From positions 186,001 to 250,000 of the forward strand of contig JAHBUH010000002.1 of NCBI GenBank assembly GCA_019638185.1: DNA of 64,000 nt. The letters run 5' to 3'. Positions 1-64,000 of the stretch are shown here, piece by piece (positions within the stretch are counted from its first letter, which is position 1; every line of letters starts with the position of its first letter). A model generated the notes under the pieces. The model was given only the letters and a program-made list of their open reading frames with translations. It did no database searches and was not told the origin of the DNA. The position numbers and the translations under genes are program-made. Source of the DNA: Leadbetterella sp. Its GTDB lineage: Bacteria; Bacteroidota; Bacteroidia; Cytophagales; Spirosomataceae.

Positions 1-1501
1 TCAGGAGCGCTGCGGCAGCGGCCTTGTCACCCGCCCTATATTTACATTCTGCCAAAGAATAGTAAATTTCAGCCAGTCGTATTTCGGCATAGGAGGAAGT
101 ATACTTATTGGGGTCGTTATCCGGATAATACGGATATTTAATAACACACACTCCCGAATTATGATCTGCTGAAGTCATATTAGATAATTTATTGGCGATC
201 GGCTGGCCCGGAGGTGTTGAATTAAATTGACCTACTGCGTCTCGTATATAGTATGGTGCGCCGCCATCCGGACCGTTTTTAATATAAACAGTTTCTCCTT
301 TTGCATTTTTATAATCAATATAACCATAAACAAACATTCCTTCCCTTTTGCTTCCACCAAGATTACGGTATTTTTTTAGTCGAAGATCATCAGGATACTT
401 TTGAAATTTAACAAAAGGCTTTCCCAATTGAAAGGCGTATTCTACACTATCTACATTCCTTCCTGGTTGCATGGCATACCTGGGGTTAAATCCGCCATAT
501 GGGGTAGCCGGAGGTACAAATGAAAAATAGGGTTCTGTGTTAAAGGGCATGGTCCATTGGTATAAACCTACACCATAATGGTAATGAGTGCCGCTATAAC
601 TGCCCGGAAAGCCAAAGATCACTTCGGGCGATGCCGCATTTGTGTAATCGAAAGGAGCATCCCATCTGTCTTCCAGACCACATTTGCCGTATTTGCCATC
701 GATAATGTCCTGACAAATTATAGCACAATCATTGTATTTATCTTGTCCTATATAAACCTTAGCATTAAGATAGAGCCTTGCCAATATAGAGGCTGCCGCT
801 GTCTTTGTCCACCGGCCATTCCAATTATTAACCGACCCAAATTGCTCCCTGGTAAACAGATCGGGCAGCGCTTCTTTTAATTCTTTTTCAATAAAATGAA
901 AGGTTTCCTGCGGCGTAGATTGTTCTTTCCCTTTCGTTTCGTTTTGCACTTTAGTAATGATCTCAATATTGCGATACAGATCAAACAAGCGCAGGTAGAA
1001 CCAGGCCCGCATAGTTCTAAGCTCTGCAATAAATTCTTTTACTTCGGCGTCTGTTAAATTAAATTTAGCCGGGTCAATCGCCTGGATATCCTCTATTGAA
1101 TTAGTGGACAGGGTTATCCCGGTATATAAAAGGTTCCATTGCGAAGAAGCAACCGGGTGCAAAGAGGTCCATGTGTGGTAATGCATTTGATAGTAAACGC
1201 CACCATCGAACCAGTCGCCCCCGCGTTTCGGGGTCATTATCTGGTCAGCCGTTAGTTCATTGATTGAAGCCTGGTTACCGGGAAGTCCTCCGTCCCACCC
1301 ATGTATAGAATAGTACGCGTGGTCAAAAGTTCTGAGAAAATCGCGGTATACATCTTCTTTCGTCTGCAAAAAGGTTCTTCCGTCAATCTTGTCATATACG
1401 TGTTCATCTAAATTTGTACAATTGTTAAAAGATAATACAATTCCCAATAACATCAATAATAAAGAACACGGAAACTGATGGTTTTTATTCTGTCTTTTCA
1501 T
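1..1501 (-). CDS. SusD/RagB-family outer-membrane lipoprotein (3' end cut by window)
   Basis: The minus-strand reading frame is open from an ATG at 1501 to the window edge, about 500 codons, so the C-terminus is missing. The N-terminus is a lipoprotein signal: basic start, hydrophobic stretch, then FNNC with a cysteine near residue 28. The body has the SusD/RagB pattern, including LRTMRAWFYLRLFDLY (a TPR-like helix) and the late AEIRLAEIYYSLAECKYRAG segment. SusD proteins sit on the cell surface as lids on a SusC channel and bind glycans or peptides. The SusC partner ends 40 bp upstream, on the same strand, so the two are probably co-transcribed. No glycoside hydrolase is visible nearby, so the substrate cannot be guessed. 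Confidence 0.93.
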   Translation of the reverse strand, partial: MKRQNKNHQFPCSLLLMLLGIVLSFNNCTNLDEHVYDKIDGRTFLQTKEDVYRDFLRTFDHAYYSIHGWDGGLPGNQASINELTADQIMTPKRGGDWFDGGVYYQMHYHTWTSLHPVASSQWNLLYTGITLSTNSIEDIQAIDPAKFNLTDAEVKEFIAELRTMRAWFYLRLFDLYRNIEIITKVQNETKGKEQSTPQETFHFIEKELKEALPDLFTREQFGSVNNWNGRWTKTAAASILARLYLNAKVYIGQDKYNDCAIICQDIIDGKYGKCGLEDRWDAPFDYTNAASPEVIFGFPGSYSGTHYHYGVGLYQWTMPFNTEPYFSFVPPATPYGGFNPRYAMQPGRNVDSVEYAFQLGKPFVKFQKYPDDLRLKKYRNLGGSKREGMFVYGYIDYKNAKGETVYIKNGPDGGAPYYIRDAVGQFNSTPPGQPIANKLSNMTSADHNSGVCVIKYPYYPDNDPNKYTSSYAEIRLAEIYYSLAECKYRAGDKAAAAALL

Positions 1502-1540
1502 TTTATTTATAGATTGATTCGTTATTAATAGGTTGATTCG

Positions 1541-4519
1541 TTAAAAATTTATCTGCAAGCCAAAAATGAGTTGGAGTGAAGATGGATAATAGGAAAGGCC
1601 GGTATTGATTCCGGGAGTGAGCCCGTTTATATTCACCATTTCAGGGTCCCCTCCTGTATATTTAGTAAACGTATGGAGATTCCTCCCGGTTACGTAAAGC
1701 CTGGCGGATTTTATATATTGCTGATTTTTTAAATGATGGGTATATCCCAGGCTTACGTTATCTAATTTTACCCAGTTTGCATTCTCCAGAAAATAATCCG
1801 ACAATGTAGAATAAGTTGCTGAATTGGTCACTTTAGAATATTTACTGTCCGGATCAAATGCTGACGTAAGAACATTGGCATTTTTTTGCTGTACCGGGGT
1901 GCCTACATAGAATGCGAAGGTGTTGAAAATCTGGTACCCAAATGCTCCCCGGAAATAAACCGATAGATCCCAGTTTTTATAAGAAAAATTATTGCCCAGA
2001 CTTGCGGTAAACTTAGGCAATCCATTTCCAATAAATTGCCGGTCATTGACACCAGACTTATCCCCTCTAATAATATTTCCAGCAGCATCATATACCAAAA
2101 TGGCGCCTGTAGAGTCTACTCCTGCAGATCTTTTCAAGTAGAAACTACCTATTCTTCTTCCTTCCTGTAGCCGTTGTATAGTACCCGGGCTTCCGGGAGC
2201 ACTCATATTGGCCATATCTATATAGGGTTGCCCGGTATATATCTGATTAGAAAAAGACTCAAATTTATTGCCTAATGTATAGCCGGTAAATGAGACATTA
2301 TAATTAAAATCTCTATTTTGAATAACATTTCCATTTAACTGCAACTGAAGACCCCAATTCTTCATACTGCCAACATTGGCAGTAATCGTACCAATAATGG
2401 CTGGTGGGTTGGGAATAGGATAGGATCCCAGAAGATCTTTATTTTCCCTGATGAAATAGTTCAGTGAGCCGCTTAGTCGATAATCCAACAGTTCAAAATC
2501 CAAACCAACATTATAACTGACCGTTTTCTCCCATGTCAGATCCCGATTAGGAGTTTGGCTGGGCCCATATCCCTGGTATAATTTACCATATAATGGGTAA
2601 TAACCATATTTAGTATAAAGTGGCAATGATGTATAGGCACCAAAATCCTGGTTGCCGGCAATTCCATAGTCAGCTCTCAGTTTTAAATCATTTATCCATG
2701 ATATATTTTTCATAAATGGCTCCTTACTCATACGCCATGCCGCTGACACCCCGGGGAAATAACCCCATTTATTGCCGTCTCCAAACTTTGAAGATCCCTC
2801 TTGTCTAAGACTGGCCGTTACAGAATATTTGTTCCTGAACTTATAACTCAGGCGTCCAAAGAAAGCAATTAACTTCGAATCATTCTGATAGCTATCAGCT
2901 CCGTTCACATCCTTTTGCAGGTTCCAAAGCCCTGCCCCAAGATTATTATACAGGAGCAGATCTGATGGGAAATCTGCATTGCTCGCATTAAACCCTCTGT
3001 TATTGAAATACGCATACGAATAACCGGCCAATAGATTGAAAGAATGGTTTTGGCTCCGAAAGGCGTAATTCCCGGTCCAATCGAAATTATACACATTGTT
3101 TACATTCAGGTTCTGATATGCAGAACTCAGTCCTTTTGCTGTTGCCGCGTTATAATTTGTTGCTGAAATACTATTGCTAGGCACAAATCCCATTCCATTA
3201 TTATTGGAATAGCTTTGCCCCAATGTTACAGTAGTAGACAAGTTATTCGTAATATCCATTTTTGCAGAGCCGCTAATATCCAAAAGGAAAATCCTGTTTT
3301 CACTTTTCACGAGCATTAACTCATCGAGAGGATTATTTGCATACAAAAATCCGGTCTGAATATTAGTATATCGGGTAGGATCCAAAGTATCTTTTATAGG
3401 TAACGTAGGACTGAGCGTAAGCGCCTTGTTAAAGGCATTGTAGCTGGCATTACTTTGATAAATAAATCTTGGAGCGGCATTGAAATTCAGTGTAAATAAT
3501 TTATTTTTTGTTTGATGATTAATATTCACCCTACCGCCATATTCTTTTCTTTTCGCTCTTAAATCGATGCCTTCTGATGTTTTATAATCGATTGAAGTAA
3601 TATAATTAGTTTGAACCGATCCGCCAGAGAATTGTATAGTATGCTTCTGACCCAAAGCAGGATTATTAGATACAGCTTTAAGCCAATCCGTATTATATCC
3701 ATAGTCATTGCCCATATTATGCTTTAAAAATTCATCATGGGAAAGCACTTTTAATTTATTAGTTATATAATCAAAGCTGAAATAACTATCCAAAAACATC
3801 TGTGGCTCACTGCTCCCCTTCTTTGTAGTAATAATGATGACTCCATTAGCACCCCGGGTACCATAGATAGCAGAGGCTGCGCCTCCCTGTAATACATCGA
3901 CCGATTCAATATCATTTTGATTAATGTTCAACATACTGGCACCAGGGACTCCGTTCACAATATAGAGAGGCCCAAGCCCGGCCTGACGGGAAGATATTCC
4001 CTGCAACTGCACGCTGGGTTGTGCATTAGGGTCTGCAGTGGACACATTAGTGATGGACAAACCCGCAACTTTACCCTGCATAGACATTAACGGGCCACTG
4101 TTTCCTGCAACGCTGGACAGGTCGTTAGGCCCCAAGTGTGCTACAGAGGTGGTGATCTCTTTTTTATTCAGGGTTGCATAACCTATATTTACAACTACTT
4201 CTTTTAGTTGTACTTCGGCGTACTCCAGTTTAATGTTCAAGTCCTGATTGCCTGAAAAATCTACCTCTTGCGTTTTGTATCCTACAAAAGAAATGACTAT
4301 AGTACCGATTGGGGTGGAAGATATCAACGTAAATCTTCCGTCCTTTTTTGTATCAGTCATTGTATTTTCGCCCTTGATCCGGACCGAAGCGCTGACAATA
4401 GGGTGACCGGACAAATCAGTGACCGTTCCGGTAAGCGTTACCTTTTGCTGGGCAAAGGAGCTAAAAGATAGGGTAATAAAAGCGAGGCAAGCGAAAAAAT
4501 AGTAAAAATTCTTTTTCAT
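1541..4519 (-). CDS. SusC/RagA-family TonB-linked outer-membrane receptor
   Basis: 992 aa. A signal peptide ends near FSSFAQ. It is followed by a carboxypeptidase-regulatory-like domain (about residues 26-110, VTLTGTVTDLSGHPI), a TonB plug (about 120-240, with the family hallmark SIYGTRGANGVIIITTKKG seen here as AIYGTRGANGVIIITTKKG) and a 22-strand-type barrel ending in an aromatic residue (F). The length is normal for SusC. It imports substrate delivered by the SusD lipoprotein encoded just downstream, using the proton-motive force through TonB. The next gene upstream on the same strand is a membrane-anchored AraC-type regulator, the usual control for such pairs. The gene is clearly more AT-rich than the DNA after 8.9 kb. 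Confidence 0.95.
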   Translation of the reverse strand: MKKNFYYFFACLAFITLSFSSFAQQKVTLTGTVTDLSGHPIVSASVRIKGENTMTDTKKDGRFTLISSTPIGTIVISFVGYKTQEVDFSGNQDLNIKLEYAEVQLKEVVVNIGYATLNKKEITTSVAHLGPNDLSSVAGNSGPLMSMQGKVAGLSITNVSTADPNAQPSVQLQGISSRQAGLGPLYIVNGVPGASMLNINQNDIESVDVLQGGAASAIYGTRGANGVIIITTKKGSSEPQMFLDSYFSFDYITNKLKVLSHDEFLKHNMGNDYGYNTDWLKAVSNNPALGQKHTIQFSGGSVQTNYITSIDYKTSEGIDLRAKRKEYGGRVNINHQTKNKLFTLNFNAAPRFIYQSNASYNAFNKALTLSPTLPIKDTLDPTRYTNIQTGFLYANNPLDELMLVKSENRIFLLDISGSAKMDITNNLSTTVTLGQSYSNNNGMGFVPSNSISATNYNAATAKGLSSAYQNLNVNNVYNFDWTGNYAFRSQNHSFNLLAGYSYAYFNNRGFNASNADFPSDLLLYNNLGAGLWNLQKDVNGADSYQNDSKLIAFFGRLSYKFRNKYSVTASLRQEGSSKFGDGNKWGYFPGVSAAWRMSKEPFMKNISWINDLKLRADYGIAGNQDFGAYTSLPLYTKYGYYPLYGKLYQGYGPSQTPNRDLTWEKTVSYNVGLDFELLDYRLSGSLNYFIRENKDLLGSYPIPNPPAIIGTITANVGSMKNWGLQLQLNGNVIQNRDFNYNVSFTGYTLGNKFESFSNQIYTGQPYIDMANMSAPGSPGTIQRLQEGRRIGSFYLKRSAGVDSTGAILVYDAAGNIIRGDKSGVNDRQFIGNGLPKFTASLGNNFSYKNWDLSVYFRGAFGYQIFNTFAFYVGTPVQQKNANVLTSAFDPDSKYSKVTNSATYSTLSDYFLENANWVKLDNVSLGYTHHLKNQQYIKSARLYVTGRNLHTFTKYTGGDPEMVNINGLTPGINTGLSYYPSSLQLIFGLQINF

Positions 4520-4830
4520 TTTGGTTGATTATTGGTTGAAATTTTTTTTAAATGATTCACCTTTCTGTCAGTCAATCGTGAGAAAGTATTAAAAATTCAA
4601 GACTCTATTGTCCTGAATCAGAAGGTTGTTTTTACAGCATTCTCACTATATGTATGATCTTGGACAGCATTTACAAGTGCTCAGTTAGCCTAATAATTTA
4701 CTTGTCACAGCGCAATTGAACCCGTTGCAAATATTAAACAACGTGAATAGCCGTTTCAAAAAAATTATAGGTGCAAAACTAGGTTGTCAAGAAGGTACAG
4801 AGACAACAATCAGGTTGAAAGAAACAATAA
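4520..4830. other. Intergenic region upstream of susC
   Basis: 311 bp between the SusC start and the 3' end of the regulator gene. It is AT-rich and holds no convincing reading frame. The only signal seen is a candidate minus-strand promoter, annotated separately, which would give an unusually long untranslated leader of about 250 nt for susC. No terminator hairpin or known riboswitch was recognised. Confidence 0.5.
4774..4809 (-). promoter_or_regulatory. Candidate Bacteroidota promoter for the susC-susD operon
   Basis: On the minus strand TAGTTTTG (4781-4774) matches the TAnnTTTG -7 box. TTG triplets at 4809-4807 and 4806-4804 lie 25 and 22 nt upstream, about the spacing expected for the -33 element. 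The start of susC is then about 250 nt downstream. Motif match only; short boxes like this occur by chance in AT-rich DNA. Confidence 0.35.
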
Positions 4831-7422
4831 CTATGTTGATTTTTTTGCCTTTAAGGCGTATTCTGAGGGCTTACAGCCATATTGCTGTTGAAAGCATTTA
4901 CTTAGATAGCTCGAGCTGCTAAACCCTACATTTTCAGCAATTTCTGCAATACTGAGCTCATTTTCTATAATCAATTGGGCTGCTCGTTGAAGTCGAATGC
5001 TGCGAATGAATAATGATGGAGACTTGTCTAACAATCCAACAAGCTTTCTATATAATCCTGTACGATCCATACAAAGATCACGACTTAATTGACCAACTGA
5101 ATAGTCTGGTTCGTTAAGATTTTTGTTGATGAATTCCATGGCCTTCCTAAGGAAATCCGTATCAGCTAAGTTATGTTGTTGAGCAGCTGCGTTGGAAGGT
5201 TCCTCCGTTTTGATTTCAGCGGATAGGTAGTTACCTTTCTCCGCTTCCAATAAATTACATTGGTCAATGAGGTTACGGATCCTTAACAACAAAATATCTT
5301 CATTGTGTTTACGTTTTAGCTTTCTCTTGGTATACGAACTATAGGAATAAGCGAAAAGGAATACAAATGATATTACTAAAGCAGTATAGATCATGTAGGC
5401 GAAATTGCTTTTCCACCAAGGTGGTGTTATAGTAATTGAGATTTTGGATGTTCCTACACTCCAGTCTACATTATCTGCTGAAGCGGCGACCAGCAAGGTA
5501 TAATTGCCCGGTGACAGATTGGTATAGGAAGCCCTAAGGATCCCTTTTTCAATAGCGCCTCCTGTTTGACTTTCATTGGCCACTGAGCGCCACTGTTGGT
5601 CAACACCTACCATCTTATACCGATAGTAAGTCTGTTCCGGATTCTGGTAGTTAAGTGCCGAAAACTCGAAAGTCAGAAAATTCTGATCATAAGACAATTC
5701 CAGATTTTTTGTGAAGGCAGGAGATTTTGATAAAATAATCCTATGGTCGTAAATATTTCCTATCTCTACAAGCTGTCCTTTTAGAAAGAGGTTGATAAAC
5801 ACCGGACGAAATGGAAGTGAAGCCTCTGTTTTGGTGTTTGATTTTAAGGTGTTGAATCCATTTATACCACCAAAATACAATGTACTATCTGCCGCCTGAT
5901 AAATGGATCCTAGACTGTATTCGCCATGAAGCGCACCATTTAGTGTATTAAAAGTAGAAAAATGTAAACGTTTGTCGGTGTCCTCAATATGAATTTTTGA
6001 AATTCCGGCGCTACTGGTCACCCAAATATCTCCGTTCCTATCTTCTAGCAGTGCCTGGATAAAATTATTAGAGAGGCCGTCTTTTGTATAGAATATTTGT
6101 TCTTTTTCAATTCCAGCTCTTAATAACCTCAGTCCATCTCGAGTTCCTGTCCACTTCCAACCACGGGAGTCGATAAGGCGCACGGTTTCATCGGCCTTAA
6201 GGTCCTTTGTAATATGGAGTTCATCGAACTTCTCTTTGATGAAACCTGGCAAAGCATATGTAGGAACCGGGATAAATTTATGACCATTGTCTCCGATAGA
6301 TTCGTATCTGTAGATCTGCTTTTGTGTTTTTACGTAAATATCTCCTGATGTATCCTGCGCAAAACCCAGTACCTCCAGATCAGTATCTTCTTCGTTAAAG
6401 TATGTTTTGCCAATGTGTCGTAGCTTAAATCTGGCAGGATGATAATACAGAAGTCCTTGATTCAGCGTTCCTACCCATATGCCCTGTCGCCTATCTGAAA
6501 AAATAGTAGTTATCATCGTTTGTATTTTCCTGCCTTCGACTGTCTTTAAAACTCGCATAAACGATTGTTCGTCTGTCTGAAGATTTATCATCCAGATACC
6601 ACCTTCACAGGTTATGTAGGCCGTGTCATCTGCCGTAACAATTAGGGTGTTTAACCTATAGTTCGTTTGTAAAATCGTTTTCCATTGTCTTTTGGAAATA
6701 TCAAAACTGAAAAAACCACCCTTTTTTCCGTTCCTTACCTGATAGATCTTTTTCCCGGACTTAATGACTAACGAAGTATTTGCGAAATCTCTGCGATATC
6801 TCTCCTGATAGGCAGGAGATACAAATTCCCAACTGGAGTCACTTAAATTGTAACAATATAATGATCCGGTATCGAAAAACAGAAAGACGTGATTCGGATC
6901 GGAAGTGATGTCTTGCAATTTTCCAGCTTGACGCGGTATGTTGATCGTGAATTTGCCACTTTTATGGATAAGTTTATCTCTTGACAATAACCAGATCCGC
7001 TTATTCTCATCCATGAAAATATCATCTATATTATTTATGATATCTTTGGATACTGCTGTGCTGAGGGGGTCTATATACTTCTCTGTACGTAGGTCAACGC
7101 ACATAAGCTTATGCTTTTCCTTTATCCAAAGTAACGAGTCGTTTCCTTGGTAAATTCGATAAAAACCATCATAATTTGGAAGAGGGAAAATATCACCCGG
7201 AAGCCTGTGGATATATCGGAAACAAGAACCATCATAAATATTGATACTGCCACTTGTCGTAAAAACCATTCTTCCATCGGGCAATTGCGAAATGTAACGG
7301 ATCTGGTTATCACTTAAACCCTGCGAGACATCAATGGTTGAAAAAACAAAATCCTGTGCGTCTGTCCTATTGAACAAACCAAATAAAATAAAAATCAATA
7401 AAATATGCTTAATTCTTGCCAT
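4831..7422 (-). CDS. Membrane-anchored sensor/AraC-type transcriptional regulator with beta-propeller and Y_Y_Y domains
   Basis: 863 aa. Signal peptide or first membrane segment at residues 5-20, then a long periplasmic region with two-component-regulator-type propeller repeats (DISQGLSDNQIRYI-like start; WVGTLNQGLLYY; GDIWVTSSAGISKI). A Y_Y_Y domain follows at about 560-655, then one membrane helix at about 660-685 and a C-terminal AraC helix-turn-helix (about 750-860, LSIAEIAENVGFSSSSYLSKCFQQQYG). The histidine-kinase, ATPase and receiver domains of full hybrid two-component regulators are absent, so signalling must pass straight from the periplasmic sensor to the DNA-binding domain. It lies upstream of the SusC/SusD pair on the same strand and is its likely regulator (inference from position). 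Confidence 0.88.
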   Translation of the reverse strand: MARIKHILLIFILFGLFNRTDAQDFVFSTIDVSQGLSDNQIRYISQLPDGRMVFTTSGSINIYDGSCFRYIHRLPGDIFPLPNYDGFYRIYQGNDSLLWIKEKHKLMCVDLRTEKYIDPLSTAVSKDIINNIDDIFMDENKRIWLLSRDKLIHKSGKFTINIPRQAGKLQDITSDPNHVFLFFDTGSLYCYNLSDSSWEFVSPAYQERYRRDFANTSLVIKSGKKIYQVRNGKKGGFFSFDISKRQWKTILQTNYRLNTLIVTADDTAYITCEGGIWMINLQTDEQSFMRVLKTVEGRKIQTMITTIFSDRRQGIWVGTLNQGLLYYHPARFKLRHIGKTYFNEEDTDLEVLGFAQDTSGDIYVKTQKQIYRYESIGDNGHKFIPVPTYALPGFIKEKFDELHITKDLKADETVRLIDSRGWKWTGTRDGLRLLRAGIEKEQIFYTKDGLSNNFIQALLEDRNGDIWVTSSAGISKIHIEDTDKRLHFSTFNTLNGALHGEYSLGSIYQAADSTLYFGGINGFNTLKSNTKTEASLPFRPVFINLFLKGQLVEIGNIYDHRIILSKSPAFTKNLELSYDQNFLTFEFSALNYQNPEQTYYRYKMVGVDQQWRSVANESQTGGAIEKGILRASYTNLSPGNYTLLVAASADNVDWSVGTSKISITITPPWWKSNFAYMIYTALVISFVFLFAYSYSSYTKRKLKRKHNEDILLLRIRNLIDQCNLLEAEKGNYLSAEIKTEEPSNAAAQQHNLADTDFLRKAMEFINKNLNEPDYSVGQLSRDLCMDRTGLYRKLVGLLDKSPSLFIRSIRLQRAAQLIIENELSIAEIAENVGFSSSSYLSKCFQQQYGCKPSEYALKAKKST

Positions 7423-7904
7423 GAATTAAATCACCTTTTTAGAATAAGTTCTATAGAAGTCAATCGATAATTAAGGTTTCTTCAGAAAGACTTTCACAAA
7501 AACCGTTTTAAATACGATTTCTGCCCCCTCTAAATTTTTAATTCTTTTTACCAAATATGGACTTAAAGGCACTATCATCCCGTCGCACCACCACATTTTA
7601 TACCTATTCAAATAGATTTGCCTAAGTCAGTCAATTCATATTCCATACTACGAGAACAATATCATAAACCACTTTGATCTATATTGGTTACTCTTGCATA
7701 TCAAACATAAGAATTTTGTGATAAATAGTAAAAAAATAGGCAAGTATATGTTTTTTTTCTACTTTCCAGAGCCTCATGCAATATATTTATTCGTAAAGTT
7801 TTCTGGCGGGGGTGGGATGGGACTTAGCGCTTTAAATGCTTTCAAGTAATTATGATAGCTGGAGAGAACAGGCCAGTACATCTTTTATCAGTTACGTCAT
7901 TTCT
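7423..7904. other. AT-rich intergenic DNA, no gene recognised
   Basis: About 480 bp between the regulator start and the decayed IS66 element. It is AT-rich with stops in all frames. It presumably holds the promoter of the regulator gene, but no clear TAnnTTTG box was found on the minus strand. A G-rich run near 7806-7820 is the only local oddity. The missing transposase tnpC of the IS66 element would belong here but no similarity was recognised. Confidence 0.4.
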
Positions 7905-8213
7905 TTGCCCGTACCTTTTCTTTTCTATTTCCCGAAAATCACCGAACAAAAGATTACTTGAACAAACTAATTATACTGGCAACCTCTCATTTCGATTGGC
8001 GATTCATTTCTATATTCAACGGATATGATTGTTCATGGAAATCTAATAATGGAACCAAAATACGATAACAGACTATAATACGAACACCTCATGAATGGTA
8101 GTCTGGCGACCCATCTCCGAAATAACCACTCCGCACAACACGTCAAAACTCTTGCGCATGTCACAATGACCATCATAAAAATAGAACCGGTGCCAGGAAC
8201 CTAATGAAAACAT
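7905..8213 (-). pseudogene. tnpB: IS66-type TnpB remnant (stops and frameshifts)
   Basis: From an ATG at 8213, four bases after the tnpA stop, the frame reads 46 codons (to a stop at 8073). These contain MFSL at the start and DMRKSFDVLCGVV, the signature of the IS66 Orf2/TnpB protein (family pattern: tDMRKSFDGLCGLV), followed by HEVFVL (family: GEVFVF). Normal TnpB is about 115 aa. Downstream, weaker resemblance in other frames (NERLPV; then EIEKKRYG, compare the family's C-terminal KKRKRY) continues to about 7905, so the gene looks nearly full length but broken by stops and shifts. The first part is secure; the C-terminal part is tentative. Confidence 0.7.
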
Positions 8214-8217
8214 AAGA

Positions 8218-8495
8218 CTATAAACGGATCAACTGTGCGATGAACTTAAGGTCTCCATTTACCTTCAGTCTCACTCCAATTGGATAGATGATCTCAATCA
8301 CGGTAGTGTTGATCAATGAAGTGCGTGACAGCTCCACAAACCCACCAGATCTCTTACCTGACTCCTGCTAACCCAGTAACACAGCGTTGATACCTTGATG
8401 CCTCGCAGCGAACAAAATACTTTTTGAGTAAGTCCGCTTACTCTCCATTCTTCAACAAGAGAGAGCATAAACTCTCTTTTTAATTCTTTAATCAT
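8218..8495 (-). pseudogene. tnpA: IS66-type TnpA (orf1) remnant with one frameshift
   Basis: The first frame (ATG at 8495) encodes a protein with VEEWRVSGLTQKVFC and STLCYW, the helix-turn-helix signature of IS66 TnpA. The open frame stops at 8313. Shifting by one base near 8350 restores the family's C-terminal half: GGFVEL, then TTVIEIIYPIGVRLKVNGD, ending at a TAG at 8218-8220. A single frameshift therefore inactivates the gene. tnpB follows with four bases between, the normal IS66 order. Terminal inverted repeats and target duplication were not found. Confidence 0.75.
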
Positions 8496-8870
8496 GGAGC
8501 AAAGCTACAAACGCGAAAAAGTCATGAAAGCATATAGTTCGCAGGGCGGATACAGACCAACTGTGTGAAAACGTATTTATCTTGAAACATAGGTTATCAG
8601 CTTATCTGATACAAATCTATATTTTTCAAGTCCGTTCGCTCAGAAAACCATTGTTACTAACTAAATTTCAAATACTTCAAAGAAATTTTTTAAATTTTAA
8701 TGGGACAGCAATGACCTAATATCATTAATATGATTGAAAGAGTAATTATTGAAAAGAGGAATTGTTGAGGGGGATCAAACTTTGGACATAGAAATGAATA
8801 CATCAAGCCCATAGGGGTGACAAGAGAATTGGAAATTATTTTAAAGTCTTTTTTAACTGTGAGAGGATAA
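8496..8870. other. Intergenic DNA between IS66 remnant and uvrA
   Basis: 375 bp, AT-rich, no credible reading frame. The part next to tnpA (about 8496-8570) should contain the IS66 leader and left end, but no terminal repeat could be identified without the partner end. Base composition changes sharply at about 8.87 kb, where uvrA begins. Confidence 0.4.
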
Positions 8871-11702
8871 TCAAAACTTTTCCTTCAAAAACCTCGCGGT
8901 ATGGTTATTTTCCAGTCGGATCATGTCTTCCGGCTTACCCTCAAAGCAGAGGTATCCGCCTTTTTCGCCACCTTCCGGACCCAGGTCAATGATCCAGTCG
9001 GCCGACTTGATGACCTCCATGTTATGCTCTATCACGATCACCGTATCTCCCTGGTCCACCAGGGCGTTCATGGCCTTCAGCAGTTTTCGGATGTCGTTAA
9101 AATGCAAACCGGTGGTAGGCTCATCAAAGATAAAGAGCGTTTTGCCTTTTTCCGAATTCCCTTTGCCCAGAAAATAGGCCAGTTTCACCCGCTGCGCCTC
9201 GCCGCCGGAGAGGGTGTTAGAGGCCTGTCCCAGCCCGATGTAGCCCAGGCCCACCTCCTGGAGGGGCAGGATCTTTTCGGCCAGCTTGGGCTGGGTATCG
9301 CGGAAGAAATCCATGGCTTCATCTACGGTCATAGCCAGGATGTCGGCAATGTTCTTGTCGTGGTAGGTGACCTCCAGGATCTCCTGCTTGAAGCGCTGGC
9401 CGCCGCAGCTTTCGCAGGTGAGCTTAACGTCAGCCATAAACTGCATTTCTATGGTCTGGTAGCCTTCGCCCTGGCAGGCCTCGCAGCGGCCGCCATCTAC
9501 GTTAAACGAGAAGTGGGCCGGCTTATAATCGCGCTGTTTAGAAAGCGGCTGGTCAGCCATCAGCGCCCGGATGGTATCGTAGGCTTTGATGTAAGTGACC
9601 GGGTTAGAGCGACTGGATTTACCGATGGGATCCTGGTCTACCATCTCCACCTGGGCTACGCGGCTAAGGCTGCCGGTAAGCTCGTCATACTTACCGGGGT
9701 CTTCGCCGGAGCGGGGTTCACCCACCAGGCGGTCCAGCACGGGGTACAGGATCTTGCGGATCAGCGTAGATTTCCCGGAGCCGCTGACGCCGGTCACTAC
9801 GGTCAGGATACCCAAAGGGATCTTTACGTCAAGGTTTTTGAGGTTATTCTCCCGTGCCCCGCTGAGGGTCAGGAAATCCAGGTACTTCCGGCGGCTCTTG
9901 GGAATGGGGATGACCGCCTGGCCGTTCAGGAAATCCAGGGTGTGTGAGCGGCCGGTGGACGGGTCATTCCATTTTCCCTGGAAGACCAGCTCGCCGCCAT
10001 ATACACCTGCTTCCGGACCGATGTCAATGATATCGTCAGAGGCCTTCATTACTTCTTCTTCGTGCTCTACCACGATCACCGTGTTACCCAGGTCACGCAG
10101 CGACTTCAGCACGGAAACCAGTCGTTCGGTATCACGCGGGTGAAGCCCTATGCTGGGTTCATCCAGGATGTACATGGATCCCACCAGTGCGCTACCCAGG
10201 GAGGTGGCCAGCCGGATACGCTGGCTTTCACCGCCGGAAAGACTGCGCGACAGCCGGTTCAGGGTCAGGTAACCCAGGCCCACCCGCTGCATGAAGTCCA
10301 GGCGGTTATTGATCTCGATCAGGATACGTTTGGCTACTTTGGTCTTGTATTCGTCCAACTGCAGATCCCGGAAAAATGCTACGGCCTCGTCTATCGGCAT
10401 CAGCACCAGGTCTACAATGGATTTTCCGCCCACTTTCACATAGGAAGCGTCTTTCCGCAGGCGGGTGCCGCGGCAGTCGGGGCATACGGTCCGGCCGCGG
10501 TAACGGGAGAGCATCACCCGGTACTGGATCTTGTAAGACTGTTCTTCCAGGTGCTTGAAGAAGTCGGTCAGGCCTGTAAAATATTCGTTTCCGTCCCACA
10601 GCAGCTGGTAATGTTCCGGATCCAGGTCTTTAATGGCCCGGTGAATGGGGAAGTCAAACCGGATGCCATTTCTGAGCAGGGGCGTCAGGAATTCACTCAT
10701 CTTTTCACTCCGCCAGGGCGCTATGGCCCCTTCAAATACCGAAAGCTTCTTATCCGGGAATACCAGTTCAGGGTCCAGGCCCAGTACGCTGCCGAAGCCT
10801 TCGCAGCGGCGGCAGGCCCCGTATGGGTTATTAAAGGTAAAGAGGTTAATGCTGGGCTCTTCAAACAGCAGGCCGTCGCGTTCAAACTTATCTGAGAATA
10901 TCCGCAGGGTATCGCCTTCTTCCGCCTTTATGACGGCCTCACAGATGCCGTTTCCTTCAAAAAAGGCGGTCTGCACCGAGTCCGACAGCCGGAACTGGGT
11001 GTCTTCCTCAGGATTACCTTCTGCGTCATATTGGATCACCGCCCGGTCTACCAGGATCTTTACATCTTCCACACGGGCGTCAAAACTCAGCACATCTTCA
11101 ATCAGCACGGTCTCTTCTTTTACCTGGATCCGGTTAAAACCTTTTTTCAGGAGCAGGTCCAGCTCCTGGTTCAGGCTGCGGCCTTCTTTGGGCTGCAGAG
11201 GCGCCAGGATCATCACCCGGGTACCTTCCGGGTAAGTGAAGAGGTAGTTCACCACATCGGTCACGGTATCTTTGGTGACCAGTTCACCGCTGACCGGCGA
11301 GTAGGTGTCGCCCACCCGGGCAAAAAGCAGCTTCATGTAGTCGTAGATCTCGGTAGAGGTGCCTACGGTAGAGCGGCTGTTACGCGTACTGACCTTCTGG
11401 TCAATGGCTATGGCCGGTGAGATGCCCCGGATATAATCTACCTCCGGTTTTTCCATCCGGCCCAGGAACTGGCGGGCATACGAGCTCAGGCTCTCCACGT
11501 ACATGCGCTGTCCCTCGGCGTAAAGGGTGTCAAAAGCCAGGGAGGATTTCCCGCTGCCAGACAGCCCGGTAACTACCGTGAGGGTGTTCCTTTTGATGGC
11601 TACATTTACATTTTTGAGGTTATTGACCCGGGCGCCCTTGATGATAATATATTCCTTAGGATCCAGCCGGTCGATGTCAGGAGTAGAGCTCGTGTTTTTC
11701 AT
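8871..11702 (-). CDS. uvrA: UvrA, excinuclease ABC subunit A
   Basis: 943 aa from the ATG at 11702; an upstream in-frame ATG at 11717 would add MYFCT but lies inside the presumed -7 box, so I prefer 11702. UvrA is the ATP-dependent damage-recognition subunit of nucleotide excision repair. Seen: two ABC modules with Walker A motifs (GLSGSGKSS near the N-terminus, GVSGSGKST near residue 640), two LSGGE signatures (SLSGGESQR and TLSGGEAQR), and zinc-binding cysteine pairs (CRRCEGFG with CPDCRGTR; CEACQGEGY with CESCGGQRF). Length is normal. The gene is transcribed away from the HAD gene next door. Confidence 0.97.
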   Translation of the reverse strand: MKNTSSTPDIDRLDPKEYIIIKGARVNNLKNVNVAIKRNTLTVVTGLSGSGKSSLAFDTLYAEGQRMYVESLSSYARQFLGRMEKPEVDYIRGISPAIAIDQKVSTRNSRSTVGTSTEIYDYMKLLFARVGDTYSPVSGELVTKDTVTDVVNYLFTYPEGTRVMILAPLQPKEGRSLNQELDLLLKKGFNRIQVKEETVLIEDVLSFDARVEDVKILVDRAVIQYDAEGNPEEDTQFRLSDSVQTAFFEGNGICEAVIKAEEGDTLRIFSDKFERDGLLFEEPSINLFTFNNPYGACRRCEGFGSVLGLDPELVFPDKKLSVFEGAIAPWRSEKMSEFLTPLLRNGIRFDFPIHRAIKDLDPEHYQLLWDGNEYFTGLTDFFKHLEEQSYKIQYRVMLSRYRGRTVCPDCRGTRLRKDASYVKVGGKSIVDLVLMPIDEAVAFFRDLQLDEYKTKVAKRILIEINNRLDFMQRVGLGYLTLNRLSRSLSGGESQRIRLATSLGSALVGSMYILDEPSIGLHPRDTERLVSVLKSLRDLGNTVIVVEHEEEVMKASDDIIDIGPEAGVYGGELVFQGKWNDPSTGRSHTLDFLNGQAVIPIPKSRRKYLDFLTLSGARENNLKNLDVKIPLGILTVVTGVSGSGKSTLIRKILYPVLDRLVGEPRSGEDPGKYDELTGSLSRVAQVEMVDQDPIGKSSRSNPVTYIKAYDTIRALMADQPLSKQRDYKPAHFSFNVDGGRCEACQGEGYQTIEMQFMADVKLTCESCGGQRFKQEILEVTYHDKNIADILAMTVDEAMDFFRDTQPKLAEKILPLQEVGLGYIGLGQASNTLSGGEAQRVKLAYFLGKGNSEKGKTLFIFDEPTTGLHFNDIRKLLKAMNALVDQGDTVIVIEHNMEVIKSADWIIDLGPEGGEKGGYLCFEGKPEDMIRLENNHTARFLKEKF

Positions 11703-11777
11703 TGTACAAAAATACAATGTTTTTGAGAAAATCAGCGGGTTTGTATAAACCTTCCGGTATGCTTTTGGAATACCGGA
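11700..11777. repeat. Three short inverted repeats in the uvrA/HAD divergent promoter region
   Basis: CATTGTA/TACAATG with a 6-nt spacer (11700-11719) overlaps the uvrA -7 box and start codon. GGTTT/AAACC with a 4-nt spacer lies at 11738-11751. TCCGGTAT/ATACCGGA with a 9-nt spacer lies at 11753-11777. All arms match perfectly. They could be operators or simple hairpins; function is not known. Confidence 0.5.
11707..11714 (-). promoter_or_regulatory. -7 promoter box of uvrA, apparently leaderless
   Basis: Minus-strand TATTTTTG matches TAnnTTTG exactly and ends four bases before the ATG at 11702. If transcription starts at the usual distance from this box, the mRNA would begin at or next to the start codon. 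No clear TTG -33 element was seen. Confidence 0.45.
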
Positions 11778-11819
11778 TGATTTTTAACCGGGAATGACTG
11801 CGGATACCCAGCAAAGGCT

Positions 11820-11827
11820 TATTTTTG
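11820..11827 (+). promoter_or_regulatory. -7 promoter box of the HAD gene, apparently leaderless
   Basis: TATTTTTG matches TAnnTTTG and is followed by four bases and then the ATG at 11832. This is the same box sequence and the same four-base gap as at the divergent uvrA start. No -33 TTG was found at the expected distance. Confidence 0.45.
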
Positions 11828-11831
11828 CGGC

Positions 11832-12485
11832 ATGAAACATGCAGTAATATTTGATATGGACGGGGTGATAGCCCATACTAACCCCTGGCATTCCCTGGCA
11901 TTCCGTGAATTTTTTAAGAAAAGAGACCTGTATCCCACTGATGCGGAGTTTGCCGCGCATATGTTCGGGAAAAGTAACAGCTATATCCTGAAGCATTTCC
12001 TGGGAAGGCCGGTGACGGGAGAAGAGTTCACCGCCATGGAGGAGGAGAAAGAAGGGCTTTTCCGGGAGATTTACGCGGATCACGTAAAAGATATAACGGG
12101 CTTCCTGGGCTTCCTGGCCGCGCTGAAAACGGCCGGCTTTAAAACGGGGGTGGCTACTTCGGCCCCGCGGGCTAACCTGGATCTGATCATGGGAAAGCTG
12201 GGCTTTGAACCGCAGATGGAGTCTATCATGGCCAGTGAAAATGTAACCTGCCATAAACCGGACCCGGAAGTGTATCTGAAATCGGCGGCTAACCTGGGCC
12301 TGGACCCGGCTGGCTGCGTGGTATTTGAGGATTCGTTTTCCGGAGTCACCGCCGCCCGCAATGCCGGTATGAAGGTGGTGGGCGTGCTGAGCTCGCATAC
12401 CCGGGAGGAGCTGCCCCCCTGTGACCGGTACATCTACGATTACACCGAGATCGGACCGGCCGATATTCGGAAAATTTTAAGCTGA
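11832..12485 (+). CDS. HAD-family hydrolase, beta-phosphoglucomutase/phosphatase-like
   Basis: 217 aa, soluble. HAD motif I is FDMDGVI (nucleophile Asp near residue 9), motif II is VATSAP, a lysine follows in CHKPDPEVYL, and motif III is VVFEDSFSGV. The DGV form and the alpha-helical cap inserted after motif I are typical of subfamily IA enzymes such as beta-phosphoglucomutase and sugar-phosphate phosphatases. The substrate cannot be told from sequence. The stop overlaps the ATG of the next gene (ATGA-type overlap at 12485), so the two are translationally coupled. Confidence 0.9.
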   Translation: MKHAVIFDMDGVIAHTNPWHSLAFREFFKKRDLYPTDAEFAAHMFGKSNSYILKHFLGRPVTGEEFTAMEEEKEGLFREIYADHVKDITGFLGFLAALKTAGFKTGVATSAPRANLDLIMGKLGFEPQMESIMASENVTCHKPDPEVYLKSAANLGLDPAGCVVFEDSFSGVTAARNAGMKVVGVLSSHTREELPPCDRYIYDYTEIGPADIRKILS

Positions 12486-13177
12486 TGAACCTTTATCTTT
12501 TGCCCATGCTTCTGGCGGAAAACAGCCATCCCCAGGCCCTGACACCCTACAGTGTGGAGATGATCCGGACACTGAAGGTGTTTTTTGTGGAGAATGTGAA
12601 AACCACGCGGCGTTTCATTTCCTCTTTGAAGCTGGGTGTGGTGATCGATGAGCTCCGGTTCATTGAAGTGAATAAGGATACGCCGTTTGAAAAGATTTTT
12701 GATGTGCTTTCCGCGCTGAAAGAAGATGCCGGCATCCTTTCGGAGGCGGGCTGTGCTGGTGTGGCGGATCCCGGCGGGCTGATTGTGGAAGCCGGCCACC
12801 AGCTGGGCTTCAGCATCCGGCCCCTGGTAGGGCCTAACTCCATATTACTGGCGCTGATGGGCTCCGGGCTGAACGGGCAGTCTTTTGCTTTTCACGGCTA
12901 TCTGCCCATCCCGGAAAATGAACGCGCCGCCCGGATCCGGGCCCTGGAGAAAGAGGCCATACAACGTAACCAGACCCAGATTTTCATGGAAACGCCCTAC
13001 CGGAATAACCAGATGCTCCAGACCCTGCTGAAGACCCTGGGCCCGCAGACGCGCCTGTGTGTGGCGGCGGATCTTACCGCCGGAACCGAATATATCCTTA
13101 CCCGCAGTGTAGCCGCCTGGAAAAGGCATCCACTGCCCGATCTGCACAAAAGACCCGCTATTTTCCTGATAAATTAA
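12485..13177 (+). CDS. RsmI-like SAM-dependent methyltransferase (tetrapyrrole methylase fold)
   Basis: 230 aa. Seen: VEN.KTTRRFISSL, ILSEAGCAGVADPGG (the SAM-binding loop, compare RsmI sDAGtPgisDPG) and LVGPNSILLALMGSGLNGQSFAFHGYLP, which follows RsmI closely. RsmI methylates the ribose of C1402 in 16S rRNA. Bacteroidota often carry a second, shorter RsmI-like protein of about 235 aa, and this one fits that paralogue better than the full-length RsmI; its exact target is therefore uncertain. It starts within the stop codon of the HAD gene. Confidence 0.82.
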   Translation: MNLYLLPMLLAENSHPQALTPYSVEMIRTLKVFFVENVKTTRRFISSLKLGVVIDELRFIEVNKDTPFEKIFDVLSALKEDAGILSEAGCAGVADPGGLIVEAGHQLGFSIRPLVGPNSILLALMGSGLNGQSFAFHGYLPIPENERAARIRALEKEAIQRNQTQIFMETPYRNNQMLQTLLKTLGPQTRLCVAADLTAGTEYILTRSVAAWKRHPLPDLHKRPAIFLIN

Positions 13178-13236
13178 AATTCCGGCCCAACTTTTTTCGT
13201 TAAAATTAAGTCTTGTTCACAACTAACTTAACGTTT

Positions 13237-13833
13237 ATGAAAAAGGTATTCGGATTTCTACTCATCCTTCTTGTTTCCGCTTGTGACAATTTTGAGCACA
13301 AAAGTGAATATGAAAAAAGCTTCCAGAAATGGCAGAGCTTTAAAGCAGCCACTCATAATTCCTATCGCTATATTTTAACCGGCAGTACCTGGACGGGCGT
13401 CTCGTGGGAGACCGAGCTGGTGGTGCAGAAAGGAGAAGTCACAGAGCGAAAATTCCGGTATACCCACTTTGAAAGTGTGAAAAGGCCGGTGACGGGCTGG
13501 GATGCTGCCAGTGCCGAAGAAGCGCTTAAAGTGTTGGGGATGACTTCCGGACAATTTACAGAGCGCTCAGGAACCGCCTTCCTGGAATATTGCGAATGGG
13601 AAGAAAAAGGGGTGGAAGTGGGCACACATACCGGCACATCGGCCAGCTCGCCCATCACGCTGGACAGCATTTACCAGCAGGCCCGTAACGAATGGCTCCG
13701 GGAACGGGAAAATGTAACCACTTATTTTGAAGCCCGTAACGAAGGGCTCATTTCTTCCGCCGGCTACGTGGAGGATAACTGCGCGGACGACTGCTTCCGG
13801 GGCGTTAATATCCGCCTGATCGAAAAGCTGTAA
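13237..13833 (+). CDS. Small lipoprotein, DUF6174-like
   Basis: 198 aa from the ATG at 13237, chosen because it directly precedes a lipoprotein signal (MKKVFGFLLILLVSAC) and because the only earlier start is a TTG. The lipobox is LVSAC. The mature part begins with charged residues and contains the YRYILTG and ELVVQKGEVTERKF segments that resemble DUF6174-type proteins (unknown function). It is probably anchored in a membrane facing the periplasm. No pathway can be proposed; the flanking genes have unrelated roles. Confidence 0.75.
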   Translation: MKKVFGFLLILLVSACDNFEHKSEYEKSFQKWQSFKAATHNSYRYILTGSTWTGVSWETELVVQKGEVTERKFRYTHFESVKRPVTGWDAASAEEALKVLGMTSGQFTERSGTAFLEYCEWEEKGVEVGTHTGTSASSPITLDSIYQQARNEWLRERENVTTYFEARNEGLISSAGYVEDNCADDCFRGVNIRLIEKL

Positions 13834-13933
13834 ATTAAGAAGTAGCAAAAGGTTCCTGATACCGGATAACCGGCATGGGGAAATATTTTTTATCAAAGTA
13901 CCCGGCCCCGGCCCATTTCCCTCTCCGGCCGGT

Positions 13934-13947
13934 CGGTAACGTTACCG
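13934..13947. repeat. 14-bp perfect palindrome upstream of pfkA
   Basis: CGGTAACGTTACCG is fully self-complementary and lies about 130 bp before the pfkA -7 box in a 274-bp intergenic region. It could be a binding site for a dimeric regulator; no further evidence. Confidence 0.35.
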
Positions 13948-14077
13948 GTGTGCCTACAACCCTCCTGACCGCGCTTTTTATTGAACTTTTTGGGTAGAAC
14001 TTTGGATAAGCCAAATAAAAATTGGCAGTAGTGAGCTCTGTGGTTTAAAATTGATTTCTCTTTTGGATAAATCTCGC

Positions 14078-14085
14078 TATTTTTG
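14078..14085 (+). promoter_or_regulatory. Candidate -7 promoter box of pfkA
   Basis: TATTTTTG matches TAnnTTTG, 22 nt before the ATG at 14108. TTG triplets occur upstream at 14051 and 14063 but neither has the ideal spacing. Confidence 0.5.
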
Positions 14086-14107
14086 CTGCTGAAAAAATAG
14101 AAACATA

Positions 14108-15082
14108 ATGAAACAGATAGCGATTTACACTTCGGGTGGAGACGCTCCGGGCATGAATGCCTGCATCAGAGCCGTAGTAAGAGGAGCCATTTATCATGGG
14201 CTGAAAGTTTACGGTATCCGCAGGGGTTATAACGGGATGATATCGGGTGATATCTTTGAAATGACGTCAAGTTCAGTAAGCAATATAGTACAAAGAGGAG
14301 GAACCATCTTAAAATCAGCCAGAAGCAAGGAGTTTATGACACCGGAAGGCCGTAAAAAAGCCTACGATAACCTGGTGAAGTTTGGCATTGACGGCCTGGT
14401 GGCTATTGGCGGAAACGGTACTTTTACCGGTGCCGAAGTTTTTTATAACGAATACCAGCTGCCTACCGTGGGCTGCCCGGGAACCATTGACAATGACCTG
14501 TACGGAACCGACTATACCATTGGATTTGACTCGGCGGTAAACACGTCACTGGAGGCTATTGATAAGATCCGGGATACGGCGGACTCGCACGACCGCGTAT
14601 TTTTTATCGAGGTTATGGGTCGTGATTCGGGTTATATCGCAGTGCAGTCGGGTATAGGCGGTGGAGCGGAGATCGTAATGGTGCCGGAAACCCATACGCC
14701 ACTGAAAAAAGTGGTTTCTTCCCTGAAAGACGGCTGGAGACGTTCCAAATCTTCGTCTATCGTAGTGGTGGCGGAAGGCGACGAAGAAGGCCATGCCACT
14801 GAAATTGCTGAAAAGATCAAGGCGCAGGTGGGTGATAAGCTGGATATCCGGGTAACCACCCTGGGCCACGTACAGCGGGGCGGCTCGCCCACCGCGTATG
14901 ACCGTATCCTGGCTTCCCGTATGGGCCTGGCAGCAGTAGAAGGACTTATGAACGGCCAGAAAAACGTGATGGCCGGGGTGGTGAATAATGAAGTGGTATA
15001 TACGCCTTTCATTGATACCATTAAGAAAACGAAGCCCATCCACGATGACCTGCTGCGGATGGTGCATATTCTGAGCATCTAG
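14108..15082 (+). CDS. pfkA: ATP-dependent 6-phosphofructokinase
   Basis: 324 aa, the usual length for bacterial PfkA. It phosphorylates fructose 6-phosphate in glycolysis. Seen: the nucleotide loop TSGGDAPGMNA at residues 8-18, GGNGTFTGA near 100, the catalytic TIDND (family PKTIDNDI; here PGTIDNDLYG), GFDSAVNT, the substrate loop MGRDSGYIA, and GHVQRGGSPTAYDR, the fructose 6-phosphate/effector site. The glycine after the ATP loop supports ATP rather than pyrophosphate as donor. It has its own promoter and is followed by an inverted repeat. Confidence 0.97.
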   Translation: MKQIAIYTSGGDAPGMNACIRAVVRGAIYHGLKVYGIRRGYNGMISGDIFEMTSSSVSNIVQRGGTILKSARSKEFMTPEGRKKAYDNLVKFGIDGLVAIGGNGTFTGAEVFYNEYQLPTVGCPGTIDNDLYGTDYTIGFDSAVNTSLEAIDKIRDTADSHDRVFFIEVMGRDSGYIAVQSGIGGGAEIVMVPETHTPLKKVVSSLKDGWRRSKSSSIVVVAEGDEEGHATEIAEKIKAQVGDKLDIRVTTLGHVQRGGSPTAYDRILASRMGLAAVEGLMNGQKNVMAGVVNNEVVYTPFIDTIKKTKPIHDDLLRMVHILSI

Positions 15083-15091
15083 CTATGAGCA

Positions 15092-15136
15092 GTGAGCTAT
15101 GAGAGGCAGACCACGGGCTCAAGACTCATAGCTCAC
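15092..15136. repeat. 12-bp inverted repeat after pfkA (GTGAGCTATGAG motif)
   Basis: GTGAGCTATGAG at 15092-15103 and its exact complement CTCATAGCTCAC at 15125-15136 enclose a 21-nt loop. A partial third copy (AGCTATGAGC) precedes it at 15081-15090. There is no U-run, so it is a poor intrinsic terminator. It looks more like a dispersed intergenic repeat. Confidence 0.55.
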
Positions 15137-15154
15137 AGCTTAAATTATACACCA

Positions 15155-16576
15155 ATGAAAAAGATCCCCTTCCTTGTACTCCTCCTGGCAGGTATTTTAC
15201 CGGTGCACGCCCAGCAGAAACTCACCGTAAAAATGCAGGTGCCTGACGCCGGTAGTTACGTTCAGCTGGCGCATTACTTTGGTTATAAGCAGTTTCAGAA
15301 AGTAGACTCGGCCAAGGTGGATAAAGACGGCCTCCTGAAATTCAGCAGCGGGCCGGAAGGCTGGAAAGGCGGGGTTTACCTGGTGGTTATTTCTCCTTCC
15401 AAATTCTATGACCTGGCGATCTCCGGGAAAGAGAATGACGTTTACATGGAATTTGACACTTCCGATTTTGTGGGATCGGTGAAATTCCGGAACTCCCCGG
15501 AAAATGAACTGCTCTTTGGCTACCGGAAATTCCTGAATCAGAAAATGAAAGCCGGGGAGCGGCTGCAGGCTCAGCTTAGAACGGAGACTGACCCGGCCCG
15601 TGCCGCGGCGGCCCGGAAAGAGCTGGAAGCATTGCAGAAGGAAGTGAATACAGAGCTGCGGAAGAGGGCTGCTGCGCACCCGGAACTGTTTTCCTCCCGC
15701 CTTCTTACGGCTAACCTGGAGCCTGAACTACCTGAAACCGCTCCTCTTTTACCTAACGGGAAGCCGGATTCCACCTTCTTCTATCGGGAATATAAGCGGC
15801 AATACTTTGATCACCTGGACTTCTCCGATGAACGGATGATCCGCACGCCTTTCCTGGAAAGCAGGGTGGAGCGGTATTTTAAGAACCTGGTGTATCCCCG
15901 GACCGACTCCCTGAAAAAAGAGACTTCTTATGTGCTGAACCTGGCCCGGAAAAACAAGGACGTTTACCGCTATGTGCTCTGGTACCTCACTAATAAATAT
16001 GAAAATACCGATGTGGTAGGCCTGGACGGCGTGGTGGTACACCTGTATGAGAACCATTACCTGAAAGACGGCGACTGGCTGGACAGCACCAGCCGGGCGA
16101 AGTTTGTGGAGCGCCTCAGCGTGATGAAACCCCTGGAAACGGGTAAGGTTATGCCGGCTCTGATCCTGAAAGACACCCTGGGTAAAACCCATGACCTGTA
16201 CGATGTGAAGGCGAAATATACCATTGTGTATTTTTACAGCCCCACCTGCGGACACTGCAAAGACCACGCCCCGGAACTGGTGAAATACCAGGACGAAAAC
16301 CGCAGCCGGGGTATCGTGGTATGGAATGTATCAGCGGATGCGGAACGGAATTTCGAGGAAATGAAGAAATTTATCCATACCTATGATATGGGACGCATGG
16401 CTAACCTGCACGATCCTGACCGGAAGTACGATTTCTTCTACCGTTACGATGTGTATTCTACGCCTACACTCTATATCCTGGATGAACAGAAGCGGATTAT
16501 TGCACGCCGAATCCCCGTTGAAGATATCAATGGCTTCCTGGAGCACTACGAGAAGAACGTGGTAGGGAAACATTAA
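15155..16576 (+). CDS. Exported thioredoxin-like (TlpA/AhpC-type) protein with N-terminal DUF4369-like region
   Basis: 473 aa from the ATG at 15155, which gives a clean signal peptide (MKKIPFLVLLLAGILPVHA); an earlier in-frame start would add residues encoded by the pfkA-distal inverted repeat. The N-terminal region (about 20-130) resembles DUF4369 and is followed by a helical DUF5106-like middle. The C-terminal 150 residues form a thioredoxin fold with the redox motif CGHC in FYSPTCGHCKDHAPE and the cis-proline STPTLYIL. It is expected to act as a periplasmic thiol-disulfide reductase or chaperone. The partner is unknown. Confidence 0.88.
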   Translation: MKKIPFLVLLLAGILPVHAQQKLTVKMQVPDAGSYVQLAHYFGYKQFQKVDSAKVDKDGLLKFSSGPEGWKGGVYLVVISPSKFYDLAISGKENDVYMEFDTSDFVGSVKFRNSPENELLFGYRKFLNQKMKAGERLQAQLRTETDPARAAAARKELEALQKEVNTELRKRAAAHPELFSSRLLTANLEPELPETAPLLPNGKPDSTFFYREYKRQYFDHLDFSDERMIRTPFLESRVERYFKNLVYPRTDSLKKETSYVLNLARKNKDVYRYVLWYLTNKYENTDVVGLDGVVVHLYENHYLKDGDWLDSTSRAKFVERLSVMKPLETGKVMPALILKDTLGKTHDLYDVKAKYTIVYFYSPTCGHCKDHAPELVKYQDENRSRGIVVWNVSADAERNFEEMKKFIHTYDMGRMANLHDPDRKYDFFYRYDVYSTPTLYILDEQKRIIARRIPVEDINGFLEHYEKNVVGKH

Positions 16577-16609
16577 CCCCATTCCGGAGGTATTTCCCGG
16601 ATGCCCGGC

Positions 16610-17029
16610 TTATTTTTCCAGGAACCAGGAGATGGCCAGCTTATAGCCGCTGAGTCCCAGCCCGAAAATGGCTCCGCGGGCCTTGGGGCTGATGTAAGAA
16701 TGTTTCCTGAACTCTTCCCGGGCATGAATATTGGAGATATGGACCTCTACCGTGGGGGTCTTTACACCGCCCAGGGCATCGGCTAACGCCACAGAGGTAT
16801 GGGTGAGCCCGCCGGCGTTCAGTATGATGCCGTCATAGGTAAATCCCACTTCGTGGATCTTATCAATGAGGGCGCCTTCGTGGTTCGACTGGAAGTATTC
16901 AAGCATAACGGCAGGAAAATCCGCTTTCAGGGTTTGAAAATAGTCTTCAAAGCTCTGGTGACCGTAGATTTCCGGTTCCCGCTTGCCCAGGAGGTTAAGG
17001 TTAGGGCCGTTAATGATGATGATCTTCAC
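16610..17029 (-). CDS. aroQ: 3-dehydroquinate dehydratase, type II
   Basis: 139 aa from a GTG at 17029 (VKIIIINGPNLNLLG), the normal AroQ start; this also leaves 19 bp to the stop of the preceding gene, whereas a longer frame would overlap it. It catalyses the third step of the shikimate pathway. Seen: NGPNLNLLGKREPEIYG with the catalytic tyrosine, LNAGGLTHTSVALADA, and VEVHISNIHAREEFR with the catalytic histidine, then HSYISPKARG. The shikimate route supplies tyrosine, the precursor of the pigment made by the cluster further right, though no direct link is implied. Confidence 0.95.
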   Translation of the reverse strand: MKIIIINGPNLNLLGKREPEIYGHQSFEDYFQTLKADFPAVMLEYFQSNHEGALIDKIHEVGFTYDGIILNAGGLTHTSVALADALGGVKTPTVEVHISNIHAREEFRKHSYISPKARGAIFGLGLSGYKLAISWFLEK

Positions 17030-17048
17030 AGGTCTGCTGGTTTTGGTT

Positions 17049-17363
17049 TCAAATGTACGGAATAAAATTCCAAAATCGTCTTGTCTCCAGGTAGGTGGGA
17101 TTTTGGTCGTTCGTGTAGGCTTCCCGCTCAAACCCGATGTCATAATAGGCCTGAGAGCGGTCTTTGCAGCGGGCCCACTTCACCGCCCACTCCAGTACAT
17201 ACCAGATATAGAAGGGGAGGATCAGCATTTCCAGCTGCTGCCGCAGGTGAATGCGCTCATGACGCAGCAGCCTTTCTGACGGGTTCCGGGTCTTCACCAG
17301 CACAAAAGGCCAGAGGGCTATGCCCTCAATGCTTTTAAAATTAACGCCGCGGATGACGATCAT
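17049..17363 (-). CDS. Small conserved-type protein with HExxH motif
   Basis: 104 aa, function not recognised. It contains RHERIHLRQQLEML, an HExxH zinc-binding motif like that of metalloprotease helices, followed by a hydrophobic aromatic stretch (LPFYIWYVLEWAV) that could be a membrane segment, and a charged C-terminal part with AYYDIGFEREAY. Its ATG overlaps the stop of the isoaspartyl peptidase gene (ATGA), so the two are probably translated together. It may be a tiny membrane-bound metallohydrolase or only a structural zinc protein; no catalytic third ligand can be assigned with certainty. Confidence 0.7.
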   Translation of the reverse strand: MIVIRGVNFKSIEGIALWPFVLVKTRNPSERLLRHERIHLRQQLEMLILPFYIWYVLEWAVKWARCKDRSQAYYDIGFEREAYTNDQNPTYLETRRFWNFIPYI

Positions 17364-18397
17364 TTCTCATCTTTATAAATCCCGATAAAAACTTTGCCTT
17401 CGGTGTCAATAGAAGCCCGGTACATGCCTTCCGAATTAAACGGCATGGCGATATTCCCGTTTTTATCTACGGCTATCACACCGCCTTCACCGCCGCGTTT
17501 CACCAGCTTCTGCATGACCACTTCGTCTGCCGCTTTTTTCAGGGGGAGGCCCTTGTATTCCATCAGGGCGGAAATGTCATACGCCACTACTGAGCGGATG
17601 AAATATTCCCCGTGCCCGGTAGCTGACACCGCGCAGGTGGCGTTATTGGCATAGGTTCCGGCACCGATGATGGGGGCATCCCCCACACGGTTCCAGCGCT
17701 TATTAGTCATGCCACCAGTGGAGGTGGCAGCGGCCAGGTTACCGTTTTTGTCCAGGGCTACGGCGCCCACGGTTCCGAATTTTTTACCTTCGTCAAAAAT
17801 CAGGTAGCCGGTTTTAGGAGAGGTTTTTCTAACCGTATCAGCATGATCCAGCTCGGTTTTTTCGGCTTTAATTGCCCGCTGCAGGCCTTCCCAGCGCTTT
17901 TCAGTATAGAAATAGGAGGGATCTACGATGGCTTCGCCCTGCTGTGCCGCAAATTCCTCAGCCCCTTTGCCGGTCAGCATCACATGCTCTGAGTTTTCCA
18001 TCACCTTCCGGGCGGTTTTAATGGGGTTCCGGATGGTAGAAACCCCGGCAATGGCCCCCGCACCCAGGTTAGCCCCGTTCATGATGGCTGCATCCATTTC
18101 ATTTTTTCCTTCATGGGTGAAAACGGCGCCTTTCCCGGCGTTAAACAGCGGGTTATTCTCCATTTCTACCACGGCAGCTTCCACGGCATCCAGGCTGCTT
18201 CCGCCGCTTTTCAGCACCGCATAGCCCTTTTGCAGGGCTATCGTCAGGGCTTCCCGGTAGGCCTTTTCCATCTCGGCACTCATATTTTTGCGGGTAATAG
18301 TACCGGCCCCGCCATGAAGCGCAATAGCCGTTTTCCCCTGCGCAAACAGCCCCTGCGCCAAACCCGTTAACATCATCAAAACAAATATTTTTTTCAT
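17360..18397 (-). CDS. Isoaspartyl peptidase/L-asparaginase (Ntn hydrolase), exported
   Basis: 345 aa from the ATG at 18397, chosen for a good signal peptide (MKKIFVLMMLTGLAQGLFAQ); ATGs at 18403 and 18421 are also in frame. Plant-type asparaginase family: IALHGGAGT at the N-terminus, NPLFNAGKGAVFT, and GTVGAVALD, whose threonine becomes the N-terminal nucleophile after autocleavage, then ATSTGGMTNKR and GDAPIIGAGTYA. It removes isoaspartyl residues from peptides and hydrolyses asparagine. A signal peptide places it in the periplasm. Confidence 0.93.
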   Translation of the reverse strand: MKKIFVLMMLTGLAQGLFAQGKTAIALHGGAGTITRKNMSAEMEKAYREALTIALQKGYAVLKSGGSSLDAVEAAVVEMENNPLFNAGKGAVFTHEGKNEMDAAIMNGANLGAGAIAGVSTIRNPIKTARKVMENSEHVMLTGKGAEEFAAQQGEAIVDPSYFYTEKRWEGLQRAIKAEKTELDHADTVRKTSPKTGYLIFDEGKKFGTVGAVALDKNGNLAAATSTGGMTNKRWNRVGDAPIIGAGTYANNATCAVSATGHGEYFIRSVVAYDISALMEYKGLPLKKAADEVVMQKLVKRGGEGGVIAVDKNGNIAMPFNSEGMYRASIDTEGKVFIGIYKDEK

Positions 18398-18445
18398 ACC
18401 CATAATTAATTCAACATACACGTCGCCCCCTTAAAACCCCTCATT

Positions 18446-18472
18446 AATAATTAACCATCAATAATTAACCAT
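18446..18472. repeat. 13-bp tandem direct repeat at a gene end
   Basis: AATAATTAACCAT occurs at 18446-18458 and again at 18460-18472, with one base between. The second copy covers the last codons and stop of the endonuclease/phosphatase gene. Probably slippage. Confidence 0.5.
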
Positions 18473-19532
18473 TCCCTCTCTCCCCCTCCTCCTCTTTCCC
18501 CTCCTGGATTTTCTCATCCACCACCTGCAGGTCTTCCGCATCGGCCTCTTCTTTCAGCTCTTCCTGGGAGTCATTGTGAAGGTCAATCACAAAACTAAAT
18601 AAAACCGGCAAATGATCGGAGTTTACATCCGGTAAAGTTTTAAGTTCCTTCACAAAAATGTCGGCCGAATGATACACCTGGTCAATCGGGAACCGCAGCA
18701 GCCGGTAGCGGGCGTGGAAAGTAGATATGAATCCCCGGCCTATGCGCGGGTCAATGAGCTCAGAGGTCTTGACAAACAGTCGGGAGGCTTCAGCCCAGGC
18801 CACACAGTTAAAGTCGCCGATGGCCACGGTAGGCATTTCCTTGTTTTTCCGGATGGCCTTGGCTACGGACAGCATGTCACCGTCACGCTCCTTAGAGGTT
18901 TCCTCTTCTGTAGGGCTGGGTGGCGGCGGATGCAGGGCGAAGATCTTGAAAATAAAGCCGTCAGGGCAGATCACTTCGGCTTCAATGCTGGGCAGGTCAT
19001 CGGCCACAAAAAAATGGGTGGCCGTTTTTTGTAGCTTCAGCCGTGAAAACAGGTGCATCCCGTAAGTATTATCCAGCGGAACCTTCACCGAGTAGGGGTA
19101 GTCTTTGTCCAGGTCGCTGAGCGCCTTGTCCCACTTGCTGTCGCTTTCCATGGTCAGAACCAGGTCAGGTTTTAGCCCACGAACCAGCTCCAGGAACTTC
19201 CCATAATTCCGGTTATCCTGGTACACGTTCAGCGAAATTATGCTGAGGGGCCGGGAAGCCTGCCGGGTAGGAGGGCGGGTGGAGGTCCGGAACAGGGGCG
19301 TATACGGGTAGAGGATGATCCCGTTAAAAAGAGCTGTGGCCAGGAGGGCTATTGACGTCCAGAGGGTTTCAGGAAGCAGAAAAGGCGAAACCAGTAGCAG
19401 GATAACCTGCATAATGAAGAGCTGTATTTTCCCGAAGTCAGGAACCCTGAAAACCCAGTGCGGTTTTTTTATTAACGGAAGCAGGGTCATGATGATCAGT
19501 ACCCAGGCCAGGAGATGATAGGTCAGAATCAT
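18465..19532 (-). CDS. Endonuclease/exonuclease/phosphatase-family protein with N-terminal membrane helices
   Basis: 355 aa. The first 100 residues form two or three membrane helices (LLAWVLIIMTLLPLI; IMQVILLLVSPFLL; SIALLATALFNGIIL). The EEP fold follows: SLNVYQDN, PDLVLTMESD (metal-binding Glu), FALHPPPPS, AIGDFNCVAWAE (catalytic Asp-Asn), and SDHLPVLFSF (Asp-His). The C-terminal 30 residues are very acidic. Relatives include nucleases, sphingomyelinases and inositol phosphatases, so the substrate is open. The catalytic domain probably faces the periplasm. Confidence 0.85.
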   Translation of the reverse strand: MILTYHLLAWVLIIMTLLPLIKKPHWVFRVPDFGKIQLFIMQVILLLVSPFLLPETLWTSIALLATALFNGIILYPYTPLFRTSTRPPTRQASRPLSIISLNVYQDNRNYGKFLELVRGLKPDLVLTMESDSKWDKALSDLDKDYPYSVKVPLDNTYGMHLFSRLKLQKTATHFFVADDLPSIEAEVICPDGFIFKIFALHPPPPSPTEEETSKERDGDMLSVAKAIRKNKEMPTVAIGDFNCVAWAEASRLFVKTSELIDPRIGRGFISTFHARYRLLRFPIDQVYHSADIFVKELKTLPDVNSDHLPVLFSFVIDLHNDSQEELKEEADAEDLQVVDEKIQEGKEEEGERGNG

Positions 19533-19668
19533 AGTGCGTGCCGGTTAGAATAAAGTGATATTTTAGAGTTCAGCCGGTGTCGTTCAGCCGGGAAACGGCT
19601 TATTGGACTTAAGGTAAGAAAATATATGAATAACCAGTGTGTTTTTCCGGTGTTTCATTGCGGTTGGC

Positions 19669-20730
19669 TTAGTTGATGACGGCATTTATCTTTTCCCAAA
19701 GGTCCGCATCAAAGCCCGAAACCGCAAAGTCGGGGCTTTCCGGGTTAGAGGAGCTGCCCATCCGTACCACCACTATATTCCTGCCCGGTATCACATAAAT
19801 CCGCTGGTCTCTGGCGCCCATGGCTGCGTACACGTCTGCCGGTGCATTGGGGATTAAAAAGCCGGTAAAGACCGTTTGGGAGTTGGGCACCATAAATTTG
19901 GTTTTCCCATTGAGCCACCACAGGTAGCCGTAAGCGGGATTCAGGTCTTGCGATGTACGGGTGCTTTCAGTGAAATACGCCTTATTAATGACCTGCTGGT
20001 CTTCCCATTTTCCTTTGTTTAGAGCCAAAAGCCCAAACCGCGCCATGCTCCTGGTGCTGCTGTGGTAGATGGTAAAGATGGGTCCGAAATTCCAATACCC
20101 GTCCATCCCGATCTTGTTTTTTAACTTCTCATTGAAATAGGTCTCAAAGCTGGTATCTGCTGCTTTGGCTACGATATCTGTCAGTTTCTGGAAAACATTG
20201 CTATACGCCCACCGGGTGCCTGCATCCGCCACATAGGTGAGGTTAGGCCGGATCATTAATTGTTTTGTATCATCAATGCCCGAGGTCATGGTCAGCAAAT
20301 GCCTTACCGTGATCCGGTTTTCTTTTTCCGGTGGCATACTGGTCCACCCCGTTCCCAGGTAATCCGATGCTTTGTTATCCGGATTCAATAAATTTTCCTG
20401 CCCGGCAATACCCGTAATAGCGGATACCAGGGCTTTCCCCGCGCTGTTCCATTCCCATTCGGTGGTGGCGGTGTGCCCGTTAAAATACTCCTCCATCACA
20501 ATTCTCCCGTTCACCAGGATCATAAATGATTTTGTGTTGGTCTGGGTAAGAAACGCCTTTAAACCGGGAATAGCGCCGGTGTTCCAGCCCAGTTCCGTAG
20601 GGGAGGAGGTTTCCCAGGCTGCATCGGAACGGGGCGGAAAATACAGGGCGGTGCCGGACGGAGGCGGGTCAGTCTGGCCGCAGCCTGTCAGCGACCACAG
20701 AACAAATAACCATAGGCTCATATTTTTCAT
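19669..20730 (-). CDS. Serine hydrolase, beta-lactamase/class C-like lipoprotein
   Basis: 353 aa. Lipoprotein signal with lipobox LTGC near residue 18. Beta-lactamase-type fold: SxxK is SAGK in WNSAGKALVSA, the second motif is YSN in WAYSNVFQKL, and LLTMTSGI precedes it as in many family members. The C-terminal part has GYLWWLNG and a conserved-looking GARDQRIYVIPGRNIVVVRMG. Members include D,D-peptidases, esterases and penicillin-binding-like proteins; none can be chosen here. It is a single gene with no obvious operon partner. Confidence 0.9.
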   Translation of the reverse strand: MKNMSLWLFVLWSLTGCGQTDPPPSGTALYFPPRSDAAWETSSPTELGWNTGAIPGLKAFLTQTNTKSFMILVNGRIVMEEYFNGHTATTEWEWNSAGKALVSAITGIAGQENLLNPDNKASDYLGTGWTSMPPEKENRITVRHLLTMTSGIDDTKQLMIRPNLTYVADAGTRWAYSNVFQKLTDIVAKAADTSFETYFNEKLKNKIGMDGYWNFGPIFTIYHSSTRSMARFGLLALNKGKWEDQQVINKAYFTESTRTSQDLNPAYGYLWWLNGKTKFMVPNSQTVFTGFLIPNAPADVYAAMGARDQRIYVIPGRNIVVVRMGSSSNPESPDFAVSGFDADLWEKINAVIN

Positions 20731-20759
20731 GCTTTGCCCGGATTCAAAAGTGATTTTAT

Positions 20760-21428
20760 TTATGGTGTAAACGTAATTACTTCACGTTTATGCGGTTTTC
20801 TTTCCGTGGCATAAAGCTTCAGATCTATACAGCAAAGCCAAAACAAAAAGGCGACAAAACTGATTTTCTGGATGACCGGCAAAAAAATTATAAGCCCCCG
20901 GCTGTAATAAACATAGTTATTCAGCGCCACGAGGAGGATATTCAAAAGGCCAAAGGCAAGAAGGCTGTACCACCTTACTTTGTAAAGCCCGATAAACGTT
21001 CCTACAGTGGCAATAAGCCCGAAGAGTGATGCAAGATTAGTGATTAAGTCATGATTGAAATTTGTAAACAAAAAGCAGGCAATCATCATGGAAATTGTCC
21101 CTGAAATCCGGATGGTAAGCTTAAGTTTTTTGCTGCGAGTAATGTATTTTGTGAATAAAAACCAAAAAGACAGGAGGGTCAGGCAGAGTACAAACATCCC
21201 GGTTATAGCCACCGGTTTTGCAGGATTGGGTTGCCCGTTGATCGCGTTTTCATTCAGTAAATTGCACCAATAATTATTTACCCAGCTGAAACCCACAGCG
21301 TCTCTATCCACCTGTGACCCTCCCGGGTACAGCTGTGCAGCCATAACGTAAAGCCCTATAAAAATAAGTATCCCGGATATTGGAGTCAATATCCGGGCAC
21401 TTTTTGTTTTGTCTGTTTGCAGTGTCAA
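20760..21428 (-). CDS. DUF998-like multi-pass membrane protein
   Basis: 222 aa with about six membrane helices (ISGILIFIGLYVMAAQLY; GMFVLCLTLLSFWFLF; ISGTISMMIACFLF; LASLFGLIATVGTFIGLY; LLAFGLLNILLVALNNYVYY; KISFVAFLFWLCCIDL). The spacing of helices and the first loop with NNYWCNLL resemble DUF998 proteins, which have no assigned function. It ends 29 bases from the serine hydrolase gene, on the same strand. Its start lies next to the stop of the porin-like gene upstream, so the three may be co-transcribed. Confidence 0.72.
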   Translation of the reverse strand: MTLQTDKTKSARILTPISGILIFIGLYVMAAQLYPGGSQVDRDAVGFSWVNNYWCNLLNENAINGQPNPAKPVAITGMFVLCLTLLSFWFLFTKYITRSKKLKLTIRISGTISMMIACFLFTNFNHDLITNLASLFGLIATVGTFIGLYKVRWYSLLAFGLLNILLVALNNYVYYSRGLIIFLPVIQKISFVAFLFWLCCIDLKLYATERKPHKREVITFTP

Positions 21429-21429
21429 C

Positions 21430-22035
21430 TTAAAGAAGCCTCAGCCCCAGTGTCACCTGCCAGCCGTCCATCTTCTGGTTAAATTTCTGATCCTGGAAGT
21501 GCTTGCTGGAAATGCTTCCCAGGCTGCCTTCTTTGCGCAGGTCGATATCCAGTTTACCAAAAGAAAGCCCGGCGCCCAGCTGATACCCGAACGTGGCATT
21601 TTTGAAGGCCTCATCTTCTGTAATGGTAGTGGTGACATTCTTCAGGAAGGTGTGCTCCTCTTTTAATTTCAGAGTAGCTACAGGACCTGCGTTCACCCGC
21701 AGGAAATCCAGCAGTTTAACACCTACCAGTACCGGGATATCCACATTTTTCACTTTGATGTCATACGAAGTAGATCCGCTGGCATCCATGATAGAGCCGT
21801 TTCTTTCCGTATACAAAAGCTCAGGCTGCAGGTAGATTCCTTCGCCGATACGGGCAAAGAGACCCGCCGAAAAACCGGTCTTGGTATTCAGGCTTTCCTT
21901 ATAATTACTGCTGAGATTACCTTCATCGGTATGTATCTTATTCAGGTTAATCCCCCCTTTCACACCCAGGGCAAACTGGGCCGAGGCGGCGTGGGCAAAG
22001 AATACAGTGGCTAATACTAAAATCAGTCTTTTCAT
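21430..22035 (-). CDS. Outer-membrane beta-barrel (porin-like) protein
   Basis: 201 aa. Signal peptide MKRLILVLATVFFAHAASAQ, then an OMP_b-brl_2-type barrel that begins FALGVKGGINL and shows alternating hydrophobic strands (GFSAGLFARIGEGIYLQPELLY; VDIPVLVGVKLL; FGYQLGAGLSFGKLDIDL), ending GWQVTLGLRLL. This is the size of eight-stranded barrels of the phylum. Function unknown, probably structural or a small pore. Divergent from radA. Confidence 0.88.
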   Translation of the reverse strand: MKRLILVLATVFFAHAASAQFALGVKGGINLNKIHTDEGNLSSNYKESLNTKTGFSAGLFARIGEGIYLQPELLYTERNGSIMDASGSTSYDIKVKNVDIPVLVGVKLLDFLRVNAGPVATLKLKEEHTFLKNVTTTITEDEAFKNATFGYQLGAGLSFGKLDIDLRKEGSLGSISSKHFQDQKFNQKMDGWQVTLGLRLL

Positions 22036-22108
22036 AATTATTTTCGTTTGGTTATTAAGTTATGAAGTTCCAGTTTAGAACGTATATTGCAGCTTAATAT
22101 TTTACTCC

Positions 22109-23473
22109 ATGGCAAAAGTTAAAACTTCTTATTTCTGCCAGAAATGCGGCTATAATTCCCCTAAATGGTTGGGCAGATGCCCTTCCTGCGGCGAATGGAA
22201 CACCCTGGTGGAAGAGGTGATCTCTACCGCTGAGCCGGAAAGAGGCAAGTGGAGAAGTTCGGAGTCTTCCGGGGCAAAACCCCGCCTCCTTTCCCAGATC
22301 AATAAAGCCGAAAAATACCGCATCATCACTGAAGACGATGAGTTTAACCGGGTGCTGGGCGGCGGACTGGTGCCGGGTTCGCTGACGCTTATCGGCGGGG
22401 AGCCGGGTATCGGAAAGTCCACTCTCATGCTCCAGCTGGCGCTGAGCCTGAAAGACTATAATGTACTCTATATTTCAGGAGAGGAGAGCGAGCAGCAGAT
22501 CAAAATGCGGGCCGAGCGCCTGCCCCTGCACAGCGACCGCTGCTATGTACTTACCGAAACCTCTACCGATCTCATCTTCAAGCACATTGAGCTGATAGAG
22601 CCCGATGTGGTGGTGATAGACTCTATCCAGACGCTGGTGTCGCCGCTGATAGAAAGCGGGGCGGGCAGCGTTTCCCAGGTGAAAGAATGTACGGCAGAGA
22701 TCATGCGCTTCGCCAAAGAGTCTGACGTGCCCGTGATCCTGATCGGCCATATTACCAAGGAAGGTTCCCTGGCGGGCCCGAAGGTACTGGAGCACATGGT
22801 AGACACGGTGCTGCAGTTTGAGGGCGACCGCTTCATGACCTACCGGATCCTCCGCACCATCAAAAACCGCTTCGGTAACGCCTCTGAGCTGGGCATCTAT
22901 GAAATGCTGTCCAACGGCCTCCGCCAGGTAAGTAATCCCTCGGAGATCCTGATATCCGAAAAAACCGATAACCTCAGCGGTGTGGCCATCGCCGCCATGA
23001 TAGAAGGTAACCGGCCGCTGCAGATTGAGATTCAGTCGCTGGTCAGTACGGCTAACTACGGCACCCCCCAGCGAAGCAGCAATGGCTTTGACCTGCGCCG
23101 CCTGCAGATGCTGCTGGCCGTGCTGGAGAAGAGGGGAGGCTTCCGCCTGGGCACGCAGGATGTGTTCCTGAACGTGGCCGGCGGGCTGAAAGTAGACGAT
23201 CCGGCCATTGACCTGGCCGTCTGCTGCAGCATTGTTTCCTCCTATGAAGACACGGCCATTCCCCACTCGGTATGCTTCAGCGCAGAGGTGGGCCTGGGCG
23301 GCGAAGTTCGCCCCGTCAGCCGCATCGAAGCCCGTATTTCAGAGGCCGCCAAGCTGGGTTTTGAAAAAATATTTGTTTCCCGCAATAACCTGAAAGGAAT
23401 TAATGTGGAAAACTTCAATATAGCTATCCGCGGAGTAGGGAAACTGGAAGAAGTTTTTTCGGAGCTGTTTTAG
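22109..23473 (+). CDS. radA: DNA repair protein RadA
   Basis: 454 aa, full length. N-terminal C4 zinc finger (CQKCGY then CPSCGEW), RecA-like ATPase with Walker A GGEPGIGKST and Walker B VVVIDSI, the RadA-specific KNRFG motif (IKNRFGNASELGIYEM), and a C-terminal Lon-protease-like domain (DVFLNVAGGLKVDDPAIDLAV; GLGGEVRPVSRIEARI). RadA promotes branch migration and processing of recombination intermediates. Normal start and end; convergent with the rhuM-like gene. Confidence 0.97.
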   Translation: MAKVKTSYFCQKCGYNSPKWLGRCPSCGEWNTLVEEVISTAEPERGKWRSSESSGAKPRLLSQINKAEKYRIITEDDEFNRVLGGGLVPGSLTLIGGEPGIGKSTLMLQLALSLKDYNVLYISGEESEQQIKMRAERLPLHSDRCYVLTETSTDLIFKHIELIEPDVVVIDSIQTLVSPLIESGAGSVSQVKECTAEIMRFAKESDVPVILIGHITKEGSLAGPKVLEHMVDTVLQFEGDRFMTYRILRTIKNRFGNASELGIYEMLSNGLRQVSNPSEILISEKTDNLSGVAIAAMIEGNRPLQIEIQSLVSTANYGTPQRSSNGFDLRRLQMLLAVLEKRGGFRLGTQDVFLNVAGGLKVDDPAIDLAVCCSIVSSYEDTAIPHSVCFSAEVGLGGEVRPVSRIEARISEAAKLGFEKIFVSRNNLKGINVENFNIAIRGVGKLEEVFSELF

Positions 23474-23502
23474 GGGTAGCAGAAAAAGTTATTTTTTGAA
23501 AA

Positions 23503-24198
23503 TTATGGCGGACTGTAATGGGTTGTCATTCCGTCAGGCGCATCTTTCCAGGTTTTTAACCCCATATACAGTTGAGTGGCATCTACCTCGCTATAGATGA
23601 TCTCTGCAGCCGTTTTTCCCGTAATTGCCCAATGCAACTTGTTCTGAACCATTGCAAAAAAGTTTCTGGCTTGTATACTGTCCTTTTCATAATCTGTGCT
23701 CAAAGCATACAAATCAGTTATTTTCTGATAAAACCGGCGTTCGCTTGTACGGATTTCGCGTATGCGCTCCAGTAACTCGTCAAAATAATCCTGTCCGAAA
23801 TTTTTACCTTGCCTGAGCCGCTCATCATCCAAAACAAAACCTTTGATGATAAATTCATTTAAAGTCTGTGTGGCCCATTTCCTGAATTCGGTGGCCTGAA
23901 CCGAATTAACCCTGTAACCAATTGCCAGGACTGCTTCCAAACGGTAGAAATCAACATTTCTAGCCACGCTCCGTCCCCCCTCATTTTGAACTGTTTCCAT
24001 TTTGGAAACAGTTGCTTTTTCCACCAATTCTCCGGTATCAAAAATATTTTTCAGGTGTTTGCTAATGGCGGGGACTCTTACTCCAAACAATTCTGCCATG
24101 GATTTTTGCGTAAGCCAAAATGTACCGGACTGAAAATAAACCGATACGTTGACGTTCTGATTCGTGGTGTTAAACAGTAATATATCTCTGGGCTTCAT
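23503..24198 (-). CDS. rhuM: RhuM-family protein, probably C-terminally truncated
   Basis: 231 aa. The N-terminus matches RhuM proteins: VSVYFQSGTFWLTQKSMAELFGV, a helix-turn-helix-like segment, then ISKHLKNIFDTGEL, NVDFYRLEAVLAIGYRVNS, and FRKWATQTLNEFIIKGFVLDDERLRQ. A later part reads FFAMVQNKLHWAITGKTAAEIIY. Family members are usually about 330 aa; here the frame ends shortly after LKTWKDAPDG, in unrelated residues, so the last third is missing. RhuM was named from a Salmonella pathogenicity island; its role is unclear, and homologues are scattered on mobile DNA. It is moderately AT-rich and lies right at the border of the pigment cluster. Confidence 0.85.
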   Translation of the reverse strand: MKPRDILLFNTTNQNVNVSVYFQSGTFWLTQKSMAELFGVRVPAISKHLKNIFDTGELVEKATVSKMETVQNEGGRSVARNVDFYRLEAVLAIGYRVNSVQATEFRKWATQTLNEFIIKGFVLDDERLRQGKNFGQDYFDELLERIREIRTSERRFYQKITDLYALSTDYEKDSIQARNFFAMVQNKLHWAITGKTAAEIIYSEVDATQLYMGLKTWKDAPDGMTTHYSPP

Positions 24199-24394
24199 AA
24201 TTTTGTTGCAGGTTTACTATTGTTTTGTGCTTTCAAAATTAGGAAATTCAAACGGAGCTGATGTAATGGTTCTTTAATATATTTATCAACCGGCTCACCC
24301 AATTCCTCCGAAGCGATTTTTATTTATCCCTTTGAAATATCCGCCCCTTTTTCAAAATGTAACCGCTTTTCTCAACTTTTGTAATCCAAATCAT

Positions 24395-24402
24395 TAATTT
24401 TG
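24395..24402 (+). promoter_or_regulatory. Candidate -7 promoter box at the head of the pigment operon
   Basis: TAATTTTG matches TAnnTTTG and lies 25 nt before the darA ATG (24428). A TTG at 24379-24381 is nearer than the usual -33 position. This would drive the dar operon. Confidence 0.5.
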
Positions 24403-24427
24403 CAAATTGTTCCCGGAAATAGAGCTG

Positions 24428-25324
24428 ATGAAGAAAAATATCCTCGTGGTTTACTATACGCAATCAGGCCAGCTAAAGGCTATTGCGGATAGTATTTTAC
24501 AGCCTTTTAGGGACTGTAATGTGGTTTTTCACGAAATCAAAATGGAAGAGGAGTTCCCTTTTCCCTGGACGGGCGACAGCTTTTTTAATAGTTTCCCGGA
24601 TTCTTTCCAGCAGCGGCCGCAGCGGCTGAAACCCGTTCCCGCAGAAATCCTGGAAGGGAACTATGACCTTGTGCTTTTTCATTATCAGGTATGGTTTTTG
24701 AGTCCGTCTATCCCGGTGACCTCTTTCCTGAAGAGTGCTGACGGGCAAAAGCTCCTGTCGGGCCGGCCGGTAGTAACGGTCAGTGGTACCCGGAATATGT
24801 GGATCCTGGCCCAGGAAAAGGTTAAAAAGTTATTGAAAGAAGCGGGAGCACATCTGGTGGGAAATGTGGCGCTGGTAGACCGGGCCGCTAACCTGGTGAG
24901 TGTGGTGACCATTGTAGACTGGCTGTTTTCAGGCGTTAAAAGAAAATACCTGGGGATTTTCCCGATGCCAGGGGTATCGGAAGAGGACATCCGGGGGGCG
25001 GAACGGTTCGGCCGGATCATCCGGGATCACCTGGAGGCCGGCAGCCTGGGTAGCCTTCAGCCGGAGCTGGCGGCGAACGGGGCCGTGCCCATCAGTTCCT
25101 TCCTGCTTTCCGTAGACCAGAAAGGAAACGCCATCTTTAAAAAGTGGGTGCAGATCATTGATAAGCGGCCTGCCCAAAGGAAGTTCCTGTTAAAGTTGTT
25201 CAATATTTACGTGGTGTTAGCGCTGTACGTGGTATCGCCCATTGTATTTGTGTTTCATAACCTCACCTATCCGTTTTGGAGGAAATCATTTTTAAGAGAG
25301 AGAGAATATTTTCAGAGTGTTTAG
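24428..25324 (+). CDS. darA: DarA-type dialkylresorcinol-forming enzyme
   Basis: 298 aa from the ATG at 24428, directly before a flavodoxin-like first strand (ILVVYYTQSGQLKAIA, an FMN-phosphate-binding-type loop). A central region FHYQVWFLSPSIPVTSFL and TVSGTRNMWILAQEKV follows, and a hydrophobic C-terminal helix (IYVVLALYVVSPIVFVFHNL) may attach it to the membrane. In characterised dar pathways DarB makes a dialkylcyclohexanedione and DarA oxidises it to the aromatic dialkylresorcinol. Gene order darA-darB, with 4 bp between stop and start, is the standard one in flexirubin clusters. Assignment rests on fold pattern and context. Confidence 0.88.
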   Translation: MKKNILVVYYTQSGQLKAIADSILQPFRDCNVVFHEIKMEEEFPFPWTGDSFFNSFPDSFQQRPQRLKPVPAEILEGNYDLVLFHYQVWFLSPSIPVTSFLKSADGQKLLSGRPVVTVSGTRNMWILAQEKVKKLLKEAGAHLVGNVALVDRAANLVSVVTIVDWLFSGVKRKYLGIFPMPGVSEEDIRGAERFGRIIRDHLEAGSLGSLQPELAANGAVPISSFLLSVDQKGNAIFKKWVQIIDKRPAQRKFLLKLFNIYVVLALYVVSPIVFVFHNLTYPFWRKSFLREREYFQSV

Positions 25325-25328
25325 ATTT

Positions 25329-26468
25329 ATGGCAGAAGTGTATATCACCCGCGCGGCAAAGTTTTTACCCAATGACCCCGTTACAAACGATGAAATGGAA
25401 GATTATCTGGGTCTGGTGAATAACGCCGCATCGCGGGCAAAAAGGATCGTATTAAGGAATAACGGGATAAAAACGCGGTATTACTCTTTCGATAAATCAG
25501 GTGTCAGCACGCATACGAATGCCCAGCTGACGGCAAAGGCCATTGAAGGCCTGTACGGTGAGGGGTTTGGCCCGGATGACATGGAGCTGCTTTCCTGCGG
25601 CACCTCTTCGCCGGATACCCTCATGCCCTCGCATACGGTACTGGTGCACGGGTTCCTGAAAAACCGGAACCTGGAGGTGAACTGCGCCTCCGGCAATTGC
25701 TGCGCCGGCATGAACGCCCTGAAATTCGGTTACCTTTCCGTAAAATCAGGACAAAGCCGCAATGCCGTCTGCGCCGGATCCGAGCGCACCTCTTCCTGGA
25801 TGTTGGCCGATAAGTTCAATGCCGAGATCCAGAACCTGGAAAAACTGGAAGAGCAGCCTATCCTGGCCTTTAAAAAAGATTTCCTGCGCTTTATGCTTTC
25901 TGACGGAGCTGGAGCCTTCCTGCTGGAGGATGCCCCCCGCGGGCCGCTTTCCCTGAAAATAGAATGGATGGAGGGCTACTCCTACGCCCATGAGCTGGAA
26001 ACCTGTATGTACGCCGGTGCGGAAAAGCAGGAAGACGGTAACGTGCGGCCCTGGAGCGAATATGATCCGCAGGAATGGCTGAACCAGTCGGTGTTTGCCA
26101 TCAAGCAGGACACCCGCCTCCTGGATCAGTATATCCTGGTCAAAGGGGCCGAGAGCCTGAAAATGGCCATCGACAAGCACGGCCTGGCTTCATCAGAAAT
26201 AGATTACTTCCTGCCGCATGTGTCTTCTCACTATTTTGTGAGCGGACTGGCCCAGGCCCTGGAAGAAAGAGGGGCGGGCATCCCGGCAGAAAACTGGTTC
26301 ATGAACCTGGACCGGGTAGGGAATGTAGGCGCCGGCTCCATTTACCTGGTGGTGGAAGAGCTTTTGGCCTCCGGGAAGCTGAAAGAAGGCGATAAGCTCC
26401 TGCTTTCGGTACCGGAAAGTGCCCGTTTCTCTTATACCTATGCCCTTTTAACCGTGGTGAGCGTATGA
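25329..26468 (+). CDS. darB: DarB-type ketosynthase III (cyclohexanedione-forming)
   Basis: 379 aa from the ATG at 25329. KAS III fold: the catalytic cysteine is expected at residue 125 in GNCCAGMNAL, a histidine in LPHVSSHYF and an asparagine in VGNVGAGS (compare GNTSAAS). DarB joins a beta-ketoacyl chain with an unsaturated acyl chain and cyclises the product to a 2,5-dialkylcyclohexane-1,3-dione. Its acyl chains come from fatty-acid synthesis. The gene follows darA after 4 bp and its stop overlaps the next ATG, so it belongs to the same transcript. Confidence 0.92.
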   Translation: MAEVYITRAAKFLPNDPVTNDEMEDYLGLVNNAASRAKRIVLRNNGIKTRYYSFDKSGVSTHTNAQLTAKAIEGLYGEGFGPDDMELLSCGTSSPDTLMPSHTVLVHGFLKNRNLEVNCASGNCCAGMNALKFGYLSVKSGQSRNAVCAGSERTSSWMLADKFNAEIQNLEKLEEQPILAFKKDFLRFMLSDGAGAFLLEDAPRGPLSLKIEWMEGYSYAHELETCMYAGAEKQEDGNVRPWSEYDPQEWLNQSVFAIKQDTRLLDQYILVKGAESLKMAIDKHGLASSEIDYFLPHVSSHYFVSGLAQALEERGAGIPAENWFMNLDRVGNVGAGSIYLVVEELLASGKLKEGDKLLLSVPESARFSYTYALLTVVSV

Positions 26469-26872
26469 TAAGTGTAGCTGAATTGTTGCCTCAGAAGTAT
26501 CCCTTTGTTATGGTGGATACGCTCATTCACTACACCGAAACCAGCATCCGATCCGGCTACACCATTCAGCCGGCCGATATTTTTGCCCAGAATGGGGTCT
26601 TCCTGGAAGGGGGCATCATTGAACACATGGCCCAATCCGTGGCCCTGCATACCGGTTACCAGTATTTCCTGAAAAATGAGCCCGCACCTGTGGGCTACAT
26701 CGGCTCCATCAGTAACGTATCCGTTCATCACCTGCCGGCGGTAGGCGAGACTCTGACCACCCGGGTGGAGATCCTCCAGGAATTTATGGGAATCACGCTG
26801 GTGGCCGTAGAAACCTTTGTCAATGATCTGCCGGTGGCCTCCGGGAAGATGAAAACCGTGCTGGCCTCATGA
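26465..26872 (+). CDS. ApeP-like hotdog 3-hydroxyacyl-ACP dehydratase (first of a pair)
   Basis: 135 aa hotdog-fold protein. LLPQKYPFVMVDTL corresponds to the FabZ/ApeP N-terminus (LLPHRyPflmvD) and GGIIEHMAQSVALHTG to the central helix with its acidic residue. The HFPG loop that carries the FabZ catalytic histidine is absent; this resembles the ApeP subunits of aryl polyene systems. It is expected to remove water from hydroxyacyl-ACP intermediates, perhaps as part of a heteromer. ATGA overlaps join it to darB and to the next gene. Confidence 0.82.
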   Translation: MISVAELLPQKYPFVMVDTLIHYTETSIRSGYTIQPADIFAQNGVFLEGGIIEHMAQSVALHTGYQYFLKNEPAPVGYIGSISNVSVHHLPAVGETLTTRVEILQEFMGITLVAVETFVNDLPVASGKMKTVLAS

Positions 26873-27339
26873 ATGAACTGCTGCAAATACACCAATACCT
26901 GCCCCACCAGAAGCCCATGCTGATGGTAGACGGCATCCGCCAGATCACCTCAGAGGGAGTGGAATGTGAGTTTTTTGTTTCGCCGGAATCGGTCTTCGTG
27001 GAAAACGGGTTTCTGAGTGAATCAGGGCTGATTGAAAATGCAGCACAGAGCGCCTCCTGCATTGTGGCGCAGAGCTATTACCTGGAAGAAACGCAAAACA
27101 GCGTGATCGGCTTTATCAGCTCCATCCGGAGTGTCACCATTTGTCATAAGCCCCCGGCGGGCAGTATCATCGTCACTAAAGCCGTTCTCCTGTCCCGGTT
27201 TGATTCGGAAAATTACAGTACCTGCCGGGTCCAATGCCGCACTTTTCAGGAGGAAATATTACTTTTGGAAGGAGAAATCAATCTGTTTATCCAGGAACAA
27301 GGCAATGAAAAAGGAAGAAGTACCCCAGGACAAGAGTAA
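26869..27339 (+). CDS. ApeP-like hotdog dehydratase homologue (second of a pair)
   Basis: 156 aa. The same fold as the preceding gene: YLPHQKPMLMVDGIRQIT at the start and SGLIENAAQSASC in the central helix; again no HFPG loop. The C-terminal 20 residues extend beyond the hotdog and overlap the start of the next gene by 35 bp. Tandem copies with different central residues (EHMAQ and ENAAQ) suggest a heterodimer or a division of labour. Whether each is active cannot be told. Confidence 0.8.
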   Translation: MNELLQIHQYLPHQKPMLMVDGIRQITSEGVECEFFVSPESVFVENGFLSESGLIENAAQSASCIVAQSYYLEETQNSVIGFISSIRSVTICHKPPAGSIIVTKAVLLSRFDSENYSTCRVQCRTFQEEILLLEGEINLFIQEQGNEKGRSTPGQE

Positions 27340-27709
27340 CCTGGCCTCCGCTAACATGCGGGAGCTGTGCTACGCTGTAGATAAAGACGGCAACTACACC
27401 ACCGCGCTAAGCACGGGCTGGGAGCCGAAAACCGTAGCGCTGGATAACTCCATAGCGGCCATTGAAGAATGGGTGGAAGATGCCAGACAGAAGATCAGGG
27501 ACGGCAAAGCCAGCCCCATCCTCTACTTTATGGAGCTGAATAAAATGGATCTGCAGGTGCTGGCCGGCTATACCGGCCTGTGGGTCTGGCGCGTAAAACG
27601 CCACCTGAAGCCGGGCGTCTTTCAGCGACTTAACGATAAGCTGCTGAACCGTTACGCGGAGGCTTTTAACATTACCCTTGAAGAATTAAAAAATTATAAA
27701 CCGGAATAA
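27305..27709 (+). CDS. Small protein with helix-turn-helix-like C-terminus, function unknown
   Basis: 134 aa from the ATG at 27305, inside the end of the preceding gene; a longer frame upstream is only a shadow of that gene. The C-terminal half (LQVLAGYTGLWVWRVKRHL, then LLNRYAEAFNITLEELKNY) has the length and pattern of helices 2-5 of a Cro/XRE-type DNA-binding domain. The N-terminal half (EWVEDARQKIRDGKASPILYF) has no match I recognise. It lies between dehydratase and acyltransferase-like genes with overlapping or adjoining ends, so it is either a small regulator co-expressed with the pathway or a helical accessory protein. Confidence 0.72.
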   Translation: MKKEEVPQDKSNLASANMRELCYAVDKDGNYTTALSTGWEPKTVALDNSIAAIEEWVEDARQKIRDGKASPILYFMELNKMDLQVLAGYTGLWVWRVKRHLKPGVFQRLNDKLLNRYAEAFNITLEELKNYKPE

Positions 27710-28705
27710 ATGGTTGTGGAATTTAAGCATCATCAGTCGGCCCATTGCGAAAACGGCGTAGCCTCTAACCTCCTCCGGCATAACGGGCTGAACCTGAGTG
27801 AACCCATGATCTTTGGGCTGGGTTCGGGCATCTTTTTTGTGTATATCCCTTTTCTGAAAGTGAATCATGCCCCGGCCATCAGTTACCGGCCCCAGCCGGG
27901 CATTATTTTCAGCCGGGTGGCCAAACGCCTGGGCATCCGGATCCGGCGTGAAAAATTTAACAACCCCGAAGACGCCCGCAAGGCGCTGGAGGAGAACCTG
28001 GCTAACGGCATTCCCACGGGCCTGCAGGTAGGGGTGTTTCACCTGCCCTACTTCCCGGATCAGTACCGCTTTCACTTTAATGCCCATAACCTGGTGGTTT
28101 ACGGGAAAGAAGAAGGAAAATACCTGGTCAGTGACCCGGTAATGGAGGGGACCACCTCCCTGAGCGACGAAGAACTGGAAAAAGTAAGGTATGCCAAAGG
28201 AGCGCTGGCTCCCCGGGGGCAAATGTATTTCCCTACCTATATCCCGGCGAATATTGACCTGAAAAAGGCCATTGTCAAAGCCATTCAAAGCGCCTGCTCC
28301 ACCATGCTGGCCCCGGTCCCTATAGTAGGTGTGCGCGGCGAACGGCTGGTGGCCCGGAAGATCCGCAAATGGCCGGAGAAAGTGGGGGTGAAGACCACAA
28401 ACCACTACCTGGCGCAGATTGTACGGATGCAGGAGGAGATCGGTACGGGCGGCGGCGGCTTCCGTTATATTTATGCGGCCTTTTTACAGGAAGCGGCCGA
28501 TATCCTGGAAAAGCCCGAACTGAAAGCCCTGTCGGTGGAAATGACATCAATAGGCGATGAATGGCGCGATTTCGCGCTGAATGCCTCCCGGATACTGAAA
28601 AACAGGAAGGCGGAAGACGGCATGTACCAGGCGCTGGCCGACCAGCTGGACGGCCTGGCCGACCGGGAAGAAGCATTCTTCAAAAAATTAAAGAAAGCAG
28701 TGTGA
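27710..28705 (+). CDS. BtrH-like acyl-transfer protein (BtrH_N plus DUF4872)
   Basis: 331 aa. The N-terminal domain begins HHQSAHCENGVASNLLRHNG, the BtrH_N signature, with Cys13; NAHNLVVYG provides His126 and LVSDPV Asp142, a Cys-His-Asp triad arranged as in C39-like folds. The C-terminal half (from about residue 190) is helical, as in DUF4872. In butirosin synthesis BtrH moves an acyl group from a carrier protein to the acceptor. By analogy this protein could pass the aryl polyene chain from ACP to an acceptor such as the dialkylresorcinol. That role is inferred. It starts one base after the preceding stop. Confidence 0.83.
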   Translation: MVVEFKHHQSAHCENGVASNLLRHNGLNLSEPMIFGLGSGIFFVYIPFLKVNHAPAISYRPQPGIIFSRVAKRLGIRIRREKFNNPEDARKALEENLANGIPTGLQVGVFHLPYFPDQYRFHFNAHNLVVYGKEEGKYLVSDPVMEGTTSLSDEELEKVRYAKGALAPRGQMYFPTYIPANIDLKKAIVKAIQSACSTMLAPVPIVGVRGERLVARKIRKWPEKVGVKTTNHYLAQIVRMQEEIGTGGGGFRYIYAAFLQEAADILEKPELKALSVEMTSIGDEWRDFALNASRILKNRKAEDGMYQALADQLDGLADREEAFFKKLKKAV

Positions 28706-29469
28706 GTGAGACGGTAAAAAACAGCATCATCCGGATTCATACGTTAAGCAAAAAATACCGGGAAGCTGAAGACTACTCGGTAAATGAGCTGTCGCTGGAC
28801 ATTCCCCGGGGCGAGATTTTCGGGCTGCTGGGCCCGAACGGAGCGGGTAAAACCACGCTGATCTCCATGCTCTGCGGACTGATCCGGCCCACCAGCGGCG
28901 ATTTTACCATTAACGGCTGGTCTTACCGGTCGGAACCCCGCAAGATCCGGAAAAACATAGGTGTGGTACCCCAGGAATATGCCCTGTACCCCTCCCTGAC
29001 CGCCCGGGAAAACCTGGTGTATTTCGGCAGTATGTACGGGCTGGGCGGGGCAGCGCTGGACGGGAAAGTGGAAGAGCACCTGGGGCACCTGGGGCTCTTG
29101 AAGCATGCCGATAAGAAGATAGAAACCTACTCGGGCGGGATGAAAAGGCGGGTAAACCTCATTGCCGGCATCCTGCATTCGCCCATGGTGCTGTTCCTGG
29201 ATGAACCCACCGTAGGCGTGGATATCCAGAGCAAAAACGTGATCATTGATTTCCTGAAAGCCTATAACAAACAGGGCGCCACGCTGATCTATACTTCGCA
29301 TCACCTGATCGAGGCCCAGGAGTTCTGCACCCGGGTGGCCATCCTGGACCACGGCGAAGTGCTGACCGAAGGTACCCCGCAGGAACTCATTAAAGGGCTG
29401 GCACAGGCACGCTCACTGGAAGATGTATTTTTATCATTGGTAGGAAAAGAATTACGGGATTATGCATAA
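28702..29469 (+). CDS. ABC transporter ATP-binding protein
   Basis: 255 aa from a GTG at 28702 that overlaps the stop of the BtrH-like gene (GTGA); a longer upstream frame runs through that gene and is rejected. Walker A GPNGAGKTT, Q-loop VVPQEYALYPSLTA, signature YSGGMKRRV, Walker B LFLDEPTVGVD, switch TSHH. It is the DrrA/CcmA-like type that works with ABC-2 permeases in exporting hydrophobic compounds. The permease gene overlaps its end by 8 bp. It would power export of the pigment or an intermediate across the inner membrane. Confidence 0.93.
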   Translation: MSETVKNSIIRIHTLSKKYREAEDYSVNELSLDIPRGEIFGLLGPNGAGKTTLISMLCGLIRPTSGDFTINGWSYRSEPRKIRKNIGVVPQEYALYPSLTARENLVYFGSMYGLGGAALDGKVEEHLGHLGLLKHADKKIETYSGGMKRRVNLIAGILHSPMVLFLDEPTVGVDIQSKNVIIDFLKAYNKQGATLIYTSHHLIEAQEFCTRVAILDHGEVLTEGTPQELIKGLAQARSLEDVFLSLVGKELRDYA

Positions 29470-30739
29470 GCTTTGGGCATCGGTAAAAAAAGAAAGCCTG
29501 CTTTTGCGCCGGGATGCCGGCGCGCTGATCATCCTGTTTGTGATGCCGCTGGCGCTGATCATTACGGTCACGCTGATCCAGCAGGGATCGTTCAAAACGC
29601 TCAGTAACGCTAAAATCCCGGTGGTGCTCATCGATAACGACCGCGGGAATGTCTCCCGAGGCATCCGGGAGAACCTGGAAAACAGCGGTAGTTTCGAGAT
29701 CATTTCGGAAAGAGAGGGGAAGCCACTCACGGAAACGCAGGCACGGGATGCCGTCTTCAAAGGACTGTACCCCATGGCGGTGATCGTGCCGGAAAATCTT
29801 TCTGCCGACCTGAACCAGAAAGTGCAGGTAAACGTAGATAAGATCCTGAAAGATGTGGGCCTGGGCGATGGCGAGACCAAGGCCATTGCGTCTGAAGTGG
29901 AGCCCAAAGAGATCCGCCTCTATTTTGACCCGGCCACCCAGCTGGCCTTTAAAAGTGCAGTGAAAAACAGCATTGACAAGATGGTGTCCGAGCTGGAAGT
30001 GCAGTCGGTGTACTCCCTTTTCCAGGAGCAGCTGAGCGACAGCGTGGCTATCTTCAGCCAGAAATCTTTCCTGCATTTCAAAGAGATCATGCCGGTAAAC
30101 GGCAGCCGGGAGGTGATCCCTAACGCCACCCAGCACAATGTACCCGCCTGGACACTCTTCGCTATTTTCTTTATTGTGATTCCGCTTTCCATTAACCTGG
30201 TGAAGGAAAAAGGCCAGGGCACGCTGGTGCGTCTCAGAACCCTGCCCATGCCTTATGGGGTGGTGATCATGGGAAAAACCGTGACCTTCCTGGTGATCTG
30301 CATGATCCAGTTTTACCTGATGGTGGCCGTAGGCATTTACCTGTTCCCGCTGCTGGGCCTGGAGCCCCTCCAGGTGGAAGGAAAGCTCCTGCTGATGAGC
30401 GTGGTGGCGCTGTGTTCGGGCTTTGCGGCCATCGGCTTCGGTATCCTGCTGGGCACGGTAAGCCAGACCCAGGAGCAGTCGGCGCCGTTTGGTGCCACCT
30501 CCGTAGTGATCCTGGCGGCCATCGGCGGGGTTTGGGTGCCGGTATTTGCCATGCCCGCCTTTATGCAGTTTGTGTCCGGGCTTTCGCCCATGAACTGGGG
30601 CTTAAACGCCTTTTACGACGTGATCCTCCGCAATGCGCACCTGGCAGATATCCTGCCCCGCCTGGCTTCACTATTGGTGTTTTTTATCCTGATGACAGGC
30701 ATATCCATCCTGTATGATGAAAAGAAAAGAGCCGTATAA
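29462..30739 (+). CDS. ABC-2 type permease
   Basis: 425 aa. One N-terminal helix (ALIILFVMPLALIITVTLI), a large extracytoplasmic domain (about 45-225), then five or six helices (VPAWTLFAIFFIVIPLSI; FLVICMIQFYLMVAVGIYL; LLLMSVVALCSGFAAIGFGILLG; SVVILAAIGGVWVPVF; LASLLVFFILMTGISILY). This is the YhhJ/ABC-2 layout of lipid and drug exporters. It forms the channel for the ATPase encoded just upstream. The gene's 3' end overlaps the thioesterase start. Confidence 0.92.
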   Translation: MHKLWASVKKESLLLRRDAGALIILFVMPLALIITVTLIQQGSFKTLSNAKIPVVLIDNDRGNVSRGIRENLENSGSFEIISEREGKPLTETQARDAVFKGLYPMAVIVPENLSADLNQKVQVNVDKILKDVGLGDGETKAIASEVEPKEIRLYFDPATQLAFKSAVKNSIDKMVSELEVQSVYSLFQEQLSDSVAIFSQKSFLHFKEIMPVNGSREVIPNATQHNVPAWTLFAIFFIVIPLSINLVKEKGQGTLVRLRTLPMPYGVVIMGKTVTFLVICMIQFYLMVAVGIYLFPLLGLEPLQVEGKLLLMSVVALCSGFAAIGFGILLGTVSQTQEQSAPFGATSVVILAAIGGVWVPVFAMPAFMQFVSGLSPMNWGLNAFYDVILRNAHLADILPRLASLLVFFILMTGISILYDEKKRAV

Positions 30740-31154
30740 AATATTCGATCAGCTGACCACCAGCTATGATTTCCGGGTAAGGTTTAACGAGACCGACCCG
30801 CTGGGAATTGTGTGGCACGGAAACTACATCAAGTACTTTGAGGATGGCCGCGAGGCGTTCGGCCGAAAGCACGGGATCTCCTACCTCCATGTACAGGCGG
30901 CAGGTTACACCACGCCCATCGTACGGACCGTGAGTGAACATAAACTGCCGCTGCGTTACGGTGAGACCGGCCGGGTAGAAACGGCGCTGGTAGACAGCCC
31001 GGCGGCTAAGATGATCTTCCTGTTTACCATCTATAACAGCCGGAACGAAGTAGTTTGCACCGGCGAGACCACGCAGGTATTTGTAGACTCCGCCGGTGAA
31101 TTATGCCTCACTTACCCGGCGTTTTTCCAACGGTGGCGGGAAAGTATCCTTTAA
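30714..31154 (+). CDS. 4-hydroxybenzoyl-CoA-type hotdog thioesterase
   Basis: 146 aa. VRFNETDPLGIVWHGNYIKYFEDGREAF is the 4HBT/YbgC signature, with catalytic Asp in ETDPLG. A thioesterase could release the aryl polyene from its carrier, or edit stalled intermediates. Overlaps the permease gene by 26 bp, so it is part of the same transcript. It is the last gene before a leftward gene interrupts the rightward arm; the stop meets the 3' end of that gene. Confidence 0.9.
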   Translation: MMKRKEPYKIFDQLTTSYDFRVRFNETDPLGIVWHGNYIKYFEDGREAFGRKHGISYLHVQAAGYTTPIVRTVSEHKLPLRYGETGRVETALVDSPAAKMIFLFTIYNSRNEVVCTGETTQVFVDSAGELCLTYPAFFQRWRESIL

Positions 31155-31732
31155 AACTTAAAGCCGAAATTCGTATTCAGTTGCACCGTGCCCGCCACAT
31201 CGTTCTGCTTAGCGGAGCTTTTATCCACGTACAGTAGTCCGAAGCCCAGGTTAATGCCCATGGTAAACCGGCGGGAAATATCAAAATTTACATAGTTAGT
31301 AACCATTACGCCGAGCCGCGTGTTATTGGCTTTTACGTAGCGGGACTGCCAGGTACCGTTACTGTTAAAGTCGGAATCGTAATAATATCTTTCGCCGGTT
31401 CCCAGTACGAGGTTAGAGCCGATGGCGTATTTCACCGGCCGCTCTTTGGATGCGGGATAAAACTTAAAGCCCGGGGTGAAATAAAAATAGGCCGGGCTGC
31501 TGCGGTCATTGGAGCTCCATAAACGCTCATGCTGCCGGAATACGATATCCAGGGGGAAGATGAGGCTGACCCGGGAGCTTTGGGAGAGGTACTTCTCATA
31601 GCTAAGCCCTACGGTAGTTCCGATCTCATTGACGCCTACGGGCGAAAACCGGAGGGCATTGGTATTATTCTGGGAAAATGCCGGTACGATACCGCAAAGA
31701 ACAAGGAGTGTTGTTATGAAATGGTTTTTCAT
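31151..31732 (-). CDS. Outer-membrane beta-barrel-like protein inside the cluster, opposite strand
   Basis: 193 aa. Signal peptide MKNHFITTLLVLCGIVPAFSQ, then repeated amphipathic strands (IGTTVGLSYEKYL; RVSLIFPLDIVF; YFYFTPGFKFYP; FTMGINLGFGLLYV; VQLNTNFGFKF) ending in phenylalanine, as in outer-membrane barrels. No family name can be given. It breaks the rightward arm and overlaps the thioesterase end by 4 bp. It could be an unrelated resident or a surface protein that goes with the pigment. Confidence 0.75.
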   Translation of the reverse strand: MKNHFITTLLVLCGIVPAFSQNNTNALRFSPVGVNEIGTTVGLSYEKYLSQSSRVSLIFPLDIVFRQHERLWSSNDRSSPAYFYFTPGFKFYPASKERPVKYAIGSNLVLGTGERYYYDSDFNSNGTWQSRYVKANNTRLGVMVTNYVNFDISRRFTMGINLGFGLLYVDKSSAKQNDVAGTVQLNTNFGFKF

Positions 31733-31788
31733 TTTTGCATGATTATTTCCTTATAAACTACAGGAGCACCTGTTTTATTGTTTCAGCA

Positions 31789-31796
31789 CAAAGGTA
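31789..31796 (-). promoter_or_regulatory. Candidate -7 box of the leftward barrel gene
   Basis: Minus-strand TACCTTTG matches TAnnTTTG, 56 nt before the ATG at 31732. Confidence 0.4.
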
Positions 31797-31883
31797 CTGC
31801 AATTCCCCGGATGATTTAAGCATTTTAAGGACCACCGGCAAGCGTCTTTCCCCCTGTTTATTTTTTACTTACCGTATTTCCGC

Positions 31884-31891
31884 TAAATTTG
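31884..31891 (+). promoter_or_regulatory. Candidate -7 box restarting the rightward arm
   Basis: TAAATTTG matches TAnnTTTG and lies 20 nt before the ketosynthase ATG at 31912. It suggests that the ketosynthase block has its own promoter. Confidence 0.5.
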
Positions 31892-31911
31892 CAGACCTTT
31901 AGCGCCGGTGC

Positions 31912-33000
31912 ATGAGCTTTATCGTTGACTACAACTGTTTTACCCCCCTGGGAACCGACCTGTCCACTACCGTGGGCCGGCTGGAGGCAGGTATCAGCGG
32001 TATCCGGCTTTTTGAGGATAGCGGGCAGCTGCTGCCTTCCTATTATGCGGCGCAGATTCGCGGTGAGGTGTGTACCCACAGCGGGTACAGTAGACTGGAA
32101 AATATGCTGATCCGGGTGCTGGAGCCCGTGATAGCCCGAAACCCCGTACAGGAACGCTCCCTCCTCCTGGTTTCTACTACCAAAGGAAATATCCGATCTA
32201 TTGCAGCCGGCGAGCCGGTAAACGATGCATTTCTCCCCGTAATGGCAGAAAATGTGGCCCGTCACTTCGGTTTCCGGGAAACCCCCTGGGTACTTTCCAA
32301 TGCCTGTGTTTCCGGTATCCTGGCCGTGGCGGTGGCTAAAAGGCTGACTGACGCCGGAATTTTTGATCATGTTTATGTAGCAGCCGGTGATGAGGTTACT
32401 GACTTTGTGCTGAGTGGCTTTGCGGGCTTTCAGGCACTCAGTTCAGGCCCCTGTAAACCCTACGATAAAAACAGGGACGGGGTTACCCTGGGCGAAGCCG
32501 CTGCGGCAGCACTGGTTTCCAAAGCCCCCGGCCTGTTTCGCGTGGCGGGTGACGGCGCCATTAACGATGCCAACCACATTTCCGGGCCCTCACGCACCGG
32601 TGAAGGCCTGTACCGGAGCATCCGGCAGGCGCTTACGGAAGCGGGACTGAACGGGCCGGAGCTGGATTTTATCTCCGCTCACGGTACCGCCACCGAATAT
32701 AACGATGAGATGGAGGCCATAGCGCTGGACCGGCTGGGACTGAACCAGGTGCCGGTCAACAGCCTAAAAGGTTATTTCGGGCATACGTTAGGGGCTTCCG
32801 GGTTGCTGGAAGCCGTGATCTCCTTTGAGTCGGCGCGGAAAGGCCTGCTTTACCCTTCACTGGGACTGGAAACCTTAGGGGTATCCAAAGAGATCCGCGT
32901 GATCCGGGAGCCGGAAAACAGGCCGGTACGCTATTTTATGAAGACCGCCTCCGGTTTCGGAGGCTGCAATACGGCCGTAATTTTTGAAAAACTGAATTGA
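31912..33000 (+). CDS. Beta-ketoacyl-ACP synthase with complete catalytic residues (aryl polyene elongation)
   Basis: 362 aa, shorter than FabF (about 410). Catalytic Cys132 in SNACVSGI, His257 in AHGTATEYND, Lys286 and His291 in LKGYFGHTLGASG, and the C-terminal GFGG loop. This is a complete thiolase-fold ketosynthase. It is expected to add malonyl units to the aryl-primed chain. Its stop TGA contains the TTG start of the next gene, whose product resembles half a ketosynthase and could be its partner. It has its own -7 box. Confidence 0.9.
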   Translation: MSFIVDYNCFTPLGTDLSTTVGRLEAGISGIRLFEDSGQLLPSYYAAQIRGEVCTHSGYSRLENMLIRVLEPVIARNPVQERSLLLVSTTKGNIRSIAAGEPVNDAFLPVMAENVARHFGFRETPWVLSNACVSGILAVAVAKRLTDAGIFDHVYVAAGDEVTDFVLSGFAGFQALSSGPCKPYDKNRDGVTLGEAAAAALVSKAPGLFRVAGDGAINDANHISGPSRTGEGLYRSIRQALTEAGLNGPELDFISAHGTATEYNDEMEAIALDRLGLNQVPVNSLKGYFGHTLGASGLLEAVISFESARKGLLYPSLGLETLGVSKEIRVIREPENRPVRYFMKTASGFGGCNTAVIFEKLN

Positions 33001-33587
33001 ACAAGACGTTTTACATACAGGACTATTGCGAGATCCGGGACGGAGAGATCCGGCTGAACGGGGAAAATATCTTTTCCGCCGGAGAAGACACCTTTAGCGG
33101 TTTTGCCAAAAAAGCCTACCAGGATTTGGATCTGGCCTATCCGAAATTCTTTAAAATGGATAAGCTCAGCAAGCTGGCCTTCCTGGCGGCCTCCCGGCTG
33201 CTGACGCCGGAAAGTAACACCGCGCTGGTCTTTGCTAACCGCTCTTCCTCGCTGGATACCGACCTGGCTTATCAGCAAACTATCCGCGATAAAGCGGCCT
33301 GGTATCCCAGTCCGGCGGTTTTTGTGTATACCCTGCCTAACATTTGTCTGGGAGAAATCAGCATAAAGTATAAACTTTATTCAGAAAATAGTTTCTTTGT
33401 ATTTGAAAACTTCCCGGCGGCTTTCTTTCCCGCCTATGCGGGCCTGCTGATCAGCACCGGGAAAGCGGAAGAGGTGCTCTGCGGCTGGGTGGAAATGCTG
33501 GGCGAAGAGTACCGGGCTTTCGTGTACAAAGTGGGAAACAAAGGCTTTGCGGAGCATAATGAACAGAATTTAAACAGAATGATATAA
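32997..33587 (+). CDS. Half-size ketosynthase-like protein without active-site cysteine
   Basis: 196 aa from a TTG at 32997 that overlaps the preceding stop (TTGA); no ATG gives a comparable start. It looks like the N-terminal half of a ketosynthase only: KLSKLAFLAASRLL, an ANRSSSLDTD segment in place of the usual N-terminal core, YTLPNICLGEISIKYKL, and a helix region (SFFVFENFPAAFFPAYAGLLISTG) where the cysteine elbow would be but no cysteine is present. No His-His catalytic half follows. It probably acts as a non-catalytic subunit. Such short 3-oxoacyl-ACP-synthase-like proteins recur in flexirubin clusters, to my knowledge. Confidence 0.75.
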   Translation: MNKTFYIQDYCEIRDGEIRLNGENIFSAGEDTFSGFAKKAYQDLDLAYPKFFKMDKLSKLAFLAASRLLTPESNTALVFANRSSSLDTDLAYQQTIRDKAAWYPSPAVFVYTLPNICLGEISIKYKLYSENSFFVFENFPAAFFPAYAGLLISTGKAEEVLCGWVEMLGEEYRAFVYKVGNKGFAEHNEQNLNRMI

Positions 33588-33845
33588 ATGGACCAATTAA
33601 AACTTGAGATCAAAGAAAAGATCATAGCCGCCCTTAACCTGGAAGACGTTACCGCCGCTGATATTAAAGACGATGACGCCCTCTTCGGCGATGGTCTGGG
33701 TCTCGACTCCATCGATGCGCTGGAGCTGATTGTAATGCTGGACAAAGATTACGGCATCAAGCTGTCAGATCCGAAAGAAGGCAGAAATATTTTCCGGTCG
33801 GTAGAAACCATGGCCGCCTATATTGCAGAGCACAGAACGAAATAA
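33588..33845 (+). CDS. Acyl carrier protein (first of two)
   Basis: 85 aa. The phosphopantetheine attachment serine is in LGLDSIDALEL (the DSL/DSI motif). Acidic, helical, normal ACP size. It begins directly after the stop of the half-ketosynthase and ends directly before the next ketosynthase ATG. It would carry the growing polyene chain. It needs activation by a phosphopantetheinyl transferase; one is encoded at the end of the leftward arm. Confidence 0.95.
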   Translation: MDQLKLEIKEKIIAALNLEDVTAADIKDDDALFGDGLGLDSIDALELIVMLDKDYGIKLSDPKEGRNIFRSVETMAAYIAEHRTK

Positions 33846-35051
33846 ATGGGAAAAATAGGGATTACAGGAATGGGGATCGTTTCGGCCATTGGAAATACAG
33901 TGGAAGAAAACCTCCGTTCACTGGTGGAGCTAAAACCCGGTATTTCACGCATTGAGAACCTCCATACGGTGCACAAAGACGTGATCCGGGTAGGGGAGAT
34001 CAAAAGAACAAATAAAGAATTAGCTAAATATCTAAATTTAGCAGAGGATAATAACTTCACCCGTACAGCCATGCTGGGGGTGATAGCCGCCCGCGAGGCG
34101 GTGGAAAACGCCGGCATCACGGCCATGGACCCGTGGCGTACCGGCCTGGTATCTGCCACCAGCGTAGGGGGTATGGATACCACCGAACGGTATTTTAAGG
34201 AATACCCGGGGAATGAAGCGGTCAGGAGGTATATCCTGAGTCATGATCCGGGTGACAGCACCCATAAAATAGCGGACGCCCTGGGTATCCGGGGTTTTAT
34301 TACCACCATCAGCACGGCCTGTTCTTCCGCTGCCAATGCCATTATGCTGGGCGCCAGGCTCATCCGGAGCGGTGAGCTGGACCGGGTGATCGTGGGCGGT
34401 ACGGATGCCCTTTCGAAATTCACCATTAACGGTTTTAAAACCCTGATGATCCTTTCGGATGCGGAAAACACGCCCTTTGACCGCGATCGCAAGGGCTTGA
34501 ACCTGGGCGAGGCGGCGGCTTACCTGGTGCTGGAACCAGAAGCGGCTATAAAGGCCGGAAATAAGCGGGTTCTGGCGTATTTATCGGGGTATGGAAACGC
34601 CAATGACGCCTATCATCAGACGGCTTCTTCGGAAAACGGAGAAGGCGCTACCCTGGCCATGGAGAAAGCGCTGCAGGTGGCCGGACTACTCCCCGGGGAT
34701 ATAAACTACATTAACGTGCACGGCACCGCTACCGGTAATAACGACCTATCCGAAGGGCGGGCGCTGATTAATATTTTCGGGGACCGTGTGCCGCCTTTCA
34801 GCTCCACCAAGCCCTTTACCGGGCATACGCTGGCAGCAGCGGGAGCCATTGAAGCTGTGTACAGCATTTTCTCTCTGCAGCAGGGGCTTATCTGGCCTAA
34901 CCTGAACTTCCGGAACCCCATGCCGGAATTTGACCTGCTGCCCGAGACCACGCTGCAAAAGAAGGAGATCCGGCATGTTTTATCAAATTCCTTCGGTTTT
35001 GGAGGGAATTGTTCCACTTTAATATTTACCGCAGCCCATGATCTACATTAA
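33846..35051 (+). CDS. Beta-ketoacyl-ACP synthase II-type (aryl polyene elongation)
   Basis: 401 aa, full FabF size. Catalytic Cys159 in STACSSAANA, His292 in VHGTATGNND, Lys322 and His327 in TKPFTGHTLAAAG, and C-terminal NSFGFGGNCS. Complete active site. It is the likely partner of the catalytically degenerate ketosynthase-like protein encoded next, whose start overlaps this gene by 14 bp; together they would resemble the ketosynthase and chain-length-factor pairs of type II polyketide and aryl polyene systems. Confidence 0.93.
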   Translation: MGKIGITGMGIVSAIGNTVEENLRSLVELKPGISRIENLHTVHKDVIRVGEIKRTNKELAKYLNLAEDNNFTRTAMLGVIAAREAVENAGITAMDPWRTGLVSATSVGGMDTTERYFKEYPGNEAVRRYILSHDPGDSTHKIADALGIRGFITTISTACSSAANAIMLGARLIRSGELDRVIVGGTDALSKFTINGFKTLMILSDAENTPFDRDRKGLNLGEAAAYLVLEPEAAIKAGNKRVLAYLSGYGNANDAYHQTASSENGEGATLAMEKALQVAGLLPGDINYINVHGTATGNNDLSEGRALINIFGDRVPPFSSTKPFTGHTLAAAGAIEAVYSIFSLQQGLIWPNLNFRNPMPEFDLLPETTLQKKEIRHVLSNSFGFGGNCSTLIFTAAHDLH

Positions 35052-36201
35052 CGGAAGAGGGTGCGTGTCTGCCCAGAAGACCTTTGACGGCAGTTTCCCG
35101 GACGAAGTGATCGCTCCGGAGGGCTACATCCTGCCTGTGGTACCGCCGCCTTACAAGGATTACATTGCACCGGCCATGATCCGCCGGATGGGCTCGGGGG
35201 TAAAAAACGGCGTGGTGGCTTCAGCCCTGGCGTTACAGGAGGCGGGTTCCCCCGACCTGGATGCTATCATCACGGGCACGGGCGTAGGCTGTATCAAAGA
35301 TTCGGAAGCTTTCCTGACGGCCATCCTGGAAAACCACGAAGAGTTTCTGACCCCCACGGCCTTTATCCAGTCTACCCATAATACGGTAGGTGCTCAGATA
35401 GCACTGGGACTGGGCTGTAAAGCCTATAATTTTTCCTACGTGAACAGTGCGGTGTCCTTTGAGTCGGCACTGGTGGATGCCCGGCTCCAGCTTTTGAGCG
35501 AGGAGGCCCGTACCATCCTGGTAGGTGGCGTAGATGAAAAAGCCGATTATACCTATCATTTATTCGGACTGGCCGGGCTGATCAAAACCGGCGAAGGCAC
35601 TCCCGGTGCCTCCTACAGTGAGGGGGCGGCGTTTTTCGTTTTAAGTACGGATAAGCAGGAAGAGAGTTATGGCATGCTGAAGGATGTGGCGGTGATGAAC
35701 TGCCTGGAACCGGAAGCGGTGGCCCCGGCTTTAGAGGCCTTTCTCCGGCGTACCGGTACGGCTCTTGCGGATATTGATGCGGTGGTGATCGGGAAAAACG
35801 ATGATCCTCAGTTTCAGGAATACTATTCGGTCTTATCAGGCGGATTTTCACCGGAAGTGCCTGTAATACACTATAAACACCTGAGTGGAGAATACAATAC
35901 TGCCTCGGCATTTGGTTTCTGGCTGGCGGCCGGGATATTGAAGAGCGGGTATGTGCCTGAAGCGGTGCTGCTGAGCGGGCAGCCGGGGCTCTCTCCCGGC
36001 GGGGCGGCCTCCAATGCAGCAACTCTTGGGAAGATCGTCTCCCATGAGGAGGCCAGCCACAGGGCCGCCAATTCTGAGACAGCCCAGTCCGGGGCGGCCA
36101 TCCGCGGGGCGGCCATTCGCGGGGCGGCCATCCGCCATATCCTGCTATATAACCAGTACCGGGGCATAGACCATAGCTTCATTTTGCTGTCGGGATGCTG
36201 A
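35038..36201 (+). CDS. Chain-length-factor-like ketosynthase homologue, catalytic residues lost
   Basis: 387 aa with the thiolase fold, but in the elbow the sequence reads YVNSAVSFESAL with no cysteine, the HGT histidine region is replaced by VVIGKNDDP, and the Lys-His motif reads KHLSGEYNTASA, keeping only the lysine. This is the pattern of a non-catalytic partner subunit. The adjacent active ketosynthase overlaps it by 14 bp. Near the C-terminus an Ala/Ser-rich linker (about 322-366) holds three copies of the pentapeptide GAAIR, from a 15-bp tandem repeat. Its likely task is to set chain length as a heterodimer; inferred. Confidence 0.85.
   Translation: MIYINGRGCVSAQKTFDGSFPDEVIAPEGYILPVVPPPYKDYIAPAMIRRMGSGVKNGVVASALALQEAGSPDLDAIITGTGVGCIKDSEAFLTAILENHEEFLTPTAFIQSTHNTVGAQIALGLGCKAYNFSYVNSAVSFESALVDARLQLLSEEARTILVGGVDEKADYTYHLFGLAGLIKTGEGTPGASYSEGAAFFVLSTDKQEESYGMLKDVAVMNCLEPEAVAPALEAFLRRTGTALADIDAVVIGKNDDPQFQEYYSVLSGGFSPEVPVIHYKHLSGEYNTASAFGFWLAAGILKSGYVPEAVLLSGQPGLSPGGAASNAATLGKIVSHEEASHRAANSETAQSGAAIRGAAIRGAAIRHILLYNQYRGIDHSFILLSGC
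36091..36135 (+). repeat. Three tandem copies of a 15-bp unit inside the chain-length-factor-like gene
   Basis: GGGGCGGCCATCCGC (36091-36105), GGGGCGGCCATTCGC (36106-36120) and GGGGCGGCCATCCGC (36121-36135). The unit is a multiple of three and encodes GAAIR, so copy-number changes keep the frame. Near-identity of the copies suggests a recent slippage expansion. Confidence 0.95.
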
Positions 36202-36968
36202 CCCACCGGTTAAATACCACTTTACTGATCCTGGGCGTGTTTTTGTGGTTAGTGGTGCGCCTCTTTTACCCGGTAAACCCGGTATTCCCGGTAGCGATTT
36301 TCCTCTTGTGGTTATTTTTTACCGTGATGGGCTCCTTTTCCATCCGTTGGAACTATCACCTGTATGCCCGGCATGAAAACCCGGCCTCACCGGATGTGGC
36401 CCTGACTTTTGATGACGGCCCTACGGAATATACCCCCCGGGTACTGGATCTTCTGAAAGAATTTAACCGGAAAGCTACTTTTTTTCTTATTGGCCGGCAG
36501 GTAGAAAAGTACCCCGGCCTGGTGCAACGGATGCTGGCTGAAGGGCATACGGTAGGGAATCATACGTGGAGCCACGCCAGAAACACCGGCTTTTTGAACG
36601 CCGGGGAAATGGAGGCGGAAATCCGGGCCTGTGACCGCGCCATTCAGGCCGTAACCGCACGAAAAGTAAAATTTTACCGGCCACCTTTCGGTGTTACTAA
36701 TCCTTCGGTAAAAAAAGCAGTCCAAAAGACGGGACATAACGTGATGGGCTGGAGCGTTCGGTCGCTGGATACGGTGATCCCGGAGGAAGGCAAAATCCTG
36801 GAGCGGATATTCCGCTCGCTCCGGCCCGGTAAGGTTATCCTGCTGCACGATACCTCTCAAAAGAGCGTTAATGTACTGAGGGAGGTGCTGAAAGAGCTGG
36901 AAAGGCGCTCGCTGCGTGCAGTTCCTTTGGATGAATTGTTTAATCTGAAAGCCTATGAAGAAATATAA
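36195..36968 (+). CDS. Polysaccharide deacetylase (NodB-type) membrane protein
   Basis: 257 aa. Two N-terminal membrane helices (LLILGVFLWLVVRLFY; VFPVAIFLLWLFFTVMGSF), then a NodB domain: ALTFDDGPTEYTP with the catalytic and metal Asp, NHTWSHA with the two metal histidines, FYRPPFGVTN, and VILLHDTS. All catalytic motifs are present, so it should be an active metal-dependent deacylase facing the periplasm. Its substrate in pigment synthesis is unknown; related genes occur in some flexirubin clusters. Overlaps the genes on both sides (7 and 14 bp). Confidence 0.88.
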   Translation: MLTHRLNTTLLILGVFLWLVVRLFYPVNPVFPVAIFLLWLFFTVMGSFSIRWNYHLYARHENPASPDVALTFDDGPTEYTPRVLDLLKEFNRKATFFLIGRQVEKYPGLVQRMLAEGHTVGNHTWSHARNTGFLNAGEMEAEIRACDRAIQAVTARKVKFYRPPFGVTNPSVKKAVQKTGHNVMGWSVRSLDTVIPEEGKILERIFRSLRPGKVILLHDTSQKSVNVLREVLKELERRSLRAVPLDELFNLKAYEEI

Positions 36969-37656
36969 TTGGGTGTTGTTTATCCTGTTTTTAGGGCAGG
37001 GGGGGCTGATGAGCAGTGTTTCATTACACAGCGCTCCCGTTTCGGTCAGTTTAGCCCATGAGGAGGGAGTTTCAGGGGCGGCGGCTCCTTTGCAGGAAAC
37101 TCCCTTAACCGAAGTCGAGATCCGTGCGTTTAAAGAAGCCGTACGGAAGGCGGCCGCACAGACGGAGAGCCTTACGGCCGATTTCAGCCAGTGGAGGCAC
37201 TCCAGTTACCTGGCCAAACCTACCGAAAGTCGGGGTAAACTCAGCTTTCAGAAACCGGGCTATGTACTCTGGAAATATACGGCACCATCGGCCTACAGCG
37301 TTTTATTCCGGGAGAATAAGATGTATATTAATGATGCGGGGAAGAAAAAGGACGTGAATGCGGGTAAACGACTGCAAAAGCTGAATAAGCTGATTGCCGG
37401 AAGCGTGACCGGCGATATGTTTGATGCTCCGGAATTTGCCTTCTCCTTCGTGAAAGCCGGCGGGAAGATCGGGGTCAGGCTGTTAACCAAAGAGGCATCG
37501 CTTAAAAAATACATCCGGGAGATAGAGCTTATGTTTGAAAATAATGCAGTCAGCGAGGTAAAAATGACCGAGCCGTCGGAGGATTACACCCGGATCGTTT
37601 TTAAAAATAAAGTGTTGAATAGCCGGATTGATCCGAGTATTTTTACTTTTAATTAA
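36955..37656 (+). CDS. LolA-like periplasmic lipid/lipoprotein carrier
   Basis: 233 aa. N-terminal signal peptide, then a LolA-type half-barrel: TADFSQWRHSSYLAKPTESRG, FQKPGYVLWKYTAP, KMYINDAGKKKDV, and a C-terminal ...SRIDPSIFTF. LolA carries lipoproteins across the periplasm; LolA-like genes are a regular part of aryl polyene clusters, where they are thought to carry the pigment or its lipid anchor. Overlaps the deacetylase gene by 14 bp. Followed by the AT-rich palindrome. Confidence 0.85.
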   Translation: MKKYNWVLFILFLGQGGLMSSVSLHSAPVSVSLAHEEGVSGAAAPLQETPLTEVEIRAFKEAVRKAAAQTESLTADFSQWRHSSYLAKPTESRGKLSFQKPGYVLWKYTAPSAYSVLFRENKMYINDAGKKKDVNAGKRLQKLNKLIAGSVTGDMFDAPEFAFSFVKAGGKIGVRLLTKEASLKKYIREIELMFENNAVSEVKMTEPSEDYTRIVFKNKVLNSRIDPSIFTFN

Positions 37657-37668
37657 ATATATAATCAT

Positions 37669-37692
37669 TTATTTATATAATTATATAAATAA
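37669..37692. repeat. 24-bp perfect AT-only palindrome between operon genes
   Basis: TTATTTATATAA at 37669-37680 is followed immediately by its exact complement TTATATAAATAA at 37681-37692. It fills most of the 53-bp gap between the LolA-like and FabZ-like genes, ending 17 bp before the ATG at 37710. In RNA it would form a hairpin close to the ribosome site; in DNA it could bind a dimeric regulator or nucleoid protein. It is striking among neighbours that otherwise overlap. Confidence 0.8.
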
Positions 37693-37709
37693 TATATTGT
37701 CTAAATAAT

Positions 37710-38093
37710 ATGCAGAATATGCTGGTAGAGAAAGGCTTTTATTCCGTGAATTCGGTTACGCCCCGGGGGGAAGGGAAATATGGGGTGTCGGTCATTTTAA
37801 ATAAAGACCATGACATTTTTAAGGGGCATTTTCCCGGAAACCCGGTGACCCCCGGTGCCTGCATGCTGCAGGTAGTGAAGGAGCTGACCCAGGATATCCT
37901 GGGCATGCAACTGATGATGACCAGTGCCGCCAATGTAAAATTCATGGCGCTGATCAATCCCGAGAAAAATCCTGAACTCCTGTTGGAGCTGGATATTGAT
38001 GCTTCAGAAGAGCAGCACATTAAAGTGAAAAACACCACCCTGTTTGAAGATGTCACCGCTCTTAAGATGAGCAATACGTATAAAAAGATATGA
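37710..38093 (+). CDS. FabZ/ApeI-like 3-hydroxyacyl-ACP dehydratase
   Basis: 127 aa hotdog protein. IFKGHFPGNPVTPGACMLQVV has the FabZ HFPG loop with the catalytic histidine, unlike the two other dehydratase-like proteins of the cluster. The usual central glutamate helix reads QVVKEL. Product: enoyl-ACP with a trans double bond, as in polyene extension. It may work as a heterodimer with an ApeP-like protein (inference). Overlaps the next gene by 4 bp. Confidence 0.87.
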   Translation: MQNMLVEKGFYSVNSVTPRGEGKYGVSVILNKDHDIFKGHFPGNPVTPGACMLQVVKELTQDILGMQLMMTSAANVKFMALINPEKNPELLLELDIDASEEQHIKVKNTTLFEDVTALKMSNTYKKI

Positions 38094-38551
38094 GAGGGTT
38101 GGTGCTACTGATTATATGCTGGATAACTTTTGATGCGCAGGGCCAGGATATCGCCCGGCTGCGCAGGGAGTTTGTGGCGGCTTCTACCTCAGCAGCGGCC
38201 GCAGAGACCTTCCTGCAGACCACGGAAAAGATATCCGCGGTTTCGAAGCCTCTTTTGGTGGCCTATAGAGGTGCTGCGCTGCTGATCGGCGGAAAGTACG
38301 CCAAAGAGATAAGTAATAAGAAGAAGATGGCCCGGGAGGGCATCAGCCTGCTGGAATCGGCCGTTTCCAAAGCCCCGGATCACGTGGAGATCCGTACGCT
38401 GAGGCTGAGCATCCAGGAAAACTCGCCCAAAGTTTTGAAATACAAAACCAAAATAGCCGAAGACCGGGCTTTTGTGACCCGGAAGTTTGAGGAGTTGCCG
38501 GAAGGAGACCTGAAAGCCTTTGTGGGGGGATACCTGAAAGGAAGCGAGTGA
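38090..38551 (+). CDS. Exported protein of unknown function
   Basis: 153 aa. Signal peptide MRGLVLLIICWITFDAQGQ. The mature part is charged and largely helical, with Lys/Glu-rich stretches (ISNKKKMAREGISLLESAV; VLKYKTKIAEDRAFVTRKFEEL) that fit a TPR-like or coiled structure. Not recognised. Its ATG overlaps the stop of the FabZ-like gene, so it belongs to the operon. It is probably periplasmic and might help deliver the pigment. It meets the DUF421 gene tail to tail. Confidence 0.7.
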   Translation: MRGLVLLIICWITFDAQGQDIARLRREFVAASTSAAAAETFLQTTEKISAVSKPLLVAYRGAALLIGGKYAKEISNKKKMAREGISLLESAVSKAPDHVEIRTLRLSIQENSPKVLKYKTKIAEDRAFVTRKFEELPEGDLKAFVGGYLKGSE

Positions 38552-38553
38552 TC

Positions 38554-39069
38554 TCACATATTTATGTTTTTCACTGGCCGGACCTCTTTTCGTCTTACCT
38601 GGTGCGTAGATTCCGGTTTATCGATTGAAATCACACTGATGTTGCCATCTATCTCCAGGATGGCCAGTTTCACCCGCTCCACATTTTCCACGCCGTGTTC
38701 ACGAACACTTTCCATGAGTTCGGATTCCGTGATACCGGTCTTTTTCAATACTTCGGGGTAGGTGATCCCGTTACGGACCAGCACGGAGGGATGCCCCTGC
38801 ATGAAGTTTCGTACGGCAGCGCTCCGGAAGAGGTAATTTTTCATCACGTAGTTAGCTACAAACAGCATGAGGGCAGCAATCAGCCCGCCGGTAAGGCTGG
38901 TATCGGGTCCCACCATGGCATTTTGCACGGCATTGCTGAGGAGGAGCAGGAGTACCACATCACCGGTATTCAGTTGCGACAGCTCGGTTTTGCCGAAAAT
39001 CCTTATCCCGAGGAATATAAATAAATAGACACAAAGTGAACGCAGTGCGATGTTGATGATCTCATCCAT
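38554..39069 (-). CDS. DUF421/YetF-like membrane protein
   Basis: 171 aa. Three N-terminal membrane helices (SLCVYLFIFLGIRIFG; DVVLLLLLSNAVQNAMV; GLIAALMLFVANYVMKNYLF), then the DUF421 C-terminal domain: HPSVLVRNGITYPEVLKK, ITESELMESVREHG and VKLAILEIDGNISVI. Homologues such as YetF have no firm function; some affect stress or spore germination. It is the second leftward gene inside the rightward arm and has its own -7 box. Probably not part of pigment synthesis. Confidence 0.88.
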   Translation of the reverse strand: MDEIINIALRSLCVYLFIFLGIRIFGKTELSQLNTGDVVLLLLLSNAVQNAMVGPDTSLTGGLIAALMLFVANYVMKNYLFRSAAVRNFMQGHPSVLVRNGITYPEVLKKTGITESELMESVREHGVENVERVKLAILEIDGNISVISIDKPESTHQVRRKEVRPVKNINM

Positions 39070-39097
39070 GTTTTTTCAGGTTATGAACAGGTTAATC

Positions 39098-39105
39098 CAA
39101 AATTA
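39098..39105 (-). promoter_or_regulatory. Candidate -7 box of the DUF421 gene
   Basis: Minus-strand TAATTTTG matches TAnnTTTG, about 28 nt before the ATG at 39069. Confidence 0.45.
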
Positions 39106-39138
39106 AAAAACTATTGCGGCACTTCGTATCCGCCACAC

Positions 39139-40338
39139 ATGAATTATCTTTGCAAACAGAAGACCATTGGAAAATTGAGGATTACGTCGAAATACAAGTG
39201 GTGCGTGATCATTCCCACCTATAACAATCACCGGACGCTGGCGGGGGTGATCAGTGGTGTGCTGCAATACACGCAGGCGGTGATTGTGGTGAACGACGGC
39301 TCCACCGACAGCACCGCGGAAATCCTTCAAACATTTCCCGCCCTTACCGTCCTGGAACATCCGCATAACCAGGGCAAAGGAGCAGCCTTAAAAAACGGCT
39401 TCCGGAAAGCCCTGGAGATGGGATATGAATATGCCATTACCATTGATTCCGACGGCCAGCATTTCCCCGATGACATCCCGGTATTTATGGAAAGGCTGAA
39501 CGCCTCTGACGGCAATATCCTGCTGATCGGGGAGCGTAACATGGCCCAGGAGGGCATTCCCCGGAAGAGCAGTTTCGGAAATAAGTTTTCCAATTTCTGG
39601 TTTCGCTTTGAAACCGGCGTGAAGCTCGGCGATACGCAGTCGGGGTACCGGCTCTACCCGCTTACCCGGATGCCGGAACGTTATTTTACCCCTAAATTTG
39701 AGTTTGAGATCGAGTCCATCGTGCGGGCCTCCTGGAAGGGCGTACATGTGGAAAATGTGCCGGTACGGGTGCATTATGAGCTGAAAGACCGGGTATCGCA
39801 TTTCCGGCCTTTCCGCGATTTTACCCGTATCAGCATTCTGAATACGGTGCTGGTGGTGATCACCCTGCTATATATCAAACCACGGGATTTTATCCGTAAC
39901 TTAAAAAAAAAAGATCTTAAGCAATTCCTGAAAGAAGAGGTGCTGGAAAGCAGCGACAGCCGTCACACCAAGGCATTTTCCATGGCTTTGGGGGTGTTTT
40001 GGGGCATAGTGCCGCTCTGGGGTTTTCAAACCGTGGGGGTGCTGGGTTCGGCTTACGCGCTTCGCCTGAATAAGCTCATCGCTTTTGCGTTTTCGAATAT
40101 CAGCCTGCCGCCTTTCATTCCCCTGATCATTTTAGGCTCCCTGAAAGTGGGGGGCTGGTTTGTAGATGCGCCTTCGCTGCCTGACGGGCCGCTGACCTTT
40201 GAGCTGGCGCAGCGTCATTTGTCGCAATACCTCATCGGCAGTTCCGTGCTGGCCATTCTGCTGGCCTGTATTTCGGGCCTGACTGGCTACGCTATCCTTA
40301 CTTATTTCTCCAGGACTAAAACGGCGCTGAATGCATAG
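39139..40338 (+). CDS. Glycosyltransferase family 2 fused to DUF2062
   Basis: 399 aa from ATG 39139, or 387 aa from TTG 39175, which the promoter favours. N-terminal GT2 domain: VIIPTYNNHRTL, VVNDGSTDSTAE, IDSDGQHFPDDI (the DxD-like metal site), GERNMAQEGIPRKSSF and DTQSGYRLYPL. After about residue 245 there is one membrane segment, then a DUF2062 domain (AFSMALGVFWGIVPLWGFQT; FSNISLPPFIPLIILGSL) with further helices. This DPMS-like enzyme likely adds a sugar to a lipid or membrane acceptor. GT2 genes are usual members of aryl polyene clusters. Overlaps the next gene by 8 bp. Confidence 0.9.
   Translation: MNYLCKQKTIGKLRITSKYKWCVIIPTYNNHRTLAGVISGVLQYTQAVIVVNDGSTDSTAEILQTFPALTVLEHPHNQGKGAALKNGFRKALEMGYEYAITIDSDGQHFPDDIPVFMERLNASDGNILLIGERNMAQEGIPRKSSFGNKFSNFWFRFETGVKLGDTQSGYRLYPLTRMPERYFTPKFEFEIESIVRASWKGVHVENVPVRVHYELKDRVSHFRPFRDFTRISILNTVLVVITLLYIKPRDFIRNLKKKDLKQFLKEEVLESSDSRHTKAFSMALGVFWGIVPLWGFQTVGVLGSAYALRLNKLIAFAFSNISLPPFIPLIILGSLKVGGWFVDAPSLPDGPLTFELAQRHLSQYLIGSSVLAILLACISGLTGYAILTYFSRTKTALNA
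39145..39152 (+). promoter_or_regulatory. Candidate -7 box that argues for a TTG start of the glycosyltransferase
   Basis: TATCTTTG matches TAnnTTTG but lies downstream of the first in-frame ATG (39139). Transcription from it would start at about 39158, leaving the in-frame TTG at 39175 as the first usable codon. Confidence 0.4.
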
Positions 40339-43300
40339 GCTCTTTATCCGCATCCACAGGTTTGTTGAGAAAAACAGGGTACTTAGCCTGTTCCTGGCGC
40401 TGAGCTACCTGGTGTTAACCGGCTTCCTGTTTACCCGCCTGCAGTTTGAAGAAGATATTACGCGCCTGATCCCGAAGAGCGAGTCGTCTGACCGGGCCTC
40501 CCGGGTGCTGAACAGCCTGGAATTTGCAGATAAGATCACGGTACTGATCCGGAAGGCGGAAGGTGGAAATACGGAAGACCTCACGGCCATGGCTGACGCC
40601 TTCCTCGACAGCCTGACCGTATGCCAGCCCTACGTGCGCTCGGTGCAGGGCCGGCTTTCTGAAGATACTTTTGAGGAGGCTTTCCGCTTTGTGCGTTCCC
40701 ACCTGCCCCTGTTCCTGGATCCGGCAGATTACCAGACCCTGGCTAGCCGGCTCCGGCCCGACAGCCTCCGGCAGACGGTGCAGGAAAATTACCGTACCCT
40801 GACCTCACCCTCCGCTTTTCTTTCGGGCCGTATGGTGATGGAAGACCCGCTGGGAATGACCTTTCAGGGCTTACGGAAATTACAGGACCTGAATGCAGGG
40901 GAGGACTTTGTTACCGAAAACGGCTATGTACTCACCCCGGATCGCCGGAATCTCCTGCTCTTTATTAACCCGGTGCTGGCCGGGAACGAGACCGAGAAAA
41001 ATACGATTTTTGCCGGGGAACTGTACCGCATCCAAAACGCACTTAACGGGGAATTTAAAACCAGGAGTACCCTGGAATACCACGGCGCTGCCCTGATTGC
41101 CGTGGCCAATGCCCGCCAGATCAAGCGTGACATTGTCACCACCACGGCCGTGGCCCTGACCGTGCTGATGCTGATCCTGATGCTGTATTACCGGCGGTTC
41201 TACATCCCGGTGCTGCTGTTTATCCCTACGGTGTTTGGCGTGCTGCTGGCTACCACGGCCCTGTATTTTCTTAAAGACACCATTTCAGCTATTTCCCTGA
41301 GCATTGGGGCTATTTTGCTGGGGGTGACCATTGATTATGCCCTGCATATCCTGACCCATTATAAGCATAACAGCGACCTGGAAACCCTGTATCGTGACAT
41401 CACCCGGCCGCTGATCATGAGCAGTACCACCACGGCCGTGGCCTTTCTCTGCCTGCTTTTTGTGCACTCCGAAGCCCTGAGAGACCTGGGGATCTTTGCG
41501 GCGGTAGCAGTGGTGGCCTCGGCCATCTTCTCGCTGATCATTATCCCGCATTTGTACCGGCCGCAGGCCGCAACTCATGCGCTCACGGTGTCCCCAAGCG
41601 GTATATCCCCGGACTTCAGCCCGGAGCATAGTGCGGTGGCGGCCCCCCCGGCCGGTAAACCGGGAAATATCCTGGACCGGCTTTCTGCCTATCCCTTTGA
41701 ACGGAGCCGGCTGCTGATCCTGCTGTGTGTGGTGGCCATTGGGGCGAGCCTTTTTACCTATAAAAGAGTAAGTTTTAACGAAGATATTTCCCGGCTGAAC
41801 TATGTGCCGGAAGAAATTAAGCTGACTGAAAAAAAACTGGAGGCTTCTACGCACCTCACCTCTAAATCCCTTTACCTGGTGAACTATGCCGGCAGTGTGG
41901 ATTCCGTGCTGGACCGGAGCCGCGCGCTGGCCGCGGAGCTTAGGGAAATGAAGGCCGCCGGGCTGATCCTGGATTTCAGCTCACCGGCAGACCTCCTGCT
42001 TTCCCGGTCGGTACAGCAGCAGAAGATAGACCAGTGGAACCGTTTCTGGACACCGGAAAGAAAAAAACTCCTGGAGCAGACCTTTGTTTCGGAGGGCCGG
42101 AAGACCGGCCTTGCAGAAGATGCCTACCGGTCATTTTTTGAGTTGCTCCACCATGATTTCCGCCCGGAAGGTCCCGAAGCTTACCTGGATTTTGAAGCCC
42201 TTTCCCTGCAGGATTTTATCAGCAGCAAAGACGGGCTGCACAGCGTGACCACCCTGGTGAAAATAGATGAAAACCGGCGTGATGAAGTGGTGAACCGCCT
42301 GAAAGGGGGGGAGTCACTGCTGGTGATTGACCGGCAGCAGTTGAACGAAACCTTCCTGGGTAACCTCAAAAACGATTTTAACCGGTTGGTGAACCTGTCG
42401 TTTATCGCTGTTTTACTCATTCTCTTCGTCTTTTTCCGGCGGGTGGAGCTGGTGCTGATCAGCGCCATTCCCATCGCCCTCACGGGGCTGGTTACGGCCG
42501 GAGTCATGGGGCTGCTGGGCATTGACCTGAATATTTTCAGCACCATTGTCTGTACGCTGGTGTTCGGGCATGGGGTGGATTTCAGCATTTTCATGACCTC
42601 GGCCCTGCAGAAAGAATACACTTATGGCAGGGATGAAATGCCACTTTACCGCACTTCCGTGCTACTGGCCGTGCTGACCACCATCCTGGCCATAGGGGCG
42701 CTGATCTTTGCGCAGCATCCGGCCCTGAAGTCCATTTCTGCGGTATCGCTGGTGGGGGTATTTACGGCGGTGCTTATCACTTTTGTGTTTTATCCGCTGC
42801 TCTTCCGGGCATTTATCGCCTGGCGGCCTAAGCACGGCAAATCGCCCGTACGGTTATTTATCCTGGTTACTTCCGTGGTTTCGTTTACCTATTACGGACT
42901 GGGCGGGCTTTTCTTCTCGTTTTTAAGTACGCTGGCCTCTTTCTGGCCGGGAGACCAGGAAAAGCTGAAGCGTGGCCTACGGTGGTTTATGGCGAAATTT
43001 ATGAAGACCGTGCTGGACACGAACGTGAGCCTGAAGAAAACGCGCATTATCAATACCACGGGTGAGGATTTCCGTAAACCCGCCGTTTTTATTGCCAATC
43101 ATACCACTTTCCTGGATATCCTGCTGATGGGTATGCTGCATTCCAAAACGGTTTTCCTGGTGAGCGACTGGGTTTATAACAGCCCGATTTTCGGCAAAGG
43201 GGTGCGTTTCCTGGGCTTCTACCCGGTTTCACAGGGACTGGAGGGCGGTGTGGAGCAGCTGCGGAGTAAGATAGAGGCGGGTTATTCGGTGGTGGTATTC

Positions 43301-44002
43301 CCGGAAGGGACGCGCTCCCGGGATAACAGCGTCAAGCGCTTCCACAAAGGTGCTTTTTACCTGGCGGAGCATTTCGGGATGGATATTCTGCCTATCCTGA
43401 TACATGGCGGTTCGGATGTGCTGCCCAAAGGCGACTTTGTTATCCGGCGCTACCGGCTGACCCTGAAATTTCTGGAAAGGATTCCGGCCGGTGACCCGTC
43501 TTTTGGCAAAGACCTCAGGGAAAGAACCAAAGCCATCAGCCGGCATTTCAGGGAGCAGTATGAGCGCCTGCGGGAAGAGCTGGAAGGCCCGGCATACTTC
43601 AGGAAGATCCTGATGGAGAATTTTGTGTACAAAGAGCCGGCCGTGCTGGAAGCCGTGAAAGTGGGCCTGGAAGAGAAGGAGAAACGCTTTTTCCAGATAG
43701 AGCCGGAGCTTTCAGCCCGGGCGAAAATTTTACATATTGCGGATGATCACGGCGAAGGTGACCTCCTGCTGGTGCTGAAGCAACCGGCCCGGAAGGTGGA
43801 TTCCTGGATCGGGGACGAGGAGAAACGCGATGTGGCCCGGAATAATTTCATGGTAAAAAACCGTATCCTGCATTACCCGGACCAGCGGCCTGATAGTGGT
43901 CCCTATGATGTGCTGCTGATCTCTTGTACGCATAACCTGCCGGAAGAATGGCTACAGTCTTTTCCGCGGGTAATTGACCTTAATACGTATGGTGCAGTAT
44001 GA
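40331..44002 (+). CDS. MMPL/RND-type exporter fused to a PlsC-type acyltransferase
   Basis: 1223 aa, two units in one chain. Residues 1 to about 840 form an MMPL-type transporter: two repeats of one helix, a periplasmic loop (with a REF-like FEEDITRLIP motif near residue 40 and FNEDISRLNY in the second), and five helices, including LLGVTIDYALHILTHY and VFGHGVDFSIFMTSAL. From about 890 to 1110 there is an acyltransferase with NHTTFLDILLM (HX4D, near 922) and FPEGTRSRD (near 990). The last 100 residues are unassigned. MMPL proteins export hydrophobic compounds; PlsC acylates lipids. The fusion points to lipid attachment coupled to export (inference). Confidence 0.92.
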   Translation: MHRLFIRIHRFVEKNRVLSLFLALSYLVLTGFLFTRLQFEEDITRLIPKSESSDRASRVLNSLEFADKITVLIRKAEGGNTEDLTAMADAFLDSLTVCQPYVRSVQGRLSEDTFEEAFRFVRSHLPLFLDPADYQTLASRLRPDSLRQTVQENYRTLTSPSAFLSGRMVMEDPLGMTFQGLRKLQDLNAGEDFVTENGYVLTPDRRNLLLFINPVLAGNETEKNTIFAGELYRIQNALNGEFKTRSTLEYHGAALIAVANARQIKRDIVTTTAVALTVLMLILMLYYRRFYIPVLLFIPTVFGVLLATTALYFLKDTISAISLSIGAILLGVTIDYALHILTHYKHNSDLETLYRDITRPLIMSSTTTAVAFLCLLFVHSEALRDLGIFAAVAVVASAIFSLIIIPHLYRPQAATHALTVSPSGISPDFSPEHSAVAAPPAGKPGNILDRLSAYPFERSRLLILLCVVAIGASLFTYKRVSFNEDISRLNYVPEEIKLTEKKLEASTHLTSKSLYLVNYAGSVDSVLDRSRALAAELREMKAAGLILDFSSPADLLLSRSVQQQKIDQWNRFWTPERKKLLEQTFVSEGRKTGLAEDAYRSFFELLHHDFRPEGPEAYLDFEALSLQDFISSKDGLHSVTTLVKIDENRRDEVVNRLKGGESLLVIDRQQLNETFLGNLKNDFNRLVNLSFIAVLLILFVFFRRVELVLISAIPIALTGLVTAGVMGLLGIDLNIFSTIVCTLVFGHGVDFSIFMTSALQKEYTYGRDEMPLYRTSVLLAVLTTILAIGALIFAQHPALKSISAVSLVGVFTAVLITFVFYPLLFRAFIAWRPKHGKSPVRLFILVTSVVSFTYYGLGGLFFSFLSTLASFWPGDQEKLKRGLRWFMAKFMKTVLDTNVSLKKTRIINTTGEDFRKPAVFIANHTTFLDILLMGMLHSKTVFLVSDWVYNSPIFGKGVRFLGFYPVSQGLEGGVEQLRSKIEAGYSVVVFPEGTRSRDNSVKRFHKGAFYLAEHFGMDILPILIHGGSDVLPKGDFVIRRYRLTLKFLERIPAGDPSFGKDLRERTKAISRHFREQYERLREELEGPAYFRKILMENFVYKEPAVLEAVKVGLEEKEKRFFQIEPELSARAKILHIADDHGEGDLLLVLKQPARKVDSWIGDEEKRDVARNNFMVKNRILHYPDQRPDSGPYDVLLISCTHNLPEEWLQSFPRVIDLNTYGAV

Positions 44003-45494
44003 TGCTATCGTAATCGGGAGCGGCCTGGGCGGCCTGGCTTCAGCTATCCTCCTGGCAAAGGAGGGGCTGAAAGTGCTGGTCCTGGAGAAAAATAACCAGT
44101 TGGGTGGAAATTTACAGACTTTTTCCCGCCAGAAGACCCTGTTTGATACGGGTGTACATTACATAGGTGGCCTGGATAAGGGCCAGAACCTGTACCGGTA
44201 TTTTAAGTACCTGGGCATTTATGACGGCCTGGAGCTCAGCCGGATGGATGCCGACGGCTTTGACATGATCTCCTTTGACGGAGACCCTAACCAGTACCCG
44301 CATGCCCAGGGTTATGAGAATTTTGTGCGGCAGCTGCTACCGTATTTCCCGGATGAAGAAGAAGCTTTGCGAAGCTACTGTGCGCGGATGCAGGAGGTTT
44401 GTGCCTCGTTTCCCCTGTATAACCTGGAATCAGAAGGCAGCTATGACCCCGAAGTGCTGGGGATCAATACCCGCGACTACCTGGACTCGCTGACCGCTAA
44501 TGAAAAGTTGAAGGCCGTGCTGGCCGGATCTTCATATCTCTATGCCGGTATTGCGGCAAAAACACCCTTTTATGTGCATGCCTTGTCCGTTAATTCCTAT
44601 ATAGAAAGTGCCTGGCGTGTAGTGAAAGGGGGCAGCCAGATCACCCGCCAGATCGTGAAAGAGCTGAAGAAATACGATGTTACCCTTCTGAAACACTGCG
44701 AGGTGACGGACTTTATTTTTGAGGGAGAGGAGATGACGGGCGTAAGAACGCGTTCAGGGGAAGCATACACGGGCAAATTATTTATTTCCAATATAGACCT
44801 GAAAGCCACCCTTGACCTGGCCGGATGTTTCCGGAAGGCCTTTACTAACCGCATCCGGCTGCTGGAGCCCGTGGTAGCGGCCTTCAGCCTGTATGTGGTG
44901 TTCAAGCCGGGCTGCTTCAAGTACGAGAACCGGAACTTTTACCACATGCGTAACGAATCCAGCGTGTGGTCCGCCCAGTTTTACGATGAGGCCACCTGGC
45001 CCCAAAGCTACATGGCTTCCATGAGCCTGAAAAATCCCGGCGATGTGTATGCCGAAAGTATGACCTTTATGACCTATATGCGTTTTGAGGAGGTCAGGCC
45101 GTGGGCAGATACAGTCAATACAGCGGCTTGTAAAACCGACCGGGGGGCGGACTATGAAGTCTTCAAGCAGGAACGTACCGAACGCTTCCTGGCGGAAATT
45201 GAAAAGAAGTTTCCCGGTATACGGGAGTGCATTAAAGGCGTTTATGCGTCTACTCCGCTGTCTTACCGCGACTATATCGGGGGGGAGAACGGAAATATGT
45301 ACGGTTATGTGAAAGACAGTAACCGGCCCATGCTTACCTTTATATCGCCGAAGTCCCAGGTGAAAAACCTGTATTTCACGGGTCAGAGCGTGAATATGCA
45401 CGGCATACTGGGGGTGACCATCGGGGCGGTGGCTACCTGCTCCGAGATCCTGGGAAAGAAATACCTGCTGGATAAGATAAACCGTGAGATTTAA
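43989..45494 (+). CDS. FAD-dependent oxidoreductase, phytoene-desaturase/CrtI-like
   Basis: 501 aa from the ATG at 43989, which overlaps the preceding gene by 14 bp. Dinucleotide-binding site VIGSGLGGLASAILLAKEG with following VLEKNNQLGGNLQTF, then TGVHYIGG, and the C-terminal FTGQSVNMHGILGVTIGAVATC typical of carotenoid-desaturase/retinol-saturase-like enzymes. It may oxidise or reduce carbon-carbon double bonds of the polyene. Exact reaction unknown. Homologues occur in flexirubin clusters, to my knowledge. Confidence 0.88.
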   Translation: MVQYDAIVIGSGLGGLASAILLAKEGLKVLVLEKNNQLGGNLQTFSRQKTLFDTGVHYIGGLDKGQNLYRYFKYLGIYDGLELSRMDADGFDMISFDGDPNQYPHAQGYENFVRQLLPYFPDEEEALRSYCARMQEVCASFPLYNLESEGSYDPEVLGINTRDYLDSLTANEKLKAVLAGSSYLYAGIAAKTPFYVHALSVNSYIESAWRVVKGGSQITRQIVKELKKYDVTLLKHCEVTDFIFEGEEMTGVRTRSGEAYTGKLFISNIDLKATLDLAGCFRKAFTNRIRLLEPVVAAFSLYVVFKPGCFKYENRNFYHMRNESSVWSAQFYDEATWPQSYMASMSLKNPGDVYAESMTFMTYMRFEEVRPWADTVNTAACKTDRGADYEVFKQERTERFLAEIEKKFPGIRECIKGVYASTPLSYRDYIGGENGNMYGYVKDSNRPMLTFISPKSQVKNLYFTGQSVNMHGILGVTIGAVATCSEILGKKYLLDKINREI

Positions 45495-47160
45495 GCTGCT
45501 ACATAGTGTGATGGGGCTGCTGCTGCTGAGTGGCTGCGGAACGGCTAAGCTGAAAAGGTATTCCCTGCCTTATACGGTGCCGGAAGTTTCGCGCGTGCAG
45601 CCGGCCGGCCGGGTAACACCCGGAGGCAGCCTGAACCGGAATCCTTACGGCCTCTGGGAGCTGTACGTGGAGGGCTCGCCCCTGGAACTGGGGCTGAGAA
45701 ACGGTGCGCTCAGCGACAGCCTGTACCGGCACCAGGAAACTGTTTTTTTCAGGAAAGTGGAGGAGATCGTACCCTCCCGGGGGAAACAATGGCTGCTCCG
45801 GAAATTCCTGGCCTGGTATAATCGCAAACTGCCACGGAGCATTATCCCAGAATACCGGCAGGAGCTCTACGGACTTTCCCGGTATGCTTCTGACAGCCTG
45901 GATTTTATAGCTCCGCCTTATTCCCGTACCCTGTACCTGCACGGGGCTCATGATATCGGGCATGCCCTGCAGGACCTGGCCATGGTAGGCTGCACGTCAT
46001 TTGCGGTGTGGGGTGAAAATACCGAAGACGGAAAGCTGCTGATAGGCCGGAATTTTGATTTTTATGCCGGCGATGAATTTGCGGAAAATAAGGTAGTGGC
46101 ATTTGTGAAGCCGGATTCGGGTTATGGGTTTATGTCGGTCAGTTGGCCGGGGATGATCGGGGTGGTTTCAGGCATGAACACCGAGGGGCTTACGGTGACC
46201 ATTAATGCGGGGAAATCGTCCATCCCCATGGCGGCCCGTACGCCCGTTTCCCTGCTGGTGCGGGAGATCCTGCAATACGCCCGGAATATCGATGAGGCCG
46301 TGGCTATTGCCGCCCGTCGCCGGGTTTTTGTTTCAGAGAGTATTATGGTGGGAAGTGCGGCTGATAACCGGGCTATCCTGATTGAAATATCGCCCCGTAA
46401 AAAAGGCATTTTTGACGTGAATAACTCGGCGCAACTGGTTTGTTCCAATCATTTTCAGAGCCCGGCCTATTCGGAGGATAAGAAGAACCGGAAGCAGCAG
46501 GAAGAAAGCCATTCGGTGTACCGTTTTGAGCGTATGAGCCAGCTGCTGGGCCAGACTGAGCCGGTAAACGTGGAAAAGGCGGTGGCTATTCTCCGTAACC
46601 GCCAGGGGCTGGACGACCGGCAGATCGGGCTGGGGAATGAGAAATCGCTGAACCACCTGCTGGCTCACCACGGGGTGGTATTCCGGCCGGCCGAGCGCAA
46701 GGTGTGGGTATCGGCCCGTCCCTACCAGTTGGGGGCCTTTGTGGCTTATGACCTGAAAGCGATTTTTCCGGGGGGGCAAATGCGGCATAACCGCACTTCC
46801 GAAACGGGAAATACAGTCGTACCTGCGGCCGGGAGTCACAGGGGAGAAATGCTGTACAATGCTTCGGAAACTCTGCCGGAAGACCCTTTTCTACACAGCC
46901 CGGCCTATGCCGGCTACGAGCGTTACCGGGTGCTGGACCGCACGCTGGACCTGGCGCTGAAGGAGCGAACTGTGCTGCCCGATTCATTTTTTGAAGAGTA
47001 TATTGCTTTGAATCCTGAACTTTGGTCCGTATATTACAAAGCAGGAAAGTATTTTAAGAAAAAAAAGCAGCAAGATAAAGCCCGGGTTTATTTCGAAACG
47101 GCTTTGACCAAAGAGATCACCACGCGGCCTGCGCGACGGGAAATTGAGAAGAATTTATGA
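45484..47160 (+). CDS. C45-family peptidase/acyltransferase-like lipoprotein
   Basis: 558 aa from a GTG at 45484 that overlaps the oxidoreductase end by 11 bp. Lipoprotein signal with lipobox LLSGC (Cys18). The Ntn-hydrolase core begins at Cys170 in MVGCTSFAVWGENTEDGKLLIGRNFDF, the choloylglycine hydrolase/isopenicillin-N acyltransferase pattern, followed by WPGMIGVVSGMNTEGLTVTINAG. Relatives need chain cleavage or exposure of this cysteine. It could move or remove an acyl group on the periplasmic side of the membrane, so it is a second candidate for forming or hydrolysing the flexirubin ester. Inference only. Confidence 0.82.
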   Translation: MRFKLLHSVMGLLLLSGCGTAKLKRYSLPYTVPEVSRVQPAGRVTPGGSLNRNPYGLWELYVEGSPLELGLRNGALSDSLYRHQETVFFRKVEEIVPSRGKQWLLRKFLAWYNRKLPRSIIPEYRQELYGLSRYASDSLDFIAPPYSRTLYLHGAHDIGHALQDLAMVGCTSFAVWGENTEDGKLLIGRNFDFYAGDEFAENKVVAFVKPDSGYGFMSVSWPGMIGVVSGMNTEGLTVTINAGKSSIPMAARTPVSLLVREILQYARNIDEAVAIAARRRVFVSESIMVGSAADNRAILIEISPRKKGIFDVNNSAQLVCSNHFQSPAYSEDKKNRKQQEESHSVYRFERMSQLLGQTEPVNVEKAVAILRNRQGLDDRQIGLGNEKSLNHLLAHHGVVFRPAERKVWVSARPYQLGAFVAYDLKAIFPGGQMRHNRTSETGNTVVPAAGSHRGEMLYNASETLPEDPFLHSPAYAGYERYRVLDRTLDLALKERTVLPDSFFEEYIALNPELWSVYYKAGKYFKKKKQQDKARVYFETALTKEITTRPARREIEKNL

Positions 47161-48452
47161 TGGACCTTACGATAGAAACCTGGAGCAGGGAGAAGATAAC
47201 GGCATTCCAGGAAATCAAACTGCAGCAAGCCCTGAACTATGTGGCACGGAATTCCCCCTTTTACCAGCGGTATTACCGGGAAGAAGGCGTGAGTATAACA
47301 GAGGTGGCTGATCTGCCTGGCCTGCAGAAGCTGCCTTTTACCACGAAGGAGCATCTCCAGCAGTTTAACCCTGAGTTTCTGTGTGTGCCACCCCATAAGG
47401 TAGTAGATTACGCTACCACTTCGGGCACCTCCGGCAGCCCGGTGACCTTTGCACTGACCGATGCCGACCTGGAGCGGCTGGCGTATAACGAGGCGGTGTC
47501 TTTTGCCTGTTCCGGTGTGGAAAAGGGCGATGTGGTGCAACTGATGACCACCATGGACCGGCAATTTATGGCCGGCCTGGCGTATTTTCTGGGCTTAAGG
47601 AAACTGGGAGCCACCGTGGTGCGGGTAGGGGCAGGGATCCCCGAGCTGCAGTGGGACGCCATACAACGTTACCGGCCGGCTTACCTGATCACCGTGCCGT
47701 CATTCCTGATCAAGATGATCGAATACGCCGAAGTAAACGGTATAGACTACCGGAACAGCGGGGTAAAAGGGGCTATCTGTATCGGGGAGCCTCTCCGGAA
47801 CCAGGATTTTTCTTCCAATAATATCAGTGCCAAGATCACGGAAAAGTGGGACATTTCCCTGTTTTCCACCTACGCATCTACGGAAATGAGCACGGCTTTT
47901 GCCGAATGTGCGTTCCGGCAGGGCGGACATCATCATCCTGACCTGATCATTGTGGAAGTGGTGGATGAAGAAGGCCGGCAGGTGGCTGACGGCGAAAGTG
48001 GCGAGCTGGTAGTAACCACCCTGGGCGTGGAGGCCATGCCCCTGGTGCGTTTTAAAACCGGCGATATCGTACAGGTGCATTGCGAGCCCTGCGGATGCGG
48101 CCGGAACTCGCTCCGCCTGGGACCGGTGATAGGCCGGAAGCAGCAGATGATCAAATACAAGGGCACCACCCTGTACCCACCGGCCATGAATAACCTGCTG
48201 AACGGCTTCGATGAAATCCGGAACCACCTGATCGAGATCACCACGAACGAACTGGGCACCGATGAGATCCAGATCTATCTGGCCGTAGACGAACCCTCAG
48301 ATGATTTCCAGAGCCATATCCGGGACCATTTCCGCGCCAAGCTGCGCGTAACCCCTAAAATTGAATTTTTAACCCTGGAAGAGCTGAATAAGCGGGTTTA
48401 CCTGCCGAAGAGCCGTAAGCCGGTGCAGTTTGTGGACAGGCGGGGGAATTGA
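47157..48452 (+). CDS. Phenylacetate-CoA-ligase-like adenylate-forming enzyme
   Basis: 431 aa. The ANL family: ATP loop YATTSGTSGSPVTFALT, AYLITVPSFLI, YASTEMSTAFAECA, and VRFKTGDIVQ (A8-type region), with four cysteines CEPCGCG in a PaaK-like loop. It is expected to activate an aromatic acid, here most plausibly p-coumarate or 4-hydroxycinnamate made by the tyrosine ammonia-lyase, and load it on CoA or ACP to prime the polyene. It begins within the previous stop (ATGATGG) and ends the rightward arm. Confidence 0.9.
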   Translation: MMDLTIETWSREKITAFQEIKLQQALNYVARNSPFYQRYYREEGVSITEVADLPGLQKLPFTTKEHLQQFNPEFLCVPPHKVVDYATTSGTSGSPVTFALTDADLERLAYNEAVSFACSGVEKGDVVQLMTTMDRQFMAGLAYFLGLRKLGATVVRVGAGIPELQWDAIQRYRPAYLITVPSFLIKMIEYAEVNGIDYRNSGVKGAICIGEPLRNQDFSSNNISAKITEKWDISLFSTYASTEMSTAFAECAFRQGGHHHPDLIIVEVVDEEGRQVADGESGELVVTTLGVEAMPLVRFKTGDIVQVHCEPCGCGRNSLRLGPVIGRKQQMIKYKGTTLYPPAMNNLLNGFDEIRNHLIEITTNELGTDEIQIYLAVDEPSDDFQSHIRDHFRAKLRVTPKIEFLTLEELNKRVYLPKSRKPVQFVDRRGN

Positions 48453-48528
48453 AATTATTTAGAAAGTTCGTGTTTCTCCGGGAGAAAATGACAGGTGCTT
48501 GTTTTGCACACGGATAAACACAGACCGG

Positions 48529-49422
48529 TCAGATCCGGTTATTTTGAGCCAGGATTCGTTTGATTTTTTCTTCGCCTTCTCCGGTGATGATACGGATGGT
48601 AGCTATGTCAATACCGGCATCATAAGCATTGAGGACGGTTTTTTGAAGGGTTTTCTCCATTCCTTCCTGGATCAATTGATCATATATGGTCATCACTTTC
48701 GTACTCATCTCATCAGGTAGTTTTTTTACGGCATCCGCCAGGTATATCTTTTCAAGACGGATACCCGTTATCAGGTAAACAAATATACTATTCGTAACGT
48801 TCGAATCCAAATACGGATTCAGGTTTTCCACGATCCTATCCATATGAGTAGCAAGCTCTTCCGGATCAAAACAGTATTTCTGAAGCATAATGGCGCTACC
48901 GAGTAGCCCGTTTTTAAGTGCGTAAATCTGTTCGGGTGAAAGCTCAGCCAGGTTAATGAATTCCGAAGAAAATACCGGGATGTACTTTTTCAAAAAGTCA
49001 GGATAAGTGGTAAAATACTTTTCCAGGGGCTTAAATACCCAATTTTTCTTTCCGTGATAGTAAAGTATGGGAACTATGAGTTCAGGTTTCTTCTTTTCCC
49101 GAAGTTGCTTTTGATAACCCAGGGCCAGGTATTCCAGCAGTTGAAACGCAGTTTTAGGATCGGCACTACTTTTATGTTCCAGAAGCAGGCTGATCTGCAG
49201 ATTTTCTTTATCCTTCATCTTCACCCGCCATAACAGGTCAGAAAAGGAGGTTTTAAGCTGATCGGTGATGTAGGAATTGTCCTGCTGTTCCAGGGTATCG
49301 AAATCAAGGCTACTCACCAGGGACTCCGGGAGGTATTGCTGAAGGAAATCAATGGCTAACTCCTTGTCAGAAAGGATTTGCTTGATAAACTTATCGTGGA
49401 TGTTGGTAATATTGCGCGGCAT
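48529..49422 (-). CDS. Rpn/YhgA-like PD-(D/E)XK nuclease (transposase_31 type)
   Basis: 297 aa. Starts HDKFIKQILSDKELAIDFLQQYLP, then TDQLKTSFSDLLWRVKMKDK (likely first acidic residue) and ISLLLEHKSSADPKTAFQLLEYL (catalytic E-x-K), then LIVPILYYHG. This is the Rpn recombination-promoting nuclease family, formerly annotated as putative transposases. It lies between the two converging arms. It is clearly more AT-rich than both, and no pigment role is known for the family. Probably a mobile passenger. Confidence 0.93.
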   Translation of the reverse strand: MPRNITNIHDKFIKQILSDKELAIDFLQQYLPESLVSSLDFDTLEQQDNSYITDQLKTSFSDLLWRVKMKDKENLQISLLLEHKSSADPKTAFQLLEYLALGYQKQLREKKKPELIVPILYYHGKKNWVFKPLEKYFTTYPDFLKKYIPVFSSEFINLAELSPEQIYALKNGLLGSAIMLQKYCFDPEELATHMDRIVENLNPYLDSNVTNSIFVYLITGIRLEKIYLADAVKKLPDEMSTKVMTIYDQLIQEGMEKTLQKTVLNAYDAGIDIATIRIITGEGEEKIKRILAQNNRI

Positions 49423-49502
49423 AACTTATAATGTGAATCTGGCAGTAAGATAGGAGATAAATAGGGATACAGGAAATTTTATACCTAAAACTTACCGGTA
49501 CC

Positions 49503-50108
49503 CTACCAAATCTCCTTACACCACGTCAGAATATACCCTTCCATCCGTTCAAACTGAAAATGGAATTCCTTCTCCCAGCCCGGGAAGGTGGAGCAGGCCG
49601 TGCCGGTGCCAGAATTTAAATCCAAAGAAGAAACGTGCAGGTCGGTCAGGAAGCTCAGGGGGCGGGAGTCGCTGAGCTTATAAATGGCTTCTTTGACGGT
49701 CCAGATGATAGTGAGGGGTTCGAGGCCGGGTGGGACCACTTCGTTTTGGAGGAAGTGGGGTTTTGCTTTTTGCAACCTGGTGCTCACTTTTTCGATATCA
49801 ATTCCACAGGCTTCGGTGCCGATGTATAGAGCCGCAAAGCCGTGCGAGTGGCTGATAGAGATATGACGCCCGTCTTCCAGAGAAGGCCGGCCGTCAGGCG
49901 TATAGAGAAGGTCGTGATCCGTGAGGCCGGCTCGCTGCAGGAGCATTCTTACGGCCAGGAAGCTTCGGTGGTGACCGGCCAGTTTCATGCCGGCTAGTCG
50001 TTTACGGGAATTTTCCGTGAGTTCTACCGGGAAATGTTCTTCCTCTGTGATCTTCCAGAGGCTCAGCCGGCCATCGCCTTCCAGGGCTATTTCCCGGTAG
50101 AAAGGCAT
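49503..50108 (-). CDS. 4'-phosphopantetheinyl transferase (Sfp-type)
   Basis: 201 aa. GRPSLEDGRHISISHSHGFAALYIG gives the P1/P2 motifs, CGIDIEKVS the magnesium-binding Asp and Glu, and WTVKEAIYKL the WxxKEA motif. It attaches the phosphopantetheine arm to acyl carrier proteins, so it should activate the two ACPs of the cluster. It starts at the same base where the nucleoside phosphorylase gene ends (stop-start overlap TAATG) and ends the leftward arm. Confidence 0.94.
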   Translation of the reverse strand: MPFYREIALEGDGRLSLWKITEEEHFPVELTENSRKRLAGMKLAGHHRSFLAVRMLLQRAGLTDHDLLYTPDGRPSLEDGRHISISHSHGFAALYIGTEACGIDIEKVSTRLQKAKPHFLQNEVVPPGLEPLTIIWTVKEAIYKLSDSRPLSFLTDLHVSSLDLNSGTGTACSTFPGWEKEFHFQFERMEGYILTWCKEIW

Positions 50109-50917
50109 TAGTCCAGTGTTTTGATGAGCTCCCGGAACAGCAGGGTCATACGGGGTTCGGCCGTGGCGGCGTTAGCCAGGATGTGCTGCAGTTCTGCCTT
50201 TTTCAAGGTTTCGGGGATGCACATATCGGTGATGACGGAGACGGCCAGTACGGGTATTTTCAACTGCACGGCCACGATCACCTCGGGCACGGTGCTCATG
50301 CCTACGGCATCGGCGCCCAGCTGCCGGAGGAGGCGGTATTCAGCGCGGGTTTCCAGTTGAGGCCCCGGCACGGGTACATAAACGCCCTCCTGTACGGGAC
50401 CTATGCCTTGTTCCCGGATGATGCGTCGGGCTTTTTCCAACAGGTCAGGGCAGTAGGGTTCGCTCATGTCCGGGAAGCGGTCGCCGGAAGTGTTTTTACC
50501 GAACAGCGGGTTATCCGGCAGGAATAAGGAGATGTGATCCGTAATGAGCATGATGTCGGCTTCGGAAAAAGCCGGGTTCAGCCCTCCGGCGGCATTGGAG
50601 ATCAGGAGATTCCGGATGCCCAGGGCCTGCATGACGCGTACCGGGTAGGTGATCTCTTTCATGCTGTAGCCTTCGTAGTAATGAAAGCGGCCCTGCATGC
50701 AAACCACTGGCTTACCGGCCAGGCGACCGAAGATCAGCTTGCCTTTGTGCGACTCCACCGTGGAGTGTACAAAATGGGGGATATCTTCATAGGCGATCTC
50801 GTACTCCACGTCAATATCCGCCACCAGCCCGGCCAGGCCGGTACCCAATATGATGCCCACTTCGGGCCGGAATGAGCGGGTGAGAGAGTGGAGGTGGGAG
50901 AGGGTTTCGGTTAGCAT
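50108..50917 (-). CDS. Purine-nucleoside phosphorylase
   Basis: 269 aa from the ATG at 50917 (MLTETLSHL), 7 bp after the stop of the acyltransferase gene; an earlier start at 50944 would overlap it. PNP trimer type: [81 protein letters not shown] with the purine-binding region. It splits purine nucleosides with phosphate. It is an odd member of a pigment operon, yet tightly coupled to its neighbours. Confidence 0.95.
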
Positions 50918-50924
50918 TTTTCGT

Positions 50925-51794
50925 TTATTTCGTCCAGAAATCAAAATAATTAAACCATTGCAGCGGGTATTTCTCCACCATTCCCTCTACGCTCTGCGTG
51001 TAAGAAGAAAGCAGGGCCTGGGCGTCACGGTGTTTTACCGGGGCTTCCCGGGCATACAGGTGGTAATGGAGATCCGGCTCTTTCATCACATAGACGTACA
51101 CCACCGGCACCCGCAGGCGCGAGGCGATCATGAAAGGGCCGGCCGGGAAGCGGGCTTCCTCGCCCAGTAGCGGGGCGGAGAGGTATTTGCTGCCTTTTAC
51201 GTAGCGGTCACCGGTAAAGCAGACCAGCTCGTTTTTAGCGAGGGCCTCGTTGATCTCGAAAATATGCGACATATCATCGCGGATCAGGATCAGCTTTATA
51301 GAGGGTTTTTTGATGCTTTCCAGGTATTCCTTGATGGCGGAATGCTCCTGGTCTATGGTTACCAGGTTAATCTGGAAGTCCAGGTCGATCTCCGAAAAAA
51401 AGTATTCGGCGATCTCGAAGTTGCCCATGTGGGCGCTGATCAGCACAGCTCCTTTCTGATCGTTCAGAAGCCGGTAGAGGGTTTCCACGCCGTCAAATTC
51501 ATAGGTAAAGCGGTTCCGCAGCCCGGCAGAGATGGCGATCTTGTCAATGATGGTCTGACCAAAGGTGAAGTAGCTTCTGAAAACCGATAAGCGGGCCTTC
51601 AGTGGGGGGTAATTCAGTCTTTTCCGGAAGTAGTACCAGATAGCCCGGTTACTTTGGCGGAGAAAGAGGAAGTAGTAAGACGCAACAAAGAAAAGTAATC
51701 CATAGGCGGCCCTGATCCCTAGTTTACGAATCAGGAAAACGAAGATTTTGTAGCCGAGAACCGTCCCTTTGGATTTACCATCCCACTCACTCAT
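50925..51794 (-). CDS. LpxL/HtrB-like lysophospholipid acyltransferase
   Basis: 289 aa. N-terminal membrane helix ([18 protein letters not shown]), then [14 protein letters not shown], the HX4E acyltransferase motif, and [35 protein letters not shown] with the substrate site. LpxL enzymes add acyl chains to lipid A; in aryl polyene clusters homologues may fix the polyene to a lipid. It overlaps the ACP gene by 8 bp. Acyl donor could be the ACP encoded upstream. Confidence 0.9.
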
Positions 51795-52035
51795 TCTTTA
51801 ATTTTCTTTCTATCAGCCGGTAAAAATCATCGAAGGTGGAAAGACCCGTGAAATCGGCCTCACCCAGCTTTATTCCGAAGTTAGCTTCTACCGCTACCAC
51901 CAGGTCCACATAATCCAGGCTGTCGAGTCCTAATGTGTCTTTAAGGATAGCGTCAGGCCGGATGGTATCGATGTCCACTTCAAATTCTTCCGATAGGAAA
52001 TGGTTGGTCTTTCCTGTTATTTCTTCCTTGCTCAT
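51787..52035 (-). CDS. Acyl carrier protein (second of two)
   Basis: 82 aa. LGLDSLDYVDLVVAVE carries the attachment serine. Different from the other cluster ACP, so each may serve a separate step, for example the acyl transfer by the next gene or extension by the ketosynthase before it. Overlaps the ketosynthase stop (ATGA) and the acyltransferase start. Confidence 0.95.
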   Translation of the reverse strand: MSKEEITGKTNHFLSEEFEVDIDTIRPDAILKDTLGLDSLDYVDLVVAVEANFGIKLGEADFTGLSTFDDFYRLIERKLKNE

Positions 52036-53255
52036 ATCTTTTTAACCACTAATGCGGAGTTCGTCCCTCCGAAACCGAACGAATTTGACAAAAATATATC
52101 AAATTTTTCGTTTATGGTATTTTTGGCGATATTTAATTTAGCCGATTGCTCGTCGGGAGTTTCAAAGTTGATATTGGGTGCAATAAAATCATTTTGCATC
52201 ATGAGGATGGAGTAGATGACCTCGCTGGCTCCGGCCATCCAGCACTCGTGGCCGGTCATGGATTTGGTGGAGCTCACCCAGGGATTCCTTTCCCCGAAGA
52301 TCCCGAAGATGGCTTCGGCCTCATTAGCGTCGCCCAGGGGCGTGGAAGTAGCATGGGCATTGATATAATCCACTTCCGTGGCCTGGATGCCGGCCTGCTT
52401 AACGGCCCGCAGCATGGCTATGGAAGGCCCTTCCACGTTGGGTGTGGAGATATGGCCGCCGTTAGAGGAGAACCCGTAGCCAATGACCTCCGCTATAATA
52501 GGTGCACCGCGTTTTACGGCACTTTCATATTCTTCCAGCACCAGGGTGGCTGCCCCGCCGCTGGGAATGAGGCCGTCACGCGAGCGGTCAAACGGCCGCG
52601 AAGCTTTGGACGGATCTTCATGATAGGTAGAGAATACGCCCAGTGCGTCAAAACTGCTCATGGCGTATTTATTGATCTCCTGAGCCCCGCCACAGACCAC
52701 CGTGTCCTGGAGGCCGCTTTGGATCAGGTAAAACCCCAGGCCGATGGAGTGGGAGCCGCTGGCGCAGGCTGCACTCACGGTCAGGTTAATGCCCCGCATC
52801 TTAAAGATGGTGGAGAGGTTCATGTTTACCGTGGAGTTCATGGAACGGAAAATGGCTCCGGAACCGATCAGTGAAGTATCGCGTTTTTCCCGCAGGACAT
52901 CCGTGGCTTCAATGATGGATTTTGAAACGCTGTCGTTACCGTAAAGGATGCCCACCTCATTTTTTTCCAGGAAATCGTTATCGATCCCCGCCTGCTGCAG
53001 GGCCTGTACGGTGGCCAGGTAGGCGTATTCTGATTCCTCGCCGATGCTGATGCGCTGGCGGCGGGTGAGCATATCTTTCAGGTTAGGTTTGGGAACGCTA
53101 CCGGTCAATGCTGACTTAAATCCATACTCCTGCCGTTCGGGGTCAATGACGATCCCGGACTTCCCGTGGTACAGCGAATCCCTCACCTCTTCCAGGCTGA
53201 TTCCTATACTGGAATAAATCCCCATGCCGGTGATAACCACTCTTCTGTGCATCAT
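52032..53255 (-). CDS. Beta-ketoacyl-ACP synthase (FabF-like) of the leftward arm
   Basis: 407 aa. Catalytic cysteine in VSAACASGSHSIG, histidine in NAHATSTPLGD (HATST rather than HGTST), lysine and histidine in STKSMTGHECWMAGA, C-terminal NSFGFGGTNS. Complete active site. Third complete elongating ketosynthase of the cluster besides DarB. Starts within the fabG stop (TAATG). It may extend the acyl chain for the dialkylresorcinol or take part in polyene elongation; sequence does not decide. Confidence 0.93.
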   Translation of the reverse strand: MMHRRVVITGMGIYSSIGISLEEVRDSLYHGKSGIVIDPERQEYGFKSALTGSVPKPNLKDMLTRRQRISIGEESEYAYLATVQALQQAGIDNDFLEKNEVGILYGNDSVSKSIIEATDVLREKRDTSLIGSGAIFRSMNSTVNMNLSTIFKMRGINLTVSAACASGSHSIGLGFYLIQSGLQDTVVCGGAQEINKYAMSSFDALGVFSTYHEDPSKASRPFDRSRDGLIPSGGAATLVLEEYESAVKRGAPIIAEVIGYGFSSNGGHISTPNVEGPSIAMLRAVKQAGIQATEVDYINAHATSTPLGDANEAEAIFGIFGERNPWVSSTKSMTGHECWMAGASEVIYSILMMQNDFIAPNINFETPDEQSAKLNIAKNTINEKFDIFLSNSFGFGGTNSALVVKKI

Positions 53256-53986
53256 TACGAATAGATTCCTCCGTTTATATTGATCACTTCCCCGGTAATA
53301 TAAGAAGCTTTTTCCGATACCAAAAAGTTCACCAGGTCAGCCACTTCTTCCGCCTCACCGAAGCGGCCCAGGGGGATGAGCTTTTTCAGCTCGTCTTCGT
53401 TCAGGCCGCCGGTCATATCCGACCGGATAAAGCCCGGTGCCACGGCATTGACCGTGATATTTCTTTTGGCCACTTCCTGGGCCAGGGCCTTGGTAGCGGC
53501 TACCAGGGCGCCTTTGGCGGCCGAGTAGTTCACCTGCCCGGCGGTACCTTTCATGCCCGATACCGAGGCGATATTCACGATCCGCCCGTATTTATTTCTC
53601 AGCAGCTGCTGGATAAAAAAGCCGGTAACGTTATAAAAACCGTTCAGGCTGGTCTGGATCACGTCTGTCCAGTCTTCCGGATTCATCCACATAAAAAGGC
53701 CGTCACGGGTAATGCCGGCGTTATTAATGATGACTTCCACTTTAGCCTCCGGATGGGCTTCCTGCCAGGCATCCAGGGCCTGCAGGGTATCTTCCCGGTC
53801 AGCCACGTTAAAACGGATGATCTCACCGGTTTTACCCAGGGCCTGAATTTCCTGTAAGGTTTCTTCGGCGGCGGTCCGGTTAGACTGGTAGTTAATCAGC
53901 AGGTGGTAGGAGGTTTCCTCCGCCAGCTTCCGGCAAATGGCCCGCCCGATGCCTCTTGATCCGCCTGTGATGATGGCACACTTCAT
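53255..53986 (-). CDS. fabG: 3-oxoacyl-ACP reductase (FabG-like)
   Basis: 243 aa short-chain dehydrogenase. NADPH loop TGGSRGIGRAI, NNAG in VIINNAGITRDG, and the catalytic Ser-Tyr-Lys in ASVSGMKGTAGQVNYSAAKGAL. C-terminal INGGIYS. The only ketoreductase in the cluster, so it is expected to reduce all beta-keto intermediates of the polyene. Overlaps the ammonia-lyase stop by 4 bp and adjoins the ketosynthase start. Confidence 0.94.
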   Translation of the reverse strand: MKCAIITGGSRGIGRAICRKLAEETSYHLLINYQSNRTAAEETLQEIQALGKTGEIIRFNVADREDTLQALDAWQEAHPEAKVEVIINNAGITRDGLFMWMNPEDWTDVIQTSLNGFYNVTGFFIQQLLRNKYGRIVNIASVSGMKGTAGQVNYSAAKGALVAATKALAQEVAKRNITVNAVAPGFIRSDMTGGLNEDELKKLIPLGRFGEAEEVADLVNFLVSEKASYITGEVININGGIYS

Positions 53987-55512
53987 GCTGCTTCCCCGTT
54001 TAATAAGAGATTCTTTACCGCTTCAATTTCCCGGTACATCGGCCGGTCTTCGCGGTAAGCCGGAACCACCGCTCTGACCCGGTTATACAGGTCTTTCGTA
54101 GCCGAAGATACGAATTCTTTACAATTCAGGGCGTCAATGGCCTGGCAGATGGTGATGATCTCAATGCTCAGCACCTGGAAACCGTTTTCAATGACCCGGG
54201 CAGCCAGCAGGGCGGAGTTTGTGCCCATGCTCACAATATCCTGGTTATCGTTATTATTGGGAATGCTGTGGATATACATGGGATTGGAGAGGGTCTGGCT
54301 TTCGGCGGTGGTAGAAGTAGCCGTAAACTGCAGCCCCTGCATCCCGAAGTTAAAGCCTAGCACGGCCAGGTTCACAAACGGTGGCAGGATGCCGTTCAGG
54401 GAAGGGTTCACCAGGTAGTTCAACTGGCGCTCGGCCAGCATGGTCAGCTTGGTGATGACTATTTTCAGCTTATCCATCTCCAGGGAGACGTAGTCGCCAT
54501 GGAAATTTCCGCCGTGGTAAACGTGTTCCGTGCCGATGTCCACGATAGGGTTATCATTGGCGGAATTGATCTCGTTTTCCAGCACGGTGGCCACGTTATT
54601 GAGGGTATCCAGCACGGGCCCCAGGATCTGGGGAACGCAGCGGATGGAGTAATATTCCTGTACTTTTTCTTTGAAAATGGACTCTTTGTTTTCACCGGTG
54701 TAAAGGTGCTCTTTTCTTTTTCGGGTGAGCTGGCTGTCGGCCAGGCATTCCCGCATCCGGGCGGCTATTTCGCGCTGTCCCTGGTGCAGCTTGGTATGGT
54801 TCAGCTCTTTGGACAGGTGGTCGTCATAGGCCCGCATGAGCTCGTTAATGGCACAGGAGCATTTTACGGACCAGTCCAGCAGCTTCCGGGCCCGGAAGAG
54901 GTTCACAATGCCTATTCCTGACATCACCGAAGTGCCGTTAATCAGGGCCAGGCCTTCGCGGATTTCCACCTGTATGGGCTTCAGTCCTTCTTCTTCAAAA
55001 ACTTCGGCCGTATTTCTTCTTTCTCCTTTATGGAAAACCTCGCCTTCACCGATGAGCACCAGGGCCAGATGGGCCAGCTGTACCAGGTCACCGCTGGCGC
55101 CTACTCCGCCGTGTTCAAAGATCAGCGGCACGATGTCACGGTTCAGCAGTTCCTGCATGAGCGTGATCACCGAGGGGTGCACGCCGGAGTTCCCGAGGCA
55201 GAGGGTATTCAGCCGGGCCAGTACGGCAGCGCGGGCAAACTCCGGTGCCAGGGGCTGGCCGGTGCCCGTAGCGTGACTGCGGATCAGGTTATACTGGAGC
55301 CGGACACGGTCAGCGTCAGGTACCCGGTACTGGGCCATGGGGCCGAAACCGGTATTTACACCATACAGAACCTTGTTCCGGGAAAATTCTTCGAGGAAGG
55401 AAAAACTCTGGCTCACCCCCTGTAGGGTAGCCTCATCAATTTCTACAGGAACTTCTTTGTATGTTATTGATTTAAAGTGATTTAGGTTTAGATGGCGTGT
55501 CTCTGAGCTCAT
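53983..55512 (-). CDS. Aromatic amino acid (tyrosine) ammonia-lyase
   Basis: 509 aa from the ATG at 55512 (an ATG at 55521 is also in frame). The MIO prosthetic group forms from Ala-Ser-Gly in HGGVGASGDLVQL. Tyr in VLYGVNTGFGPMAQYR, ALINGTSVM and QDIVSMGTNSAL are conserved family sites. The segment NLIRSHATGTG has a Ser-His pair also seen in histidine ammonia-lyases, but from memory the whole sequence resembles the tyrosine ammonia-lyase of the Flavobacterium johnsoniae flexirubin cluster. It would make p-coumarate, the starter of the aryl polyene. First gene of the leftward arm. Confidence 0.9.
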   Translation of the reverse strand: MSSETRHLNLNHFKSITYKEVPVEIDEATLQGVSQSFSFLEEFSRNKVLYGVNTGFGPMAQYRVPDADRVRLQYNLIRSHATGTGQPLAPEFARAAVLARLNTLCLGNSGVHPSVITLMQELLNRDIVPLIFEHGGVGASGDLVQLAHLALVLIGEGEVFHKGERRNTAEVFEEEGLKPIQVEIREGLALINGTSVMSGIGIVNLFRARKLLDWSVKCSCAINELMRAYDDHLSKELNHTKLHQGQREIAARMRECLADSQLTRKRKEHLYTGENKESIFKEKVQEYYSIRCVPQILGPVLDTLNNVATVLENEINSANDNPIVDIGTEHVYHGGNFHGDYVSLEMDKLKIVITKLTMLAERQLNYLVNPSLNGILPPFVNLAVLGFNFGMQGLQFTATSTTAESQTLSNPMYIHSIPNNNDNQDIVSMGTNSALLAARVIENGFQVLSIEIITICQAIDALNCKEFVSSATKDLYNRVRAVVPAYREDRPMYREIEAVKNLLLNGEAA

Positions 55513-55557
55513 TAAATGCAAAGGGTTAAACAGGACTATTTTCTAAACAGATTTTCT

Positions 55558-55587
55558 TTGTCTTTGAATATAATATTCCTAATTTTG
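55558..55587 (+). promoter_or_regulatory. Promoter of the halogenase gene
   Basis: TTG at 55558-55560 and TAATTTTG at 55580-55587 are separated by 19 nt, the best match in the window to the Bacteroidota -33/-7 promoter. The ATG follows at 55643, leaving a leader of about 50 nt. Confidence 0.65.
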
Positions 55588-55642
55588 AGGCTGCAAAGAT
55601 AGTTATTTCTTATTTATTTTTTTACCATACTAAACAGATAAT

Positions 55643-56896
55643 ATGAAAAAGGAGGAAGTTGATGTTTTAGTCATCGGAGCCGGTCCCTCGGGATGTGTCG
55701 CATCGGCTTACTTATTTAATCACGGTGCAAAAGTGAAGGTGGTTGAAAAATCAAAATTCCCCCGGTTTGTGATCGGTGAAAGCTTCCTCCCCCGGTCTAT
55801 GGAGCATTATGAAGAAGCGGGCCTGCTGGAGGCACTGAAAGCCCGGAATTTTGAGATAAAAGCGGGTGCCCGGTTTATCCGCGGAGAGCAGATCTGTAAT
55901 TTTGATTTCAGTGATAAGTTCGGAACGGGCTGGGACTGGACCTGGCAGGCGCCCCGGGCTGATTTTGATAACACGCTGGCGCAGGAGGTGATCCGCAAGG
56001 GTGTGGACCTGGAGTTTGAAACGGAGGTGCTGGACGTGCAGTTTGACGGCACGGACTCCGTAACCACGGTCAGGAATAAAGAGGGGGAAACCTCCGAGAT
56101 CAAAGCTAAATTTATCATTGATTCCAGCGGTTACGGCCGGGTGCTGCCCCGCTTACTGGGACTGGACCGGCCTTCTAACGTAACCAATAACTCAGCCATT
56201 TTTACCCATGTAAAAGATGAGAGCCGCGTAGGTGGCGAGGAAGGAACGATCATCACCTTTGATATCCTGGAAACCCAGGTGTGGTTTTGGGTGATCCCCT
56301 TCTCTAACGGCAATACCAGCCTGGGCATCGTAGGCCCTACCAGTTATATTAACAGCCTGGGAGACGATACGGATGCCGCCCTGCGGGAAGCCATCCGGCG
56401 CTCAGATTATTACAAAGACCGCTACCTGGATACAGAGTTTATCTTTAAACCGCATAAAATCCAGGATTATTCCTGCAAGGTGTCTCAGATCTGCGGGCCG
56501 GGCTATACGCTCACGGGTAACAGTGCCGAGTTTCTTGACCCCGTATTTTCATCGGGCGTATGCTTTGCCACGGAATCCGGCTTACTGTCGGCCAAGCTTT
56601 TCCTGAAAGAGCAGAGCGGCGAAAAAGTAGACTGGCAAAAGGAATATTCCGATTATATCCGCCGGGGAGTAAGCGTATTTACCACCTACGTGATGGAGTG
56701 GTATACCGGAAATCTCCAGACCCTGTTCTTCCATCAACCTGAAAACCCGGATGTTAAACGAAAAATCTGTGCCGTGCTGGCCGGTTATGTCTGGAACCAG
56801 GAGAACCCGTTTGTACTGAAGCATGACCGGGTGATCCGGAATATGGCGTACATGCTGGAGAACGGCGGAAAGCCGGAGGATTTGAAGGTAGGTTAA
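55643..56896 (+). CDS. Flavin-dependent halogenase (flexirubin chlorination)
   Basis: 417 aa. FAD site VIGAGPSGCVASAYL, KFPRFVIGESFLPRS as in tryptophan-halogenase relatives, Lys73 in FEIKAGARF, which aligns with the conserved halogenase lysine, and the halogenase motif WxWxIP as WFWVIP at residues 214-219. GNSAEFLDPVFSSGVCFA closes the FAD fold. These features favour a halogenase over a simple monooxygenase; the target is probably the phenolic ring of the polyene or resorcinol. It needs a flavin reductase from elsewhere. Divergent from the ammonia-lyase operon. Confidence 0.87.
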   Translation: MKKEEVDVLVIGAGPSGCVASAYLFNHGAKVKVVEKSKFPRFVIGESFLPRSMEHYEEAGLLEALKARNFEIKAGARFIRGEQICNFDFSDKFGTGWDWTWQAPRADFDNTLAQEVIRKGVDLEFETEVLDVQFDGTDSVTTVRNKEGETSEIKAKFIIDSSGYGRVLPRLLGLDRPSNVTNNSAIFTHVKDESRVGGEEGTIITFDILETQVWFWVIPFSNGNTSLGIVGPTSYINSLGDDTDAALREAIRRSDYYKDRYLDTEFIFKPHKIQDYSCKVSQICGPGYTLTGNSAEFLDPVFSSGVCFATESGLLSAKLFLKEQSGEKVDWQKEYSDYIRRGVSVFTTYVMEWYTGNLQTLFFHQPENPDVKRKICAVLAGYVWNQENPFVLKHDRVIRNMAYMLENGGKPEDLKVG

Positions 56897-56917
56897 AACG
56901 GGATATTTATAGTATTT

Positions 56918-56951
56918 TTAAGGGGAGGCGCTTTGCAGCACCTCCCCTTAA
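56918..56951. terminator. Bidirectional terminator between halogenase and SusD
   Basis: TTAAGGGGAGG (56918-56928) and CCTCCCCTTAA (56941-56951) form an 11-bp perfect stem with a 12-nt loop. A U-run follows on both strands (ATTTTT to the right, and TAAAAATACT read on the other strand). It would end both the halogenase and the leftward SusD transcript. Confidence 0.88.
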
Positions 56952-56961
56952 TTTTTGGCCC

Positions 56962-58452
56962 TTACAGCGGGTTTTGCACCACCAGACCGTTTGTTCTTTC
57001 AATTTCTCCCTGAGGGATCGGAAGCTGCCATCTCTTATCGCCCGGCTCTACTTCCATCACACCATTGGTAAACGAAGCATTGTGGTTTCCACCTCTTCTG
57101 TCCAGTTTACTGTTTGTTCTTTTCAGGTCATAGAAACGGAAGCCTTCTCCCCAAAGTTCGATCCGGCGCTGAACGCGGATCTCCTCCAGCAGGGCATCGC
57201 CTGTTTTGGTTGATTTAACGTAAGCCGGATCCCGGGTTACCACCAATTCACGCAGTACGGTAGCCGCATCGCTGTCTTTACCCTGTGCAGCCAGTGCTTC
57301 GGCCTCAATCAGGTAAAGTTCTGCAGCTCTCATGTAAGGAACATCACCGATACTGCTGGCAGGATCTGTCACCTTAAATTTCTTATGCAGGTAAGGCGGT
57401 CTTGTATAAGCCGTAGTAGGCAGCGGAAAATCAGCTGTATTTTTTCCGGTTGGATCAAACAGGGTTTTCCGGATATCCGTATCCGACATTTTGTTATACA
57501 GTACCGAGAAGATCACTTTCGGAGTAGCCCGGATAGCCGTAGAGTTAAAGTTCACGGACATGTAGGCAAAGAACGAGTAGAAATAGTTCGTTTCTGCTGA
57601 AATGATTCTTGAACCCCAAAGCCACTCGGCATTACCGTAATCGTTAAATCCTTTAGTATAATCCGCAGCAGACATCAGCGGGAAACCGGTTCTGGCTTCT
57701 TTGGCCATTTGAGCGGCAGTAGCCCAATCCTGCTTCACTAAAGCAATACGCGCCTTGATTCCCTTAGCCACGTTAATGTTAAAGTTAGACTTATTAGGAC
57801 GGGTGTAATTAGCGGATGTAAACAGGCCGATGGCCTCGTTAATATCCTTATCCACCTGCGCATAAACTTCTGCTACGGTATTTCTCGCAGCCGGTTCAGT
57901 AGTAGGCGCCAGAACCAGGGGAACACCCAGGTCTGAGTTAGCCTGTCCGGCTACAAAACGCTTTCCAAACATCTGAACCAGGTTAAAATAAGACCATGCC
58001 CGGTAGGTAAGCGCCTGCGCTTTAATAGCATCTTTGTCTTTCTGATCTCCTACGGCCCCGTCTATGTTGGCAATGATCATGTTCGCATTACCGATAATGG
58101 CGTAGTAGAAGCCATAATTGTACAGGTTGGAAGCGGTATTCGGGTTAGTATTCGCTATCCATTTGTACTCATTCTGCAAACCGCTGTTCGCTACATTCGG
58201 GAAAACCAGGTCTTCTCCATAAATGTCCATGTAGAGCATGTTACCCGACTGGCCTCCCTGGGGCTGTGACCCGAAAATCTGGGAGTACATATACCGGTGA
58301 ATTCCGTTTACGGCTGCCCACGCATTTTTAGTAGTGCTGAATGCATCAGTGGTGGCGGTTTGACGTGTAGGCTTGGTTTCCAGGAAGTCCTTTTCACAGG
58401 AAGTCATCAGGCCTATCAAAACCAGTGTTGATAAAAATATTCTGATCTTCAT
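56962..58452 (-). CDS. SusD/RagB-family outer-membrane lipoprotein
   Basis: 496 aa. Lipoprotein signal MKIRIFLSTLVLIGLMTSC. SusD pattern: AQALTYRAWSYFNLVQMFG, a TPR-like core, VPYMRAAELYLIEAEALAAQGKD, and ELWGEGFRFYDLKRT near the C-terminus. It is the surface lid of the SusC channel encoded 20 bp upstream on the same strand. No hydrolases or regulator next to it, so the ligand is not predictable. Ends at the bidirectional terminator. Confidence 0.95.
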   Translation of the reverse strand: MKIRIFLSTLVLIGLMTSCEKDFLETKPTRQTATTDAFSTTKNAWAAVNGIHRYMYSQIFGSQPQGGQSGNMLYMDIYGEDLVFPNVANSGLQNEYKWIANTNPNTASNLYNYGFYYAIIGNANMIIANIDGAVGDQKDKDAIKAQALTYRAWSYFNLVQMFGKRFVAGQANSDLGVPLVLAPTTEPAARNTVAEVYAQVDKDINEAIGLFTSANYTRPNKSNFNINVAKGIKARIALVKQDWATAAQMAKEARTGFPLMSAADYTKGFNDYGNAEWLWGSRIISAETNYFYSFFAYMSVNFNSTAIRATPKVIFSVLYNKMSDTDIRKTLFDPTGKNTADFPLPTTAYTRPPYLHKKFKVTDPASSIGDVPYMRAAELYLIEAEALAAQGKDSDAATVLRELVVTRDPAYVKSTKTGDALLEEIRVQRRIELWGEGFRFYDLKRTNSKLDRRGGNHNASFTNGVMEVEPGDKRWQLPIPQGEIERTNGLVVQNPL

Positions 58453-58472
58453 AATTCTTTGTTCAAATAAAT

Positions 58473-61400
58473 TTAAAATCCTACTTTAACTCCCGCTGTA
58501 AATACCTTATTGAAGTTATAGCTGTTATCTACGGTACCATTAAAGCTTCCGGTCACGTTCATTCCTCTTCTGGCCGAGCCCAGGTACAGGTTTTCACCGG
58601 TTACATACACGCTGGCCGATTTGGCGTTAATAGGTTTCAGCACACTTTTCGGAATATCATAACCCAGGGAGATATTGTTCAGCTGGAAGTAAGAAGCGCT
58701 GGTCAGCCAACGGGTGGAACCTCCTGAAAAGTCGGCATTTCTTGCATTGTCCAGTCTCGGAATATTTCCGGTTTTGTTATTTCCAGTCCATCTTTCCAGA
58801 ATATCCACGTGCATGGCGTTACCGTAACTTCCGGAGTTCATGAGTGTACCATAAACTGAGTCATATACTTTTCCGCCTACCTGGAAGGTAAAGAGTCCGG
58901 ATAAAGTAAATCCTTTGTACTTCAGGGTATGATTCATCGAGCCGTAGAAATCCGGGATAGAGGAGGTGCCGTTATACCGGAGATTAGCTTCCCCAAGCAC
59001 AGTAGTAAGGGTGTCAGCGCCTACGATACGTGTATTGGCTGATGTCTTGTTTGTCCTGTACAGTGCCTGCCCGGTTTCTTCATCCACTCCTGCAAATTGC
59101 CTTAAATAGAAATCATAGATGGAGTGGCCTACGCTGTAGCCTTTTGTTCCTGAAACAATAAGCGGCTGGCCATCCGGCATCTTGGTGATCTGATTCTTAA
59201 AGGTGGTGAAATTCACGGTAGTATTATAAGAGAAGTCTTTGGTTTTAACCACCAGACCGTTTAACTGAATTTCGATACCCTTGTTATACAGACTACCAAT
59301 GTTCTTGTTAATCTCAAACCCATCGACACTGGTGGTTCCGCCATTCTGGAAAGGCACGGGTACCCCAAAGATCAGTCCGTCTGTTACCCGGTGGAAGTAT
59401 TCTACCGATCCCGTCAGTCTTCTTCCCAGTACACCGAAGTCCACACCTATATCAAAGTTTTTGGCCGTTTCCCAGGTCAGATTCCGGTTAGGAATGTTAG
59501 ATTGGGTAAATCCGGCTGCTCCGGCGTTATTACGCCCTAAAGTATAGAGCGAGTGGTAAGGATAATAACCTACTCCGGCATCATTTCCTACCTGCCCGTA
59601 GGAGGCTCTGAACTTCAGAACATCTACCCATGACACATTAAAGAAGTTTTCTTTCACGATGTTATAAGCTCCCCCGACAGACCAGAAGTTGGCCCAGCGT
59701 ACCTCCGGTGCAAACCGGGAGTTACCGTCTCTTCTCAGTGAGACTGAACCGATATATTTCCCGTCATTATCCCAGTTTAAACGGGTAAAGTAAGATTCTA
59801 CCGTCTGGTTGTCTTCGTAAGCGTCCAGAGACAGAACCTCAGAGAAGTTAACCAGCTCTATCACCCCGTCTACTACCTGGCCTACACGGCCTCCGCGCAT
59901 GTAGTTATATTTGTAGCCGTACGACTCATGGCCACCCAGTAAGGTAAAGTTATTTTTGCCTACATTTTTTTCGTATTCCAATAACTGGTTCCAGGTAACA
60001 GACCTTTTGCTGTTAAATTCATTGTAGGCTCTTCCTGCTGGTGCGCCGTCACCCAGAATGCTGTTATTAAATTCACGGTCATTGATAGTCTGGTAGTCAA
60101 AGCTCAGGTTAGTAGTGGCCGTCAGTCCCGGTAAAAGGTTTAAGCGGGCGAAGGTCCTGGTACCGATAGCACTCTGGTTAATCATTCTTTCGTTCAGCTC
60201 ATTTTCCCACACGGCATGGCGTCCCGGCGAATACGGCCGGCCGTCTCCCCTGTCATAAATTTTGTTACCGTTACCATCCAGGACGTACTCACCGGTAGTG
60301 CGGTTATGTTCATGAACAGGATAAATTGGACCCGCAAATCTCGAATACCAGAACGGGTTCACAAAAGAAGATCCCGTATAATCAGTGGCGCCCCGGCCCA
60401 TACGGTAGGAGCCATTGATGTTTAAGCCTATCCGCAGCCATTTGGTGGCCTGTGATTCGGCATTTACCCGACCTGTATATCTTTCCAAAGCCGATTTTAA
60501 CAAATAACCTTCTTCTTTCGTATAACCAAAGGAAGCGAAGTAGTTACTTTTACTGGTACCGGCGTCGTAGTTTAAAGTGTAGTTCTGACGGCTTTTTCCA
60601 CCGGTCTGGATAGCTCCGGCCCAGTCCAGGTCTTCCGGGTACAGTAGTTTCGCCGCCGGATTCAGGTTTCCGTTTACATCTACAATCTGGTTATTGGGCA
60701 CATTGAAAGGATTATATCCTAACATGTTGTATATACCGCTGTAATTATTTCCGTTGTAGCTGGTCAATGTCCCGGAAGCAATCTGGTTAGCTATTTCCAT
60801 GGGAATCTTCTGCCCGTAGGTCAGGGTATTTCTGTAGGCTTCCCACATCAGCGGGTAATACTGCTCGGCGTTTACGGTTTCATATTCAGGTAAACCCCGC
60901 GAAATAGTACCGGCAGAAGCGTGGAAGTTCAGGTTATTTTTACCTTCTTTCCCTTTCTTGGTGGTCACTAATACCACACCGTTAGCGCCTCTGGAACCGT
61001 AGATGGCTGTAGTGGACGCATCTTTCAATATCGAGATAGATTCCACATCGTCCGGGTTAATGTTAGCCGTACCGGCATCATATGGAACCCCGTCTACCAC
61101 GTAGAGTGCACTGTTAGAAGCATTAATGGATCCGAAGCCCCTTACCCGGATCTCCGGTGCAGAACCCGGTGCTCCACCCGAAGAAGTGGTCTGTACCCCA
61201 GGCGCTGCTCCTATTACTGCGTTTAATGCATTGGCATTGGGCCGGGTGCTGATCTTATCGGGAGAAATCTGGGCCGATGATCCCACGTGCTTATCGGCTG
61301 AAACTGTACCATACCCGATCACGATTACTTCCTCCAGTAGTCTTTCATCAGACTCCAGGGTAACGTTAACTACGGAACGACCGTTTACAGCCACTTCCTG

Positions 61401-61640
61401 GCTTACAAAACCCACTGCTTTGAAAATCAGGGTAGCACCGGACTGTACGTTCCTGATTGAATAATTTCCTTCGGCATCTGTAGATGCGCCGGTGGTCGTA
61501 CCTTTTACCACCACACTAACTCCGGGTATACCTAACCCGTCAGTAGCGGCTTTCACCACCCCTTTCACCTCTGATTGTCCATAGGCTAATCCTATGCCCA
61601 TGAACACCATTACTAAGAGTAACGTAAATTTTTTACTCAT
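58473..61640 (-). CDS. SusC/RagA-family TonB-linked outer-membrane receptor
   Basis: 1055 aa. Signal peptide MSKKFTLLLVMVFMGIGLAYG, carboxypeptidase-regulatory-like domain (EVKGVVKAATDGLGIPGVSVVVKG), TonB-box-like LEEVIVIGYGT, plug with TAIYGSRGANGVVLVTTKKGKEG, then a long barrel ending VFTAGVKVGF. Longer than the first SusC of the window. Together with the adjacent SusD it forms a high-affinity importer. Its own -7 box lies upstream. Confidence 0.96.
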   Translation of the reverse strand: MSKKFTLLLVMVFMGIGLAYGQSEVKGVVKAATDGLGIPGVSVVVKGTTTGASTDAEGNYSIRNVQSGATLIFKAVGFVSQEVAVNGRSVVNVTLESDERLLEEVIVIGYGTVSADKHVGSSAQISPDKISTRPNANALNAVIGAAPGVQTTSSGGAPGSAPEIRVRGFGSINASNSALYVVDGVPYDAGTANINPDDVESISILKDASTTAIYGSRGANGVVLVTTKKGKEGKNNLNFHASAGTISRGLPEYETVNAEQYYPLMWEAYRNTLTYGQKIPMEIANQIASGTLTSYNGNNYSGIYNMLGYNPFNVPNNQIVDVNGNLNPAAKLLYPEDLDWAGAIQTGGKSRQNYTLNYDAGTSKSNYFASFGYTKEEGYLLKSALERYTGRVNAESQATKWLRIGLNINGSYRMGRGATDYTGSSFVNPFWYSRFAGPIYPVHEHNRTTGEYVLDGNGNKIYDRGDGRPYSPGRHAVWENELNERMINQSAIGTRTFARLNLLPGLTATTNLSFDYQTINDREFNNSILGDGAPAGRAYNEFNSKRSVTWNQLLEYEKNVGKNNFTLLGGHESYGYKYNYMRGGRVGQVVDGVIELVNFSEVLSLDAYEDNQTVESYFTRLNWDNDGKYIGSVSLRRDGNSRFAPEVRWANFWSVGGAYNIVKENFFNVSWVDVLKFRASYGQVGNDAGVGYYPYHSLYTLGRNNAGAAGFTQSNIPNRNLTWETAKNFDIGVDFGVLGRRLTGSVEYFHRVTDGLIFGVPVPFQNGGTTSVDGFEINKNIGSLYNKGIEIQLNGLVVKTKDFSYNTTVNFTTFKNQITKMPDGQPLIVSGTKGYSVGHSIYDFYLRQFAGVDEETGQALYRTNKTSANTRIVGADTLTTVLGEANLRYNGTSSIPDFYGSMNHTLKYKGFTLSGLFTFQVGGKVYDSVYGTLMNSGSYGNAMHVDILERWTGNNKTGNIPRLDNARNADFSGGSTRWLTSASYFQLNNISLGYDIPKSVLKPINAKSASVYVTGENLYLGSARRGMNVTGSFNGTVDNSYNFNKVFTAGVKVGF

Positions 61641-61670
61641 AAAAGTTAATAGTTATAATTTTTTAATCCG

Positions 61671-61678
61671 CAAAATTA
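61671..61678 (-). promoter_or_regulatory. Candidate -7 box of the second susC-susD operon
   Basis: Minus-strand TAATTTTG matches TAnnTTTG, about 30 nt before the ATG at 61640. No clear -33. Confidence 0.5.
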
Positions 61679-61764
61679 CTGCAGAATATTTAATAACTCA
61701 TAACTAAAATGAATGAAAACGCTTAATTTTTTACGTTAAACTATATATTTTTTTGTTCTCCTGC

Positions 61765-62373
61765 TTAGTAGGCCTCCTTAATGATCCTGGTTCCCAGTGT
61801 CTTAGCTGTTTTTTCGAAGCCTTCGCCAATACGGGACTCATTACTGAAGTTACTTCCCCACTGGTTACCCGGAGCATTTTCGCTCTTGATTTTCAGCAGC
61901 ACTTTGGAGGGATTGCCGGTTTCGGTGAAGGTGAGCAGGGTGGTGACCTTGGCGGGCTGCTTCATTACGCCGGCATCCCAGCCGGGGTAAATCCAGACGG
62001 CGTCCACGGTCAGGGTGTAAGGTGCGTCTTTTTTGCCCAGTCCGAAAACAGTACCTTTTTTAGCTGTTACGGTCTTGGCTATGAGATCCATGAAGTTAGG
62101 TTCCCAGATCGATTCTTTGGCACCTTCCCATTTTCTCACCCAGGTGTCACCTGTACCGGGATTTTTTGCGTTCAGGTCTTCACTCCGCTCTTTGATGTAC
62201 TGCTGCTCGGTTTTGTTTTCGTTAAACAGCTTCATGTCATCGTAGCGAAACACCACATTTATGGCTTTAGCGTCTTTCAGGAATTTGAAATCTCCTTCCA
62301 CCACATTCATTTTCTGGGCGGAAGCTCCTGCAGCCAGTAGCAGGAGAGAGAACAGGACGGTGATTTTTTTCAT
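61765..62373 (-). CDS. Exported protein of unknown function
   Basis: 202 aa. Signal peptide MKKITVLFSLLLLAAGASAQ. The mature protein has charged and beta-rich segments (FKFLKDAKAINVVFRYDDMKLF; PYTLTVDAVWIYPGWDAGVMKQPAKVTTLLTF; FEKTAKTLGTRIIKEAY) and no membrane helix. I do not recognise the family. Likely periplasmic. It precedes the second susC on the same strand by about 120 bp but that gene has its own -7 box. Confidence 0.75.
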   Translation of the reverse strand: MKKITVLFSLLLLAAGASAQKMNVVEGDFKFLKDAKAINVVFRYDDMKLFNENKTEQQYIKERSEDLNAKNPGTGDTWVRKWEGAKESIWEPNFMDLIAKTVTAKKGTVFGLGKKDAPYTLTVDAVWIYPGWDAGVMKQPAKVTTLLTFTETGNPSKVLLKIKSENAPGNQWGSNFSNESRIGEGFEKTAKTLGTRIIKEAY

Positions 62374-62393
62374 AGGTTGATTACTTTAGGTCT

Positions 62394-62401
62394 CAAATGT
62401 A
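62394..62401 (-). promoter_or_regulatory. Candidate -7 box of the exported-protein gene
   Basis: Minus-strand TACATTTG matches TAnnTTTG, about 20 nt before the ATG at 62373. Confidence 0.45.
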
Positions 62402-62456
62402 GTGATCTTTTTAGTGAAAAGATAAAAACTAAAAGCGAAAAAATTATGGATTCCGG

Positions 62457-62960
62457 TCAGTGGCTGCGGAATACGCCGATGATCCTGTCCCACAGGCCGG
62501 TCTGGTGAAAGGTGAACTTTTTATGTACGATGAAGTTAAAAATAAAACTCATGCCCATTCCCATAAAGTGGCCTATGGTGCCTGCGGGGCTGAATTCTTT
62601 CCCGGTGAAGGGGATGGTCATTTTTTCAGCGCCGATAAGGTTCATGAGCAGGCGGATGGAGTAATCAGCGCCATAAACGGTGATGCATCCGGAAACCACA
62701 ATGGTGATGAGGTATTTTACGATCTCGCGGGTGGTTTTCCCGGAGTTCCGGGCATTAAATGCCAGGAGTTTGGTGAGGTAGAAACCTACGGGGATGGAGA
62801 CCAGGTAACCCACCCAGAAGGCTTTGACGTTATTCCAGTCTAAAAAGTTAACCAGCAGGGTGGTCCCTATAAGATACTGGACAATCACCCCTCCCAAAGC
62901 AGCTATAAAGTAGCCAAAAAAGTTTTTATTTTCCCGGTAGAGTTGCTTTGTCCTGCTCAA
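62457..62960 (-). CDS. GtrA-like membrane protein
   Basis: 167 aa with four membrane helices (FFGYFIAALGGVIVQYLIGTTLL; AFWVGYLVSIPVGFYLTKLL; IVKYLITIVVSGCITVYGAD; IGHFMGMGMSFIFNFIVHKKFTF). The last helix with FNFIVHKKFTF is the GtrA hallmark (compare NFlxxrxwvF). GtrA proteins are thought to flip or handle lipid-linked sugars for cell-surface glycans. Length is a little above the family norm. No glycosyltransferase is next to it here. Confidence 0.87.
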   Translation of the reverse strand: MSRTKQLYRENKNFFGYFIAALGGVIVQYLIGTTLLVNFLDWNNVKAFWVGYLVSIPVGFYLTKLLAFNARNSGKTTREIVKYLITIVVSGCITVYGADYSIRLLMNLIGAEKMTIPFTGKEFSPAGTIGHFMGMGMSFIFNFIVHKKFTFHQTGLWDRIIGVFRSH

Positions 62961-62986
62961 AAGTGCTCAAGAATCTGATTAGAACT

Positions 62987-62994
62987 CAAAGATA
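62987..62994 (-). promoter_or_regulatory. Candidate -7 box of the gtrA-like gene
   Basis: Minus-strand TATCTTTG matches TAnnTTTG, 26 nt before the ATG at 62960. Confidence 0.5.
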
Positions 62995-63080
62995 CGACGA
63001 TTTTTGTGTTTTATCGGAGTTTTTTTAGATAAAATCAATGAATCCGGGCCCTCTTTTCCGGGGGCGGCGCCTTCGTATAT

Positions 63081-63088
63081 TATATTTG
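63081..63088 (+). promoter_or_regulatory. Candidate -7 box of the M23 peptidase gene
   Basis: TATATTTG matches TAnnTTTG, 28 nt before the ATG at 63117. Confidence 0.5.
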
Positions 63089-63116
63089 CAATAAATTTTT
63101 TACCATAAGACCGCTG

Positions 63117-63983
63117 ATGCTGTTTAACACACTGCTTATTGCATGCTCCGTTTTCTGCGTTAAGCCGGAGAGTGATACTACTTTTTCATTCCGGGAGCAC
63201 CCTCATTTTTTTGAAAAGTACCGGGAGCTCCTGGTGAATGTCCGGAATTATTATGTGACGCCCAGGGAAGCGGAACACGAGTTCAAAGCCATTATGCAGG
63301 AGCTCCGCCGGAAATTCCCGAACACCCTGTCGCCGGGTGAGTACATCCCCCTGGTTTTCCCGCTGGCCGGCAGTAATGTGTCAGCCGTGGGCGGAAGGAA
63401 AGGAAACGGGTATTACGTGCGGGAGTTTAACCTGTTTGACCAGTCGGTCAGCGGCAGCCACCCGGCCCATGATATTTTTATTTACGACCGGAACCAGGAT
63501 TGTATCGATGACCGGCGCGGCGAGTACGTGGACGTGGTGTCTGTAGGGCACGGGATCGTGATCGCGGTGGAGCAGAACTGGCAGGAGGGCTCCATTTTCC
63601 GGGGTGGGAATTACGTTTGGGTATATGACCTGGAGCGCGGTGGACTGTGGTATTATGCGCATAACCGGGAGAGCGTGGTGGTAGCCGGGCAGCGGGTACG
63701 GCCGGGCGATAAGCTGGGCCAGGTGGGACGAACCGGCTTTAACGCCGCTCAGAGCCGCTCTGATACCCATCTTCACCTGATGTACCTGGAACTGGATGAG
63801 GACCTTTACCCGCATCCCGTGAATTATTATGAATGGCTGCAGGACGCGGAAACGGTGTATGTGCCTACTAAGGCTGAGCCTTATGTGCCTCCGCGTCAGC
63901 TGGATTTTATCCCCCGGAAAGGTGCGGGGGATAAGAAAGTCAGCTTAAGGAAAACTCCGCCGCTCAGGCTTCCGACAAGGTAA
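63117..63983 (+). CDS. M23-family metallopeptidase (LytM-like)
   Basis: 288 aa. A short hydrophobic N-terminus (MLFNTLLIACSVFC) may be a lipoprotein or secretion signal. The peptidase domain has HPAHDIFIYDR (the HxxxD zinc motif) and DTHLHLMYLE (the HxH zinc motif); YYAHNRESVVVAGQRVRPGDKLGQVGRTG is the usual beta-core. All zinc ligands are present, so it should be an active endopeptidase, probably on peptidoglycan cross-bridges. A Pro/Arg/Lys-rich tail ends the protein. The window closes 17 bp after its stop. Confidence 0.92.
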   Translation: MLFNTLLIACSVFCVKPESDTTFSFREHPHFFEKYRELLVNVRNYYVTPREAEHEFKAIMQELRRKFPNTLSPGEYIPLVFPLAGSNVSAVGGRKGNGYYVREFNLFDQSVSGSHPAHDIFIYDRNQDCIDDRRGEYVDVVSVGHGIVIAVEQNWQEGSIFRGGNYVWVYDLERGGLWYYAHNRESVVVAGQRVRPGDKLGQVGRTGFNAAQSRSDTHLHLMYLELDEDLYPHPVNYYEWLQDAETVYVPTKAEPYVPPRQLDFIPRKGAGDKKVSLRKTPPLRLPTR

Positions 63984-64000
63984 AGGTATATTCTTCCATG

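Follow-up and report, generated by a model that had tools for sequence, protein, structure and literature searches.

DarH, a BtrH-type acyltransferase of a flexirubin cluster in Leadbetterella sp., as a candidate for the enzyme joining polyene and dialkylresorcinol

The darH gene lies in a 64,000-nucleotide stretch of Leadbetterella sp. DNA (hereafter the window) and its product is, at a probability of about 0.7, the enzyme that joins polyene and dialkylresorcinol into the flexirubin ester. The protein itself is probably a cysteine acyltransferase with a papain fold, akin to BtrH, CcbD and CtaG, and its presumed location is the cytoplasm. Flexirubin-type pigments are a classical marker of Bacteroidota and the ester bond joins their two halves, yet in the passages of the literature consulted the enzyme of this bond is a blank or a guess, FlxW. 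This gene was proposed for the joining step by the authors who studied the cluster (PMC3992019, in the passages available). The full-text literature searched, available in part, yielded no published test of DarH as an ester-forming enzyme, nor of a pairing between DarH and DarG. With one gene as candidate, defined residues and a likely partner, the ester step becomes directly testable and, if the assignment is true, carrier-protein cysteine acyltransferases extend from amides to phenol esters.

The window carries a flexirubin-type cluster, with the polyene-type genes placed farther downstream of darH. The features relevant here are the following:

24407..25324, + strand, DarA, dialkylresorcinol aromatase (matched by no Pfam or NCBIfam model; the name follows from its position ahead of DarB and from conservation across dar loci)
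25317..26468, + strand, DarB, dialkylresorcinol-forming ketosynthase (NF053539, 650 bits, cut-off 550)
26465..26872, + strand, FabZ-like dehydratase (below the NCBIfam cut-off)
26869..27339, + strand, ApeP/FabZ-like dehydratase (below the Pfam and NCBIfam cut-offs)
27305..27709, + strand, DarG, small conserved partner (the model shows a beta-hairpin and one long helix, with five short helices similar to Cro/C1 domains)
27710..28705, + strand, darH open reading frame, ATG start, 331 amino acids, BtrH_N (12-143) and DUF4872 (154-327), predicted acyltransferase with the triad Cys13/His126/Asp142
28702..29469, + strand, ABC transporter ATPase (start probably at a GTG, picked by eye; the listed open reading frame begins at 28561)
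29462..30739, + strand, ABC-2 permease
33588..33845, + strand, acyl carrier protein that may carry the polyene chain
40331..44002, + strand, MMPL exporter with a fused PlsC-type acyltransferase domain (residues 910-1024), a competing candidate for the ester step
45484..47160, + strand, C45/AAT-family autoproteolytic acyltransferase or hydrolase (lipobox-like N-terminus by eye), rival for the ester step
47157..48452, + strand, FlxY, flexirubin acyl-CoA ligase (NF053551, 706 bits, cut-off 520)

The darG stop codon directly abuts the ATG of darH (gap 0) and the probable GTG start of the ABC ATPase overlaps the darH stop by four bases; DarG, DarH and the exporter genes therefore look translationally coupled. 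The first-pass annotation had set the gene next to the dehydratases and the ABC exporter; the exporter does adjoin it, but the dehydratases, though close, are separated from DarH by DarG. A single copy of darH is present in its own genome (4.2 Mb). DarH was found in only one of nine other genomes of the same genus (G296-G304), so that at least the dar part is patchy within the genus.

The assignment of DarH to its family is clear. Pfam places BtrH_N at residues 12-143 (E 4.1e-54, 182.9 bits, gathering score 29.7), followed by DUF4872 at residues 154-327 (E 1.3e-60, 204.5 bits, gathering score 28), so that both domains stand in this order over their gathering scores and far above chance. The NCBIfam release 20 model NF053550, 'BtrH-related acyltransferase DarH', matches residues 4-328 on model positions 1-325 with 515.5 bits against a cut-off of 300. 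At this equivalog-level score the window protein belongs to the same family without a difference in sequence, and the model gives its function class. The protein is thus not new: NCBIfam already has a name for its family, and a table published in 2014 lists a probable homolog under 'BtrH-like peptidase'. The names darG and darH of PMC3949708, in the passages available, designate antitoxin- and PilT-type genes, and the DarG and DarH of NCBIfam seem to correspond to darD and darE of that paper.

An alignment of 94 rows (90 DarH sequences and four paralogs) was built from the Bacteroidota genomes and a pattern scan of named genomes, leaving out six truncated DarH copies (L065, L066, L075, L091, L104 and L108). 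Cys13, His126 and Asp142 are each invariant in 90/90 DarH sequences, as are His12, Glu14, Glu242, Gly245-Thr-Gly-Gly248, Phe251 and Arg252. The Cys and the His are kept in the four paralogs, and their Asp is in register in one alignment (A1) and one column off in the automatic 94-row alignment. These Bacteroidota BtrH_N-DUF4872 paralogs (L025-L028) score 152-186 bits on the DarH model and lie far from any DarB; one of them (L027) adjoins an open reading frame for a papain-family protease and a GNAT gene. BtrH_N-type proteins about 25-30% identical to DarH were also seen in 62 plasmid records, 45 of them Acinetobacter plasmids, with haloarchaeal and Streptomyces plasmids among the others.

In the predicted model of DarH the conserved Cys, His and acid occupy papain-like positions. 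Cys13 opens a helix (13-24), His126 opens a strand (126-134) and Asp142 is placed directly past another (137-141), which we take to be the places expected of a papain-like site. The predicted fold over both domains is common to the carrier-dependent cysteine acyltransferases of the BtrH/CcbD/CtaG kind. The structural matches that cover both halves of the model, with rmsd values near 3-4 Å, are CtaG, AziU3 and CcbD, and the best peptidase falls 8 to 11 Z units below them; C39 peptidase domains also appear among the matches, the well-fitting peptidase ones mainly in residues 1-180. The best Foldseek match is AziU3/Azi29 (E 3e-11). When the PDB was searched with the single sequence, AziU3/Azi29 alone was matched, with weak values (E 0.28 and 0.29) and over the region from His126 to Asp142. 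A PDB search with the DarH profile returned 11 matches, with Azi29/AziU3 at E 0.7; the best (E 2.4e-5) were helical designed proteins aligned on the C-terminal helices, which were taken as chance. No solved structure of BtrH was found in the PDB and structure searches, and CtaG and CcbD were therefore used for the structural comparison instead. The BtrH_N fold with the three residues, as first read from the sequence, is borne out by the family models, the conservation and the fold, and with it a BtrH-type acyltransferase with a Cys-His-Asp triad; the polyene-dialkylresorcinol ester reaction claimed along with it is the best-supported reading of the protein, reached by inference.

According to the proposed mechanism, a ping-pong reaction, the finished aryl-polyenoyl chain would move from an acyl carrier protein onto Cys13 as a thioester. 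His126 and Asp142 would assist, and a phenolic hydroxyl group of the dialkylresorcinol, the product of DarA and DarB, would attack this thioester, releasing the flexirubin ester, which would then leave for export. The cluster holds an acyl carrier protein gene, and its product may be the carrier of this donor. A heterologous host carrying darA and darB formed the free resorcinol (PMC3992019, in the passages available), leaving DarH free to act after them. Flexirubin and arcuflavin, both polyene-resorcinol esters, come from strains with dar genes, and a BtrH-like protein is listed in the arcuflavin cluster (PMC3949708, PMC3992019, in the passages available).

DarG, which accompanies DarH across phyla, is probably its protein partner. 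It could be seen just upstream of DarH in 71 of the 80 loci taken from the pattern scan of named genomes (by script: same strand, at most 800 bases) and, by coordinates, in L057; another seven of the 80 end before DarG would appear. Two tandem open reading frames of L111 (1303-2580 and 2626-3900, both on the - strand), a record from an uncultured Prevotellaceae, encode fusions of DarH with the N-terminal 63 residues of DarG, the DarG part being detected by NCBIfam in one copy (48.5 bits, below the cut-off) and by eye in the second. This nearly constant adjacency, together with the fusion, suggests a physical contact between both proteins. In one genome (G017) the DarG-DarH pair and DarA-DarB are placed on different contigs. 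The C-terminal half of DarG models as a Cro/C1-like fold although its gene belongs to a biosynthetic operon, with weak Foldseek values (best E 0.02). A wider proposal, offered tentatively and with the odds somewhat against it, is a two-subunit phenol O-acyltransferase of the papain fold, built from DarG and DarH and joining the aryl-polyene to the dialkylresorcinol, a module that, judging from record titles, would have spread through Bacteroidota, Pseudomonadota, Deltaproteobacteria and other groups, with the Cro/C1-like DarG reused as an enzyme docking partner and not as a DNA-binding regulator.

The distribution of DarH in Bacteroidota was analysed by searching 296 genomes for DarH, DarB and FlxY, which were over their cut-offs in 23, 22 (plus G017 at 519 bits) and 25 genomes, respectively. 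All 23 DarH-positive genomes contain DarB, FlxY and DarA. Two polyene-only genomes, G118 and G238, have FlxY over the cut-off and neither DarA nor DarH, DarH being therefore absent in 2/2 of this type; no dar genes were found in 19 kb around the G118 cluster. G238, G254 and G280 have DarB-like proteins but neither DarH nor DarA; since G400 and G458 likewise carry DarB-like proteins without DarA, DarB by itself was not accepted as an indicator of resorcinol synthesis. Proteins over 220 bits, a line set at the gap between 227 and 177 bits, were counted as cluster-type C45 proteins. They accompany FlxY in 24 of 25 genomes; G118 and G238 carry one, and G099, with DarA, DarB, DarH and FlxY, has none. 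From this pattern, DarH tracks the resorcinol genes and C45 tracks the polyene genes. The Fisher values for the co-occurrence are tiny but overstated, since relatives are not independent of descent.

For other groups, the pattern scan of named genomes gave at least 80 DarH loci of at most 8 kb each, with a GC-rich pattern chosen to leave Bacteroidota aside, so that the loci are no fair sample of phyla. DarH was verified in 80/80 of them and DarB is visible in 57 (weak in L099). Two of the loci (L049 and L116) lie in bins titled Klebsiella pneumoniae and Bifidobacterium breve, labels that look doubtful for clusters of this kind and may reflect mis-binned contigs. Whole-genome searches of 50 DarH genomes, picked from the 80 loci with preference for those without DarB in view, showed DarB over the cut-off in 45; the other five (G332, G336, G345, G347 and G356), kept in the count, are metagenome bins with DarH contigs of 3.5-13.7 kb. 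Among the 60 genomes searched for DarA, 14 with DarH gave no match, mostly metagenome bins or short contigs, five of them without DarB and nine with it. These nine (G338, G340, G341, G343, G351, G355, G357, G359 and G361, searched with profile A3) are either incomplete bins or carriers of a diverged DarA or of a different aromatase and acceptor. DarB relatives were also found on eight plasmid records, and a DarA- or DarH-like gene is annotated beside none of the three inspected, for which the gene table is incomplete; two Bacteroidales plasmids, H41 (L043) and H42 (L041), carry a DarB-like ketosynthase whose neighbour is a TetR-type regulator, and their annotation shows neither DarA nor DarH close by.

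In the 219 genomes of the class of Pseudomonas guryensis (G367), DarB is over the cut-off in 11 and DarH in nine, all within those 11 and all with DarA. Two genomes, G485 and G579, carry DarA and DarB, with no DarG or DarH in the surrounding 19-20 kb (L188 and L187, respectively), no DarH match genome-wide, and an aryl-polyene-like cluster on another stretch (L199 and L200 among the loci). They are the main result against the rule that both halves, when present, bring DarH with them, and can mean unjoined products or another joining enzyme; their stand-alone DarA-DarB pairs are natural test cases for unjoined products. An ApeI-like match was seen in seven of the nine DarH genomes (one below the cut-off), and neither of two polyene markers was found in the other two (G453 and G512). 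Both were discarded as universal markers: the ApeI-like one matched 9/19 genomes but not the flx-bearing G118 and G238, and the AMP-ligase/ApeI protein matched 14/42 but not G560 and G452, where ApeI-like matches exist. Because both miss polyene-bearing genomes, absence of a marker was not counted as absence of the polyene.

Against DarH as the joining enzyme stand the amides, in place of phenol esters, made by its described relatives, the published proposal of another gene, FlxW, and the genomes G485 and G579. G453 and G512, the DarH genomes lacking a DarB or DarA match (for the most part metagenome bins) and the shared descent that the co-occurrence counts carry also speak against it. The most serious of the other explanations, in our judgement unlikely, is that the ester is made by another acyltransferase of the cluster, namely the PlsC domain on the MMPL exporter or the C45/AAT protein, while DarH performs some other acyl transfer. 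Both proteins belong to acyltransferase families and both are in the cluster. In the polyene-only G118 (L032, 4075-7375), moreover, the MMPL open reading frame of 812 amino acids aligns to residues 1-838 of the window protein and so stops before the PlsC domain, with a Cupin_8 open reading frame next to it. However, the MMPL-PlsC fusion is also found in the polyene-only G238 (alignment 448-1179), and the aryl-polyene-like cluster of G579 contains a PlsC-type open reading frame. The cluster-type C45 protein goes with the polyene and not with the resorcinol, as described above, and its N-terminus resembles by eye a lipoprotein signal, so that it would act outside the cytoplasm.

An earlier action of DarH, shifting the acyl chain between carrier proteins or releasing it for resorcinol assembly, seems less probable still. 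It would agree with an association outside Bacteroidota that is well shown for DarH with DarB and only in part for DarH with the polyene; the formation of free resorcinol by darA and darB alone, and the two genomes with DarA and DarB lacking DarH, argue against it. The least probable explanation, to which we give very little weight, is a C39-like peptidase whose substrate would be a peptide or a component of an exporter; the older name, 'BtrH-like peptidase' (used in the passages available from PMC3949708), implies such a role. The papain-like fold, the ABC exporter directly downstream and the C39 domains among the structural matches point in this direction, but the matches to both halves of the protein are CtaG, AziU3 and CcbD, well above any peptidase, and no ABC genes lie near DarH in G269 and G017, for which reason a role of DarH as part of the ABC exporter was also dropped. 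C39-type peptidases have the peptidase fold but no DUF4872 half, and in them an oxyanion-hole Gln is placed about six residues before the Cys; residue 7 of DarH (Cys minus 6) is His in 90/90 sequences, its equivalence to the C39 Gln being assumed from sequence spacing. The joining of polyene and dialkylresorcinol by DarH thus remains the preferred reading.

Among the known systems, AziU3/Azi29 of azinomycin biosynthesis was solved in complex with AziU2 and works, as we take it, on the aziridine step with no acyl transfer. The nearest counterpart by gene order is DarE of Azoarcus BH72 (azo0290, 'BtrH-like peptidase'), which comes after darA, darB and darD in the arcuflavin dar cluster, as DarH comes here after DarA, DarB and DarG (PMC3949708, Table 1, in the passages available); its equivalence to DarH is drawn from gene order, the BtrH label and Azoarcus-labelled records of the same order (L086, L088 and L118). 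BtrH of butirosin biosynthesis, which names the N-terminal Pfam family of DarH, is described as an acyl carrier protein:aminoglycoside acyltransferase (PMC10318531, PMC8430323, in the passages available); it performs an N-acylation of the aminoglycoside and has BtrG as partner, in place of DarG. CcbD (lincosamide) and CtaG (closthioamide) have the full-length fold in common with DarH but only 10-17% identity. A Cys-His-Glu triad and a carrier-protein-bound donor are found in CcbD, and acyl transfer from a carrier is proposed for CtaG. Both acylate amines, whereas DarH would make a phenol ester from a long polyenoyl donor.
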